From Allomyces arbusculus (taxonomy: Eukaryota > Blastocladiomycota > Blastocladiomycetes > Blastocladiales > Blastocladiaceae): DNA of 64,000 nt. The position numbers and the translations under genes were made by a program. Under the pieces are notes generated by a model, which was given only the letters and a program-made list of their open reading frames with translations, had not been told where the DNA came from and made no database searches. Below, one piece after another: positions 1-64,000 of the stretch (positions within the stretch are counted from its first letter, which is position 1; each line of letters opens with the position of its first letter). Where the stretch lies: positions 248,001 to 312,000 of the forward strand of contig JADHYV010000005.1 in assembly GCA_027604705.1 (NCBI GenBank), read 5' to 3'.

Positions 1-3000
1 GGGCGCGAACTTGGCGGTCCCGGCGAGCCCCTGGTGCTTCGCAGCATATCGCCGATACCTCGACCGGCTGATCCGCTCTCTGATGATCCGGCACCGTCCA
101 TTGTCGACCGGCACCGCAGACACATGCACGCGTGGTACGCCGCGCAGCTGGCTCCGATCGCCCGCGTGCTCACGGCCACGGTTGCTGACTTCACCCGCAC
201 CGCGCACGCCATCGTCGACGGCGCGCTCGCGCGCGAGAATCAGGTGCATTCTCACCTCGCACAGGAACTCGCATCCCTGCAAGCCGATATTGCGTCGATC
301 GCGTCGCGCTCTGACTTGGACGCGCGGCTCGCCATTATCCGGGAACTCGTCGCGCAGGACGTCGAGTGCGCCGACGAGGCGACCGCGGGCGTATCCACCG
401 CTCAGGAAGCTGCGAGCAATCGGATGTCGGACGTGGTTTCGGCGTTTCACGCGACCCTCGACCCGGACGGGTATTGCGAAAAAGACGATCCGGATCGCGC
501 GATCGCACAACAGTTTCCGCACCCGATCGGCGCTGTTCTCGCGCGCGCTGCGGATCGGTTGCTTGTTGCGGCGGCCGCGCATGTGTTGCGAACCCGAAGG
601 GACGTCGAGGCGCGCGTGCTCGATATGCAGGTGCGCGCGACGCAGCGGTTTCGCGATTTGGTTGAGCCGGGGGTTGCTGCGGTGCGCGCTGCGTGGCCCG
701 CCGCGCGACCCAAGTATGTGCTCGAAACGTACATGGGCGTGGTGAGAGACAAGGCATGGGTCACCGAGATCGCGGATGCGTGCGTCGCTGCCATCGCGCC
801 GCTCGCAAGGCACGTGGCCGAGAACGGTGTACCGGGCGCCGCGCCCGCTGCAGCAATCGAGACTGCCAAGACGCAAGTCGCTGCAGCAACCACGGCGATC
901 GTTACGCGCACGCTCGAGTCGATCGCGACTGCGGGCCTGTACGCCGTCGACGCCCTGCTCGCATGCGATCTTCCCTCATCTGGCACCTTCCCCACCATCG
1001 ACCGCAGCGCATTGCGCACGGCGCTGCAAGCTCAAGTCCCGTGGGCTGACATCGAGTATTTCGGCCACGCCGTTGTGCGTGCTGTCCACGCCGACCTCGA
1101 CCGGCTCGCGGCTGCGGGACGGGTTGCGCGGCGGTACCTGGCGTGTGTGGCCGAGGTGGCGAACAATGTGCGCGACGCGGTGGAAAAGGGGGTCGATTCG
1201 CTGGACCGCGACTTGGAAAGTAGCTGGCACGTGCATGATACGGAAGTGACGGGTTTGTACCGCCGGCTCGACGAGGCCAAGCAGGCGATGCAGGCGTGTC
1301 GCGACGAGTCCAAGTGCGAGCGGATATTTGGCGGGATCACGGAGCTCGTGGAAGAGCTGGAACAAGGTGCGCTTCCCTGCCGTTATTTATGAAATAAGCA
1401 GAAAGTATCCTCTGACCCTGGAACGGTGTCTCTAGTCCTCACCGCTCGACAACGTCACGCGCGCGTCGTCATTGCCAACACCGACGAGGCGCAGCGGCAG
1501 CAGCTCGACGCGTTCCAACAACAATGGAACACGCTCCTCGTCGGCGACCACGTCGACATTGACGATCTGCGCGCCAAAGTCGCGCTCATGGAACGCATGA
1601 AACGGCCCTCACACAATACCAATGCCGCGCGCGTGCCGACGCAGCCGTTTACCAACGAGATCATGCTCGCGCGACTCGCCGAAAACAAGCCCGCCAAGGG
1701 CGCCGGCAAGGGCAAGGACCACCGCGCGCCCCCCGCGGCCACGGCCCAGCCCCAGCAACCACCCCCGCAGTCGACCCCTGGCACCGCCGCCGCTGCCGCC
1801 GCCGTTGCGGCCGACACCGCTCCCCTCAACTTCTCGCTCGCCGCTGACCTCGCACCTTGCACCGCGCAGCTGCACACCCTCCTGACGCGCCCTATTACCG
1901 TTCTATTTGCACACGTTGCCGCCGAATGCGCCGCGTACCGGCGCGCATACGACGAGCAGCGCAAAGCCGCCGAGACTGCGCTCGACGCGGCCGTGCGTGC
2001 GCACCAGTTCCACGCGACGCACCACGCGCACCGGCAACAGTTCCACCACGAGCAGGCCGCGCGCCTTCTCCGCGGCGAGTACGTGCAGCGGCAACTTGCA
2101 ATCCAGGCGGACCGGCAGGACGCAAGGCGGGCTGCGCGGGATGTGGAGATGCAAGCTGCGGCGTTGGGCGCGCGGCATCGTGCGGCGGTTGAGGTTGCGG
2201 AGCAGGTGTTGAGTGCGGCCATGCAAGCGATCGCGGCCGACGCACAGGGTGCTGGTGGTAATGTGGTGTGTGCCGCAGATTTGGCAAGGCTCGAGCGACA
2301 CTGGAGCAAGGTCGCGGATGAGGCGGTCGCGAATGCGGCGGGGGTCATGGATGCGGTGCAGGCGGATTGGAACTCGCTCGCAGCTGCGTGGGCGGCTGCT
2401 GCGGGGTCTGCGGCCGCGGCCGAGGCTGGTACGTCGACGCCCACTCCCGCCGCTGCGGGTGCCGCCGGCGGTCTCGTTGCTGCAGCGCAGGGCCACGCGC
2501 TCGATGTGTCTATGGCCGACCTCGGTGCACAGTTCCGCGATGGGCACCAGCGCGTGGCCAAAGCGCGTGTGCGGGTCAAGGACGTGCTTGCTGCGGCGAT
2601 TGCGCAGATCGGGCAGATTCGGATGGAGCTCGCGGTTGTGGCCAAGACTACCACGGCACTCACGCAGGCGCGGAACCGCGTGCGCGCGCTCGTGCTCGCG
2701 GATCAGCAGGAGCATGCTAAGATTATGGGCGAGGTTACCGAACGATTGGCGGCGCTCGACGTGCACCAGGCGAGTGGGGATGGAGCCGATGCGCTGGATG
2801 CGGTTGCCCGAGTTGCGCAGGTCCTGATCGAGGCGCATGCCGTGGTTGTGAAACGAGCGGCTATGATTTCCGGGTGCACGATTCCGGAACCGGTCGTGCC
2901 GTTTGTCAAGACGCTGGCGCAGTTCCTGGAAAGCACCAAGGGCCGGACTGAGCGCCCGTCCGGGTCGGCGAGCGTGCTCGACATGCCAGCGCGACGACGC

Positions 3001-3993
3001 GGCTCCATCAACGCCAGCAGCTCGGCCAAGTCATCCACATCCTCGTCGCGCGCCGGATCGGGGAGAGCGCCTCCAGCGAGCAACACCAAGCGCACCGGCA
3101 CAGCCAGCAGCAAGTCAGTCAAGGCGCGCGAGTCGCTCAAGGAAACCTGGTTACGGTCGTGGCACGCCGACATTACCGCGATCCAGGACCAGTACGTGGT
3201 GCGGCGCACGTGGTACCAGGTGCAGCCGTGGGTCATGATGGACGCACTGGCGCTCGCCGCACTCGCCCATGCCGCGACGGATACCATGACCGCGCACGTC
3301 GACGCGCATATTGCGGCGTGCAATGCCGAGCTGAGCAAGTGGCTCACGTCGATGCTGCGCGTGCAAGTTCATGCGCTTGCGCAGCACGCTATGGAGATTC
3401 TGCACCGGTGGCTCGCGGCGGATTGGAAGTTGTTGACGAACGCGTGGGCAGCGACAGTTCGTGACGCTGCCGCGCGAGATGTCACGCACCGGCGCAAGGG
3501 CTGGGCGCAAATTGTAGAGTCGAGGGCCGGACTGCCAGCCGAGTTTACGGGTACCGACGGCGCGTGGAAGTCGCGGTTCAACGACGAGAATGCCGCGTGG
3601 ATTCGCGACACGCTCGAGGGGCTCATCGTGACCCCCAACTTGGACAAGTGCGCCGATCTCATTGGTCGGCACCGGCGGCTCGTCGTGTACGTCGTGCACG
3701 TTCTCGCGCCGCTCACTTGGCTCGATGACACGTCGTCGGGCACGGATGTGGTAGAAATAGTGCCCGCAGCGCTGGTTCCGCTCTGTGAACCGCACGCAAT
3801 GGTCACAACTGAGTCGGCGCTCACGGTGACGCTGCAATCGGAGACTGGGAGTCTTGCTGCATGGATCGCCGAGTCGGAGCGGAGGTTCAAGGAACAGGTT
3901 GATGCTGATCGGGCGGCCACGGCTCGGGAACTGCGCGTCTGGGCGGACGGGTGGGTCCGGGCGATGACTTTGTTGGCCGAGGACTGGGGTTGA
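1..3993 (+). CDS. Large coiled-coil protein, 5' end outside window (CCDC180-like?)
   Basis: An open frame runs in from the left edge; the first in-frame ATG is only at 124, so the start is probably upstream. One intron at 1367-1435 (donor GTGCGC, acceptor CTCTAG) joins the two long frames in phase, giving at least about 1,300 residues up to the TGA at 3993. The protein is rich in Ala, Arg, Gln and Glu, mostly helical or coiled-coil in character, with a Pro/Ala-rich linker (about 1720-1840) and a Ser/Arg-rich linker (about 2990-3110). The C-terminal part has several Trp-containing helical stretches. Length, two helical halves and the linker layout recall CCDC180 (DUF4455/DUF4456), a protein of flagellated eukaryotes, but no diagnostic motif was seen. 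The coding frame is well supported; the family name is a guess. Confidence 0.6.
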
Positions 3994-4367
3994 AGTGTGC
4001 CACTTATGACATCTCGAACCGGATTTGAGGTGTCTCCCAAATTGCATTGTCAACTGCAAGTGCGGTTATGCGGATAACTGTCTTGCCACATGCAAGCGCC
4101 GCATACGTATCACAAAAGTACATACAACAAAATATGGAAATTTGAAAACAACACAAACTTCGCGGAACGTGGATGGGCACCAATTACGGCGTCCATGGGG
4201 AACGACATTGCCACGCTTGGCCCGCTCCGTGTCCGTGCCAAGCTTTGGGGTCTGGTTGGCGTAGGTGTGTATTTTTCCACTGACCCCACTCACTCACAAT
4301 TGGAAATCTGTTTCGTTATGGCAAGTTCGCGCCATTCACACCACCACATTGATTTGCAGGCAAGTCC
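3994..4367. other. Intergenic, no gene seen
   Basis: This stretch separates the coiled-coil gene from the GTPase-like relic. It is visibly more AT-rich than the genes around it, and no reading frame here resembles a known protein. Confidence 0.5.
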
Positions 4368-5313
4368 ATGCTTGGAACCGACCTTCTCGGAATCTACGAT
4401 TCAGAGGGCTACCTCGTGGAGGTGTTTGAGTCGAGTGATGCTGAAGGCAAGGATTCTGAGGGTAAGGCTTACGATGTGAGCCCGGCGATGTTAAAAAAAC
4501 GCGCCAAACGTCAAGATGACGGTTCAAGATGGCGATGGATTTGCTGGCGTTAGCAACGCCATGCACAAGGGCAATATTAAGATTACAGACGAATGATTGA
4601 AAACCCAGCTGTGCTCATTGTGGTCGCTGAAGCTGGCCGTATGCGGGTCGACTTGATCAACAACATCAAGCTTTTGCAGATGGTCTCGGATCTCAGCGAA
4701 CGTGACTGCATCCTGGTCTTGACCAAGGTCAATAGTACCGCTCAACCCGAGCGCCGGTGCCGCAACATGCAAACGAGCAAAGTCACCACGTCGCGCGACC
4801 ATGACCCTACCAGCTTCCTTGCCTTTCTGGCCAAAAACGATATCAACGTGTTCGAGGCGGGGAAAAACGTCTTCTGCATCGATTGTGACGATGACCGGGA
4901 CGACATGCTTGAGCTGATCCGTGCCCAGCTGTGCAGTGCAACATTCGGCCGCTCGATGTCCATTCCACCTACTCTCAGTTTGTTGATGCAGCCCAAGGCG
5001 ACTTGGGCTCCACTGGACAGATCCTCAAGTCCTCCAAGAAATCATCATTGACAAGAAGGCTGATATCGAGTGGCACAAGAAATACCATCAGAACAGCACG
5101 AACGCGCTGATTGGTGGGGTAGAACTAATCAGTCCGCTGGTCCTTGTCGGCTCTGGTGCAATGATGTCTTCCAACAACAAGAACATCAATAAGTCTCAAG
5201 TCGAAGTCGTCAAGCTTGAAAAGGAGACGCAAAACGTTCACACGATGCGCGCTGCAATCAAGAAGCAACTTGAATCATTTGAGAAGATGGTTTCGAATGT
5301 CGTGGTGGCGTAG
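4368..5313 (+). pseudogene. Decayed GTPase-like gene
   Basis: Protein-like sequence continues across all three forward frames. A piece at 4368-4553 begins MLGTDLLGIYDSEG. Another follows at about 4530-4592 (DGFAGVSNAMHKGNIKI), then 4593-4980 with a hydrophobic strand before LTKVN, which resembles the base-recognition (NKxD-type) motif of P-loop GTPases. A last piece at about 5037-5313 has a hydrophobic stretch and a Lys-rich coiled-coil end. Frame switches near 4540, 4590 and 4980-5040 are not explained by introns of the usual GT-AG, ~65-base kind, so at least three frameshifts are needed. The G1 (P-loop) motif was not found, so the 5' part may be missing. Base composition is lower in GC than the neighbours. 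An AIG1- or IRG-like origin is possible but not shown. Confidence 0.45.
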
Positions 5314-5652
5314 GGCCGGTCGAAGCTACAGGGTCGCATGTGTTTTCGACAAACTTCCTTTCAATTTTCCGTTTTTTCTGGTCTAGCCATTTGGGCTGTT
5401 TGCTGGGGACAGATCGAGCAATGCTTTCTTTGTCAGTATGGCCCTCTGGCACACAAAACTGATGAAATCGAAAAGAATTTACTTGAGCCCCCTTCTTTTC
5501 ACACTTTTTGACTATGCTCCAGCTGCAAGGTTGGCTATGCATAGATCGGCCTGCAGGCAAGGGAATACAGTCGTCCACAACTTGTCCACGGTCGGCCGAG
5601 CTCAATTAAAGGCAAGGCTGGTAGTCAAGTCATAATCTGGTGAAAATCAAAG
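5314..5652. other. Intergenic, no gene seen
   Basis: About 340 bases between the GTPase-like relic and the 3' end of the ZSWIM2 gene on the other strand. No supported coding sequence; it probably holds the ZSWIM2 3' untranslated region. Confidence 0.4.
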
Positions 5653-7793
5653 TCATATTGTCAGCCGGGACCCAACCAGTCCAAAGTCGAGGGTATCCGC
5701 AGGCATGATCGTTTGTGCTGGCCCGTGAAGTGCTGCTGCCCGCGAACGCGACCCGCCCGCCTTCCGCCGACCCTGTGGGGCCGGAAACGGCGCGTCATCG
5801 TGCTTTTTGGTGGGTGAAGAGCGTGATGGAAGCGACCGGACTGCAGACACGAGCATGAGCGAGTCGAACAAGGGTGGGAGTGATGCAACATCCGAAGACG
5901 GCACTTTTGCTGCACTCGATGCAGCACCCGTTGCTTTCGGCCTGCTCGACTTGCGCCGTTCCTGAGCCGCCCGCTTCTGCTTGCGATCGGCCGCGTCAAG
6001 CAGCGCGGTAAACGCGTCCGGTTCTGGCGACTGGACGTCGACGGCAGGAATGTCTACCAAACGTAGAGTATGAGCGCGATTCCGTGACTAGTGCAATCAC
6101 GCACGACGCGCACATTGGTTGGTGGCCGCGTCGATGCAACAAACAACTTGCGTCGAGCAGTGCGGGCATTGCAGGCCGCCGTGAATGAGCCAGCGGTCGA
6201 CGCATTCCTGTCCACCCGAATTGGGTCAGCGTTGCGGCCGTCGTCATCGAGAAACGAGGACAGTGATTGTACCTGGTGGAACCGCGCATGGCCACACGGA
6301 AGCTGGCGCAACCGCGCACCCGAAACCAGCGCATCGGTGCAAATGACGCACGGCACAGTACCCGCCGACGCGGTCGCGGGCACCTTTTTCAGAGGAAACG
6401 TGTTGATGACGTGCAGTCGCGGGTACCCAACGATGCGCTTGCCCGCGTCGAGGCTGGTGAGAAGGGCGTAATCGGCATCGCTCAGGTCGCGGGACTAGGA
6501 TGGGAAAAGTCAACCCCGACGATATCAACGGGAGCGGTGGAGCGTCGCTACCTGAAGCTCGTCAATAGTGGCCGAGGTCGGGGCGTCAGGCCGATCTACA
6601 TGGAAGCAAGTTTAATATCAAGTGGCGCAAAAGCGATGCTCGGGCAAAATCGACGCACATCGGGCAGCAAACGTCCAATTATCGGCGTCGAGTGCCTTGC
6701 ACTTGAACGGATGCTCGCGATGCACGTCCGAGTCGTCAAAGCACGGCTGGCACAGGTGAACGGCGGTGCAGACCGTGCACTTGTACCGCGTGCCGCGAAT
6801 CGGCTTCTTGCATCTACGGCATGCTGGACCAGCTGTCACGCGGAAAGGCGCCACGGGTCGTGCCCGTCGCGACTGGACCAGATCCACTTGGCGCTTGGCC
6901 TTGCACCATTCTTGAGCGAGCACTTCAATGTCGTCCATCGACCCGAAATCGGCACGGCAGAGCTGAATAAGCAAGTGTTGGGTCAGTTGCAAGAACAATC
7001 AGGATGATGTGGGACCAGGACCGCACAGGGCAGGTTACAATCGACTGGCCGAGCGCCTTGGCCTGGTGGTCAGCGACGAGCTTCATGCACGGGACGTGGA
7101 TGTTGTTGCCACAGCTCTGACGGCAAAAGCACAGCGGAATTTCGCTCTCGAACACGGACTCTTGGCAAATCGGGCTAGACGCCGAGGAGACGATCGTCAA
7201 CTACAAGAGCAAGGGCGCGTCAATAGTCCAGCAGAGAGGCCGTACCAAACGTCATCTTCCGTGACAGGCCGTTGCGGGACACCACCTCCACCCGATTTCT
7301 TTTTGCCCTTGCCCTTGCCCGTTCCCGTGCTGCCCTTGGCACTCGCCGAGTTGCCGCGACGTGCCGACGGCAGCTGGTTCCACTCATGATCCAAGATGCC
7401 CGTCTGGTAGAGGAGCGGCGACGCAGCTGGGATGCGCAACCGTCGGTGGAGCGACCAGATGACGTGTATACACGACGTGGACGGCAATGACGCGGGCTTG
7501 GCCATGGTCCCCGGTGACCCACGCACGACCAGAACTGGTGGAGAACACGAGCACCGGTGCCGCGGTCCGAGCAGGACATGAAATATGTTACCGTCAGCGT
7601 CGCGCAGCGTGAACTTGAGCGGCCCAGACTCATGGACGAGGAAAAGACGGGCCGTCAGTGCATCTTGAAGTATCGGTGCAATGGCCTGCGTGCAATCAAG
7701 TGGTCAGGATCGTGACTGCACCATAGGGTCGAAGTGAAGGCCGAGATCTACCTCGGGGCATTTCGCGTGCCACTGACGAATAGCCGGGAGCAT
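5653..7793 (-). CDS. ZSWIM2: ZSWIM2-type E3 ubiquitin ligase (SWIM-RING-ZZ-RING)
   Basis: Eight exons join in phase: 7793-7752, 7685-7246, 7174-7027, 6962-6659, 6595-6552, 6494-6273, 6207-6114, 6053-5653 (564 aa; human ZSWIM2 is about 630). Domains in order: a SWIM motif (CSC near 7545, then CIH near 7465), a first RING (starts CPICQE, spliced across 7245/7174, ends CP|LCRADFG across 7027/6962), a ZZ zinc finger (CRRCKKPIRGTRYKC, then CQPCF), and a RING-H2 (CVICTDALVSG, CGHARFHQ|ECVDRWL, CPHC). The linker before the last RING carries the family-like string RDLSDADYALL. Splicing rebuilds zinc ligands exactly, which supports the exon model. In mammals ZSWIM2 is testis-enriched and self-ubiquitinates. 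The C-terminal 130 residues are low-complexity. The start was chosen at the ATG followed by RQWHAKCPE, which aligns with the animal N-terminus; an upstream exon is possible. Confidence 0.85.
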
Positions 7794-8412
7794 ATTTGCG
7801 TTGCAATGGATGGGAACGTCGACGCGGAAACCGAGCCGAGCCACGGCGAAAGTATCAGCGCGGGCCGCAAGTCAAAATGCGTGATTGGTCCTCTTGAGTC
7901 GCGAACACAGGGTTGTTGTGTTGCAGTGTCAAGTCGGCCGGTCGCGCACTTGCCGCTCAATGGATTCAATGCGACCGTTGGATCTCGGAAAAGTCTTCTT
8001 GCAATTGCAGCAGCTGCAGCGTGTAGTCGGCGAGTGACGGAGAATCTGGATCAGCGACACTGGGAGCCGAATCCCAGTCTCCAGTCCTCGCACGCCACAT
8101 CCTTCAACCCGATTAACTTGGACATCATTGTCGTCTTGTTTAACAAGCGCACCAATGATCCGATCTTGCTGGTCAAGAAGCCTTTTTACACGATGGCGCG
8201 TGGCGTCGCTCCCTCTCGACATGAGCCTCTCAACGGTGGCGCGCCGACGACAACAACTGCAGATGTTATCTCTGCTGTCTACTGACCCGTCCGCTCCTCG
8301 TGGTTGCATTGCATCGTTTCCGCCCTCTCTTTGCGCTCCACGACGCCTGGTGCAACTCGCCGCAGTAAACTTACGATCTCTCCACCACCAGCAAGTTGCT
8401 CAAATCGTGACC
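7794..8412. promoter_or_regulatory. Divergent upstream region of ZSWIM2 and the HAD-fold gene
   Basis: About 620 bases lie between the chosen start of the minus-strand ZSWIM2 gene and the plus-strand HAD-fold gene, so both promoters probably lie here. A minus-strand open frame at 8309-7929 (126 codons, Lys/Gln-rich in the middle) could be a small gene or another 5' exon, but no splice model or homologue supports it. Confidence 0.35.
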
Positions 8413-9980
8413 ATGGCCAAGTACCTCGACCCGCCTGCCACACGTGCCGACGGCCTGGAGGTCGAGTATGCGCGCACGGTGCACCTTTTCGACTTTGATG
8501 ACAATGTCTTCCACATGCCAACGCCAATCCTGCTCTTCAACGACGAGGGCGAAACGTTCCGCGTCTCGACGGGCGCCTACGCGGTCCTGAAAGTGCCCGA
8601 GAACCGTGCCTTGCGCCAGCTGCACAACTACCACGTGCGGTTCCCCGACTCGTTGCTCGAGTTTGCCGAGAATCCGGACCAGAACGCGGAAAGTTTTTAC
8701 CTGCGCGATTTGAAGCGGGCGCTCGGAGTGGACGGAGACGGGACGACTGAGTCGACACGCAGTGACTGGAAGGGTCCACTTTGGGACCAGTTTGTTGACG
8801 CGCTCGCGACCGACCCGGACAATGTCTGGATCATTACCGCACGCTTGCACGCGCCCGAGACGATTCACGCTGGTCTGCAGTATCTCGTCGACCTGGGCCT
8901 GCTCCCCGTTGCGCCCGCGCTCGACCGAATCTGGCCTGTCGCAAACGACGGGTTCCGCTTACGGTTCGACCAAGAGTTTGCTCCGGCAACGCTGCTGCAC
9001 CTGCCGGGCGAGCCGCATATGCACTGGTCCACATTCAAGGCCGTGCTGATGCGCCACTTGCTCGACCGGTTTGCTCACTTCCCAGAGGGCCGCACGTTGT
9101 GCAAGTGTACGTTTGCGCCTGCTTCTTGAACACATCGAGCCGTGGCTCACATTCTCAACGATCACCTGGAACAGATTCCGACGATGACGCCAAGAACGTC
9201 GAGGCAACCTGCCAGCTCGTCCCAACGGTCCTCGCCGACCTCGAGCCGGTTCACCCAATCGACTTCCAAGTCTACTCGACGGCGCAGGTCCCCCTGCCGT
9301 CCATCACCTTCTTCACCTCCGAGCCCGGGATCGAATCGACCCGTGTGCCATTCGCCCTCGACTTTGCCGCCGACACCCCGAGCACCAAGTGGGCCACCGT
9401 CGACCTCCGGCTCAACACGTCCAACGCGCTGAAACTGCATGAACTCACGACCTTGCTCGCACCTCACTTTGCATCCGTGACGGCCACTGTCCATGACGTG
9501 CCGGAACCCGCGGCCGACCCTATCACCGTCATTCGGTACAAGGCGTCTACTGCGGGAAGTGGCGTACTGTGTGACGACACGTCGCTCGAGATCCCGGCCG
9601 CGGGCGCCGACTCGCCGTCGGCCAATGTCAAGTGGGTGCTCGACACGCTCGGCAAGCACGCGGGCGAGCGTGCCATGTTCGTGTCAATGCTCGGCGTGCG
9701 GTTTGGCGAGACGGTCGCGATTTACCGCGGCGAAGTGTGGGGCACACTTGTGGCAGACCCGCGCGGTGGGGACCGGATGCCGTTCAAGCCTGGGTTCCTG
9801 CCGTGGTTTGTGCCTGACGGCGAAGAGTCGGGTCGGACGTTGGCGGAGATAATTGCCGATGGCGAGAATTATGACGCGTACAATGCCCGGCACTTGGCGG
9901 TGCAGGACTTGTTGTGCGACAAGCCGTACGTGACGTGCGCGGTGCTCGAGGAGTGGACGGGCCCGTTCCAGCAGGAGTGA
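8413..9980 (+). CDS. HAD-fold protein (Swiss Army Knife RNA repair-like)
   Basis: Two exons, 8413-9106 and 9175-9980, joined by a 68-base intron (donor GTACGT, acceptor AACAG), encode 499 aa. The ATG at 8413 has a good context (GACCATGG). Near residue 27 is FDFDDNVFHMPTP, a HAD motif I with the DxDxN pattern. A middle strand WIITARLHAPETI matches motif II (T/S then Arg). The splice junction creates LCKYSDDDAKNVE, a plausible acidic motif IV. This order resembles the HAD_SAK (Swiss Army Knife RNA repair-like) family of fungi and bacteria. Asn in place of the usual Thr after the second Asp of motif I is notable. The second half (residues about 245-499) is a separate conserved-looking domain that I do not recognise. 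Substrate unknown; a phosphatase or phosphotransferase fold is inferred. Confidence 0.65.
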
Positions 9981-10119
9981 GTTGCGGGGCGCTTGATTTG
10001 GTTGAAGTTTTGCTATTGTATCGACCGTAGCATAGTGTGATCTAGGTGTATATCAGATGGTGCATTCATTTGTATTTCCACAGTCACTCCGAGTCCGCGA
10101 TCTGCAAGTCGTGCTTCGC

Positions 10120-13100
10120 TCACATCTGCACACCGTAGTATCGAATGAGAGCCTTCTTGTCCTCGCGTTCCTACATGGGCGACGTGGTATGAATATCAGA
10201 ACGCCGCCATCGTACTCAAAGTGACAGGGAGGGGAAACAGCGCACCTCCTTGACCTCCTTTTCCAACTCGTTCAACCGGGAGTTGCGCTTCTTGGAGACG
10301 GCCATCAGACCGTAGATGCACAACCTACCGTCGCCAGCACTCGTCAGCCGCGTTGCGCTCTCACTCCTCCAACCTCTCCCTTCTTCAAGAAGCGTACGCC
10401 AGGAACGCCAGCAATGGCCCAATCACGACAATCGACCCAATCAAGTTGAGCACCGACTTGCCCGCAATGTCGGTCATGGATTCAATGGCCTTGGGGATCA
10501 CCGTGTAGGCACCCTCGCGCGCACTGAACGTGAGCGTGTATCCCGGGAACACGCGGTACGGGCCGCAATGCGTCGACGGCGTGATGTAGGTGACGGCAAA
10601 CAGAATCGGCACGGCCATGAGCAGCAACGTGAGCAACATGAACAGCAGGAACCAGATCACCTGTGCGTAAGAATTGTAGATGCGTCGTGGTGGGTCGGCG
10701 AACATGATGACTAGAGCGACGTCGCGGCAATGAGTGAGACGCCCGGACAAGGCGTTGAGTCACGACAGGGGCAACAGCGTACTCGTCCACTTTTTCACGT
10801 AAAACATGATGGTCGTTGTGAAAATAGCCTGCAGCGAGATGATGGGAGCGTAGACGGAGCCAACCCAAATGATGGCCTGGCGGTAGACCAGCTCGAGAAT
10901 GTTGCTCGGCATATCAAACTCGAATCTGCCCCAGATGCGCTTCGTGATAAACGCCGAGCAAAACGTTGAGACACTCGAGAGCGCCACGTCGACCCACTGC
11001 AAGTTGAGAAACCGCTGCGCGACCGTGTGCTCCCAGCACGAGTAAGGGTCGCGGTTCTCGGAGAGCAACGTGTCACCCATCGAGAACAGCATCAGGTAGA
11101 TCGACGCAATCTTGATCAAGTAGGACCGCGCCAAGGTCGACCGCGATTCCGTCAGCGGGTCGGCGTACTGTTCGAACACAGCCAGCGAGGCAAACGCCGT
11201 GGGCAAAACCGCATTGAAGACCGACACGAGATACGGCGCAAAGGGCGTCGGCGTGGACTCGGTCGGGCAATGATCGGCATGCGTCACATTGCCCGAGAAC
11301 ACGTCCATGATGTTGAACAGAAACGTGTTGGTCGTCGACGAGCACGTGCGCACCGAGTCGAAAATGATGAGCCCGGCGGTGCTGAGCAGCGACAGGGACG
11401 CAACGTTGGCCACGACGCGACGCAGGTAAATCAAGGCGCGTTGCTTTCGGGTAATATTCGCTTTCTGCGCCGCGAGCTCGGCGCTCGTCAGAAGCGTGCG
11501 GAGCGCCGTCGACACGGCGAATACTTGGTTTTGCCGAATGTCCTCGTTTTCGACGGCATGGTTCCAGGAAGAAAAGACGACGGCGGCAAACGGGTAGACG
11601 TCATCGACGCCGATCCCGGTCGAAAAACCCGACTTGCGCACGTACTCCGACCGAATACTATTGAGTTGGGGTGGACGGGATTGGCCAGCGGCTCAACAGC
11701 AACGTCTTCTCATGTCCAGGAGAAGCATCGTACCGGCGAATAATCACGATAAAGCTCAATACCACGGTCGTTAAAATGGCAAACACGTAGGCCAGATCCA
11801 TGCGGTACCCTTGTAACATGACGGGCCGGTATGAGCTGTAGAACAGCGGCGTCAGGGACCACACGCCGCTCCCTGCGAAAAACGACGTGAGCGTGGTCCA
11901 TCCGCCCATCTGGTTCCAGATTCCGGCTGACATGGTCGTTGTCGTCGACACGTTGCCCCGCAAGTCGGCGAACGGATCTGCGAGCCCCAGGAAACCGACC
12001 ACGAGCACGGTGCTGATCCATACTGTCGCCAAGATAATGTTGGTGACTAAAATGGATCGAGAGAGCAGAAAGTAGCTGGCAATCCCCGTGCCGAACCGGC
12101 CCTCGATAAACTTGAGCGACCCGGCCCAGATGCGAATGATGCCGCTCTCGTAGCGCCGTCGCCACGACGCAAGCACGCGTCTGCACTCGTGCTTGAACAG
12201 GGCAAACGAGTTCATGGTCCGCAACGTATTTTCAATCTTGAGCCGCCGCTTCTTGCGCTTGGTAGCCTTGACGGACCCGTCCTGGTTCTCGGGGTTGCCC
12301 CCATCCTCGCCCACCTTGTCCTCCTTGGACTGGCGCAGTTGGTTCAAACTCGTCGGCCGCCTTAGGTTGTTTTGCGACGCGCGCAACGATCGCAGCGACT
12401 TGTACGACCCGTACTTGTCAAAGTGCGACTTGATCGAGTTACTCTTGTTCGCGTGATCGCCGTCGGCGTCACCGTCGCGCAATGGCGCCGTTTCTACGCC
12501 CTCGCCCCGGAGCCCCGCCGCTTTGCGCAATGTGCTGCCCTTGATTGGCATCGTGTTCCCGCGCTTGGTTGACCCAATCGTGCCCGACGCTCCGGGCGCC
12601 GCCGCCGCGCCAGGTGCCGCCGTCGTCGCTGCGCCCGTAGCCGCGCCCGCGCTCGTGCTCGCGGCATTGCCCTTGGTATAAGTAAACGAGCCGGACCGGA
12701 TCCGCGATGCCGATGGCGAGTCGCCCTCGTCGCGGAACTTGATGTTGTACGCCGAAATGAGCCTCGTCACCTGGCCATTGGCGTCGGCGCGGTTGCTGGC
12801 GGCACGGCTGCGGTTCAAGCCGCCGCCCACGGTCCCGGACGCGGACCCCGTCATCGCAGACCCGGAACTCGTCGACAGTAAGGGTACCTGTGCGCCTGCC
12901 GCCTGATTCCCTGCTGGGCTCGGTGCGACAGCGGTTGACGGTGTCGACGGTGAGGGCAGAGCGCCGCTGCTGGCCGTGGGAATCTCTGGCGTCGGCGCGG
13001 GCTGCGGGCGCACAGGTTTCCGCGACGACACGAGTCGCGCGCGCTTGACCGGTTCGACCTGACCGCTGGCCGGCGTCTGCACCTGCGCCTGCGGCGTCGG

Positions 13101-15160
13101 TTGCGACGTGGATGAGTCGGGGGTGCTTTCTGGCGACTTCGTCGGTACCGTTTCGATCACGAGGTCTCTGGACTTGGACTTGCCCTTAGCCTTGCCCTTC
13201 AACTGGGCTCGGCCGCCCTCGGACGGCTTGGCGCTGGACGACGCCGGCAGGTCCTGGTCGCTGTCGAGCACGGATATGTTGGGCTGGCTGCCCATGGCCG
13301 CCGCGCCTTGCTCGTCGTTGGCCCACGTCGTCGGCGCGGGCTGTCCGGGGATCACGGTGAACTGGTACACCTTGAGCGGCGTCTCGTGCCCATTCCCGTG
13401 CTCGCCGACCTCGCCGCCATCGCTCTGCTCCGACTCGTCGTACTCGGACGACTCCTCTTCCTCTTCCACCTCCTCCTGCCCGTCCTCCTCTTCCTGCATC
13501 GGCATCTCCGCCGCCCCCTCGCGATACAACTCCTGCGACTGCCCATCATCATCCAGCGTCGTGATCCCCGGCATCGACTCCATACTCGTGATCCCTGGCA
13601 ACGACGACCGCGATGCGATCGCCGAAAGCGTATTATTCGCCGACGAATCGGCTGAGCTGAGCGTGACCGGGATCAGGGACGCGTCGCGCTGAATCGACCG
13701 GAACGAATTCGACTTAACCGACTGGATCGACTGAATCGCCATTTTCAGGTCCTTGGGTGGCGCCGTCGCGAACGGGCGGCCCATCGGGGATGCAGTTTCG
13801 ACCAGGGCGCCGGGCGCGAGCGCGCCGGCGTCGGGGAGCGACGTAACGGATTGCGACAGGCCCACGGGGTCGAGCGCGCCGGAACTGCCTTGCGCCGCGA
13901 GCCGCGCGGCGGAACGGGCTTGTGGGTTCTTGCGCGGACTCCGCGCCTTTTTCGGGCTCGCCGGCGACGGCGGGTCGGCGGGCGCGCGTTTCGGCGAAGC
14001 GGGGCGCACATCGGCAGCTGCAGCGGGTGAAGCGGGTTTCGGAGAGATGGGACGCACATCTCGGGCGACGGGTGAAGCAGGTTTCGGGGAGACAGGGCGC
14101 GCGTCGGGAACTGCAGCAAGTGGAGCGGGTATCGGCATGGCGATGCGCACATCGGGTCCCGCAGACTGGACAGGTGGTGGGATGGCGTCGTGCGAGAACA
14201 TGAACGGGCCCGCCGTGACGCACACTCGCTCCGGGCTCGTGGCGCTGGGGGCAGGGCTCGGCTTGGTCGCCACGGGGGCCACTGGACGCTGGGCAGGATC
14301 GGCAGGAATCATGAACGGGCCCACCGTGATCGGCGTCGCAGGACTCTGCGGTAGCGGGACCGACTGCGGCGGGATCAATCCGGCCGACGCTACCTTCGGC
14401 TCAAGCGACGAAGCAACGCGCGGTGAGCCCGGAGATGCGGACGGCGGCAGCGACGACTGCGAGTGCGCGCCTACACCGCCGCCACGGGGGCTCGCAACAG
14501 CAGCGGGGCTGGCCGGGATCCCGCGCGGCAAGTCCGGCGTCGACCGAGAACCGTGCTGGTCATGTACGTGCGCCGCGAGCGACCGATTACTCGCACCTGC
14601 AACTGGCTGCACAGATATCCTCGACCCGGGCTGCGACGGCGGAAGCGGCATTTGCGGCGGCAGTTCGGCCAGACTGGAAACGATCCCCCGGCGCGAGCTG
14701 CGCAACGGTTCGACAGAGAGCGTTGGCCGCGACGAGGGCCGTGACAGCGGCATGGCGTGGGCTTCTGCGACATCGGCTTCTTTGGCATCGGCACCGGTCA
14801 GCTGTGCGGTCGTCCTTCGCGGATCGTGCACGAGGGATTTCTTGCTGTCGGATGCGGGATCCGAGGCAGCACTGGTCATGGACGACATGGGGACCCCGTC
14901 GTCAGGCTCGAGCGGGCCGCCCGAGTCCTCACCGTCGTCGAGCTGTGACGTGACGACAACATCGTCGTCGACGGGAACCACGTCGCGGCCGCGGCCGGGT
15001 GGAGAATCCTGTCAGGATTTCCCGGAGCCAAATAGTCAGCTTGGTGCCTGGATTGCTTTAAGAGAACAGTGCTGGATCGTCGAGCACTGACCTCTCGATG
15101 CTTGGCGCGCCGATCCATTTTCGCTCGTCGAGCAGCACAATGCTCGTCCGTCCGGTCCAA
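10120..15160 (-). CDS. TMC: Transmembrane channel-like (TMC) protein with long disordered N-terminus
   Basis: Six exons: 15160-15092, 15008-11734, 11657-10783, 10710-10398, 10324-10246, 10170-10120 (1,553 aa; all joins in phase, introns 72-83 bases). Residues 1 to about 860 are low-complexity Pro/Ser/Ala with repeated short blocks of the type RPISPKPASP and an acidic run. The TMC core starts after a KKRRLK basic stretch: IEGRFGTGIASYFLL near residue 990 is the hallmark entry to the first membrane helix, and CWEHTVAQ near 11030 matches the TMC signature CWE-x-x-VGQ. About eight to ten hydrophobic helices follow to the C-terminus, ending in a basic coil and RYYGVQM. TMC proteins form mechanosensory channels in animals and are related to OSCA/TMEM16 folds. 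In fungi their role is unknown; membrane ion conduction is inferred. Confidence 0.85.
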
Positions 15161-15484
15161 AGATGTGCTGGGGCGTCAAGTGGATTGCAGAAAGTCAGGT
15201 TGCCGTTATGTCAATCGTCGGCCCATGAACTTGAAAGCCCGCGATGTGATGCCTTTGCCGTTGGAGTTCTGGTTGTCAGCGACGACAAACGTGACCGCGT
15301 CTGATAAATCTGATTTTACGACACCCTTCGCTGCCCTGCGCACAACCCAATCCCGACCCAGCACAAATCCAGACCAACAGGTGGCGAGCACGGCCGCATC
15401 CATACCCTCAAGCACGCCAGCCCCCCTGCCAAGAATACTGGTATACTGACACAATCCGCAACCCCCGCACCACCCCGTTCTCGC
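15161..15484. promoter_or_regulatory. Spacer between VPS54 stop and TMC start
   Basis: Both flanking genes are on the minus strand in tandem, so these 324 bases hold the VPS54 3' end and the TMC promoter and leader. No supported coding sequence or clear motif was seen. Confidence 0.4.
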
Positions 15485-18400
15485 TCACTCGGTGGCCCCA
15501 CCCTTCATAAATGTCATCTTCTTCATCCAGTCGGTCGCGATCTGCTTCGTCTTGGTCGCGGCCTCGCGCGCGACTGCCGCCGCCGCGTCGGTCGTCATCG
15601 CATGCATGGCCCCTGGTGGCGCGCCGCTGCCCGTCGCCATCGGCGGCGCGACTCCCGGCAACATTGAACTGCTGCTGTTCGGCACACCCGCCGCCGTCGA
15701 CATGGGCGCATAATTGCCCGTGGACGTCGGTGCCGGCGCGGACGCGGCGCCGGTGGGCCCGGCGCCCATGAAGCTCTTGATGTTGAACGACGACATGGAG
15801 GTCGGGAACTTCATGCCCGCAGCGGCAGTGGAACCGGCGGTGGTGGTGCTCGTGGATGCGGGCACCGGCGACGGTGCGTTCGGGAAGTCATGCAGTGGCG
15901 GCGGCGGCGGCAACGGCCCTGTCGACGGCGGCACGGGCGACATATTGCGCGCAGCGGCCACGGCAGCGGGCCCGGCACTCGCCGGCCCCGACAGCGACGC
16001 GACCGACCCGCGATGATGATCGCTTGCCGGCGACGCCGTCCCGCCATGCCGCGGCATCGTCCCCTCGGGCGTCCCCGGCGCCGGCACCGGCGCGACGGGC
16101 GGCGGTGCCGCGGACCGGTCGAGAATGCGCATATTGTTGACGACAACCTCCAAGCTGGGCCCGGGCCCATCGACCCCTTCGAGCGCATTCAATTTGCGGA
16201 TAAAGAACTGCACGTCGATCAGGAGCGCGTTTTTGGCCGCGACCGAGTAAAGCCGGATGCCTTGTACTTCGTGCTCGAGGTGCACGTTGTACGCGCGGAA
16301 GACGGCCTGCATCACCGACCGCAGCGTCTCGCCCGGCAAGTACCGCGACAGGACCTTGTGCAATGTCGTGGTTTCCTTGACGAGCGCCTCCATCGAGGGT
16401 GTCGGGGGTGGGAGCGTCGCGGCGTGTTCGTCGGGCACGGGCTGTGCTTCCCAATCGACGGCACCGAATGCGTGACAGTGGAACATGACGCGCTCTTCCA
16501 TGATCGCGACCAGCTTAGCATACACGCCCTGCTGGTGGTCGGCATAGTCCTTGTGCACGCGGTCGTATTCGGACAAAAACACCGTCTGCTTCTCGACCAT
16601 GGCGTGCGCAATCGCGCGGCGCAAGTGCGGGATCAGGGCCATGACCGCGGCGAGCGACTGCGCCGTGATCGCCAAGTGCTTGGCGGTAATACTTTTGAGC
16701 CCGGCCGACTGCACGGCGCCGGCGCCCAAGATCATGTCGCACGCGCGCTTGTTAAAGAGCTTGAGCAATTCCGTGACTTTCTGGTGCACGTCCATGACGA
16801 GCGCCGGAATCGTGTCGAGGCACTGCAGGTACTCGCTGAGCATTTTCCCGAGCATCAGCACGACCGAGGCCACGGGGAACTGGTCGTCGCCGACAAACAG
16901 GTACTTGTTGTTGGCCGACAGTGACTGCAGCGACCCGTTCGAGTCGCTATGCAGCATGCGCTTCCGCCGGGAACTCGCCGTCGCCGTCGCTGTCCCCGCC
17001 GCATTCGGGCTCGCCGGATGCGCATCGACGATCGCGTCGGCGAGGACCTGGAAATCAATCAGCACGTCGGACTGGCCCCAATTCTCGTTCTCAATCAGCA
17101 TCCCGAGCTGTTTCATGCGTTCCATGTGGAAATGCGTCATGAACGCGCGCGACTGCGCCTGCAGGGCCGACTTGAGCCCGGTTGCCGCATGGTCCTGCAA
17201 GCACGCTTCGGACTCGCGAATGAAATCGGACGCGAGCTGGTAGAGCCGCGTATAGTCCTTGAGCGACAACTGCGCCGACTGGTCGCCGCGCGCCGTGAGC
17301 AGCGCCGCGCACCGTGAGTGGCACAGGTCGGCGACCACGTGCGTCACTTGCCGCGACGCCGCGACGAATTGCCGGAATTGCGGCGACTCGGTTGGGGAGG
17401 GCGCAGCGGTGCCGCGGGAGGGCGGGCTCAGCGCCGTGCTGGTGCGGCTCGAGGAGGGGGTGTCGACCCGGGGTGGTGAGTTGGGCAGTGGTGGAGGTGG
17501 CGGTGAGGCTGGACTGGTTCTGGCGCCGACCATGTCCTTGTCGCCGCCGACGGCCACGTGCTGCGCGTCGGCGAGCTTGATGCACGCTTCAAGGACGCGG
17601 TGCAGGTCGGTGACCTTGTGGATGTAGTCGTCGCACACGCGGCATACGGATTGCAGCACGGCCATGAACTCTTCGAGCGTGAGCGTCTTCATGGTGCGGC
17701 CGAGTTGGCTATGGACGAAGAAGGGTTAATTGGCCGCGATTGAAGCAGTGCACGAGAATGTGAAAGTCGCGTACTGCTTGTTGGCCGGTGATGCCGTCGG
17801 TTCGACCAAGATATCTGGTGGGTAGCTCTGTTGCAACTCGTGAGCACAAAGATTCAAGTCAAACAAAGCTCATACCCCATCCGTACCTTGCGAATCGTCT
17901 GGTTGACCTCGCCGAGCAACTTATCCTGGTACGTCGTAATCGCGCGACTCAACCCTTCGATCCGAATTAACCCGACCACTAGCGGCGCGAGCCGGTGCTG
18001 TAACTCGTCGTGCGCCAAGTGCGGGACCCGGATATGGTTGAGCAATGCATCGCACAAGTCGGCCTCCATCGACTGTCCAATCGTCTTGCTCATATCCAGC
18101 AACTTGGCCTTGAACTGCCCCATGGTCTTGACGCCGCGCAAGTCGCGCAACCCGGTCCCGGCGAGCGCCTGGTGCGACTCGGCAATCAAGTCGAGCGCGC
18201 CGACATAGTCCCCTTGCTGCAATAGCACTTGGATCATCGGGTAGGCTTGCCGCACCGCGGCCATGGCCTTGACCGTCTCGTACAGTTTGGCGACGTTCTG
18301 CCGGCGCTGCGTCATATAGACCGTCTCGAGCGCGCGTTTCGAGTGGACCAATGCGCGCGTCTTGAGCTGCGCGTCAAGTTGCTGAATCTGCGACAGGCAC

Positions 18401-19248
18401 TGCACGGTCTCGTCATGCAGCGCGTTCAGGTTACTCAGTGCCGTGAAAAACGACGTCGACCTTTGCGAGATTTCGCGCACGAGGTGCGCCTCGATGATTT
18501 CCAGGTGCCGCGACAGCGGGAACTCGAGCGCGTCCAAGTCGCCGAGCTCGATCCCGGTCGTGACGAGATCAAACACGCGCGGGTTCTCCATATTGAAATC
18601 GTCCTCGAAAAACACGCGCGGGACCGCATCCAGCGGATCGAGGGGCTGGCCCGGTGGCGGTGGTGGCGCTGGGGCAGGAGTCGCCGCACGGGATCCGGAT
18701 GCGGAGGCACGGCCGAGCAGGTTCGACAGCGGCACGCTCGGCGAACAGGCCACTTCCTCGTCCGCACCCGCAGCCGCGAGGTGCGTGACCGACGCGTGCA
18801 GTGCCGGCGCGCCCTGCGTGACGGCCGCGACCCCTTCGATCCGGTGGTAGTGGTATCGATCATAGTACCCAGAAATCGCCTTGATGTAGGCGTCAAAGTC
18901 GGCGAGCCGCACTTTCTTGATGGGCACAGGCGGGACGTGCACGCCACCGAGATCGAGTTTCCCGAATTTCGCGGCTTTCGGGTCGTTGAGCACACCCGAC
19001 AGCGACATGAGTTGTGCAGCCGAGGTCGTGAAGGACGGGGAACGGCGGTAGGCCGGCTGGGGTGACCCGGCGGCCACGGGCGAGAGCGACCCGGACGTGG
19101 TCGTGCTCGACAGGCCGCCAGTGACGGTCGAGGGCCGCGGCATCCCGCGCATCGACGTGACGCTCGCGTCGGGGCTCGCGGTGCCGCCACCGCCGGGCGC
19201 AGGGGACGCGCGCGGCGTCGTTGACGAGGAACGGCCGAAAAAGTTCAT
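15485..19248 (-). CDS. VPS54: VPS54, GARP tethering complex subunit
   Basis: Two exons, 19248-17876 and 17708-15485, join over a 167-base intron (donor GTATGA, acceptor CCATAG) to give 1,198 aa. Residues near 190-210 contain FFEDDFNMENPRVFDLV, the conserved N-terminal Vps54 motif, followed by a long helical tether region. The spliced segment QLGRTMKTLTLEEFMAVLQ and the later LIENENWGQSDV (about residue 660) match the C-terminal Vps54 domain. With VPS51, 52 and 53 it forms the GARP complex, which tethers endosome-derived vesicles at the trans-Golgi network. The ends are unusual: a Ser/Pro/Gly-rich N-terminus and a roughly 200-residue Pro/Ala/Ser-rich C-terminal tail beyond the conserved domain. 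Family assignment is firm. Confidence 0.88.
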
Positions 19249-20218
19249 GGATTCGAGAGCGGAACGGCGCGGATCAGGTGGAGAGACGGGAGGTGGCGGG
19301 TATGCGCGCCGACGACGACGGCCGTGGGGCCAGCCCAGGACGGTTGAGGGTGCAGAGTGGTGCGTTGATCACCGAGGATGGATTCGCGGCGTGGGGAAAC
19401 GGACACCGCGATGGCCCGTGACGGTTAATAAATGACGGCTAGAAATGGCGGGACCAGGACAGAGTACAAAGCGTGGTCAGCGTCGATGATTGCGGTACGT
19501 GAGCACATCGACAGCAGCCGTCGGATCTTGCTGGCCCATCTCGATGCCTTCACACCCGCCATCTTGCGAGACCCTGCCCCGTTGTCCCCTTCGCGGAGCA
19601 TCATGCTGGAAAGCCAAGGTGCATAGAGGTTTCGGCTGTTGGTTTGCATGGATGTTGGCTTGGGTGCGACAGCGAGCAACCATGGTCCGCTGTCCTTCAG
19701 AGCCGGGCAGCGTGCTGGTCGTCGGCTGGGCGCAGGCGAGTCGGCGCAACAGATTCCGGAAATTGTGAGCTGAGCGTGCAATACCTGAATTGCAGGCAGA
19801 CGGGTGCCCGTGTCCATCCATGCCGGGGCGCGATGGCCGATTGCAGTCGCTCCGTGGTCGGTTGGCGAAGGAGAGGAGCGGTCGAGCGCGTCTTGATCTC
19901 CTCATCGCGACCACGTGACTCTGACGACCTGCTTCTCCTCACCTGTTCTCCAGCTCCCCCGTTTGCTCTGCACTGTTCTCCTCTCACTTCAACCTGCCTT
20001 GAGGCGGTCAGCGACGGAATAGCGAACGGGTGTGGCCCTTTTGGAACGACGCGGTCGAACGCGGGGCGAACGGCGACTGTTGCGACATCGCCGCGACCAG
20101 GAAAGGAACTGGCAACAATCGGTCCGGGCGTGGAAAGTCTCGAGTTTGGTATGACAAAGATAATGGATTACGCGGTGCACGAGACGAATACAACAGCAAG
20201 AAATCGCCCAAGCGAACC
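19249..20218. other. Intergenic between VPS54 and FAM32A
   Basis: Nearly 1 kb holding the VPS54 promoter on the right side of VPS54 and the 3' flank of FAM32A. Short open frames occur on both strands, but none shows a recognisable motif or splices into a longer product. Confidence 0.4.
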
Positions 20219-20809
20219 TTAGCCCGGGCCGACCTACAATCCATTCAAGCAAACCCAGGTCAACGGTTTGTTCTGCGGGCGGACAGGAAGCTCGCGAATG
20301 CAAACGCACCTTTGGAATGTCGTGGTGTTCGGAGAGCGACTCGAGGTACTTGTTAAACTCGTCGACTTTTTCCTTGTGGCTCTTGGCCGCCATTTTGGCG
20401 ATGCGCTCGCGTTGCTAGCAGAATCCGACCACGTCAGGCTGTATTTCTCGAAAACCTCGATGAAACTGAGAGACCACGACACGTACTCGTTTCCTCTGCG
20501 CCTCTTCAAACGCAATCTCAGCCGCGGTCTTGGTCGCGACCACGACAGGCGTCGTTGGGCGTGACGACGATCGCTCCTCGGTCTTGGGTGCGCTCGACGA
20601 GCTCTCTTTCCTGTCGGCTGATTTTTCCTTCTTGTCCTTCTTTTTCTTCTTTCTGGTCGCCAAACGCAGTGCAGCGTTAGTGTTCCAGACCAACGCGAAT
20701 TGCAGCGAGCGCGGGCAACGCACTTGATTTTGCCGTCCGAAACGGTCGTGAGCTTGGGCCCCTTGAGCTTAAGCCCACCCTTGATCACGTCGCCGTAGAG
20801 GTCCGACAT
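20219..20809 (-). CDS. FAM32A: FAM32A homologue, spliceosome-associated protein
   Basis: Four exons, 20809-20724, 20652-20487, 20414-20310 and 20233-20219, encode 123 aa (human FAM32A is 112). The N-terminus DVIKGGLKLKG matches the family start (KGPLKLKG in humans). A poly-Lys stretch KKKKKKDKKEK is rebuilt across the first splice. Then come AAEIAFEEAQRKR and the best conserved block SHKEKVDEFNKYLESLSEH, followed by HDIPKVGPG at the end. The last exon holds only four codons plus the stop. Human FAM32A has been placed in the spliceosome P complex, where its tail helps exon ligation, so a nuclear splicing role is likely. The long C-terminal Trp/Lys end of the human protein is replaced by GPG. 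Donors are GTGCGT, GTACGT and GTGCGT. Confidence 0.85.
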
Positions 20810-21280
20810 GGGAATGGCGCTCAGCACGACGGATTCAGTGCTGGTGAATACTTGCGGCGCACAAATTGGATCCGTGTGGTCGAACGCTTGGTCCAATCGC
20901 GTCGTCTAGCTGGACACAGCTCTTTCGTCGGGCGCGAGCAGCTTTTGCAGCAAGTCGACGTGTCAGAGAACTGTTGTCGAGATTTGTGGCATATCTCGCA
21001 GGCCTCGTAGACCGGATTGGGGAGAAGTGGGGACGTGCGGTGGAGACCATCACGGGATGGCTCTGTCGAAGATGTCGATGGTCGAGCCCTGCCCACCGCC
21101 CATGCGCGGCAGACGACCGCATCATTTCGCGACTCAGCACGATGCGATCTCAACCGCCGCGACCAGACACCGCGACTAACTGCAATCCCGTCCGAGAGCG
21201 CCGCAGGCCATTGTCTTGATTCTGCCGCCCTTTGGGCCAAGTTCCCGGCGCAATCGCCAGTTCCGTCGCTGCACACGGTT
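20810..21280. promoter_or_regulatory. Divergent promoter region of FAM32A and borealin-like gene
   Basis: The two start codons face away from each other across 471 bases, so both promoters should lie here. No TATA-like box or other specific motif was identified by eye. An in-frame ATG lies upstream of the chosen FAM32A start but adds unconserved residues. Confidence 0.45.
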
Positions 21281-21895
21281 ATGACCCAGCCTCAATCGCG
21301 ACATTCAGGCTCAGCGCGGGCAGCCAGTGCCGTGCAAGAAAGGCTCGACGCGCTGCGGCAGCTTGCGGACGTGCATCTGGCGCAAATAGATGCGAGTATG
21401 GCCGATTTCGTGCAGCAGATCCCGGGCGCGATGCTCGACATGCCGCTTGACGAGTTCTTGAAGTCCTGCGAGTTTGTATCAATCTCGCCGTTTGATCCGA
21501 TCTCTACTCTCAACTGATAGACCTTTCGTCCTAGCGAATTGGAGCAGGCTGACGTTGGCGCTGTCACAGCAACTGCACCACCACCGCCCGCACATCGCGA
21601 CCCGTCCCACCGCCAGTCTATTCAAGTCCGCGCGCGCCCGAGCATGGGCGGTGCGGCCTTGGCCAACGAGGTGGCTGAGCTCGATCCGAATTCGCTCGCG
21701 CTCAACATTGGCGGCACGTTGCTGACGGTGCCGCTCGGGGACAATGGCAGCGGCGACCTGGCGGCGGACCCGCTGGCGGCGTTACCGAATCTCGACGAGG
21801 CTGCGCGACGCAAGATCGATGCCAAGATGCGTGAACTGCGCGCGCTTTTGGCGGCGGAGCTGGGCGTGTTGATGGCGGAGAACACGGATGGGTGA
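21281..21895 (+). CDS. Borealin-like chromosomal passenger complex protein
   Basis: Two exons, 21281-21475 and 21521-21895, with an unusually short 45-base intron (donor GTATCA, acceptor TGATAG), encode 189 aa. The N-terminal half is a helix (ERLDALRQLADVHLAQIDAS) ending in MLDMPLDEFLKSCEF, which fits the Nbl1/Borealin N-terminal coil that bundles with survivin and INCENP. The C-terminal part, LNIGGTLLTVPLGDNG followed by a short helix, resembles the C-terminal borealin fold (in animals a strand with TVPVGGG before a dimerising helix). The protein would act in the nucleus, at centromeres and the spindle midzone, to localise Aurora B. Similarity is short, so this is a moderate call. Confidence 0.6.
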
Positions 21896-23049
21896 CGTTT
21901 TGATCTTGCGGTTTCGGTTGGGCGTGGTGAGGACTTATTTCGTGGAAACGGCGCATCCGTGGTTTGGAATGTCTGGATTGTCGGCAGAAAGGGAAGCTGG
22001 AACACAGGCACGGCGCGCATTTGCATCGACGGAGCACGCGGATGCAAACGTTGACCGCGGGCTGGGCGCCACATCCTGCGCCTTTGGTGCTCCCGAACTC
22101 TCGCAAACTCAACACAACCAACAGCCTCCAACACGTCAAGGCCGGACACGCTGGGCGCAGGACCGACGGTCGGAGCGGTCGGGGGCGGTCGGGGCGGCGC
22201 GCGCGCGTTGTTGATGGCCGACGGCTGTGGTGGAGCAAGGCGCGCACAGTTGGAGTGTAATTGTTGTTGGAGTCCGGCGGATGGGGACGTGGGCGCCAGC
22301 TTGGCGGACCTCCGACGGGACAGGGACGAGGACGATGGCGGGCTCGCCGGCCCAACATCGATGGGCTCTGTTGGCGAGCAGGGGCGGCCGTCGGCACCGC
22401 TCTCTCCCTCTCCTCTCGGTCAGCGTGCGGCGCGCGTTCCATCTCCTCCCAGTCAGCACGCACGCGCCCCGATCGCAAGTTGTCGACGCTCTCTCTGCGC
22501 CCGTGTACATGTTCATCGTGACGGCAGCTCCGAACCCTGCACTGCCACGTCGCAATCCGCGCTCCAACGCTTGCAGTCCCTTCCCCGACACACTCGCCAG
22601 CGGCATCTGCTCCCGACCGGGCCGGACTTCCCGCTTGTTTGGGGACCGCATCAACAGCACCGAACAACAGCCAGCTGTTCTGCAATAAAGACGGTCGAGG
22701 GCCCATCGTCGCACCGGACGGCAACGCCTCGGCCAGCCGGACGATAATTACTTCTTGGGCCCTTCCAGCTCCCACGGTCGCTCGACCCGCATCCGGCCAT
22801 CGCTGCACGCCGTGATCACTTGCCTGCACCCATCGCACGGCCTGCCCAGCGCTCACCACGGCCAGCCCTGCGCGCTCATATCTCGGCGCGCACTTATCCC
22901 GCCGCCCCGCAGCCGATGCCCGCTGCTATTGTGCGGCCGCTTCTGACGGACCGCACCGCTGCCGCTGCCGTCGTGCCCCCGCCGCTCTCTGTGCGCGCCG
23001 TTGTTGCGGTGCTGCCGCCAGACCCGCTCTCTAGCGCGCCGCTGCGCGC
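21896..23049. other. Intergenic, upstream of the START-like gene
   Basis: About 1.15 kb of GC-rich sequence without a supported gene. Several overlapping open frames exist on both strands, as expected in such composition, but they are Arg/Pro/Ser-rich and show no domain. It probably contains the promoter and leader of the downstream gene. Confidence 0.4.
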
Positions 23050-25262
23050 ATGACCCCACCTCCCCTCTCCGCGTCGCCCTCATCCTCGGCAACCAGCGAC
23101 TACATGTCAGCCGTGACCACGGTCCTTGGCGGCGCTCCGGCGGCCCCTGTCGCGAGTTCGCGCACGTCGCCAGCGCTCGGCGCCATTGCGGCCCCGACAA
23201 CGCACCGCCGCGACGACAGCATGCAGACGATGCTTGGTTCCACGCTCACGGCGCTACGTGTACCTCGTGCGTCGCTCGAGTTCACGGTGGAAATGCACGA
23301 CAGCGACACCGACGACGACGATGATGACGACGAGGACGACGACGAACATGATCAATCGCATGATGTGCACGGGTCCGCCGGGACCGGGAACCTGGCGTCG
23401 CCGACGCTCGTGAGCTCGCCGCCACTCACGCCCGCGCGGCGCGCGACACCACCGACTTCTCCGGCCGGAAAACGCGCGACGATGCCCGCGCATACGGACC
23501 CGTGGCCGAAAGGCACGCTTGCGTCGCACAGTTCCGCGACGATCGTGTCCCCTGCGACGCTTGCAGCGCCGTCCGCCGCGCCGAATTACCGGCTGTCGCA
23601 ATCGACGTCGCTCTTGACTCCGCCGTCAACGATGCCAAGAACCCGCCATGCCGGTGCGGGGACGGGCGCGCACCCGGCGCACGCGGCCATGGTTGCGCGC
23701 GTCGCGCGGCTCGTCAACGTCGCGCAGGAACTGTACCACGAGTCGACGATGCCGCCCGTGGCGCCTCCCACCACGGCGGACGCGCCAACAGCCAAGTACG
23801 CCAAGTGGAAGCAGGTCGCGACCGAAAAATCAGCGGGAGTCGCCGTGTGCGTGCGAAAAGTCAAGGACCCGGCGGCGAAGCGTGCGCGGTCCGTGCGCGT
23901 GCCGTGGTTTGCCGGTAAGAAGTCGCACCAGACGGCAGCGACGGCGTCAACAGTGAGTTCCGAGTCGGACGCGGCGACCGTGTCGGTCGCGCAGGACTTG
24001 TTGACGAGGCCGCCCGTCGCGGTGCGCGCGCGTGGCGAGGTGCCCGTCGGGGTAGGCGAGGTGTTGAGGTTACTTGTGCGGCCTGAAGATTGTGCGTCTT
24101 CTGGTCTTCGTTCGTGTCGGCGAGACGTCGCTGATCGTTTCGGGTACGAATTGTAGGGAACCCGGATATCGAGGCCAAGTACAATCTTCTTCACGAGGGC
24201 GAGCTGCCCGTGACCCTCTCCATCTTCAAGTCCGTCCCTCCTCTCCCTTCTTTCTCGACCATCCATCTTCTCACCTCCGGCCTTCTCCACCCCCTCAGAA
24301 AATCGCACCGCCGCCGGCACCGCGTCGAAGTCATCCACTCGATCGGCAACTGCGTCTACCTGTGCACGACCGCCCTCCCGCCGCCACCCCTCACCACCCC
24401 GCCGGCCAAGGACACCAAGCACGACAAGCACGACGACCCCAGCGACCTCGTGACGCTCGCGTGGGTCCTGACCCCGGCCCTGACCGACACGACACACACC
24501 GACGTGTGCCTGCTTGCGTACGGCGACGCCGACTCCGCCGCCCATGGCGCGAAACCGGCCGTGGTGCTCAAGGAGTGCCGCAAGTCGGCGGCGCTCGTCG
24601 GGGTGCTCGCCAAGTACATTCGCAAGAACACGGCCAAACTCGCGTCCACCACCGATCCAGCCGAGCCCGAGCCCGTGGTGGCTGCCAGAGCCCGGCCCAT
24701 GACCTGGGCAGTACCCGTCGAGGACGACGAGACGACCGCCGGGCCGCCGGTCCATGCCGACGACCTCGTGGCGTTCCCGCTCGTGCACCGGCTTCTGATG
24801 CACCACCAGGCGGACGCGGCGGGTAGCTACCCTCCGGCCCCGGCGCCGGGCGCCGTCTCGGCCCCGACCTCGCCACCGCGGATGAAACGCGCCGCGGCGG
24901 CCGACGTGCGAACAGACGCGGCCACCCCCGCGCGAATCCTCTCGATCGCGCGGAACCGCAACGAGTCGTTGTCGTCGAACAGATTGCTGGTCCGTGTGAC
25001 GCGATCCTACTCGGACTCGCTGATCCAGTACCCGGTGCCGCCGACGGCGCCCACGACTGCGGCACACGCGCAGCAGCAGCAGCAGCAGTCACACGACGAG
25101 GAAGTGCCGGTCGGTGGCGAGGGCGATGATGATGCGGCGCGCGCGCACCACGAGCACCAGCAGGCGGCGTTGAAGAGATTGGGTACGTTGGATCCGCGCG
25201 TGGTCGCGATTGCGCTGGCAACGGCGTTGATGGCGGTGCGCTACGGGCTGGTGGGGGCCTAA
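23050..25262 (+). CDS. START-like domain protein, possibly tail-anchored
   Basis: Three exons, 23050-24091, 24157-24229 and 24299-25262 (692 aa; introns of 65 and 69 bases, donors GTGCGT and GTCCGT), join in phase. Residues 1-190 are Ser/Thr/Pro-rich with an acidic run of Asp/Glu at about 90-100. From about residue 220, a domain begins with a helix (AQELYHES), a strand with VCVRKVKDP, and after splicing VLRLLVRPEDWNPDIEAKY, then strands up to about 450. The helix and the VLRLL...W pattern recall a START lipid-binding domain, but this is weak. A second low-complexity region with a Gln run follows. The last 20 residues (VVAIALATALMAVRYGLVGA) form a hydrophobic helix, suggesting a C-terminal membrane anchor. 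A lipid-transfer role at a membrane contact is inference only. Confidence 0.5.
25070..25089 (+). repeat. CAG repeat coding poly-Gln
   Basis: About six CAG triplets inside the third exon of the START-like gene encode a Gln run in the low-complexity region before the hydrophobic tail. Confidence 0.7.
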
Positions 25263-25571
25263 CACGACCGGTCTGGCCGGTGGTGACGTTTGATTTTTTG
25301 TCTGTTTTTCAGTTGTGTCTGTTGCCATTTTTTTCCGGAGTGATGTTTCGGTTTTGTTTTTGCGCTGCGTGCCCCCCCGAGAGGGCCACGATATGGGGGG
25401 CGACGCGCGTGTGTGAAGCCGCACTTGTGCCTTGGTGAATATTTGACTGCCAAAAGACCGAAAGAGAATGAATGAATGGAATACAAAAACGTTGGGAACT
25501 CGATGCAGTGCTAGTTTGGCTGAAATACAGTGTCCGCGTCGTGCCAGTCCGTCCACCCACCTGCTGCTTCC
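25263..25571. other. Convergent 3' spacer
   Basis: The START-like gene and the K+ channel gene end toward each other across 309 bases. The stretch is T-rich on the plus strand near 25290-25365, as expected for 3' untranslated ends. No gene seen. Confidence 0.4.
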
Positions 25572-28019
25572 TCATGCGTTCGGCGGTCGCTCCATCGACA
25601 CGCACGAACTGTACGTGTCCCCTACATCATCATCACTCTGCACAACCGGCGTATCGTCGACGGCGCGCGTCGCCGCTACGCGGTGCATGGCCTCCTGGCC
25701 CAAGTCGGCACTCGTACGCACTGACGTGGCCGTCGCGTCCGTGGCCGTGTGCGCCGAATGCACGAAGACCGCGGGCACCGGCCCACCGACAAGACTCGAC
25801 GTGCTCGACGTGGAACTCGTGTCACTCACATCGTCGTCATCGTCGTCGTCGTGGCCGGCCCTCGCCGGCGTCGGCGCGGCCACGGGCACAACACGCGCCC
25901 CACCCATCCCGAGCACCGGCACTTCTAAGAACTGCGCCTGCCCGGTATATGGCAACCCAAACGCCGACATGTGCGGCAGCGGCGGAATCGAGCCCGACTC
26001 GTTCGCGTTCGCCTGGTTCCAGATGGACCGCATGGTCCCGTAGGCCGCGGGGAACTGCGACGGTGTGGGCAGGCGGGCGAGCGACATGCCCGACGCGTCA
26101 GCGCGGAACATGGACGGTTGCGAGAGGTTCGGGTTCATGCGCATGAGCGTGTTCTTTTGAGTAAAGTCGCGCACACGGTCGGCGACGATATGGGAAATGG
26201 ACCGTTCCATGTCTGGGTACGACTTGAGGACTTGGAGCAGGGCCGTGCGGGTGAGGACGAACACGTGGCATTCGGAGATGGATATGATGTTGGCGGTGCG
26301 CGGGCGGTTGGTGAAGAGAGCGAGCTCGCCTACATTCGAGCGCGGGGTGAGTGAGGTGTAATGTGGGACGGAGGAGAGAGGGGGGCAAGACGGACCGAAG
26401 AAAGCTCCGTCAATCAGGTCGGCCCAGACGCGCGACAAGTCGTCGCTCACGACCTGAGCGTGGCCGCGGTTGATGCAATACCTGGACAGTGGGATCAAAT
26501 CAGTCAGAATAGCGCGATGACCAAGTCTCGGCAAACGCGGCACGAAACGCGAGCTCCTCGCACATTTCGTTGCCGTGGTCACCGCGGCGAATGATAAACT
26601 CGCCCGGCACAAAGACGACCTCCTCCATGCGCACGGCCACCATGCGCAGGAACCCGTCGTCGGCGCCTGGGCACGGTGGAGAAGCGTGAGGAGCATTCCT
26701 GAAAGTCGAAGTACGACGTTCGAGGTTGCTGTACCGTTAAACAGCGGAATCTGCATCGCGAAGTCCCCCAACGTCAGCCCTGCTCACAGAGGAGAGAAAG
26801 GGAAATGCACGAACCTTGCGCAATATTTCGCCACACGTCTTGAACGCAATCTCGGTGCGCAGGCACTGCGGCAAGTCGTCAAAATGGCCCTTGACGCGCT
26901 TGCCCTTGTGCAGTTTCCAAATGGCCTGGTAGTACTCGAGCACACGCTGCTGCGACTCTTCAGGCAGCCCATGGTCGTCCATGAAGTTGATGATCGACCG
27001 CACGTGCTGCTCGACGTGCGTCTTGGCCTCGAGCTTGTTGGTGAGCACGGAGACGACGAGGGCGAGGTAAATGCCAATGATCATGGCGCCGAGGCCGTTG
27101 TAGATGAGCGAGAGCACAATTTCGTAGACGTTGCTCGACTTGAAGATGCCGTAGCCGGGCATGGTCACGGCTATGAGTTCGCGGCGAACAGTGAGCATGG
27201 GTCAGAGGAAGAAAAACGACGGAAGCGCAGAGCAAACTGACCGTTCATGACAAACGCAAACAGGTAGACGTAGCGCGCGTACGGCGCGCGGTTATACTGC
27301 TCGGCCAGCAAGTTTTCGTGCGCCATGGTATTAGCCCAAATGTTGGACTCTTGAATCGTGATTTGCACCATCCACCAGATGCACCCGAGCCAGTGAAAGA
27401 TCATGAAGACGGCCAAAAAGACGAGCAGCATCGTGCCCTTTTTCGATGACTCGACCGACATTTCGCGCTCCTGCACGATATCGTACCAGCGGTACGCCTG
27501 GATAATATGCAAAAGCCGAATGTAGTCGGCCGTGACCGGGTCGACATACGCCTGCAAAATATACTCAAACGGGAAGAACCCGACGAGATCAATCGCGAAC
27601 CGGCCGCGCAGGTAGTGCCGGCGCACCATGGCGCGGTCAGTCACGAGCTTGCCGAGGTTGTCGTGGTAGGCCACGTGGAAGTGCAGCAGCAGGTCGAGCG
27701 AGTAGATGACAATCAGGCACGCGTCAAAGATCGTGTCGTTGGGCGACTCGAATATGGACGTGCGGAACGCAACTTCCATGGGCACGACAATCAGCTGAGC
27801 GATCGTCGCTGAGAGCACAAAGTAGCGCAGGAAGCGGTAGACGTGCGAGTCGGGGTGGATGATGGGGATCTTGTCGAGTGCAGCGAGCGTGGCACGCCAC
27901 GGCGAACTTGAAGCGGGATCAGCGACCGGTGCGTGCCCATTTGGTGAGCTTGCAGAATCTGAAGGACTGGTAGAAACAGGAGCAGGGACCGAATTGCCTG
28001 GAGTTGGGGTTGTAGCCAT
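25572..28019 (-). CDS. Cyclic-nucleotide-gated K+ channel (CNG/HCN type)
   Basis: Six exons, 28019-27242, 27170-26815, 26750-26735, 26666-26564, 26481-26396 and 26329-25572, give 698 aa with every join in phase. Helices S1-S5 span about residues 63-260. The pore loop, rebuilt by splicing, is NAVTMPGYGIF, with a GYG filter at 265-267, so K+ selectivity is expected. S4 is poor in charge (two Arg), suggesting weak voltage sensing. S6 and a C-linker (to about 378) lead into a cyclic-nucleotide-binding domain: PGEFIIRRGDHGNEM, then FGELALFTNRPRTAN at about 446-460. There GE, the Arg and the Thr after it match the phosphate-binding cassette; Arg-Thr is typical of cGMP-responsive sites. The Ser/Asp-rich tail is unconserved. 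Blastocladiella uses the K+ channel BeCNG1 downstream of a rhodopsin-guanylyl cyclase for zoospore phototaxis; this may be its counterpart. Confidence 0.85.
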
Positions 28020-28432
28020 GGCAGAAGCTTTGCGGAGAGTGCGTGACGGCGCTTGCTGTTGGCCCGCGTAGTCGCGGCGAGGCCGAATCCAGGATACGGC
28101 GGCAGAACAGTTGCGGGCAGTTGAGCGCGGAGATTGCCGGGGGCGAATCGTCGTCGAGATGCTGCGGTAGTCGCAGCCTGGCTCCAGCGTGGCCCAATTG
28201 CGGTGGTGATTCGAAAAGAACTGGTCATTGCCGTGTGTCTGTCACGCATCCATTCACCGCACGCTGATCGGTCAAGCAGCAATCATTTGCTCCAATCCTT
28301 GTACCCACCTTAGGCTCGCACGAACATCCGTTCAACGTTGATTGCCGTGCCCGCGCGCTGCCGCGACTGCTTGCACCGCACCCGATTATGGACCCGCGCC
28401 GAACCACCGTGCCCAACTCAAACCTGTCCTCG
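28020..28432. promoter_or_regulatory. Divergent promoter region of K+ channel and ATP11
   Basis: The two genes start back to back across about 410 bases. No clear core-promoter motif was recognised. An ATG at 28388 is in frame with the chosen ATP11 start and could extend it by 15 residues. Confidence 0.4.
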
Positions 28433-29646
28433 ATGCTACGCCCGACCTCATTTGCCGCCCGCACTTCGTTGCGTACCATTGCCGCGCGCAGCGCCGTCTC
28501 GCTCAGTGGCATTGGCGTCGCACCGCCGCCCTCGATGATGAGACGTCCCTACACGGGTATGCGGCGTCGGAATTGCGGCTCGGCGAACGCGATCATACTC
28601 TGATGGCAAACCCCTCATGTCAGTGCCGTCCGTCGATTACGACAACAAGTATGCCGACAAGCTGGTGAAGAAGGCCCAGGCGTACGTCCTTTTTTTGGAC
28701 AACTTCTGACAGCGAGAGCAAGCTTTCGACTGATCGCAGTGCACGGGATCAACAGTGAAGGGTTCAAGTCGGTCGATGAAATGAAGGCCGCCTACAAGAA
28801 GCGCGCCGACGACGAGGTAGCCAGGAAGCGCGCCGAAGAGGACGCAGCGCAAAAGGTCAAGAACGAGAAGCTTGCCAAGACGATTGCGACCGACACGCTG
28901 CCATCGCACGTCAAGGTGTGTCTCGTCATTCTTTTCTTTCACTCGCGGAGTTTCGAATATGTTTCCTGACTTTTGCCAAATTAGAAACTCGGCGACCTTG
29001 TCCACCTCGACAAGCTGCAGTCTGAGTCCCCCGAGGTTATCGAGAAGCTGTGGGTCGGGTTCCACTCGAACAAAGACGCCGTCAGCGCCGTGATCCCGCG
29101 CGACATGTACCTGCAGCTGCACGGCCGCGCCAAACAGTACCCGCAGGTTTGTTTTTCCGTCGCGCAGAAGCGAGAACGTAGAACTGACCCGACGGTATCA
29201 CTGACTCTTCCACTTTTGATCCATAGTTTGTCCTACCCGTCTTCCACGGCGACGGCGCCGAAACCTTCTTGCTGCAGCACTCGGGCCACCAGACGTTTTT
29301 CACGTCGATGCTCTCCTACCAGACGCACGGCGCCGAGGCGCCTGTGCTCTTCACGCTCACCTACTACAAGGACCTGATGGACGACAAGGGCATTGTGCTC
29401 GTGCGCGGCGAGGTCGATCTCGACAAGCTGTCCATGGACAGCGCGCGCAAGCTCACCGAGGGCATGCGCAACTTCTACCTTGACCAAGAGTTTGTGCTCG
29501 TCGAGCAAATGTACCAGGACCCGAAAAAGTTTGATTTCAGCGACGTCATGGCCGTGGCACGTGCGCGCGCGCAGGCGCAGGCCGATCAGGCCAAGGAGGG
29601 CGAGGGTGCGGGCGAGGGCAAGAGCGCTGCGTCGGCAAGTGGATGA
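28433..29646 (+). CDS. ATP11: ATP11, mitochondrial F1-ATPase assembly factor
   Basis: The N-terminus MLRPTSFAARTSLRTIAARS is a typical Arg/Ser-rich mitochondrial presequence. Exons: 28433-28556, a second from 28624 to about 28681, a third ending at 28915, then 28985-29146 and 29227-29646. The core matches the ATP11 family: YADKLVKKAQ, KLGDLVHLDKLQSESPEVI, LWVGFHSNKDAVSAVIP, YPQ|FVLPVFHGDG and KGIVLVRGEVDLD. ATP11/ATPAF1 is a matrix chaperone that binds free F1 beta subunits during ATP synthase assembly. The join between the second and third exons does not resolve cleanly: the obvious donor (GTACGT at 28682) and acceptor (ATCGCAG at 28739) are out of phase, so there is a non-standard site or a sequence error. 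The tail is Ala/Gln/Glu-rich. Confidence 0.82.
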
Positions 29647-29879
29647 GCGGAGAGAAAGAAATGTTCAATTAGTATGATAGAGAAGTATGAGTGAAGTGTC
29701 CTTTTTCATTTGTGCATGGGAGACTGTGAAAGGCAAGGAAAGTTGGAAGAGCTGTGAGAAGGAGGGAGCGGTGATTACTCTGAGAGCAGAGCGAAGGAGT
29801 CAACCAAGAACATGGGGCTGACTCGTCGGTTGGCATGCTCTTTCCTGGCGCACTTGCTCTGGCGTTCACCCGTGCCCCG

Positions 29880-30560
29880 ACCACACTGATGGCGTTTGAA
29901 CTGAACATGTGGGCGATTTGATGATCTTCCCAAATTTCCATTCGTCAAGTTGATTTCTCAGCTCAAGCAATTGGCGTCGTTCAGCATGGCGTGAGGGGGC
30001 AAGTCGGAAATGAGTGTGGTGCACAAGGCACTGCATCGCAGGACGCTGCGCGAATTGGAGCTCAACCTGCCGTTCAACAAGCTGGACGACATTGATTATG
30101 GCCAGAACATTCGGCAGCGCGCGTCGTTTCCCAAAGACCGTCGGGCCGTTGGTGTTCAAAATGACCAATTGCCAGAACAGCTCTTATTCAGGTAGGCGGT
30201 ATTCCCATTGGCACGAGCAACGCAATTGTCACTGGACCTCGCCGTTGATGTGGAGAATTGGACCGCACATGCATGCCAAAAGCTGCTGCTGGCATCGACG
30301 CTGCGCTCACTGCAGATCACGGCCCATGGTAATTCGGACGCGCAAGACATTGGTTACTTGTTTGCACGGCTCCCGGATTCTTCCTGGCGTATTGGCGTTG
30401 ACAATTCGGACGAGGGCAGCACCTTCTCCGTCGCTGCTCCCCCCACGATTCTGCCGTTGCAGCACGTTTCACTGCACCTCGAACATTGTAACCTGGGTGT
30501 TAAAGGCATAAACGTGCTGGCCAGATCGTGGCCTTGCGGCGATAGCCTTGTATGAACAAA
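29880..30560 (+). pseudogene. Decayed LRR gene fragment, forward half
   Basis: Leucine-rich-repeat-like pieces occur in several frames, for example LRELELNLPFNKLDDI near 30045 and STLRSLQITAHGN near 30297, then LHLEHCNLGVKGINVLARSWP near 30470 (21 residues, read with gaps in quality). The last piece resembles the intact minus-strand LRR gene nearby, which has NCTVQAGDLALLASRWP. No continuous frame remains, so it is a relic of that F-box/LRR family. Confidence 0.5.
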
Positions 30561-30599
30561 TCAGTGATGAAAACCGTTAACCAGGGTGAGTGAGGTCTT

Positions 30600-30720
30600 A
30601 CAGATGAAGAACTTTCACCCGAGGCTGCGAGAAGGCGAATACCGACCAGTGGAGATTGAGCCGCTGGAGCGACTCGGGCAGCGTCGCGACCCACTTGCCA
30701 TCGTTATAATCCAGGTCGAC
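30600..30720 (-). pseudogene. Decayed LRR gene fragment, inverted
   Basis: Read on the minus strand, the sequence gives DGKWVATLPESLQRLNLHWS, closely like DDVKWVTALPKTLQRLHLGS of the intact LRR gene at 32174-34108. In the intact gene this part follows the LASRWP block on the same strand. Here it lies on the opposite strand to the preceding fragment, so an internal inversion is implied. Confidence 0.55.
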
Positions 30721-30868
30721 AATGAGCGATAGACCAAGGCATTAAAGATTGGGCGGCGGCGAGCTTTATGTGCAATTTGTGTTGCTGTGGTGGGAGAAAG
30801 TGAGTGCTTTTGTCATAATTCGCCACAACTGCAAAAAACGAGCTGCCTGAGCTTGACTCCGGACATGC

Positions 30869-31852
30869 ATGGACCTTCGAACTGCAGCAGCCCACCAGCG
30901 CGAACGTCTGCCGTCAATGTCTGTCAACCAACCATCCAACTGCCCGCAATCAGCCCAAATCGTTGGTCGTGCCCTCGACTCGTTCCCGCCCGACGTTCTG
31001 CTCGAGCTCGCTCAATATTTGGAGCGGTCCTCGACCATCCGCCTTGCCCAAGCAAGCAAGTCGTGCTTCCAGACGCTTATCCCGCAGGTCTATTCAGAAA
31101 TTGCACCAACTTCTGTCAAGAATCTGATTTCAGTTGCAAAGACCCTCGCATGCGATACTGAACTCGACCCATCATCGTATTTTGTGGCCGATTCGACGTC
31201 GGCACACATCAAGCGGACTTACGACTCGTCCCGCTACATTTCGCACGTCCGGACGGTGTCGCTCGCCAACATTTCACAGCGCTGGGACCTCAAGCATCAG
31301 AAATCATTTCGTCGTGCGCTTCGTGCGCTCGTCCATGCGTGCCGCGCAGCGCGCACCGCCGGAATTTCGTGTGCATCGGACTTCGCGGGCGAATGGGACC
31401 TGAATCACGTCCAAGCCGTGGACGACGACTTCCTAAGCGACTTTGCCGAAGCCCTCGGCCCAGCTCTGCGAGTGCTCGACCTTGAAGCTTGTCGGCGCGT
31501 CTCGGAAGGCGCGCTGCTGGATCTGATTGAGGAGTGCCCAAACATGGCCGAGTGCCGGCTCGGGCAAGTCCCAGAAGTCTCGAACAAGACGCTTCTTTGC
31601 ATGGCCAGTCGGTGGAGAACGTCGCTGCGCATTCTTGACGTGTCGCACAACCATCGAATTACGCAGCATGGAATCCAGGTGCTGGTCCGCACATGCACGC
31701 AACTTGTCGAGGTAGATTGTCGAAATTGCTTTGACGTTGTGTTCCCGGGCGATGAGGACGTCAAGTGGCCTGCGTCGCTGCTACTTGAACGTGGGCTGGT
31801 GCTCAAGGTCGGTCTGATTCGGTCGGAAGATCGTAGATGTTTGCAGCAATAG
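30869..31852 (+). CDS. F-box protein with AMN1-like leucine-rich repeats
   Basis: An uninterrupted 327-residue frame. An F-box-like segment lies at about residues 36-75: LDSFPPDVLLELAQYL, then RLAQASKSCFQTLIPQVY. It is followed by a linker and at least three cysteine-containing leucine-rich repeats (VLDLEACRRVSEGALLDLIE, then ILDVSHNHRITQHGIQVLV, then LVEVDCRNC) of the AMN1/FBXL kind. Such proteins are substrate receptors of SCF ubiquitin ligases; the substrate is unknown. The first ATG was taken; a second at codon 17 is equally possible. No intron is needed. It faces a second F-box/LRR gene (32174-34108) in a convergent pair, and a decayed copy of the same pair lies just downstream. Confidence 0.72.
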   Translation: MDLRTAAAHQRERLPSMSVNQPSNCPQSAQIVGRALDSFPPDVLLELAQYLERSSTIRLAQASKSCFQTLIPQVYSEIAPTSVKNLISVAKTLACDTELDPSSYFVADSTSAHIKRTYDSSRYISHVRTVSLANISQRWDLKHQKSFRRALRALVHACRAARTAGISCASDFAGEWDLNHVQAVDDDFLSDFAEALGPALRVLDLEACRRVSEGALLDLIEECPNMAECRLGQVPEVSNKTLLCMASRWRTSLRILDVSHNHRITQHGIQVLVRTCTQLVEVDCRNCFDVVFPGDEDVKWPASLLLERGLVLKVGLIRSEDRRCLQQ

Positions 31853-32173
31853 GAAGTGGGCTTTCAATGCAGCAATCGCATCTCTCTGGACCCACGATGG
31901 GCGGCAGCGCCAACGCAGTGGATGCGCTGCAGTTGGATGAACCCATTCACAACTTCAAGTCGAAGCCAGCCGCAAGTTAGACAAAGTGCCTAACTGACTG
32001 CTGGCCACCGCAGGTTGCTGCACAGGCGTGGTGTCATTACTGTGCTTTCTAAGTGTTCCTGCGCCCTGCCAGTTGCATTATCGGAATCAAGATGAGCACA
32101 AAGCCAGAACACCCATTCTCCATACATTTTGGTCCAGACAAAATCAGCAATGTTCTCGACAGCATTGACTGAT
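31853..32173. other. Convergent 3' spacer of the F-box pair
   Basis: About 320 bases between the stop codons of two convergent F-box/LRR genes. No gene seen. Confidence 0.4.
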
Positions 32174-34108
32174 CTACTCCCGCAAATATCGACCAAGCAG
32201 ATGGAACGCTGCTTTCATCAGCGTCTCCGTTCCACCCACAATGGACCCTTTCAATGTTATCCCCCAATCCTCATCAACCACGTCATCCCACCATACGCCT
32301 TCGGCGGACAGCGAAATGCGATCGCCCCCACCGGATGCTCCAATCACCTTGAGCAACAAATTAGTGCTCACCAAGGCTAATGTCGTCGACCCAAGATGGA
32401 GCCGCTGGAGCGTCTTGGGCAGCGCCGTCACCCACTTGACATCATCATTTCCCGTGCCGAGTTCCGTCCATGACAAGTCGAGTGTTTGGAGCTTGGGCGG
32501 CAACGGCAGTGGCAACGTGGTCAACCCACTGCTCTGTTGCAAGCCAAGATGCACAAGTGATGAGGGCCAGCGACTGGCAAGCAGAGCCAAGTCCCCGGCC
32601 TGCACGGTGCAATTTATGATGATGAGCGATTGCAGCTGTGGTGGAAAATGGCGCGCGAGATCATCGAGCACGCCCATACCGTGCAGATCCCAGGCCTCTA
32701 GCGTCAGCGATTTCAGCGACACGGGCAGCACCGAAAACAGTGGGACTGGAGCCAAGCCCGCACGAAGATGGCGACCCTTGAGCGCAAGTCGCACTAACGC
32801 TGACTGCTGTGACACAATGGGCATCACCGTGGCAACAGCAGTGGCCCAATCTGGCATCGTCACTTGCAACTCTTGCACAACTTGAGGAAGCGGAAGTGGC
32901 GGGAGAGGGCCCACATACTCGGACTCGTCAATCGGCAAAGAGTCGTCCACAATTACTTCAAACTTCAGCGCATCGAGGCCCATTGGTAGCGCCGCAGCGA
33001 TACGGACACAATTGAGGTAATCTTCCTTGTACACGATATTGACCTGCATGGCCAATCGTTTCAGCTTTGGGCAAGCTTGCAGCGCGCTCGCAAATGCGGC
33101 AGTGCAAGACAAGGGTAAACACCGCGAGTTTGCTGTGCACGACTCGAGATGATCAAGAGCAGGGAGTACTTCGGCCAATATTATGCTGCATTCTGGCCAA
33201 AGGTTGCCGTAACCGGACAGATCGAGAACAAATTCGCGGATCGTTGCAGGCAAATTCCGCAATAGTTGAAGCAATGTCGCATTGTTCCAATCTGGGTCAT
33301 AAAGCGGGAGCGAGATGTACAATCGCTCAAGCTGGGGCGGAAGGATGCGATTGAGGAAAAGGAACGCAAACGGAAACTTGACACGGTGCAGTTCGAGCGA
33401 GCGGATTGTGTCGGGAAATGGTGTGGCAGCCCAAATGTTGATTTGTGGCCCACCAAGGCAGCACAGCGCACGGCACAGTGGCGGAATACGCTGCGTCGTA
33501 TTGACAGCGAGCGTGTAGAATTGAATCTGGTGGACTGGAATTTGTACAAGAGACCAGCGCGCGGAGGGCTCAATGCGACGTGGCCACAGAGCGGAAGCAG
33601 GCACGGCAATGTGATGGCGCTGGCGACTGCGCGGCGGCAAAAGCAGCATCCACCGCGGGTGGCCAGAGCGTGCGTCGACAAGAGCCGCATCAGGGTTAGC
33701 ACCCATGCCCACAAAATCGTCGTCCTTCTCGTCACTGTCAGACGCCAGACTGCCGCAACAAGTGTCTGAAAGAGCAACGCGAGCAAACATTCCAACGCGG
33801 TACTCGTCTGAAGAAAGCCGGTCAAATCTGTCGAGCAACCCAAACGTATCATTTGCCGGATCAACCAGAAGCTGGCCGTCAAACGTGGACGATTGAGACG
33901 GTGCGGGCAATGGACCGCGGGATGGCCGGTAACGGATGGCTGCAGTAACAGCAGGAGCAAACAATGTCGGCGCAGCAAGTGCGAAATGGACGAGGGCCTC
34001 GCGGTCAACTTGATTCAAGCGCCAGCAAATGATATCCAGAAGATCGTTGGGCAACTTGTCCAGCTGATGCAGTGGTGGCAATGTCATGGTTCCGGCTCTT
34101 ATGATCAT
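32174..34108 (-). CDS. F-box/leucine-rich-repeat protein
   Basis: A single uninterrupted frame of 644 residues. The N-terminus has an F-box-like helix set: HQLDKLPNDLLDIICWRLN followed by EALVHFALAAPTLF. After a variable linker (about residues 75-200) come many irregular leucine-rich repeats, such as IRSLELHRVKFPFAFLFLN, PPQLERLYISLPLYDPDW, LKSLTLEAWDLHGMGVLDDL and TLDLSWTELG. The regular Leu spacing through to the C-terminus supports a solenoid. It is probably a substrate adaptor of an SCF ubiquitin ligase. The start could also be the second Met, seven codons in. It is one of a family of local copies: relics at 35260-36165 and 36660-37410, and fragments before 30720, align to it. It is the only copy here with an open frame throughout. 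Confidence 0.7.
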   Translation of the reverse strand: MIIRAGTMTLPPLHQLDKLPNDLLDIICWRLNQVDREALVHFALAAPTLFAPAVTAAIRYRPSRGPLPAPSQSSTFDGQLLVDPANDTFGLLDRFDRLSSDEYRVGMFARVALSDTCCGSLASDSDEKDDDFVGMGANPDAALVDARSGHPRWMLLLPPRSRQRHHIAVPASALWPRRIEPSARWSLVQIPVHQIQFYTLAVNTTQRIPPLCRALCCLGGPQINIWAATPFPDTIRSLELHRVKFPFAFLFLNRILPPQLERLYISLPLYDPDWNNATLLQLLRNLPATIREFVLDLSGYGNLWPECSIILAEVLPALDHLESCTANSRCLPLSCTAAFASALQACPKLKRLAMQVNIVYKEDYLNCVRIAAALPMGLDALKFEVIVDDSLPIDESEYVGPLPPLPLPQVVQELQVTMPDWATAVATVMPIVSQQSALVRLALKGRHLRAGLAPVPLFSVLPVSLKSLTLEAWDLHGMGVLDDLARHFPPQLQSLIIINCTVQAGDLALLASRWPSSLVHLGLQQSSGLTTLPLPLPPKLQTLDLSWTELGTGNDDVKWVTALPKTLQRLHLGSTTLALVSTNLLLKVIGASGGGDRISLSAEGVWWDDVVDEDWGITLKGSIVGGTETLMKAAFHLLGRYLRE

Positions 34109-34419
34109 GCGTTGTCGTTTACAGTAGTGTTATGCTTGATGTCCTCGATGTGCTCGATGTGTGAAAGATGCTTCTGTTGTGCGGGATCAGCAGCAATTCT
34201 CGTGGCTGCTACAGACCCGCTTCGAAGCTTGACACGAGAGATATCATTCGCACGTGAAAAAGTGATGTTTATGGCAGCGAATGACAGTCGTGCTTCAGCA
34301 TCCAACACAAAAATACGTGCTTCCAATGTCTTTCCTGGAGCATCAAAGTATTGATTTGAGCGAGCGCCTCTCCAACCTCAAACTCCTCAGAGAACTGTGG
34401 ACATTTCAGAGGGGAAGGT

Positions 34420-34435
34420 GGGGGGGGGGGGGGGG
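34420..34435 (+). repeat. Poly-G tract of about 16 bases
   Basis: A run of G at the junction between the intact F-box unit and its decayed downstream copy. Such runs are prone to slippage and sequencing error and may mark a duplication border. Confidence 0.7.
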
Positions 34436-34659
34436 AGCACACTCACATAAGTTGTTCTTGGCGACAAAGATCTGCATACAGCTGCTCCTGGATTGTTGAT
34501 ACTCTTGGCAAGAATATTAGCACAGAATCAGTGAGCAGATGCGGTAAGCGAGCATTTGATGTGCTATCAGTGAGGAGCTCCCAGGAGCAACACAGCCCAT
34601 GCTGGGGAAAACCAATTGAAGGCGTCTGCAGCCAAGCAGCTTGACTTGCCACAATCATT

Positions 34660-35250
34660 GGCCCAGGGTATGGGCCACTTACTTGACTCGTTCCCGCCCG
34701 ACGTTTTTATTGAAATCGCAACCACTTGGACCAGTCCTCAACCGCCTGCCTCGCTCAAGCAAACAAGTTGGACCTCGACACCCTGACCCCTTGAGCCTAT
34801 ATTAAAGTCGCACCTGGATCTATCCAGGATCTCGTGTTGTCGCTGAAACGCTCGTCATTGATGCCAGTTTCTCTCCGGCTTTGGCGCAAGGCGCCATTGT
34901 GATGGCAAGTGAATCACGCATATCATTCCACTGCAACTCGTCTGGATGCCAGCCTGGCATCAGGTGCTCCACTCGGTTCTCCTGCATCCCAGCACATTCG
35001 AAATGTCCGCAAAGTGACGCTCAACAAGATCTGAACGCCCTTCTGCAGACCAAGAGACGTGATTCCACATGCACTGCATGTGATTGTCAATGTGTACTTC
35101 ATCACACACATGGCTTGTATTCTGTGTGTTTCGAATTTCGCCCACGAATGGGACTTCAGTTGTGTCTACCTATTGGACTACCAGTTTCTGAGCTACTTTG
35201 CCAAGACGCTCAGTCTGATGCTGCAGGTGCTCAACCTCAAATGAGTCGAA
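34660..35250 (+). pseudogene. Decayed copy of the F-box/AMN1-like gene
   Basis: Fragments in changing frames match the intact gene at 30869-31852. LLDSFPPDVFIEIATTW near 34680 corresponds to its LDSFPPDVLLELAQYL, and FAHEWDFSCVYLLDYQFLSY near 35140 corresponds to FAGEWDLNHVQAVDDDFLSD, followed by LMLQVLNLK against ALRVLDLEA. Stops and frame changes interrupt the match and the 3' third is missing. It lies in the same orientation relative to the next relic as in the intact pair. Confidence 0.7.
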
Positions 35251-35259
35251 TGGAGCACA

Positions 35260-36165
35260 ACTCGAGGTTAACAAGTGTTATTATCACATCAAGATCCTCC
35301 TTGTATTTCTCCCAAAGTTTGTGGCCATTACCCAACAAATCAAGGAGAACGTTGCACAGTGTCATTGGCAACTGTTCCAGGACTGGAGTCAAGATAACTT
35401 CATCTGGACAATGAACATAGCTCAAAAGGGTGATGACGAGTCGCTCAATTCGAGATTGTAAGACGCAATCATCGTCTCAAGTAGTGCGAATGGTCAAAGT
35501 GGTGCAGTTTGTGCATTCAAATCGTGTCAGGGAATGGCACAGCAGCCCAGGCCCAAACACATGAATATGGCTTTGACACGTGCAGATCACAGCACTGTGG
35601 AACACCAAATGCCGCCTCAAAAGCGAGCGTGTAGAACTGCGCATGATTGATTGCAACAGGAAGGAGCAACCATTTGGCCAAGGGTTTGGCCAAGCGCAGC
35701 CATGAACAGTGGCTGGGAAAAAGTATTGATGACACTGGCAGTCATGTGGCAGCAAGAGGAGCATCCACCTTGGGTTATAGTCGTCATCAACCTGGTGAGC
35801 AAACATGGTTATGAGCAATGTTCTTGTTCCTTTATATATCTCACCATAGAACAAGGAGAGAAAAAAGAAATTGTATGGCTGACATGGTACTGGTCATAGG
35901 TCATTTGTGCATATTGGTCTGGTGGGTAAAATGTATTGCTTGCCAAATCAACGACATGGTCGCCATTAAACATAGGCGAATAGCCAGGTACAGAACGAGA
36001 ACTGATGCTGGGACAGTAATGAATGGCTGTCAAGAAACTGGGAGCAGACAGTGTTGGAGCAATAGGTGCAAGATAGACAAGACCCTCATGATTAAATAGG
36101 TTGACAAATGGCGTGTAAAACGTCATTGGGCAACTAGTGCAGTTGTTTGCACTGCACCAGAATGG
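35260..36165 (-). pseudogene. Decayed copy of the F-box/LRR gene (unit B)
   Basis: On the minus strand, pieces align in order to the intact gene at 32174-34108: EGLVYLAPIAPTLSAPSFLT (against EALVHFALAAPTLFAPAVTA), then PRWMLLLLPHDCQCHQY (against PRWMLLLPPRSRQRHHI), then LEQLPMTLCNVLLDLLGNG (against LRNLPATIREFVLDLSGYG). Several frame changes and stops are present, and the copy ends well short of the full repeat region. Base composition has drifted toward AT compared with the intact gene. Confidence 0.72.
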
Positions 36166-36659
36166 TCATGTTGGAGGTGCTGTGGCTGGTCTTGGCTTGG
36201 CATATTGCTTGTGGGTGTGGTGCTCTTCTTCAGAGTAGCAAACTGTCCTTGCCTTACTAGATGAGGTCAATGAGAGAATGATGTTTGCAGCTTCAACGCC
36301 AAAACAGTAATATGAAGACATGATAACTTATGTGTGCAGGAGACCAATGTTTTTGGCAGAATGGATTGTTAGCAATTGCAAACATGTTCTGGCTGACCCT
36401 TTGTGGGGCCAGTACTGCAAGCAAGAGCGTCACAATATGGCTGCAATGAGCATTGCCAGTGGGTGGTGAATTGTGAGTGTTACTCTCTCCATTTTTGAAG
36501 CAAAGGTCATTGACATCAAGTATGCCATATTTTCTGCATAACTGCAGCCAATACTATTGTTCTAGATATGCAACAAGGAATTTCCTATGGACGTGAAATG
36601 TTTGCACAAAGTGTTACAGGGCGAAAGAGCAGACGCCAAGAAATCATAGATGTTTACTG
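36166..36659. other. AT-rich spacer between decayed copies
   Basis: About 490 bases of lower-GC sequence between two relics of the F-box/LRR family. No recognisable coding match was found; it may be sequence too degraded to read or inserted non-coding DNA. Confidence 0.35.
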
Positions 36660-37410
36660 GAGCTGATTTGAATTATTTTGGGCCAGTGTTGGTGGCTGAG
36701 CTGTAAGATGTTGCATTCCATGTTTTCTTCAGAATGCAAAACCGACTATTTGGTGGCAAGATTACATCTGCGGTTGTTGTGCAGGGTCCAAAACGTTCAA
36801 GGTGGTGCAGTTCAAGGGACCAGATCGTTTCAGGAAATGGAAGTGTGGCCCAAGTGTCAAACATGGTAAGGCGTCCAATGCAGCACATATCATGGCATGA
36901 AGGCGGGATAGGACGGCCCGTGTTCATGGCCCGCATGAAGAAGAGCAACTGCTCCAACGGAGTCAGGAGAAGAGACCAGGTTGCAGAGGGTGGACCTGAC
37001 TTGGCCAGACCAGTAACTGAAATGACATATGATGGTGTTGATGATCATGCAATGAGAGGAGCAACAGCCGTCTATTCAGAGAGCAAACAAGTCGAGAAAA
37101 TCGGCCCAGGTGGAACTGGTCCGAATTAATTTGTCCGAACAGACGGTCTTGAAAAGTATTTGTCGCTCAAACAACAAGATTGCTGGTAAATGTGAAGGCG
37201 TCTATTTGTGCTGGCAGTGGACCATGACACGGCCGGCATTGAACGGCTGTAGCAACAGCGGGAGTGAATAACGCTGGAGAAGCAAGCGCGAGATGGACGA
37301 GGGCCTCATGGTCAACTTGGTTGAGGAATTGGCAAAATGCCGAGTAAATCGTCGTTGGGCAACTCGTCCAGTCGATGCCGCATTGTGGGCAACAGCGTCA
37401 TGTTCTGGCT
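36660..37410 (-). pseudogene. Third, more truncated copy of the F-box/LRR gene (unit C)
   Basis: The minus-strand frame at 36957-36673 contains DTWATLPFPETIWSLELHHL, matching NIWAATPFPDTIRSLELHRV of the intact gene, and before it RPIPPSCHDMCCIGR against RIPPLCRALCCLGG. Nucleotides 37290-37400 match the 5' end of the intact gene (about 33990-34090), including the region coding LPNDLL. The middle is missing or unreadable. It is the most distant of the tandem relics from the intact gene. Confidence 0.65.
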
Positions 37411-37819
37411 CTCATGCAAGTCCTCCTGTCGTGGTACTGTTTCGTCGCGTGCTGCTTGGACTCTTCCTGCGCGGCTGGTGGACGACCGGGCGACTGGACG
37501 CGGACTGGACGGCCATGTGCTTCTGCCCGGCGGTGGTCAACACTTTTGTGATCAAGATTTGAAAGAAGTGAAATAGTCACGTGCATAAACGACCGTTTTG
37601 TTGACCAGCCAACGATCACTCTGCTCACCCTGGCCAGCTCACGACCAAAGAGCGGCCGGATTTGCACAACGCCGACGAGGACCGCATTTCAGCTTCCAGC
37701 AAGTACCCGCACTTGGATCAGCGCAACCAAATTGCGAGCGTAATCGAAGCAGCCGTGCCATTACAACGGACCCTCGCTGTGAACCAGACCAACCTGTTCC
37801 AGCAACGCAATCCGCATCC

Positions 37820-38736
37820 ATGTTCCGCCGTACCTTCTCCACGACCGCACGGCGGCTCGCCGACGCCGCCGCCGAGTCGACCAGCACGGTGCCGCTCGGG
37901 CGCAAGAGGCGCGGCGTGACGCGCGTCGAGAAGTGGCTGCACGGGCCTGGCAAGATGTTTGAGCACATTCAGCCGGGCATGGCGCAGTACGTCTCGTACC
38001 GTGCCGACCAGCCGTTCCCGATGAACCCACTCTTCCGCCCGGCGCCGCCGCTCGCCGACTCGGTGCGCGAGGACATTTACCGCACCTACCTGTCGGGCAA
38101 GGTCTCGGTCGCGCAGCTCGCGCAGCGGTTCCGTATCGCCGAGGCTCGTGTCAAGGCCGTTCTCGCGCTCAAGCGCCACGAGAAGGCCATGATTGCTGAG
38201 GTATGATGTCATCTCGACATTGCGTCGCTCGACGAACGCGGAATTTGCAACTGACGGTGTGATCCGTGATGTGCTCATTGCAGGGTGCCGTGATCCAGTC
38301 CGACTTCCGCACGCAAATGGAGAAGATTCTGCGTGTGCAAACGCGCCCAGCCAACCTCGACGACAAGAACATCAAGCCGATCCGTGCCGACCCGCCGTAC
38401 CTGCTTGCGCTCGACGAGGACAAGCTGTTCAATCAGGAGGTGCGGCCGCACTCTGCCTCTTCAACGATCACGACATGACTCGTGTGCTGACCGCTCCTAT
38501 TTCCGTGTGTGACTTCCTCTCAATAGGCCGCACTCAAGATGCTGAAAGGAGCTGGCGGCAAGACGGAGCGCAAGCCCAAGTCGGAGAAGACGCGCATTGA
38601 AGAGGCCGAGGCGCGCAAGAAGGCGACCAAGGAGGTCGTCACGCCGCGCGGCACCAAGCTCGTCATCAACTTGGCGGCTACGGTCCAGCAGGGCCACGTT
38701 AAGCGTGTCTACAAGTCGACCGTGTTCCGCGCATAG
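37820..38736 (+). CDS. Mitochondrial small ribosomal subunit protein mS45 (Mrps35 family)
   Basis: Three exons, 37820-38200, 38284-38439 and 38527-38736 (all phase 0; donors GTATGA and GTGCGG), encode 248 aa. The N-terminus MFRRTFSTTARRLADAAAES is a clear mitochondrial presequence. The middle PFPMNPLFRPAPPLADSVRE, followed by IYRTYLSGKVSVAQLAQRF and a helix with RVKAVLALKRHEK, fits the family called eukaryotic mitochondrial regulator protein (yeast Mrps35), a component of the mitoribosomal small subunit. The C-terminus is Lys/Glu-rich and ends VKRVYKSTVFRA. The frame continues upstream of the chosen ATG, but only the chosen start gives a presequence. Confidence 0.72.
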
Positions 38737-39853
38737 GTGTTGGGATGCGGAGGGGTGGCGATGACCTGTTGGGCCATATTTTAGTGTAGAATTTTTTGTT
38801 TCATTGCTCATGTCTGCCAAAGCTTTGGATTCGTAGCCGTCGACCTGATGTGGTCACAACGTCCCGACATGCCACATCGATCGTCGCCGTGAGGTGCCCT
38901 GCTCTGCACGCTTACCAACACGACCTGATGATCGTGGAATCTTGGAGAACTGCACCGGATGCTCTGTCGATTTGGTGTCCATGTCGCTGGCCGGTGCGAC
39001 GTCTCTCTGGTCAACTGCTGCGTCGCCCTTTGTGAGACTGAATTGAACTTATGCTGCGCATGCATTGAGGTTCGCCTACATATCCAAACCGGAAACCGAT
39101 CAAAAGGCGCGACCATCATTGTGATATCGGATTATGCCACGGCATTTTGAGACGTCCGCTTTGCAAATCAGGTCCCACAGCTGCAAGCCAGCAAGGGGAA
39201 CGCTCGATCTCAGACGCCGGGAGCGGCGTGCGCAGCAGGCACACAAGTTTCCAGCGTGTTCGACGCCGAGATGCAGACACATGCGCCCAAGTGCGGAGGT
39301 TGCTCGCTCAACGTGATGGTGGCCGCAAAAGTCTTGGTCAGATTGTTCAGCACAGCACACGATCTGCTAGTCCTTCGCACCGTCCAGCAGCGACAATCGC
39401 AATCCAGCAGCGCTCTCTCCAGTCTCAACCCCACTTTTCGTCGCCACACATTCTCGATGAGGCTGCACGCACATCGTGCCCGCTCAACCAAGCACGATCC
39501 CGGCGCCCGCTGCCGTTCTTGCTGCAACAACGGCCCCCGCAAGCACGCTGATCCCGATGCGAAATCCCTGCCATCCTTGTTTTCCGGTGCCCGCCGCCGT
39601 CGACGATTGCCCGCCCGACGGAGGGCAATAACCGCCGAATTGGTTATAAAGCGCGAGCGGGCCCGCATCGCTATTCACAAGGTCGTGCATCGATACCGCT
39701 GCATTGGACCTGCTTCCGACCCTCTCCCTCTCGTCGTCGACCTCTCCACCGTCGTCCTGCCAGCGCTCGTCGTCTGGCTCCATCAGCTTCATCGCCCGCG
39801 CACTCGCTGCATTTGCTCGTTTCCGCAACTCGACCAAGTTCATTCTCTGCAAC
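38737..39853. other. Intergenic upstream of the lactone oxidase gene
   Basis: About 1.1 kb. A plus-strand open frame crosses its right part and runs into the next gene's first intron in another frame; it is Arg/Ser/Pro-rich and lacks any domain. It probably contains the promoter and leader of the downstream gene. Confidence 0.4.
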
Positions 39854-41637
39854 ATGACGACCAGCACCGCAGCCATTTCGACCCCGTCGCATGTCTCGAG
39901 TCCGCCGTGCGCCGAGACGGCACGCATCAAGCTGCTCAAGACGCAGCTGACGGCAGAGCAAGGTGCGCCTCCTCACCTGTTCGCAGTCCATGCCGTGCGT
40001 TGCATCGCGCGCGCTCATGGAGTGGTGGTCGTCGCAGCGTCGCGGTATCATGTCCGCGGCAACCTCGTCAATTGCATCGAGCCGTGTGGCACAGTCGTCT
40101 GACCACCACCATTGTGGCCCCCGTCTCCCAATTTCCAGAACAAGCCGCCGTCTTCAACTGGGCGCACACGCGCGTGCTCGCGACCAACGACCAAGTGCGC
40201 CGCCCACGCACCGTCGCCGAACTGCAGGCGCTGGTCCGCGCGCACACACATGTCCGTCCCGTCGGGTCGCGGCTCACGTACGAGGCGCTGACGTGTGTGG
40301 CCGAGTCCGGCACGTCCGTGCTCGTCGACCTGAGCGCGATGCCGTCGGGGCTCGTCAACATGGACCCGGTCACGCACGAGGCCAGGTTCTGGGCGGGCAC
40401 GACCGTCGAGGGCGTGGCCAATACGCTGCGTCAGCACGGGCGCGCGCTCGACTGTTCCCCGGGGGTGATTGGCGTGCAGACGCTCGCCGGCGCGATTGGG
40501 ACGGGCACGCACGGGCAGGGGCTCGGCCAGGCGTTTGTCGGCGACTCAGTCGTGCAAATTGACTTGGTCCGTGCGGTCGATGGCGCGCTCGTACGGATTG
40601 GTCGCGGCTCGGCGCTGTTGGACGCGGCGCGACTGCATCTGGGCGTGCTCGGTGTCGTCGTGCAGATCACGTTGCGCACGCAGCCGTTGCGGATCTTGAC
40701 GTGCACCAAGGCCACGATTGCCGTGGACGATTTTGTCCAGTCGTTTGTAGACGTGAACCGCCGCGAAGAGTACGTCAAGGCGTGGTGGTTCCCGAACACG
40801 GACCTCGTGCACGTCTGGGCCGCGTCGCCTGCATCCGCACGGGATATTGCGACGTGGCGCGCGGCGGGCGGGAATCAGGTGGTCGATGTGGAAGCCGCAT
40901 CCGAGGACCGATTGGCGTCGACGATTCGCGACCTTGAAGCCAAGATGGCACGCGATACTTGCGACGACCAGCATGGCGGGCGGCAATTCGAAACGGTGGC
41001 CCGGTTCAAGCGTGCCGTGTCGGTGACGGGGACAATGCAGCAAGTCTACATGAAAGGGATCCCGGTCCCGCAAATCAACTGCGAGATTGCCGTCCCACTC
41101 GCGCGGTTCCACGAGGCCGTCGCCGCACTGCAGACGTGGCTTCGGCACACGACGCACCAGCTGCACTACCCGTTCATTTTCCGGTGCACGGGCGCGTCGT
41201 CGGCGTGGCTCGCGCCGCACCCGGGCCAGGAATTGTGCTATATCGGGTTCCTCGTCTACTTGTCCAAGGACGGTACTGCCACGCCCGGGTCGTTTGATTT
41301 GATGCACGAACTGCAGGCCGTGCTCGCGCCGTTGGGCGGCGCGCCGCACTGGGGCAAGCACATGGCGCTCGACGGCATGTACGCATGGCACGAGCTGTTC
41401 CCGCAGATCCCGGCGTTTGCTGCGCTCATGGACGAGTGGGACCCGATGGGCAAGTGGCAGAACGCGTTTACGCGCGACCTGTTTGCCGCGGTACCACGCG
41501 CGCTCGTCGACGCGGCTCGGCCACAAGTGCTGGCGTGGGCCAACTCGGTCAAGGTGCTCGACACGGCACCAAGCGACGTCGAGGGCATGAAGCAGAAGAA
41601 GCGAGTGATCCCGCCGCAACTGCAGGCGCACCTGTAA
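39854..41637 (+). CDS. Aldonolactone oxidase/dehydrogenase family flavoenzyme
   Basis: Two exons, 39854-39962 and 40139-41637 (176-base intron, donor GTGCGC, acceptor TTCCAG), encode 535 aa. A PCMH-type FAD domain occupies about residues 45-210: RRPRTVAELQALVRAH, VRPVGSRLTYEAL, then GAIGTGTHGQGLG for FAD binding. The C-terminal half matches the D-arabinono-1,4-lactone oxidase domain and ends with DPMGKWQNAFTRDLF. Relatives make erythroascorbate or ascorbate from aldonolactones, usually at mitochondria. In ALO and GULO a His in a GHSP-type motif binds FAD covalently; here the site reads GSRLTYE, without His. Plant galactonolactone dehydrogenase also has Leu there and binds FAD non-covalently. 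No clear presequence or membrane helix was seen. The substrate cannot be set from sequence. Confidence 0.75.
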
Positions 41638-42320
41638 GGTGAACAAGACGTGATTCGTTTTTGAATGGCCGCTCGTGTGCACACTCGCTTGCGCTGCACG
41701 GCCAGAGTTGGTTTTTGCCGTTTGCTGGATTCCCACCAAGAGATTGTTCCTCCCGTTTCTTGCTGCTCATGATTTGTTCGCCACCTTGTTGCAGTTCATT
41801 TCAGTCGTGCATTCTGTTTGATGGCATTAAAATAGAATCACCTTGTCCATCAATCGGTTCGGCCTCCTCGGCATCGCGTCGCGTCTCAAATCGTGTTCAT
41901 AGAAGGTTGCTTGGCGCCATCGATGGAAAGCACCCAAACCAAAATGGTCGATGCCTGCGCTCCTCATGCTGCGGGTCTCGCCCCTGCGGGCACAGTCAGC
42001 ACTACATCAAAAAATGGGAACAAGGGGCGCGCAGCGGACGCCGTGTTGTCGTTGCGTTGCGATCGTTTTCCGTGCCTTTCAGTCGCTGTGCCTGATGATA
42101 GATCGCCCCCCCCCCCTCTCCACGCCAACGCAGCTACATCGTGGTTCTCTCCGCGCCCGCTCCTCACTTTATTCCTCGACCTGATCGCCAGGGAACCTCT
42201 TCTTGCAACGTTGCACGACACGACACGACGCCCAGCGCGCACGGCAGCAACGACCTGTCCTTGATCAGCATTTGCAGTCGCACGAGTTCACCGCCAAACC
42301 AACGCCAAAGAACCACGACC
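41638..42320. promoter_or_regulatory. Upstream region of the mucin-like gene, with poly-C run
   Basis: About 680 bases between two plus-strand genes. A run of about 11 C lies at 42106-42116, followed by pyrimidine-rich sequence, about 200 bases before the next start codon. No supported gene. Confidence 0.4.
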
Positions 42321-43753
42321 ATGAACCAAGCGCGCCCTCGCACGATGCCAGCTTCACCAACAACACGTACACGTCGCCACAGTCCCGCCCGTCGAGCAAC
42401 ACGTCGCCGTGGGCAGCTCGTCGCGGCCACGTTCATCGTCGCTATGGCCCTGCTCGCCGCAACCACTGCCAATCCGCTCGATTTCCCGATTTTCAACTTG
42501 CCGATCCCGTTCCCAGCACCCGCAGCGAACCCTTCTGCGTCCTCACCTGGAGGACCGCAGGCGACAGTGCCCCCGCCAGCTACGATTGCGCCGCCGACCG
42601 TGCAGCCGAGCAGTACGTCGGAGCCCGCGAAACCATCGTCGACGTCGGAGCCACCAGCAAGTACGTCCACGCCGCCTCCGCCACCAAGCTCGACGAGCAG
42701 TAAGCCGCCAGAACCGACGTCGAGTTCAAGTACGCCGGAGCCGACGAGTATCAGCAGCACCAGCAGTTCAGCGACGGCGACAACGACGAGTTCAACGGGT
42801 ACGTGCAGCGCGGATCATTATGTACCTGCAGACAGCACGTACAGCTGATAAAACGCATCCTCGATAGCCTCTTCGACAACCAGCACAACAGCAACCACGA
42901 CCTCCTCGCTCGGGCTCATTTGGCCGTCGGGCGTGCCGACGAGCAACACCATCCCAACCGATACGTCCGGCACGTCATCAGGGATCACGCGTGAGCAAAT
43001 CATTCTGTGGTCGAGTGTCGGTGGCGGCGCCCTCGCCATCGTCCTGGTCCGTTTCCGTTTCCGCGTGCGCGCAGCACAGCACACGCGCCCCCCACCCCAA
43101 CTAACGCCATTCGGGCATGGTTTTAGGGCATTGTCCTTGCCGCCTACTGCCTGGCCCGACAACGTTCGCGGGACGTTTCTGCAAAAGGCCACCTGCTCTA
43201 CATGGAATCCGCGGCCACGGGCCCGACCACCGCCATCGTGACGCGGGTCCCACTGCGCGATCTCGCTGACGCCGTCGGCTCGCCACCACCGTCGGGTGCA
43301 CCCACTCCGCCTCCGCCGCCGTGTTCCGAACCCATGTCCCCACCACCCGCGACGGCCGCGCTTCTCCGCCGCGACAGCGCACCTGCGGTCGATTCGTTGC
43401 TGCCGCAGGAAATGCTGTCCCCGACTCCCGCCGACTTGGGTGGACCAGTGGTCTATATCTCGCCGCGCGCGACGGAACCCGTCATGGAGCCGTACTATAT
43501 GGCGGCGGCGCCCGCGCCCGTGCACCCGGCCGCGCCGCCGGTCACGATGAATGCGAATGCGGTGACGCGCGTGGTGGGGGCGCCAGAGTTGTATGGCCTG
43601 CCGCCGCCGCCAGCGAGCGAGCACGTGGATTTGGGGGACGAGATGTCGGGAGTCGCGTACGCGCCGGGGTGGACGTCGCCGAATGGGCAGCGAAGGGAGC
43701 CGCGCGAGGAGCGCAGGTGGGGCACCGGGCCGCTGGCTTATGTGCCGAGTTAG
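42321..43753 (+). CDS. Mucin-like single-pass membrane protein
   Basis: Three exons, 42321-42798, 42868-43046 and 43127-43753 (donors GTACGT and GTCCGT; introns of 69 and 80 bases), give 427 aa. An Arg-rich start leads to a hydrophobic helix at about 32-50 (VAATFIVAMALLAATTA), a likely signal peptide or anchor. Residues about 65-195 are almost all Ser, Thr and Pro, with repeats of the PSSTSEP kind, a likely O-glycosylated ectodomain. A membrane helix (IILWSSVGGGALAIVL, continued by GIVLAAYCLARQRSR) is assembled across the second splice. The cytoplasmic tail of about 200 residues is Pro/Ala-rich with YISP and PYYM-like tyrosine motifs. The layout resembles fungal wall-stress or Msb2-type sensors, but no family domain was seen. 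Confidence 0.6.
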
Positions 43754-43993
43754 ACGGTGGAGAAAAGCGAGATATCGATGTAGTCGCTTTTCATTAGCTT
43801 GTTTCGTGGACGTGGTTCTGGTTTGTGTAGTTGTTTTTGGCTTGGGTGAAGCTTGTTTTCGCGTTCTCACATTCTCTCGTTCTCTCGGTTCGATATCTTT
43901 CACGGTACATTATCGCCGGCCCCATACACGATACCAAGACGTTTTTCTTATTCCTACGGACTCGTTTCCATTCTAGCCCTATTTGGGCCCTTC
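43754..43993. other. Convergent 3' spacer
   Basis: T-rich spacer between the stop of the mucin-like gene and the stop of the metallophosphoesterase on the other strand. No gene seen. Confidence 0.35.
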
Positions 43994-45129
43994 TCAGACG
44001 CGCAACAACTCCACCCCCACCACCTCCCACCGACTCTCCGGCGCCCACCGCAACTTCACCAGCGCGGCCCGGCCGGAAGACGTATCCCCAGGGTTCACGA
44101 CCGTCGTGCCCTTCATCCGATGCACGCCGCGCGCCCAGTGCGAGTGGCCGTGCACGAGCAGCGGGACCGCCGGCGCCGCGTCCGATGGGGAGCCGTTGGG
44201 GAGCTGGAGCGGCGGCGCACCGAAATGGGTGCGGATGGCCGTGCGCAGAGCGACGGAACCGGAAAGAATTGGGGCCGAGGGTGGGTGCGCGCGGAAGTAA
44301 GGGTCCGGGTCGGTCGTGGAGTCAGGGTCGATGACGGTTGTGGCTGTGGCCGAAAAAGAAGGGGTGAGGTGGTGGCGAAGGGGTGGAAAATGGGAGAATG
44401 AGAACGGACCGGATTCGGCGGGCCCGCTGTGCGTCAGGAGCACGACTTGGTCCCCGTTAGTCGCGGCGGCGAGAATATGCGGGGTCACGCCGCGCGCAAG
44501 GGCGGCGGCAAAGTCGGCGTCGGTGCGGTGTGGGCAGCCTGGGCAGACAGGTTGGTACACAGTCGGCCGCAGCAGGCGAGAAGTGAAACACAGTGTAACG
44601 AACCAGGCCAAACGGGTTTCCCTGCGGTATCGTCTGCGGGCACACTCCCGCCCAGCCCGACCGCGACCAAACCCGGCGCGAGCCGCACGGGTTTCCCATG
44701 CACGCCGTGCAAGTTCGCGGGTCCTTTACCATCGAGCCACGCCTTTTGGTCCCAGGACTCGGTCGGATCGTGGTTGCCCGGCACCCACATCACTGGTACG
44801 CTTTTTCCGGCCAAGTTGGTCGCTATCGCGTCATGCAATACGCGCGTCCACGCGGCCTCGACGTTTGCATCGGTCGGAATGTACGGCTGCTTCGGTTCGT
44901 CGTCGAGCGGGTGGAACAGGTTGAGCAGGTCGCCCGTGACGAGAACAGCGTCGAGGTGCGTGTCGCGAGCAGTGAGGAGGGCGCGGACGCGCGCGACGGC
45001 GTCGACGGCTTCGTGTACGTCGGTGATGTGCAGCAGCGTGAGGTGGGCGCTGGGAACGAGTTCGTGCGTGCTGGGGAGGATCTCGTGCCCACTGGGCGTG
45101 GGATCGGCGGGGTTGTTGGGGGTCGCCAT
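43994..45129 (-). CDS. Calcineurin-like metallophosphoesterase
   Basis: Two exons, 45129-44604 and 44538-43994, joined in phase by a 65-base intron (donor GTTCGT, acceptor GCCCAG), encode 356 aa. The metal-binding motifs of the family appear in order: LLHITDVHEAVDAV (D-x-H), AVLVTGDLLNLF (GD), VMWVPGNHDPTE (GNHD), VVLLTHSGPAE (H) and LLVHGHSHWARG (GHxH), then VVNPGD. This is a complete two-metal site, so an active phosphoesterase is expected; the substrate is unknown. There is no signal peptide. The frame remains open upstream of the chosen ATG, but that part is not conserved-looking. It overlaps no other gene and shares a divergent upstream region with the RGG gene. Confidence 0.82.
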
Positions 45130-46007
45130 GGTCGACTGGTCGGATCGTGGATGGACTTGGAGCAGGTTCAGAGCGCCCACGAAGTGCGGCGTAACGCTGA
45201 CCGAGGGGATTGCCAAGAGTCGCGCTGTCTTGAGACGCGTTATAGGAACGTTCTGCGCGTCGTCGTCGACGTGCAGCGGGGAGCGCGTTGAGGAGCGCGT
45301 TGGGGTTGATGGCAATGCGAGTGGTTGCTCGCGTCTCGCGCTTGCCTCGCGCAATGGCAGCCCCTGGCAACGCTGTACGTGAACGCACCTGACCTTGCCG
45401 CGCAGAGGCATCTGGCGCTTGCCGCCGTGGGCCTCCACATGTCGACCAATGTCGAGGCGCGCGACCATCCCCCACCACGCTCAGACGACTTTGGACCCTC
45501 AGCACTTGCCAAACACCCCACGGGCAGCGTAACGTCAAGTGCAAGAGCAACAAGAATTCCGCCCGGTTCCGAGTCTGAACGCCATTTGGCTGGCCAGCAC
45601 CAAGGCCCTCCAAGCGCACACCAAGCACCACTCCAGCTCTCGGACATTCCCGCGCTATTCTCGAGCCCGGCACCTGCGTTACCCAGACAGCTCGCCCCGC
45701 ATCGGGTACGCTCCACCCGGCCCGTTTTGTTCCTCCAGGCCCGCCCGTGGCACGGCACCAGCTCGGCCGGGAGTCGGATGCCATTCCCATCTGCGTTCCC
45801 GTTGCTACTTTTATCCAACACCCACGTTCTCTTCTTTCTGGTCGATGCTGGGCAGCCGCCGTGCCAGTTGCCGGCGGTGGCTCGTGTTCGTTGGGTTTTC
45901 CAAACGCGTTTGCGAACCGGGGCGCTGACCATCGCCTGCTCATAATTGCGTTATAGTCCCTCACGTCTTCGTCTTTCTCTCGAAACTCATTTTTCGAAGC
46001 CATCACC
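45130..46007. promoter_or_regulatory. Divergent upstream region of metallophosphoesterase and RGG genes
   Basis: About 880 bases between two starts that face away from each other. Overlapping open frames on both strands are composition-driven and show no motif. A pyrimidine-rich stretch lies just before the RGG gene. Confidence 0.4.
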
Positions 46008-47201
46008 ATGGACGAAGGCCACCATGGATCTCGCGGACGAGGACGCGGCCGCGGCCGCGGCGGAATGCGCGGTCGAGGGCGTGGCGGTAGCTATGGCGGC
46101 GGTAGTGGAGGTGGGCACGGTGACAACCCGCACGACAACCACCGCGGAGGGTTCCGCGGCGGGCGCGGTGGTGGTGGGCGAGGTCGCGGCGGCGGGGAGG
46201 GGGGCTACCAGAACCGGCACCACCACGACGGGGGCAACTTTCGTGGCGGACGCGGTGGCGGTGGGCGCGGCGGTTACCAGAGCCGGCACCAGCAGCAGCA
46301 CCACCACAACAATGCGATCCCGGGCCCGCGCGCCGATCCGAATGCTGCATCGGGTCCGACCGAGTTCAAGGAGTACATGAAGAGGTCGCACAACAATCCG
46401 CTGCACATTTACCGCGGCCACTACGAGCACTATCCGGCAATTCCCGTCGAAGAGTGGCTCATGCGGTACCTGCTCATGAACCAGACGACCGACAACCTGC
46501 GCAGCGACCGGATCCCGCTGGTCATTCCGGAACTGCGTGTCGCCGATGGTGAGTGGGGCGACGTGCGGCTCGACGGGCCCGAGGTCGGGAAAGTGCCCGT
46601 CGTCGGGTGGCTGCCGATCCAGCTGCAACGCAATGGCCTACCATGGGACCAGGCCGGACCGATCGCCGCGAACCCGGCCATCTCATTGCCGTCGATCGAC
46701 GCGATTGACGTGACCAAGTCATGGCCGCACCTGATCGACCCGCTTGTGCGCGCGAACCGGCGGTTGCCCGGCGGCGGCGGGATGACCGCGCCCGGCATGT
46801 TCCCTGCGGCCGCCGCGGCCATGCCCGGGACCGACGCATCTGCGGCGGCAGCGCCGCCCATGGACCTGAACCCGCTGCAGCCGATGCTGATGCCCGGGCT
46901 CGTGACGTGCCCGGAACGGCTGCCCACGCGATCGAACCCGAACCCGGACATGACGCCGAACCCGCTCAAGCGACCGAGTAACGCGCACCAGTATCCGGAA
47001 TTGCGCGCTGAGCGCGCGCAGGAACGTGCGAATACGTATTCGATTGGGATCGCGCCCAACGAGGAGGCGATGCACGCGGCCAAGAAGATGCGCACCGATG
47101 CGCCCGCGCCACCAGCGGCCGCGGCGACACCGTCGGCACCGGCGGCACTGTTTGATCGGGTCGCGGCGTCGGTCGCGGCGCCGCCGCGCGGCGCGTGGTA
47201 G
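46008..47201 (+). CDS. RGG-box protein, probable RNA-binding
   Basis: A single 397-residue frame with no intron needed. Residues 1-100 are an arginine-glycine-rich region (many RGG and RGRG units with interspersed His and Gln), a typical low-complexity RNA-binding and phase-separating segment. Residues about 115-215 form a compact region with aromatic and charged residues: LHIYRGHYEHYPAIPVEEW and LPIQLQRNGLPWDQAGP. The remainder is Ala/Pro/Met-rich with a basic patch AAKKMRT near the end. I do not recognise the middle domain. A nuclear or cytoplasmic ribonucleoprotein role is inferred only from the RGG box. Confidence 0.6.
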   Translation: MDEGHHGSRGRGRGRGRGGMRGRGRGGSYGGGSGGGHGDNPHDNHRGGFRGGRGGGGRGRGGGEGGYQNRHHHDGGNFRGGRGGGGRGGYQSRHQQQHHHNNAIPGPRADPNAASGPTEFKEYMKRSHNNPLHIYRGHYEHYPAIPVEEWLMRYLLMNQTTDNLRSDRIPLVIPELRVADGEWGDVRLDGPEVGKVPVVGWLPIQLQRNGLPWDQAGPIAANPAISLPSIDAIDVTKSWPHLIDPLVRANRRLPGGGGMTAPGMFPAAAAAMPGTDASAAAAPPMDLNPLQPMLMPGLVTCPERLPTRSNPNPDMTPNPLKRPSNAHQYPELRAERAQERANTYSIGIAPNEEAMHAAKKMRTDAPAPPAAAATPSAPAALFDRVAASVAAPPRGAW

Positions 47202-47837
47202 AGGGTGGTGGTGAGGTGGAGTTGCTTGGGTTATTGGTGGTTGCTCTTTTTGTCTCTTCGGATGCGTTTGTTCGTGGGGTCATTGTTCAGTGAAATCTTG
47301 ATAAAATCTTGCCGGCTCTGTGCGCACGTCCGCTGGTCAACGTCGATCCCCGACGCGGCCCACCGCGCTCGCCCCACCGCGAAGATCTGAGACATGGCAC
47401 GCGCGCCGCGGCCGCGGTGGCTCCTCTTTGCGGCGGCCGCGCGCGTTTGGCCGTTTCGACGCACACGTCAGCGAAACAATCGGGGCCGGGCTCAGGTTGG
47501 CCAGCATCAACGTCCAGCTCGAACACGCCATGGCCAGCACGGCGGGTTCTCGTCCGCCCACCCGTTCCTCTTCTCGGCGACGCCACGACGGAGCCCATCC
47601 TCCTCGCGTCGTTGCTCCCTACACTGCTCGACGCTGTCGCACGGCCGCTCCGCCAACCGCCGTCGACTCTCCTCATCCATCCATCCACCACCACCACCAC
47701 CACCACCACCACCACCACCACCACCACCACGACTTCGCTGAGCGCCGACCGCGCGCGCCCGCTCCATCTTCAAGCTCCACCAAGCGCCACGCGACCGCGC
47801 TCTCCCCAACTTCTTCACCGCGCCGCTCGCCACCAAG
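47202..47837. promoter_or_regulatory. Upstream region of the tetraspanin gene
   Basis: About 640 bases between two plus-strand genes, including a CCA microsatellite close to the tetraspanin start. Open frames across it are translations of the repeat and flanking GC-rich DNA. Confidence 0.4.
47685..47730 (+). repeat. (CCA)n microsatellite
   Basis: About 15 uninterrupted CCA triplets starting some 150 bases before the tetraspanin start codon, probably in its promoter or 5' untranslated region. Likely length-variable. Confidence 0.9.
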
Positions 47838-48948
47838 ATGAACCTGTCGGTGCACTCGACGCGATGGGCCGTTTTTATCATTTCGATGCTGACGGCGCTC
47901 GCCGGCATCGTCCTGATCGTGCTCGGCATCTACACGCTCAACGATACGACGACGACGCTCGGGTCGCGCACGATTCCCGTCATGATGCTCGTGCTTGGCT
48001 GCCTGGTCTTTCTCGTCTCGTTCCTCGGCTGCTTTGGCACGATCTCGGAGAATCACGCGATTCTCTACGCGTTTATGGTTGGGTTGTTGGCGCTCGTCGG
48101 GATCCAAATCGTGATTGCCGTGATTGCGCTGGCGAACAAGGGCGCCGTCGATTCGTTGATGGACGACGCGTGGCAGAAGGCGTATGATGAGCATCCGCGC
48201 GTGCTGCGCGACGTGCAGGAGGAGGTATGACATTACTTCTTGCTGACTGCGCCCGCGAGCGTGACGACCGGTTGACGGGCAATGTGCGGCTGTAGTACGG
48301 GTGCTGCGGGTTCCGGTACACGACCGACCGTGCGATTCCGAAAACCACGCCCGACGCGTGCCTCAAGTCGGTCGAGTTTGGATACCAGGTGTCGTGCTAC
48401 CGCGCGCTGATTGGCGGTTACAAGAACATCCAGACGATTGTCGGCGCCGCAGGCATTATCTTGTCGGCGATCCAGGTACCTTTGTCCCTCGCTCCCACCT
48501 TGGCCTGATCTCGCGACTGATCCATGCTCCTCCCCCCGCGACGTACTAGCTCATTGGCGTCTTCCTCACCTACCTGCTGATCCGCAATCTGCCGGCCAAG
48601 GACGACGAGCACGAGCAGCACGGTCGGTACCTGCACCCGGAACAGCGTCGGCTGCTCGACCCAGCCTACCACCCAGACCGGTACTACTACTACGGCGGGG
48701 TTCCGCCGCCGCCCGGTGCGACGCCCTACGGCGCCGGCGGGTACTACGCGGGCGGTCCCGGCGCGTACGGGCCGGCGGGCACGAGTGCCGGTGGGCCCGG
48801 TGCGGGTGCTGGCGCGGGTAACGTGCCGACGGGCAGTCTCAAGGACCCGAAGGTGAACGTCGAGACAGAGACGACGGGCCTCGGTGGGGGGCCGGAGACG
48901 GAGGGCACGGTGTCGCCGACGGGAGTCACGTCGGACGCAACGTATTGA
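47838..48948 (+). CDS. Tetraspanin
   Basis: Three exons, 47838-48224, 48296-48475 and 48550-48948 (all phase 0; donors GTATGA and GTACCT), encode 321 aa. Membrane helices lie at about residues 10-32, 47-70 and 76-97, with the fourth spanning the second splice (IVGAAGIILSAIQ then LIGVFLTYLLI). The large extracellular loop between helices 3 and 4 has YGCCGF at 130-135, the diagnostic CCG motif, rebuilt at the first exon join, and further Cys in DACL and SCYRAL for the loop disulphides. The loop is short (about 80 residues). A long Tyr/Pro/Gly-rich cytoplasmic tail (about 110 residues) is unusual. Tetraspanins organise membrane microdomains; no specific partner can be named. Confidence 0.82.
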
Positions 48949-49643
48949 AGAACGAGGAAGGCGGCATGGAGGGAAAGAGGTGTGGGCCGCGGAGGCGAGC
49001 GCGGGGTGCCCGCGGAGTTGGTTGGTGTCGTTGTGAATCGTGGCGTTTGGTTTGTTGATGGAAGGGCGGGCGCGTGCCCTGCTCTGTGTTCGGCCCGGGT
49101 GCGCGCGCGAGCGGGCGATTCGTGCCCCGGCGCGCCCGGGCCAGCGGCTGTTTGTGGTGCTTTGTTAACTCGTTTGTCGTTTGATCAAACCGTGGATGCG
49201 AATTTTGTTGGACCAGATGGCAACGTCGCGTCTCCCTGTGAGGCAGGCAGCGGCAGCGGCAGGCAGCCGACGCTTCGCTCTGCTGCGGCACGCCGGTTGC
49301 CGCTTTTGGTTTGGCAGTTCGGCCCTTCGACGCGCGATCACGCCTCGTTTGACGTGGCCCCTGCCGCCGGCTCGCGCCCCAACCAATTTCGGCCAAAGGC
49401 CGACTGAGACTCCAGCGACTGTGCGCTGCAGTTGACCTCCCCCTCCCCTCTCTCTCTCTCTCTGCCGGCAAACCACGACGACGAGCTCGACATCTTGCAG
49501 CGCCGCGACGACGGCGACACGATAGAGCACGAGCAGCTCTCGCCAGCCAACCGACCAAGCGCCCAGCCAGCTGTTCCGGCCCTGCCAAGTCGCCTCCACC
49601 TGCACCAAGAAGCCCGTTTTGGACCTTGTCACCACCACCCACC
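48949..49643. other. Intergenic with CT-repeat upstream of sideroflexin
   Basis: About 700 bases between two plus-strand genes. A (CT)n run lies at about 49446-49463, roughly 180 bases before the sideroflexin start, a common position for fungal pyrimidine-rich promoter elements. No gene seen. Confidence 0.4.
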
Positions 49644-50992
49644 ATGTCTGCCGCCGAACTGCACGCATCAACCTCGCCCGCTGCCCCGTCGCCCGCGGCG
49701 ACACCGATCCCGGCCGGGTTCCCGGACCTGACGCAGCCGCGTTTCGACCAAAACACCTATCTTGGCCGGCTCAAGCACTTTTTGGAAATGACCGACCCGC
49801 GGTACGCTATTCCTGGTCTCCATGTGTGCGCACCAACGTTGTACTTTTGTTGACACCGCTCTCCACCCTGCTAGGACGCTCCTCGCGTCGAGCGCCGAGC
49901 TCGCGCGCGCCAAGCAGCTCATGGTCGACTATGGCAACGGCGTAATTGACCCGACCTTGACCGTCGACGAGTACTGGCACGCCAAGAAACGTACGTTGCA
50001 TCTGCCGTGCTGTGTTGCGTGCTAGGATACCACTGACCGTGTGCGCGCGCACCAACGTCACAGTCTACTCGGCGACGTACCACCCGGACACGGGCGAGAA
50101 GGTCTTCCTGCCGTTCCGCATGTCGTCGTACTGCCCGACCAACATGCTGATTATTGCCGGCATGCTCATGCCCAACCAAACGGTACGTTTCTCCACCCAA
50201 TCGTTCGGTGCGATCGTATTGTTCATCGCATCGCAACGCGCCACCACGACTCACATCCCGTGCACCCCGCACCTGAATTTTCCAGACCGCCACGATCCTG
50301 TTCTGGCAATGGGTCAATCAGTCCGTGAACGTGGCCATCAACTACTCGAATGCGAACCAGACCAACCCGATGTCGGTCCCCGAAGCGACCGCGGCCTACG
50401 CCGTCGCCGTGACCACGTCCTGCACCGTGGCTCTCGGCCTGTCGCGGTGGGCCGCCAAGCGCGCGCTGCCGAAGCCCGTCGCTACGGTGCTCGTCCCGTT
50501 CACGGCCGTGGCGCTCGCCGGTTCCGCCAACGTTTTCCTCATGCGTCAAAAGGAATTGCGCGAAGGGATCACGGTGACTGACGAAGAGGGGAACGAGTTG
50601 GGCCAGAGTCGGGCGGCAGGCAGGCAGGCATTGTCGCAGGTGGCCTTGTCGCGCGTACTGACGGCGGCGCCGTGTCTGGTGATCCCGACGGCTGTCGTGT
50701 CGAGGCTTGAGAAGCGCGCCTACTTTGCCAAGAATCCGCGCATGCTGGTGCCGATCAACCTCGGTACGTTTGCTTGGGTGTCGTGCGGAGTTGGACGGTT
50801 GGACGGTTGCTGACCGCGCTGTGCTGTGTAGCCCTGATCGCCGCGTCGCTCATGTCGGCGCTGCCCTGCGCGATCGCCATGTTCCCGCAGTACGCGCGCG
50901 TGCCGGTCGCCAAGCTCGAACGCGAGTTCCAGAACCGCATCGACGCCAAGGGCAACCCCATCACGCACGTCGTCTACAACAAGGGGCTGTGA
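49644..50992 (+). CDS. Sideroflexin, mitochondrial carrier
   Basis: Five exons, 49644-49801, 49875-49990, 50064-50182, 50286-50763 and 50832-50992, all in phase (343 aa, the usual family size). Family motifs: FDQNTYLGRLKHFLEMTDPR|TLL across the first splice, KLYSATYHPDTGEKVFLPFR, then ATILFWQWVNQSVNVAINYS, where WQWxNQSxNxxxNY is the sideroflexin hallmark. Four to five membrane helices follow, ending with PQYARVPVAKLE and HVVYNKGL. The N-terminal NPT-type motif seen in many members is not evident. Sideroflexins sit in the mitochondrial inner membrane; human SFXN1 imports serine for one-carbon metabolism. Donors are GTACGC and three times GTACGT. Confidence 0.88.
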
Positions 50993-53302
50993 ATCATGTC
51001 ACGCAGACGCGCTGTGGAAGCGGAGGGCTGGCTCCCTCTCTTGTCGTGTGGGCTCACTTTTTGCACCGTCATTTTTTTCACCCCACGCCGCTGGTGTGCA
51101 CGCGGCGCGTCGTCGGCCAATCCATCATATCATTGACTGTTGCTGGTGTTAGTTGTGGTTTCAGTGCCTGCGAGGTATCCATGCCGCTGTCAGGAGCGGT
51201 GAGCGGCCATTTCTTTGATCCTCGCCGCCCTTCGTCAACACATACACGCAGCTCTGCTCGTCCATAACCAGCGCAAACATGCTGCCATAAAGATCGTGCG
51301 TGTCGCTCTTTACCTTACCTCTCCCTGCGTGCAGCGAGATCCGTTCTCATGGCGATCCACGCGACCTCCGCCGTTCCACATCGCGTCTGCGCGCGTGCAA
51401 CCGGCCAGCCGCCCGTTCACGTCGTCCATCTTGCATCGACCATCCCGCAAGCGTCCGCGCCCAGCACAGGCTCGCTCCCGGCTCCACATAACAGAGCAAG
51501 AGAGGAAGGGTTCGCACATCGCGAGCCCACGAAGAGAATCGCGAGATACATTGAACGAGGCTCGTATTTTTCACACCAACCACTCTCCCTTCCACTTGAG
51601 AAGCAGCGAACACCCGACCGGCAGCATCCGTGCCGGATTGATGATGCTGGATGCATGGCGGTCAATCTTGTTGACCCCCGCACCCATGCACGAGACCCTG
51701 CCACTTGCACGACCTGCACCGGTGAACGCCGAAGGATGGCGCTGCGGTAATTCGAACGGTGGTGCCCACGCGGCTACCGCCGGGCCCTTCCGCGCGATCG
51801 GCTTGTTCGGCAGCGCGAGTGGAACGTACAAGGAGTGGGCGGGATCGAGGAACGGGAGCAGAGCGACACGACGCGTCGCGAGCACGACGCCATCGGCTCC
51901 ACCACGCGCGCACGTGCCTGGTCGTCGCTCTCCACCCGGCCAGGACCTCCCTGAGCTCGGACTGGGTTGACGTGGAAGCGCGCGAGAGGGTGGTCTGACA
52001 TCAGTGTGCCGCACGACGCGTCCCGTACCGCGTCCAAAAGCGTCCACGCAGCCATCTTGGGCCACCAATCCCTCGGAAACAATCTTTGCCTGCACCGATC
52101 GGCGTTGGTCATCGTTGGTTTGGTGGGAAGACAACCTGGAGAATCACAAGCGCGCCGCAAGCATGCGGAGCCCCACGACCGCGTCGTTTTGGCCGTTGAA
52201 CACGACGCCGTCGCGCACCTCCATGCCGGCCCTCGCCGACTTGCGGGCCCCAATTCCGCCCACGGTAGCCAGGCGCCAGCATGGTGCAGAAAGGAGGCGC
52301 AGTTGTGCACGCGGGGGTGGAGAAAAACAGGTCTGTCGGCGAGAGTCAAGAGGCGAAAGAGACGATGAATGGCATCGTTGCGATGTTCGATTGGTGGTGG
52401 TCGCTTGCTGCGGCTGGCATCAAGTCAGCATCAATCAACCAACAAAGCGCCCCCGACTTGTTGCAATCACCCGCAATCGACTAGCGACAACATGCTGCGG
52501 CACCCGTGCGGGCCGGTGTGCGAATCGTCGCGGTGGATGACCAGAGACCGGCGGCGCCCGCGACGCGACGTTCGTTGAGGCACGACAGCCGGAGCGTCCC
52601 AGATCGACGTTCACTGCGTCCCCCGCGGGGAACGCAGGCACCGACTCTCGGCCGCAGCAGCAACGCACGCGCGCCGAATCAAGGAAGGAACAAAGTTGTG
52701 CCCCGCGCCCGGTCGAGAAGGAGGGCGCAAAGTGGGGCGGGCCCATGCGGCGACCTTTCGGCACGTCTTTTGAGCCAGTGGCCACCCCCGCATGAGCACG
52801 AACCATGCAGCCGGCCGGCGATTTACCGCAGCGACGCCAACCACCATTTCTCCATGCACCACCCTGCACGCCGCAGTCCGAATGCTCGCCCCGGCCGCCG
52901 CAAACCCGTCCGCCTCGACCGCCAAACCCGTCTTGAAGCCAATTGTGGCCCCCGCAATGACGTCGGACTCGGGGCCCCGCGCGTGCACACGCGCGCTGCG
53001 GCCAGCAGGTCTCCGCGCACCGCCGTTCCGCGCCCGTTGGCCGTGGCGTGCGTACGGGCTCCGCCGCCATGGATTTCGTCCTCCACCGTCGTTGCGCGCG
53101 GCTGCGGTAGCTCGTCTAACGGTGCTTGCGGGGTATGGACGCGCGGGGGCTCGCTCATAAAGGCGCGACGCCCCACGTCGTCCCCCGCGCCATCTTTATC
53201 CAACGTCCCCGGTCGGCATTCCCCTCCTCCACCCACCCACCCACGCGTCTCCACCCTCGCGCACGCGTTGATCCCTGCTGGACCGGAACCGACCCGTGCC
53301 CA
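50993..53302. other. 2.3 kb without a supported gene
   Basis: The largest gene-free stretch in the window. Open frames exist on both strands (for example minus-strand 52134-51571 and 52988-52611, with some plausible-looking segments), but none has a domain, and no chain of GT-AG introns joins them convincingly. The right end holds the promoter of the zinc-finger gene, with a TATA-like CTTTATC near 53193. A species-specific gene cannot be excluded. Confidence 0.35.
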
Positions 53303-54613
53303 ATGCTCTCGATGCTCGCCACCCCCGCGGCACCCGCCGCCGCCGCCCCCGCGATTTCAGCCCCGGCTTACGTGCCGCTGCCCGCCGGCCCCACCGCCAC
53401 GGCACCCACGACGACGACCTCGACGCCGACGACGGGCGCGGCCGCGGTCCGCCTGCGTCCTTACGTGTGCCACGTCTGCACGCGCCGGTTCTCGCGGCTC
53501 GAGCACCTGCACCGGCACCATCGCACGCACACGGGCGAGCGGCCCAACGCGTGCCGGTTCCCCGGGTGCACGCGCCGGTTCGCACGGTCCGACGAGCTGA
53601 TTCGCCATGAGCGCGTACATACGCGCCCCGCCAAGGGTCGCGCTGCCGGTGGGAAGGGTCGTGGTGCAAGGAAGGCCGCGACTTCGGCGACGCCGTCGTC
53701 GGCGGAAACGTCGCGGTCGGCGACGCCCGAGATCGTGGAGGACGCGCCCATGGACGCGGCGGCGGCTGCCGCACTCGTGCAGATCAGTATGGCTGCAGTC
53801 GCTGCGCGCGAAGTCGAGCCCGAACCGCACGCGCACCACCACCACCACCACCTCGCGTCGCCCATGTCCCCCGCGTCGACTCCGATCGAGCACCTCCACC
53901 ACCACGACGACCACGCGCCATCCTCCTCCATGGACTCGACGAGCATGTGGTCCCCGCCGGACCACGCCTCCGAGCGACGGGACAGCACCGCGTCCACATC
54001 CTCCTCGTCCACCGGCACGACGACGCACACCTGCCCGCATGCCGGGTGCGGCAAGACCTTTTCGCGCAATGCGCACCTGACGCGACACCTGCTCAACCAC
54101 GCGCCGACGCGGTCCTACGCGTGCGCGCAATGCGGCCGCCAATTCTTCCGCCGCGACTGCTGGCGGGAACACGTGCGCGGCGTCCACGCCATGGTCCCGC
54201 CGCCCGAACCTGTTCCGGTCGTCCCACACCCGGCAACGCCCGCATGGGCATGGACACCCTACCCGTCGCCCGTCGCGTCGCCGCAAATGCCACGTGCGAA
54301 CCCGGTTCCGCGGACGGCCAGTGCCGCGGCGCCGTGGGCTGGGGTTGTCCTCCCGCGGCCAGGGGTGGGTGGGAACGTGCCGCCCATGATCTCGCCAATG
54401 ATGATGATGCCGGCGCAGGAGAGGGAAGGAACAGTTGTGCTCCCGCCGCTCGCACCGGCAGCAGCGGCGCCGCAGCACGGGTTGGCGCGGCTGCCATCGT
54501 TGCGGAACGCGGTCCCGCTGGAGTACGCGGCTGAGGACGAGGCGGCGGTGCCCGGCGGCGCGCCGCATTCACTGGTGCTGTCGCCGATCTTGGTCACGAG
54601 CTCGCTGTTCTAG
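53303..54613 (+). CDS. C2H2 zinc-finger transcription factor
   Basis: An intronless frame of 436 codons from the ATG at 53303. Two adjacent fingers at about residues 54-107 read [20 protein letters not shown] then the linker RTHTGERP and [20 protein letters not shown]; the second with C-x4-C and the pair layout resemble Mig1/CreA/Egr-type fingers. A second pair lies at about 240-300: [20 protein letters not shown] and [19 protein letters not shown]. Between the pairs is a His-rich and Ser-rich low-complexity linker. The C-terminus is Pro/Ala/Met-rich, a possible effector region. It should bind GC-rich DNA in the nucleus; target genes are unknown. The frame stays open upstream, but the chosen ATG is the first before the Ala/Pro-rich start of this protein. 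Confidence 0.75.
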
Positions 54614-55183
54614 AGTGCGTCGTCGGAGTGTAGAGGGCCCTCGTGGGCCCTGTGTCTTGGTTTTTTTGCGGTTGCTGGTTTGCATCGATTCTCTCAGAGT
54701 ACCCCACCCCCACCACGTTGATGTTTCTTGCGGTTTGTGTCGTGTTTGCTCCGCGGTCGTCGGAGCCTTGTGTGTCGGTTTGCCGTTGGTTCTGTATGGT
54801 TGTCGTCGTCATCATTACCCCCCCCCCCCCCCATCCTCGCATCGTTTGTTGCGGAAAGAGCGAGGCTACAGTCGAAATATACGTCTAGATCTGGTTTTTC
54901 GTTCATCTTGAACGGTGAGCACTCCTGGTCGGTCTTGGCTCAATTCCGCGGAGCGATCGGCGACGACCAGCACACCACATTTGCCGCAAGAGGAACGAAT
55001 GGGAGAAGAAAAGTGGAGGCCCGCAAGCAAGTAACATGCGAGGGAAACAGAAATAAAGGAAATGAGAAATGGGAATCTGAAAATTCAGATGTATTTCACT
55101 AACAATTCCACACGACGACGTCAAGGCCATCTTGATCGCCCCTCACCTTCCACCACCACTAACTTCCAACACCCCCGCTTGAC
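54614..55183. other. Convergent 3' spacer with poly-C tract
   Basis: About 570 bases between the zinc-finger gene and RNA14, which end toward each other. It has a run of about 15 C at 54818-54832 and AT-richer sequence around 54990-55100. No gene seen. Confidence 0.4.
54818..54832 (+). repeat. Poly-C tract of about 15 bases
   Basis: A pure C run in the spacer between two convergent genes; likely length-variable. Confidence 0.75.
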
Positions 55184-58100
55184 TTACGACCGATACCGCT
55201 TGCCCGGCGGCATCCCACCATCGTCGTCACGGCGCTTCCGACGGCGCGGGTCGCGCGGATCACGCGGCTCGTCGAGCGTCGCGCCAAGCACTGGAACCTT
55301 GCTGTTCGAGTCGAGCAGTGAGAGAATGCCCTGCACGTCCAAGAACGGGCCTATTTACCACACATCACACATTGTTAGTCGAATTCGCGTCCAACTTCTC
55401 CACCCAAACAATCTACGCACCCGTGAACGCCTCGGGCGGTGGCAACTTGCGTAACAACTCCACCATCACCTCCATCGGCGTTTCCACGACCGGCGGGACC
55501 GTCACGGGCTGTGGGACGCCAGACCCACCACCCGCCGCCGAACTCGAACTCGCTGCCACCTGCTGCTGCTGCGACGGCGCCGGCGGCACGTGTTGCCCGG
55601 GCCCCTGGTACTCCAAATTCCGATCCTCCTGAACAAGCCGCTGCGAGAGCGCCGCCGCGGCCCGCGCGCGGTCCTGATGCGCGCGCATTTCGTCCGGCGC
55701 CATCGGTGGCGGGCGGAACACGGCCCACCCGCCGAACCGTGTATTGGGCGCGGGCGTCGCCCGCAGCGGGACCCATTCGTCGAGCACGCGTTTCTTGGTG
55801 CCCTCCAAGTCCATTTGCGCACCAGTGTCGGCGGCGGTGCCGTTCGCGTCGGCCTGCGCCGTGGGCGTCGCTGCCGACGGTGCAGCAGAGGCGCCGAGCG
55901 CGGCAAGTTGCGCGACCACGTCCTCGCCCAACGCGCCCAGTCCGGCAGCACCGGTCCCGTACGCGAGCGCGGCGGCAGCGGTCGCCGCGGCGGGTGCGAC
56001 GCCGAGATCGTGTGTCGCGACACAGTCGAGGTTCAGGAACGCGTACCGGCGTCGCGCGTGGTCGAGCGCACCGGCGGCGTCCGGGAACGCCTCGTCCATG
56101 TCGCGTTCGTGCGCGGTAAGCGTTTTCAAGTCGGCCGTCTGCGCGTAGACCGAGGCCAACTTCTCGGCAAGCCGCTTTTGCGCGTCTTTGCTGAGCGCCG
56201 GCGCGCGGATCGCCGTGACCAAGGTCGACGCGAGGTTTGTGTCGTCGCGCACGGCCAGGAGCCAGTCGGCGAATACGAGCAGTGGTGCCGGGTCACTCGG
56301 GAATTGCGCGCACGCGTACGCGAGCAAACGTTTGGGCACGGCCGCGTCGGCGCCGCGGTGGTACTCGAGCAGCGCCGAGGCCGCAATGACCTGCCACGTG
56401 CAGTACCGCATGTTACGCGCGCGTTTGAAGACGGCGCGCATTTCCTTGATCCCGGACGCGCGCGCCGCGTGCCGCATGTACTGGATCCAGCACATCGCGA
56501 GCTTGTCCTTGGCGCGCTGGACGGCCGGGGATGCGGGCGGCGGCGCGGAAGTGGTGCCGGCGGGTGCCGCGGGAGCGGATGAGTCCGCCGCCGGCGAGTC
56601 GCGGTCGAGCGCCTTGTCGACTTCGGCGGTCCAGTACGTGACGAGCGACTCGTAGACGCCCTTGCTCTTGGCCGGATCGTCTTTGGTCTCGTGCAGGTCG
56701 GCCAGGGCAAAATGGACCAGAAAACTACATGTTTTTTGTTGCATTTCGCGGCGCGAGTGGGGAACGAGAAGAAAGTGCGCGACAAGGCGCCACCCGAGCG
56801 AGATCATCGACCAATCATGATGATGAAGGCGCGAAACGTACCCGAGAGTGGAAGGGATCGACGAGAAGCGACGAGCGGCGCAGAGGAACGAGAGCATGAA
56901 GAACAGCTTGTCAACTCACAGTACAAATACGGTGATGAACGGGTTTGGCGACGCGGTCAGGCGGATCGGCTGGCCGGCCGACTTGGACGGCTGCTGGAAC
57001 ATGGCCACTACCATCACCACCGTGACGCTGCTCGCACCCGCGAGCAGAGCAACCCGCAATAGAATGCCCGCGCATAGTCGGGTCTCCTTCTTGAGCGAGC
57101 GGAAACGGCAAATGACAGGAACCCAAAGCACAAAAACCAAAAAAACTGCGCCAATCGAGCAAGTGACAAGTGTATCCAGATTGTTTCCAAAAAGTAATCT
57201 TGACGATTCGAGTCGTAGCATGCCAGCAAAGAGCCAGGTCGGACAAGATGGGCCGAAGAATGGGGGAAGAGGACGAGGAGCCCATTTCCAACAGCGTCGC
57301 GGTCGCCACTGAGCCGCGCCAGACCAAACCGCACTGTGCCGCGCCGTGCCGCGCCAGCCCGTAAGAGAAGGAGAAATGCAACCCACCTTCCAGGGCACGC
57401 CTCGCACCCGGCCTTGAGAATCGTGAGGGCCTCGGTCGACTTGTTCATGGACGTCGCAAACATGGCAAACTCGTACCACAGTTCCGGGAAACGGCACAGA
57501 CAGTTGATCGCCTGCCAGTAGGTCCACGAGACGCGCTGGTAGAGCGTTGCCATATCCTCGTACTTGAATGGGTTCGACTTTTCCCACGACAACAGTTTGC
57601 GCCATTGCGCGAGCAACGCGCGCTCGCTGGGCGAGAAGGTCGGTGGGGTCACGATCGGCGTCACGCGCTCGAGCGGGTCCCACAGCGATCGCAGCGTGCG
57701 GCCGGCGTTGCGCGCGGCGAGGTACGCCTGGTTGCGCTCTTGGAGGAGCTTTCGGGCCTATGAAGACGCGGGAGGTCGTGGTGAGTCGGGAGCGGGACCG
57801 AGAGCTACAGTAATCACAAACAGCTCGCCAACCGTACCTGCGGCCGACTGATCCCGCTCTCAAACGTATCCCACTCACGCCACAGCTGCTCGACATTCTG
57901 GATCGGCAGCGTGACAGCGCGCTGGTAGGCGGCGCGGATCTCATTCTGCTTTTCCTGGTGCTCGTACTCGGAATTGACCTGTATCGACTTCAAAAAAGAC
58001 AGGTAGTCGTTCCAGACCGAGAACGAGTTGCGGTCATGCGCAGCGTGCGAAAGCACAAAGTCGTAGGCCTGCTTGATCACGCCGCGGCCTTCGTGCGCGA

Positions 58101-58598
58101 CAGCGTGCGTGCGGCGAATGTAGTTGAGGTAGACGCGGTAGACCTCAAATGACCGCACGGTGCGCAGCGCCTTGGCGAACATTTGCGGCACGCAGTCCGG
58201 GCTCTTGCCCTTGACTTCGGCGTCAATCGCCATGATCCACAGTCGGTCCTGGAAATGAGGGCGGAAGTCGGTCAGCGATCCAGGCACAGCGTAGCGTCGG
58301 TAGTGACGAATTTCGTGCGACGGGGACGCACCGAGTACGGGAACTTGGCGAGCGCGCGATCAAACAGCGCGCGCCGGTCGTCGTCACGGTCACGCGTGCT
58401 TGGTGTGCTCAGAAACTCGTGCAGCAGCGCAAACCACGCTTCAATGTCGTATTCGTCTTCTTGCGTGCGCTGGTAGAGTCGCTCCATGCGCGGCGGAAGC
58501 GGGGCCGACAGCTGTGCGAGCAGATCTTGCGGCGCGTCGGCCGCCGGGCCGCTGGCCGTGTCGGCAGCGTTGGTCGGCGCGCTTGCAGAGTCGGCCAT
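55184..58598 (-). CDS. RNA14: RNA14/CstF-77, mRNA 3'-end processing factor
   Basis: Five exons, 58598-58332, 58248-57838, 57757-57387, 56724-55421 and 55350-55184, all in phase, encode 839 aa. HAT (half-a-TPR) repeats run from about residue 45 to 560: YDIEAWFALLHEFLS, FEVYRVYLNYIRR, FSVWNDYLSFLKSIQVNSEY, ELWYEFAMFATSMNK and CWIQYMRHAARASGIKEMR. After a linker of Ala/Gln-rich sequence, the C-terminal 'monkeytail' region has FRPPPMAPDEM and VMVELLRKLPPPEAFTG|PFLDVQ (joined by splicing), where LPPP and the following hydrophobic/Gly motif match CstF-77. It is the scaffold of cleavage factor IA, binding RNA15-type and CPSF partners in the nucleus. Intron 3 is 662 bases, about nine times the norm here. 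Confidence 0.85.
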
Positions 58599-60026
58599 GC
58601 TGAGTTAGGGCGCGTGCAGGTCGGACTACAAATTTCAGCCGCGTCGCGGCCTGGAGCACTGGCAGCGGGCGCGGGGCGCGCAGTAAGGCGTGTTGGGGCA
58701 AGTTGGCACCGTCGTGCCGTCGCGGTCGCGGTCGCGCGTGGTCGTGTTGGTCGGCGAGAGGTCGGAGGGAGAAGGAAAGGTAGGGAGGACAGGACGTTGT
58801 GGTGCACGACTCAGTCGAAGTCGTTTCGTCCCTTTCCTCGTTGCCACGCGCCAACACGTGCGCTGTCCAAGCCGAACAGACAACCTAACCTACGCTATGT
58901 TTCCAACCCGGTACATTTCGGCACTCGCGCCGGGCCGCACGGCGAGCAAATCAATCAAGGCGGTCTCATCCTTGGACAGCGCATTATGCGTGAATTGGAG
59001 GAAAGAACGCGACACCGATCCGCTCCAGGTCGTGCATGGTCGTTGGCAACTTGAAGAGCTTCAATAGCAACCCAGTCGCCGCGTCGTGCCGTTTGCTGAG
59101 CACTCGTGTTGATCGGGCGGAGGCGGCGGCGCGGAATGTCGAGGAACGGAGATCGGCGCCGGCACAGGGTACACGATATCAGTCACTGCAAGGCCTGGGG
59201 ATTCCGTCGAGGAGAGAGCGCCTGATGGCGCACTAGGGAGATCAGCGGGACGTGCTCACCAGCACAGGAGGGACGGTTACTGCTACAGATGAATTGGACG
59301 CGTGTGACCTACCGAGTGGGCCTCGATCAGGGTGAGGAGCGGTTCCGTACCCGCCGTGGTGCGGCAGGGCTGCGACAGACGCCATGCCAGGGGCATTTGC
59401 CGCGGCGAGCGAAATGAATGCTTGCCATCCGTAGCGCGGCGCGGCTGCGTGCTCGGGTGGAGAGTGGAGTCGTGACCGCCGTGGCGCAACCGAAGCGCGA
59501 AATGAAGGCAGTCGAGGTAATCGTTTGCGTTTTCGTAGTCAGAACGGTTCCGTGTCAGCAGCCAGCAGCGTGCGACTGATCGGCGACCTTTTCAACACAA
59601 TCGCTCCGGCAACTTAGGCCGCCGTATACAGCCGCGCGTGCCCGCCTTGATGCCCGGCCGTGTAACTTCACCAAAATTGGCTGACACACTCACGCCGCGC
59701 TCGAAGGCGCGCGCAAACGAGCGAACCGAATCGACGCCGACAAGCTTGATGAACTACTCAATAATGACATAACCGTCTTTTCGCTCGGGTCCCCTGGCAG
59801 CGGGTTAGGCAAGTGGAAAGGGTCGATGCATTCTGGGATAGCTTGACGGCCCGAGGGTTCTTCATATAGCTGCCAGCTTCGCTCGGCGGGTTGACATGGC
59901 GGCATTTGGAATAAGAATGCGTGCAGTGATTCGTTCATCCATGCAAGCAATCTGCAAAGAAAGATCCCATTGGAACGGAAATCCAATATATTCCTTAACG
60001 ACATCCGCAAACACCAGCTCGAGCCA
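58599..60026. other. Intergenic between RNA14 and SF3A1
   Basis: About 1.4 kb containing the RNA14 promoter and the SF3A1 3' flank. A 56-codon plus-strand frame at 58897-59067 begins MFPTRYISALAPGRTAS, vaguely like a mitochondrial presequence, but nothing supports it as a gene. The rest shows no supported feature. Confidence 0.4.
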
Positions 60027-62232
60027 TCACGACCCACGCGTGCGCTTGGCGTCTCGCTCGGAGCTCCCGTCGTCCGGGTACGGCCGAGCCGTCTTGCCGC
60101 CCGGCGGCGGAGGGGGCGGCGCGGCCCCCCTCGGCGGTGGAGGCGGTGCGACCATACCGCGCGGTGGTGGCGGCGGGACCTTGACGCCGACGGGTGCCAT
60201 GGGCGGCCGCGGTGCATCGCTCAGCGACGACGGCATACTGCCCGGCAACGGCGCACGCGGGCGCGGGTACATTTGCGCCTCGTCGTCGGTCATTTCGATC
60301 AAGCCCTTGGACTTGTGAATCGCCGCAATCTGCTCGTCGATCGGCGCAATTTCCTTGATCTTGGCCGTCGCCGTAGTGATCGACGCTGTGTGCCCGTCCC
60401 AGATAACGCGGTTCTTGGCGAGCTGCCGCTGCCGCTCCGCATCGTCCTCGAGCTTCTTTTGCAGATCGGCCTCGTCGGTACCGAGCCGGTACTCCTTGAA
60501 CGCCTGCAGCGTCGAGACGACTTGGGTGCCGGACATGACTAGGTTGGTCTCGCGGCGAGCCGCGGCCGCGGCCTCGCGCTGCTCACGCCACTTCGGGTCG
60601 AGCAGCTCGATGCGCATGTGTTCCTCCATTTGCGAGTCGGGGATCGCGAGACCACACCGCTCACAGATCGACGTGGGCTCGGCCGTCGTGGCCACCTTGC
60701 GCGGGATCACCGTGTCGCGGATCTTCATCGGGCCCAGGACCGGCACAGGAACGGCCGTGACGGGCTTGACTGCGGTCGGCGCGGGTGCGGGCATGGCTGG
60801 GGCGGTCGGGGCGGGTTTGACAGCGGCGACGGCCACGGGCGACACGTCGTCCTCGTCCATGTCCATATCCATATCCATATCTTCCTCGCCCATGTCCATT
60901 TCTTGTTCTTCCTACATGCGGGGATACGACTTGGTCAGAACTGCGTTGCGAAATGCGTGAAGTAAGTAAGTCAAGATCCCGAACCTCGTCGGCGGGAGCC
61001 GAAGCCGGAACGGGCACTGCTGCAGCCGGCGGCACATATGCCGGCGCCGGTGCAGCGGCCGCCGACAACCCGAGCCGCTTGCGCTTGAGCGCGACGGCCT
61101 CGCTTTGCAGCGCGAGCAGCGACGTCGGTGCCGGCAAATCCGCGTCCACGTCGGCATCTGTGAACATGAGCGTTTCCACAACGACGAAGTCCTGCCAGTC
61201 GATGGCGGCAAACGCCATCCGCTCGGCCTCCATATCCTCCTTTTCCTTTTGCTGGTGCGCCGCCTCCCACCGCGCAAACGTGGCGCGCTTGCGCATGTTC
61301 TGCATGGCCGGGTAGGGAGTACGTGCATGCTCGCGAATGGCAGCGACGAGCGGCGGCGGCGGCAGAAGCACCTTGATGTACTGCTCGACGAGCCGCGTGA
61401 AGAAACCGAAGAGCGGGTGCGACGGCTTGAGGAAATCGAATTGCGGATTGCGCGCTTCGCGCTGTGCTAGGTCGGTCATAAACGTGCGCCCGTTACGCGC
61501 GACGAATTGCGCGGTCAGCTTGATCACATCGCTAAGTGGGTGGAGAAAAGGGGCCGCGTCAGTTTCAATCGATAATAGGCGTTGTTTGCGGGTGAGAGAT
61601 AGTACAGGTCCTGCGCTGCCATGGGCGGGACGTCGAGAAGGAACTCGAAGATGGGCGGCTGCTCGGGCACCTCAGGCTCGGCAGGAGCGGCAGGCTAGGA
61701 AGAGGAAAACGTGAGTTCAGGGGCATTAGCAATTCTTTCGAAAGCCGTCGAACCTGGGCAGGCGCTTGCTCGGCCACATCTTGGCCAGTGGGAGCAACAG
61801 CGAGGGTTGCTATTCGAAGATGAGGATCAGTCGAGCGTTCCACACTCATCAAACCAGTGAGAATCAAACGTACCTCGCCCCTCCTGGAACTCAACGAGCT
61901 TCCACTGGTAGTACGTGTGGTACGGGTCGCTCGGGTTCAAAAAGCAAAACTTGGGGTTGTTCACTTCCTTTTCGCGGATCTTGCCCTCAAACTGAGGCCC
62001 GTTGCGCGCGACAAAGTTGGCCGTCTTGTCAACAATGTCTATCATTCGACATCCGATCATCAGGTTTATGGGTTCGTGTGTGAACGGCTCGACATGAGAT
62101 TGTTGGCCACATACTGCGAATCTCGGGCGGCGGGATGATCACATTGCCAGGCACTTTGCTCAGTGCCGACGGTGTATCGACGCGCATGGCGTCGTCTGCG
62201 GGGGGTTGCGTAGCGGCATCTGGTGGTGACAT
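60027..62232 (-). CDS. SF3A1: SF3A1, U2 snRNP splicing factor 3A subunit 1
   Basis: Six exons, 62232-62115, 62038-61874, 61809-61754, 61694-61606, 61531-60985 and 60911-60027, all in phase, encode 619 aa. The first SURP domain, formed across the first splice, reads IR|NIVDKTANFVARNGPQFE and NNPKFCFLNPSDPYHTYY. The second begins across another splice, QDL|DVIKLTAQFVARNG, then NPQFDFLKPSHPLFGFFTRL. AIDWQDFVVVETLMF, VIPRK and a short C-x2-C segment CERCGLAIPDSQMEEHMRIE follow, as in SF3A1. It recruits U2 snRNP to the branch site with SF3A2 and SF3A3. The C-terminus is Pro-rich (repeats of PPPPPRG) and stops without the ubiquitin-like domain found at the end of animal and plant SF3A1. Confidence 0.9.
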
Positions 62233-62480
62233 GATGGAGCGGCGGGTTCGACGATCACAGCGACTTGAGCGAGAAAACGACGAACTTGCTCCAGCACCAT
62301 TTGTTCTGAGCACGTGCGAGTGAATCAAACTTTTTCACGTCTTCACTCTTTCCGATGTCTTCTCGTCTTTCTGGTTCTCGTCTGATCAGCTCATTCCGGC
62401 CAGCCAGCACAAACTCGTCGGCACCACCAAACGGGTTGTAAAATCAGAACGAGCGACCTGCTGCAAACTATCAATTATCA
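62233..62480. promoter_or_regulatory. Divergent promoter of SF3A1 and kanadaptin
   Basis: Only 248 bases separate the start codons of two genes running in opposite directions, so a shared bidirectional promoter is likely. Both products are linked to RNA splicing, which makes co-regulation plausible. No specific factor site was recognised. Confidence 0.5.
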
Positions 62481-64000
62481 ATGAGCGACGACAGCGGTTT
62501 CAAGGTGCCCTCGGCGCGACCATCATCCAGCGCAGCAATGCCAGCCGACGTTCCACCTTTGCCTTACAATCTGCCGACCTGGTCCTCGAATCCGACCGAG
62601 CCATGGAAATTGGAAGTTCTCAAGAACGGAGTGATTGTGCATGAAATCGCGTGCCCTGAGACCAAGCCGTTTCTGACGGTTGGACGGCTGCCGACATGCG
62701 ATGTGGACCTCGAGCATCCGGTATGGCATTGATCCCTCGTTGATTTGAAAGCGTGCTCCGGAATGGTCGTGCTGACTGTGGTGTTTATCCGCTAGTCGAT
62801 CAGTCGCTACCACGCCGTGCTGCAGTTTTCCGACCAGAACGAGCTGTTCCTGTTTGACCTGTCGACGCATGGGACCACGCTCAACAAGAAACTCGTTCCG
62901 TCTCGCCAGCATGTTCGTGTTCGAAGTGGAGGTACGACAAAGTCACCCATGGATCCGGATTGCGCGACGGAACTGAGTGGCTGACACGACCACCTCCATA
63001 GACATGATCCGGTTTGGCGCCAGCTCACGACTGTTCATTGCTCACGGCCCGCGGCACGACGAGGAGCAACTTGAACGAGAAAATGCGGCGCACGAGCAAC
63101 TCGGGCGGCACCGACAGCAACAGCGCCAGCAGCAGTCGCGCGAGACCGAGGACGAGGAACCGCTCGCCGTCTCGTGGGGCTTTGGCGAGGACGCCGTCGA
63201 GACCCCACTCGACGATACCGTGCTTGAGGAGGTCGAGGGTCCCGTCGCGCCGCCGGAAAATGCGTCGTACCTCAAGGACCCGCGCAAGACGTTGACCGAG
63301 TGGCTCGATGCGCGCGGTCTTGACCTCGCGTTTGACCACGCCGAGCAAGGATCTGGCCGCGACCGTGAGTACATGGCGCGGCTCGAGGTGTCGCTGGCGT
63401 CCGAGGGCGCGGCGGGCACAGTCGTCGGGACTGGGAACGGGTCGCGCAAGCGCGATGCCGAGCGCGCGGCGATCATCCAGGTGCTCGCCAAGCTTGACCG
63501 GATGGGGTTCCTGGGTGGGTCGCGCGCGAGCGTGCAGCAGCAGCGCATGCGCGAGCTCATGGGCGACGTCGATGACGGCGGCGACGACGAGTTTTTCGAC
63601 CGTACGGGCAGCACGGGCAAGAAGGGTCGAGGGGAGTTGGCACAGGCCAAGAAAACGGTGGAGACATACGAGTCGTTGCTCGACAAGAAGGCGGACCTGA
63701 CCGACGCTCGTACGCGGCTGGGCGAGGAAATCACAGCGCTCGAGAGGAACGCGGCGGGTGCGGGCGACGACGATGAGGACGAGCTCGACCAGTTCATGCA
63801 CCAGCTCGATCAAGACCAGCAGCGCGACAAGATCCGCGCTCTCCAAAAACAGCGCGACGTGCTGGATCGCGAGCTCGCGCGCGTTGAGCAGCTACTGGTC
63901 GTTGCCGCACCCGCGCAACTCTCATTGTCAGCGCCGTACCGAGCGATGTCGCCGGGCAAGTCTCGAACCGCCGCTGTGACGCCATCATCTTCCACTTCGC
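62481..64000 (+). CDS. SLC4A1AP: Kanadaptin (SLC4A1AP) homologue, 3' end outside window
   Basis: Three exons so far, 62481-62720, 62796-62931 and 63002 to the right edge, joined in phase (donors GTATGG and GTACGA). An FHA domain covers about residues 43-140: WKLEVLKNGVIVHEI, FLTVGRLPTCDVDLEHP|SISRYHAVLQF across the first splice (the GR and SxxH phosphothreonine-binding residues are present), FLFDLSTHGTTLNKK and RSG|DMIRFGASSR. An acidic Gln/Glu-rich part follows, then a double-stranded-RNA-binding-like segment (about residues 215-290: YMARLEVSLASEG, SRKRDAERAAIIQVLAKLD). Long coiled coils run to the edge. This order matches kanadaptin, a nuclear protein reported with spliceosomal factors. The frame is open at base 64000, so the C-terminus is missing. 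Confidence 0.85.

Follow-up and report, generated by a model that had tools for sequence, protein, structure and literature searches.

Blastocladiomycota, Sanchytriomycota and some chytrids are reported to have the CyclOp light-sensing system (PMC9616733, PMC8371127). In Blastocladiella emersonii, the channel BeCNG1 (GenBank AIC07008.1, as given in PMC9616733) is reported to carry GYGD, to resemble human CNGA1 and, within sea urchin CNGK, the third repeat, and to conserve the residues of the cGMP-binding site; the same report mentions one rhodopsin in the draft genome of this species (Avelar et al. 2014, PMC4046227). Two putative cGMP-gated channels were reported in 2025 from Rhizoclosmatium, with the statement that their currents could not be recorded (PMC12264004). 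The channel partner of the rhodopsin-cyclase in fungi has so far rested largely on one candidate, BeCNG1. Among other channels of this kind, the bacterial cyclic-nucleotide-gated K+ channel SthK is described as gated by cAMP, cGMP being an extremely poor partial agonist (PMC6093708), and the CNG-like channel CNGK of sperm is described with a GYG or GFG filter, threonine replacing valine or isoleucine in three of the four pore motifs of the sea urchin protein (PMC4749565). With regard to the filter itself, the second threonine of the K+ signature is reported to form the fourth ion site, and GYG alone gives no K+ selectivity in HCN channels (PMC2766643).

The window, that is, the whole 64-kb stretch of DNA analysed here, carries on its minus strand an intact gene (28019-25572) whose six exons encode a protein of 698 residues (698 codons and a stop). 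The five introns (71, 64, 68, 82 and 66 bases) are all GT-AG, and a splice-aware aligner supplied with residues 1-520 of the same model returned the same five, which is a consistency check and not an independent one. Exon 1 (27242..28019) comprises the start codon, a variable N-terminus, S1-S5 and the first part of the pore helix, with the same junction in gene model and aligner. Intron 1 (27171..27241, 71 bases, phase 1) lies within the pore helix, at the column and phase also found in three paralogs described below. The end of the pore helix, the selectivity filter T-M-P-G-Y-G-I (27145..27165, aligned without gaps to TTIGYGD of SthK), S6 and the C-linker are encoded by exon 2 (26815..27170). 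Exon 3 (26735..26750), recovered by both model and aligner, has only 16 bases, which encode IPLFN and supply the first base of a Gly codon at the start of the cyclic-nucleotide-binding domain; exon 4 (26564..26666) adds the first beta strands and exon 5 (26396..26481) a further part of this domain. Exon 6 (25572..26329), assigned from the gene model and Pfam, holds most of the phosphate-binding cassette, the C-helix, a low-complexity C-terminal tail and the stop codon. Its share of the cassette (26286..26329) consists of the final two bases of an intron-split Gly codon followed by ELALFTNRPRTANI, Arg-Thr lying at 26300-26295.

Both Pfam features of the CNG/HCN/KCNH superfamily were detected in the protein, Ion_trans at 34.6 bits (cut-off 25) and cNMP_binding at 65.6 bits (cut-off 27.5), and all reported Pfam matches fell within residues 62-484, which leaves the C-terminal tail with no assigned domain. 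The PDB search returned 182 distinct sequences at E<=0.001, and the likeness is therefore not due to chance. SthK was the best match (150 bits, 6.7e-43), from an ungapped pore through an aligned C-linker to the binding domain, and this search gave no significant alignment of SthK with the voltage-sensor-like half. Among the best 60 of the 182 sequences were HCN1 (139 bits), CNGA3 (126 bits), CNGA1 (117 bits) and a chain at 147 bits, which we take to be TAX-4. In S4, alignment by eye placed Arg, His, Gln and Arg where CNGA1 has four successive arginines in the gating register. The phosphate cassette, FGELALFTNRPRTANI, contains both the conserved G-E and the conserved R-T. Vertebrate CNGA channels share this architecture and a cassette reading RTANI, whereas their filter is T-I-G-E without the GYG that the window channel has kept. 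Six predicted helices, a C-linker and a cyclic-nucleotide-binding domain with an intact phosphate cassette thus show, at the level of sequence, that the window gene encodes a CNG-family channel. The sequence-only reading, which had located a CNG-type channel gene here with a GYG filter, a charge-poor S4 and Arg-Thr in its cassette, was borne out on each of these points. An HCN or KCNH identity was also considered and is not favoured, S4 being devoid of the charge series; S1-S5 taken alone scored best with KCNH1 (51 bits).

That reading had further proposed a K+-selective channel, a claim for which we found no support, since the filter reads TMPGYGI and not TTVGYGD. Compared with the K+ consensus T-T-[VI]-G-Y-G(D), the first threonine and GYG are kept, methionine stands for the second threonine, proline for valine or isoleucine, and isoleucine for aspartate. 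The position of the fourth-ion-site threonine is accordingly a methionine, followed by the proline. A preference for K+ is possible given the retained GYG. In SthK the same stretch is TTIGYGD. The window channel also differs from CNGK, which is one chain of four repeats while the window channel has a single repeat, and where CNGK has threonine for valine or isoleucine the window channel has proline.

The proline is not confined to this gene. In the genome (25.9 Mb, 197 contigs) we detected 31 cyclic-nucleotide-binding stretches, 40 Ion_trans stretches and 46 stretches resembling the window channel at E<=0.1, among them five of its own exons. Nine channels were modelled, and the filter could be read in eight of them; the ninth, on contig 23, has an unreadable filter and is outside the counts that follow. 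Four channels have a filter of the form T-x-P-G-[YH]-[GA]: the window channel on contig 5 (TMPGYGI), those of contigs 142 and 33 (TVPGYAD in both) and that of contig 2, at 510 kb (TAPGHAD); all four have R-T-A in the cassette. The other four have TTTGYG, with the threonine for valine or isoleucine also seen in CNGK. Two of these, on contigs 35 and 26 (the L046/L044 pair, 81% identical in the aligned core), read TTTGYGD, are the only ones with GYGD, and have CEASA in place of R-T-A. The remaining two, on contig 16 (TTTGYGH) and contig 15 at 340 kb (TTTGYGR), combine TTTGYG with an Arg-Thr cassette and have no aspartate after it. Narrow word searches of the literature (PGYG with selectivity filter; proline, GYG and CNG) found no published proline filter. 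Prokaryotic or viral relatives of the group were sought with patterns, a weak method that needs short conserved peptides, from an alignment of three of the four proline-filter channels (contig 33 left out), and none was confirmed among 135 and 82 matches.

Besides these, nine loci on contigs 2, 5, 19, 24, 29 and 36 (L007, L008, L074-L078, L080 and L083) look channel-like, each matching a C-linker or a nucleotide-binding domain, and are kept out of the channel counts. No GYG filter was seen by eye in the ORFs of L007, L074, L075, L076 and L083, where a filter split by an intron would escape the motif scan; L076 reads FFDFRDT at a possible filter site. L079, L081 and L082 gave no channel match.

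Phylogeny grouped the four proline-filter channels together only in the absence of one long branch. In a tree of 12 rows, from which the long branch of contig 23 was left out, the group was recovered with support of 98/97. A constraint placing the window channel beside the channels of contigs 35 and 26, which carry GYGD, was rejected (p 0.0199), as was one placing it with SthK (p 0.0277) and, marginally, one placing it with the pair of contigs 16 and 15 (p 0.0421). When contig 23 was included (13 rows), a node with 93/95 support united CNGA, SthK and the TTTGYG channels apart from the window channel, for which this tree gave no firm place of its own. The reference chains entered these trees as their aligned parts only, SthK without its first half. 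As the branch of the window channel is long too, the backing that these trees give to a four-gene group is moderate.

Intron positions gave mixed evidence for this group. The pore-helix intron (column 270, phase 1) is present in all four proline-filter genes and in none of the four other modelled channels with a readable filter; the TTTGYG genes have an intron five columns later (phase 1 in contigs 35 and 26, phase 2 in contig 15) or none there (contig 16). For contigs 142, 33 and 2 the window protein served as the guide in modelling, a possible bias towards common junctions, though the models have canonical splice signals. Those of contigs 142 and 33 include two doubtful cassette introns one codon apart, and a 195-base 'intron' in the latter is probably coding. 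Two further introns of the window gene are absent from its proline-filter paralogs, one at column 390 (phase 0, common to contigs 26 and 16) and one at column 461 (phase 1, common to contigs 35 and 26). They may be ancestral and later lost in the other genes. Since these two columns point towards contigs 26, 16 and 35, intron positions were dropped as a proof of the group.

From these comparisons we rather favour the view that the window gene encodes a divergent CNG-family subunit of a proline-filter subfamily and is unlikely to be the direct BeCNG1 counterpart. Set against the published description of BeCNG1 (PMC4046227), the predicted filter of the window channel fits less well than those of contigs 26 and 35: it reads GYGI, preceded by M-P, where GYGD is reported, and these two channels carry TTTGYGD. 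Orthology of the window gene, as put forward by the sequence-only reading, would imply a K+-selective channel that cGMP opens and that would hyperpolarise the zoospore upon illumination of the rhodopsin-cyclase. The GYG filter, the Arg-Thr cassette and the poor S4 are in line with it, as are the two intron positions common to the window gene and the GYGD channels, and it could stand if the aspartate had changed to isoleucine in the window gene. Contigs 26 and 35 are themselves doubtful counterparts because they do not have the Arg-Thr expected of a cGMP site, the site residues being reported as conserved in BeCNG1 (PMC4046227), while the window channel has both G-E and R-T. The clade test nevertheless rejects a grouping of the window channel with the two TTTGYGD channels, and its score with CNGA1 (117 bits) is below those of contig 35 (211), contig 142 (about 195) and contig 16 (175), the four channels for which it was searched. 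We thus consider a direct counterpart unlikely, and the specific claim of a K+-selective BeCNG1 counterpart is not supported. CNGA1 similarity had been tried as a mark of BeCNG1 orthology and was dropped: the proline-filter channel of contig 142 also scores high and only the window channel scores low.

The nature of the ligand is a separate question. SthK, too, has a -PRTA- cassette in the alignment with the window channel; as SthK is hardly opened by cGMP, Arg-Thr does not decide for cGMP, and the earlier claim of a channel opened by this nucleotide has no support from the cassette. The window channel might then be cAMP-responsive or weakly ligand-dependent, similar to SthK or HCN, and have no role in phototaxis. 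The C-helix, ADRVRDF, would agree with this, as in our by-eye alignment Phe tentatively occupies the place of D604 of CNGA1; ligand preference is however not readable with certainty from such residues. That the best PDB relative combines Arg-Thr with gating by cAMP (PMC6093708) points the same way. On balance we regard such a cAMP-type channel as improbable.

A division of labour between subunits was also envisaged, in which the window channel would be a modulatory, ligand-binding subunit co-assembled with TTTGYGD subunits, pore and ligand binding being shared out in a manner likened to the sharing of tasks between vertebrate CNGA and CNGB subunits. The complementary motifs speak for it: TTTGYGD with CEASA for R-T-A in contigs 26 and 35, R-T-A in all four proline-filter channels. 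Contigs 15 and 16 however join a TTTGYG filter with Arg-Thr in one protein and make such a division unneeded, and we judge it hardly probable. The same low credence is given to the wider proposal of a blastocladiomycete-specific CNG subfamily with a T-x-P-G filter whose members would form, with the TTTGYGD subunits devoid of R-T, a heteromeric phototaxis channel dividing pore function from ligand sensing. If it were true, a proline one residue before GYG or GYA would alter which ions pass. Independently of this proposal, a proline in the filter would offer a natural test of how far a K+ filter can change.

Under the favoured reading, that of a divergent proline-filter subunit, the window protein would assemble into a CNG-family tetramer in a blastocladiomycete-type zoosporic fungus and would belong with at least three paralogs of the T-x-P-G-[YH]-[GA] filter type. 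Binding of cAMP or cGMP in the four subunits would move the C-linker and open the pore, as in SthK and CNGA, so that a cyclic nucleotide would open or modulate a cation pore with less than strict selectivity for K+. Zoospore signalling is a possible function of such a channel, by itself or together with TTTGYGD subunits. A role in phototaxis is possible from the co-occurrence with rhodopsin-cyclases.

The prediction that a rhodopsin-guanylyl cyclase fusion should exist elsewhere in the genome proved correct, in two copies, a finding that is also in line with BeCNG1 orthology of the window gene. Type I rhodopsin matches were found at two places only (contigs 7 and 15), each adjoining and in line with a guanylyl cyclase domain. 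The corresponding models have 622 and 629 residues and five exons each, with splice junctions chosen by eye and an uncertain 3' end on contig 15, and they are 62% identical over 628 aligned columns. Both keep the Lys of DIGAK, presumably the retinal lysine, as well as the cyclase E and C positions, which we take to specify a guanylyl and not an adenylyl cyclase. The cyclase domain of the contig 7 gene scored 355 bits with PDB entry 6sir and 353 bits with 6ao9, to which it is close and non-identical; we assume these entries to come from Catenaria and B. emersonii, respectively. Family-level assignments gave two carotenoid-oxygenase and three squalene/phytoene synthase loci, from which a supply of retinal is plausible, and 17 stretches match type I phosphodiesterases, a numerous family here. 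Given the two rhodopsin-cyclases and these accompanying genes, the organism very probably has the CyclOp system, as judged from its gene content. Rhodopsin-guanylyl cyclase fusions and CNG-family channels, the window channel with its GYG and Arg-Thr among them, are thus common to this genome and B. emersonii; the present genome differs by its two rhodopsin-cyclases where one rhodopsin is reported in the B. emersonii draft (PMC4046227), and the window channel by its TMPGYGI. On the grounds of this rhodopsin count and of the non-identity of the contig 7 cyclase domain with 6ao9, B. emersonii itself was rejected as the organism. Because the two rhodopsin-cyclases coexist with eight or more CNG-type channels whose filter is of the K+ type or close to it, the partner of the former cannot be deduced from GYG and Arg-Thr alone.

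On contig 15, the channel with TTTGYGR and Arg-Thr (339172-341033, L066) lies about 28 kb from the rhodopsin-cyclase (369332-371529, L030). By this closeness it can be nominated as a candidate partner, a post hoc choice in which chance may play a part.

Within the window, 20 ORFs were scanned with Pfam; 13 had no match, and no light-signalling family was among the matches of the other seven. These are an ATP11 family gene, detailed below, and ORFs at 8799-9977 (+), 15488-19368 (-, two ORFs), 39151-41634 (+), 53120-54610 (+) and 55416-56915 (-), matching Ham1 family, Vps54 (two ORFs), D-arabinono-1,4-lactone oxidase, C2H2 zinc finger and Suf, respectively. Outside the window, about 58 kb from the channel gene, contig 5 carries a carotenoid oxygenase of the RPE65 family (213366-215112). 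The divergent neighbour of the channel gene is the ATP11 family gene (mitochondrial F1-ATPase assembly; 29227-29643 on the plus strand, 71 bits), with probable upstream exons, recognised by eye, from about 28391.
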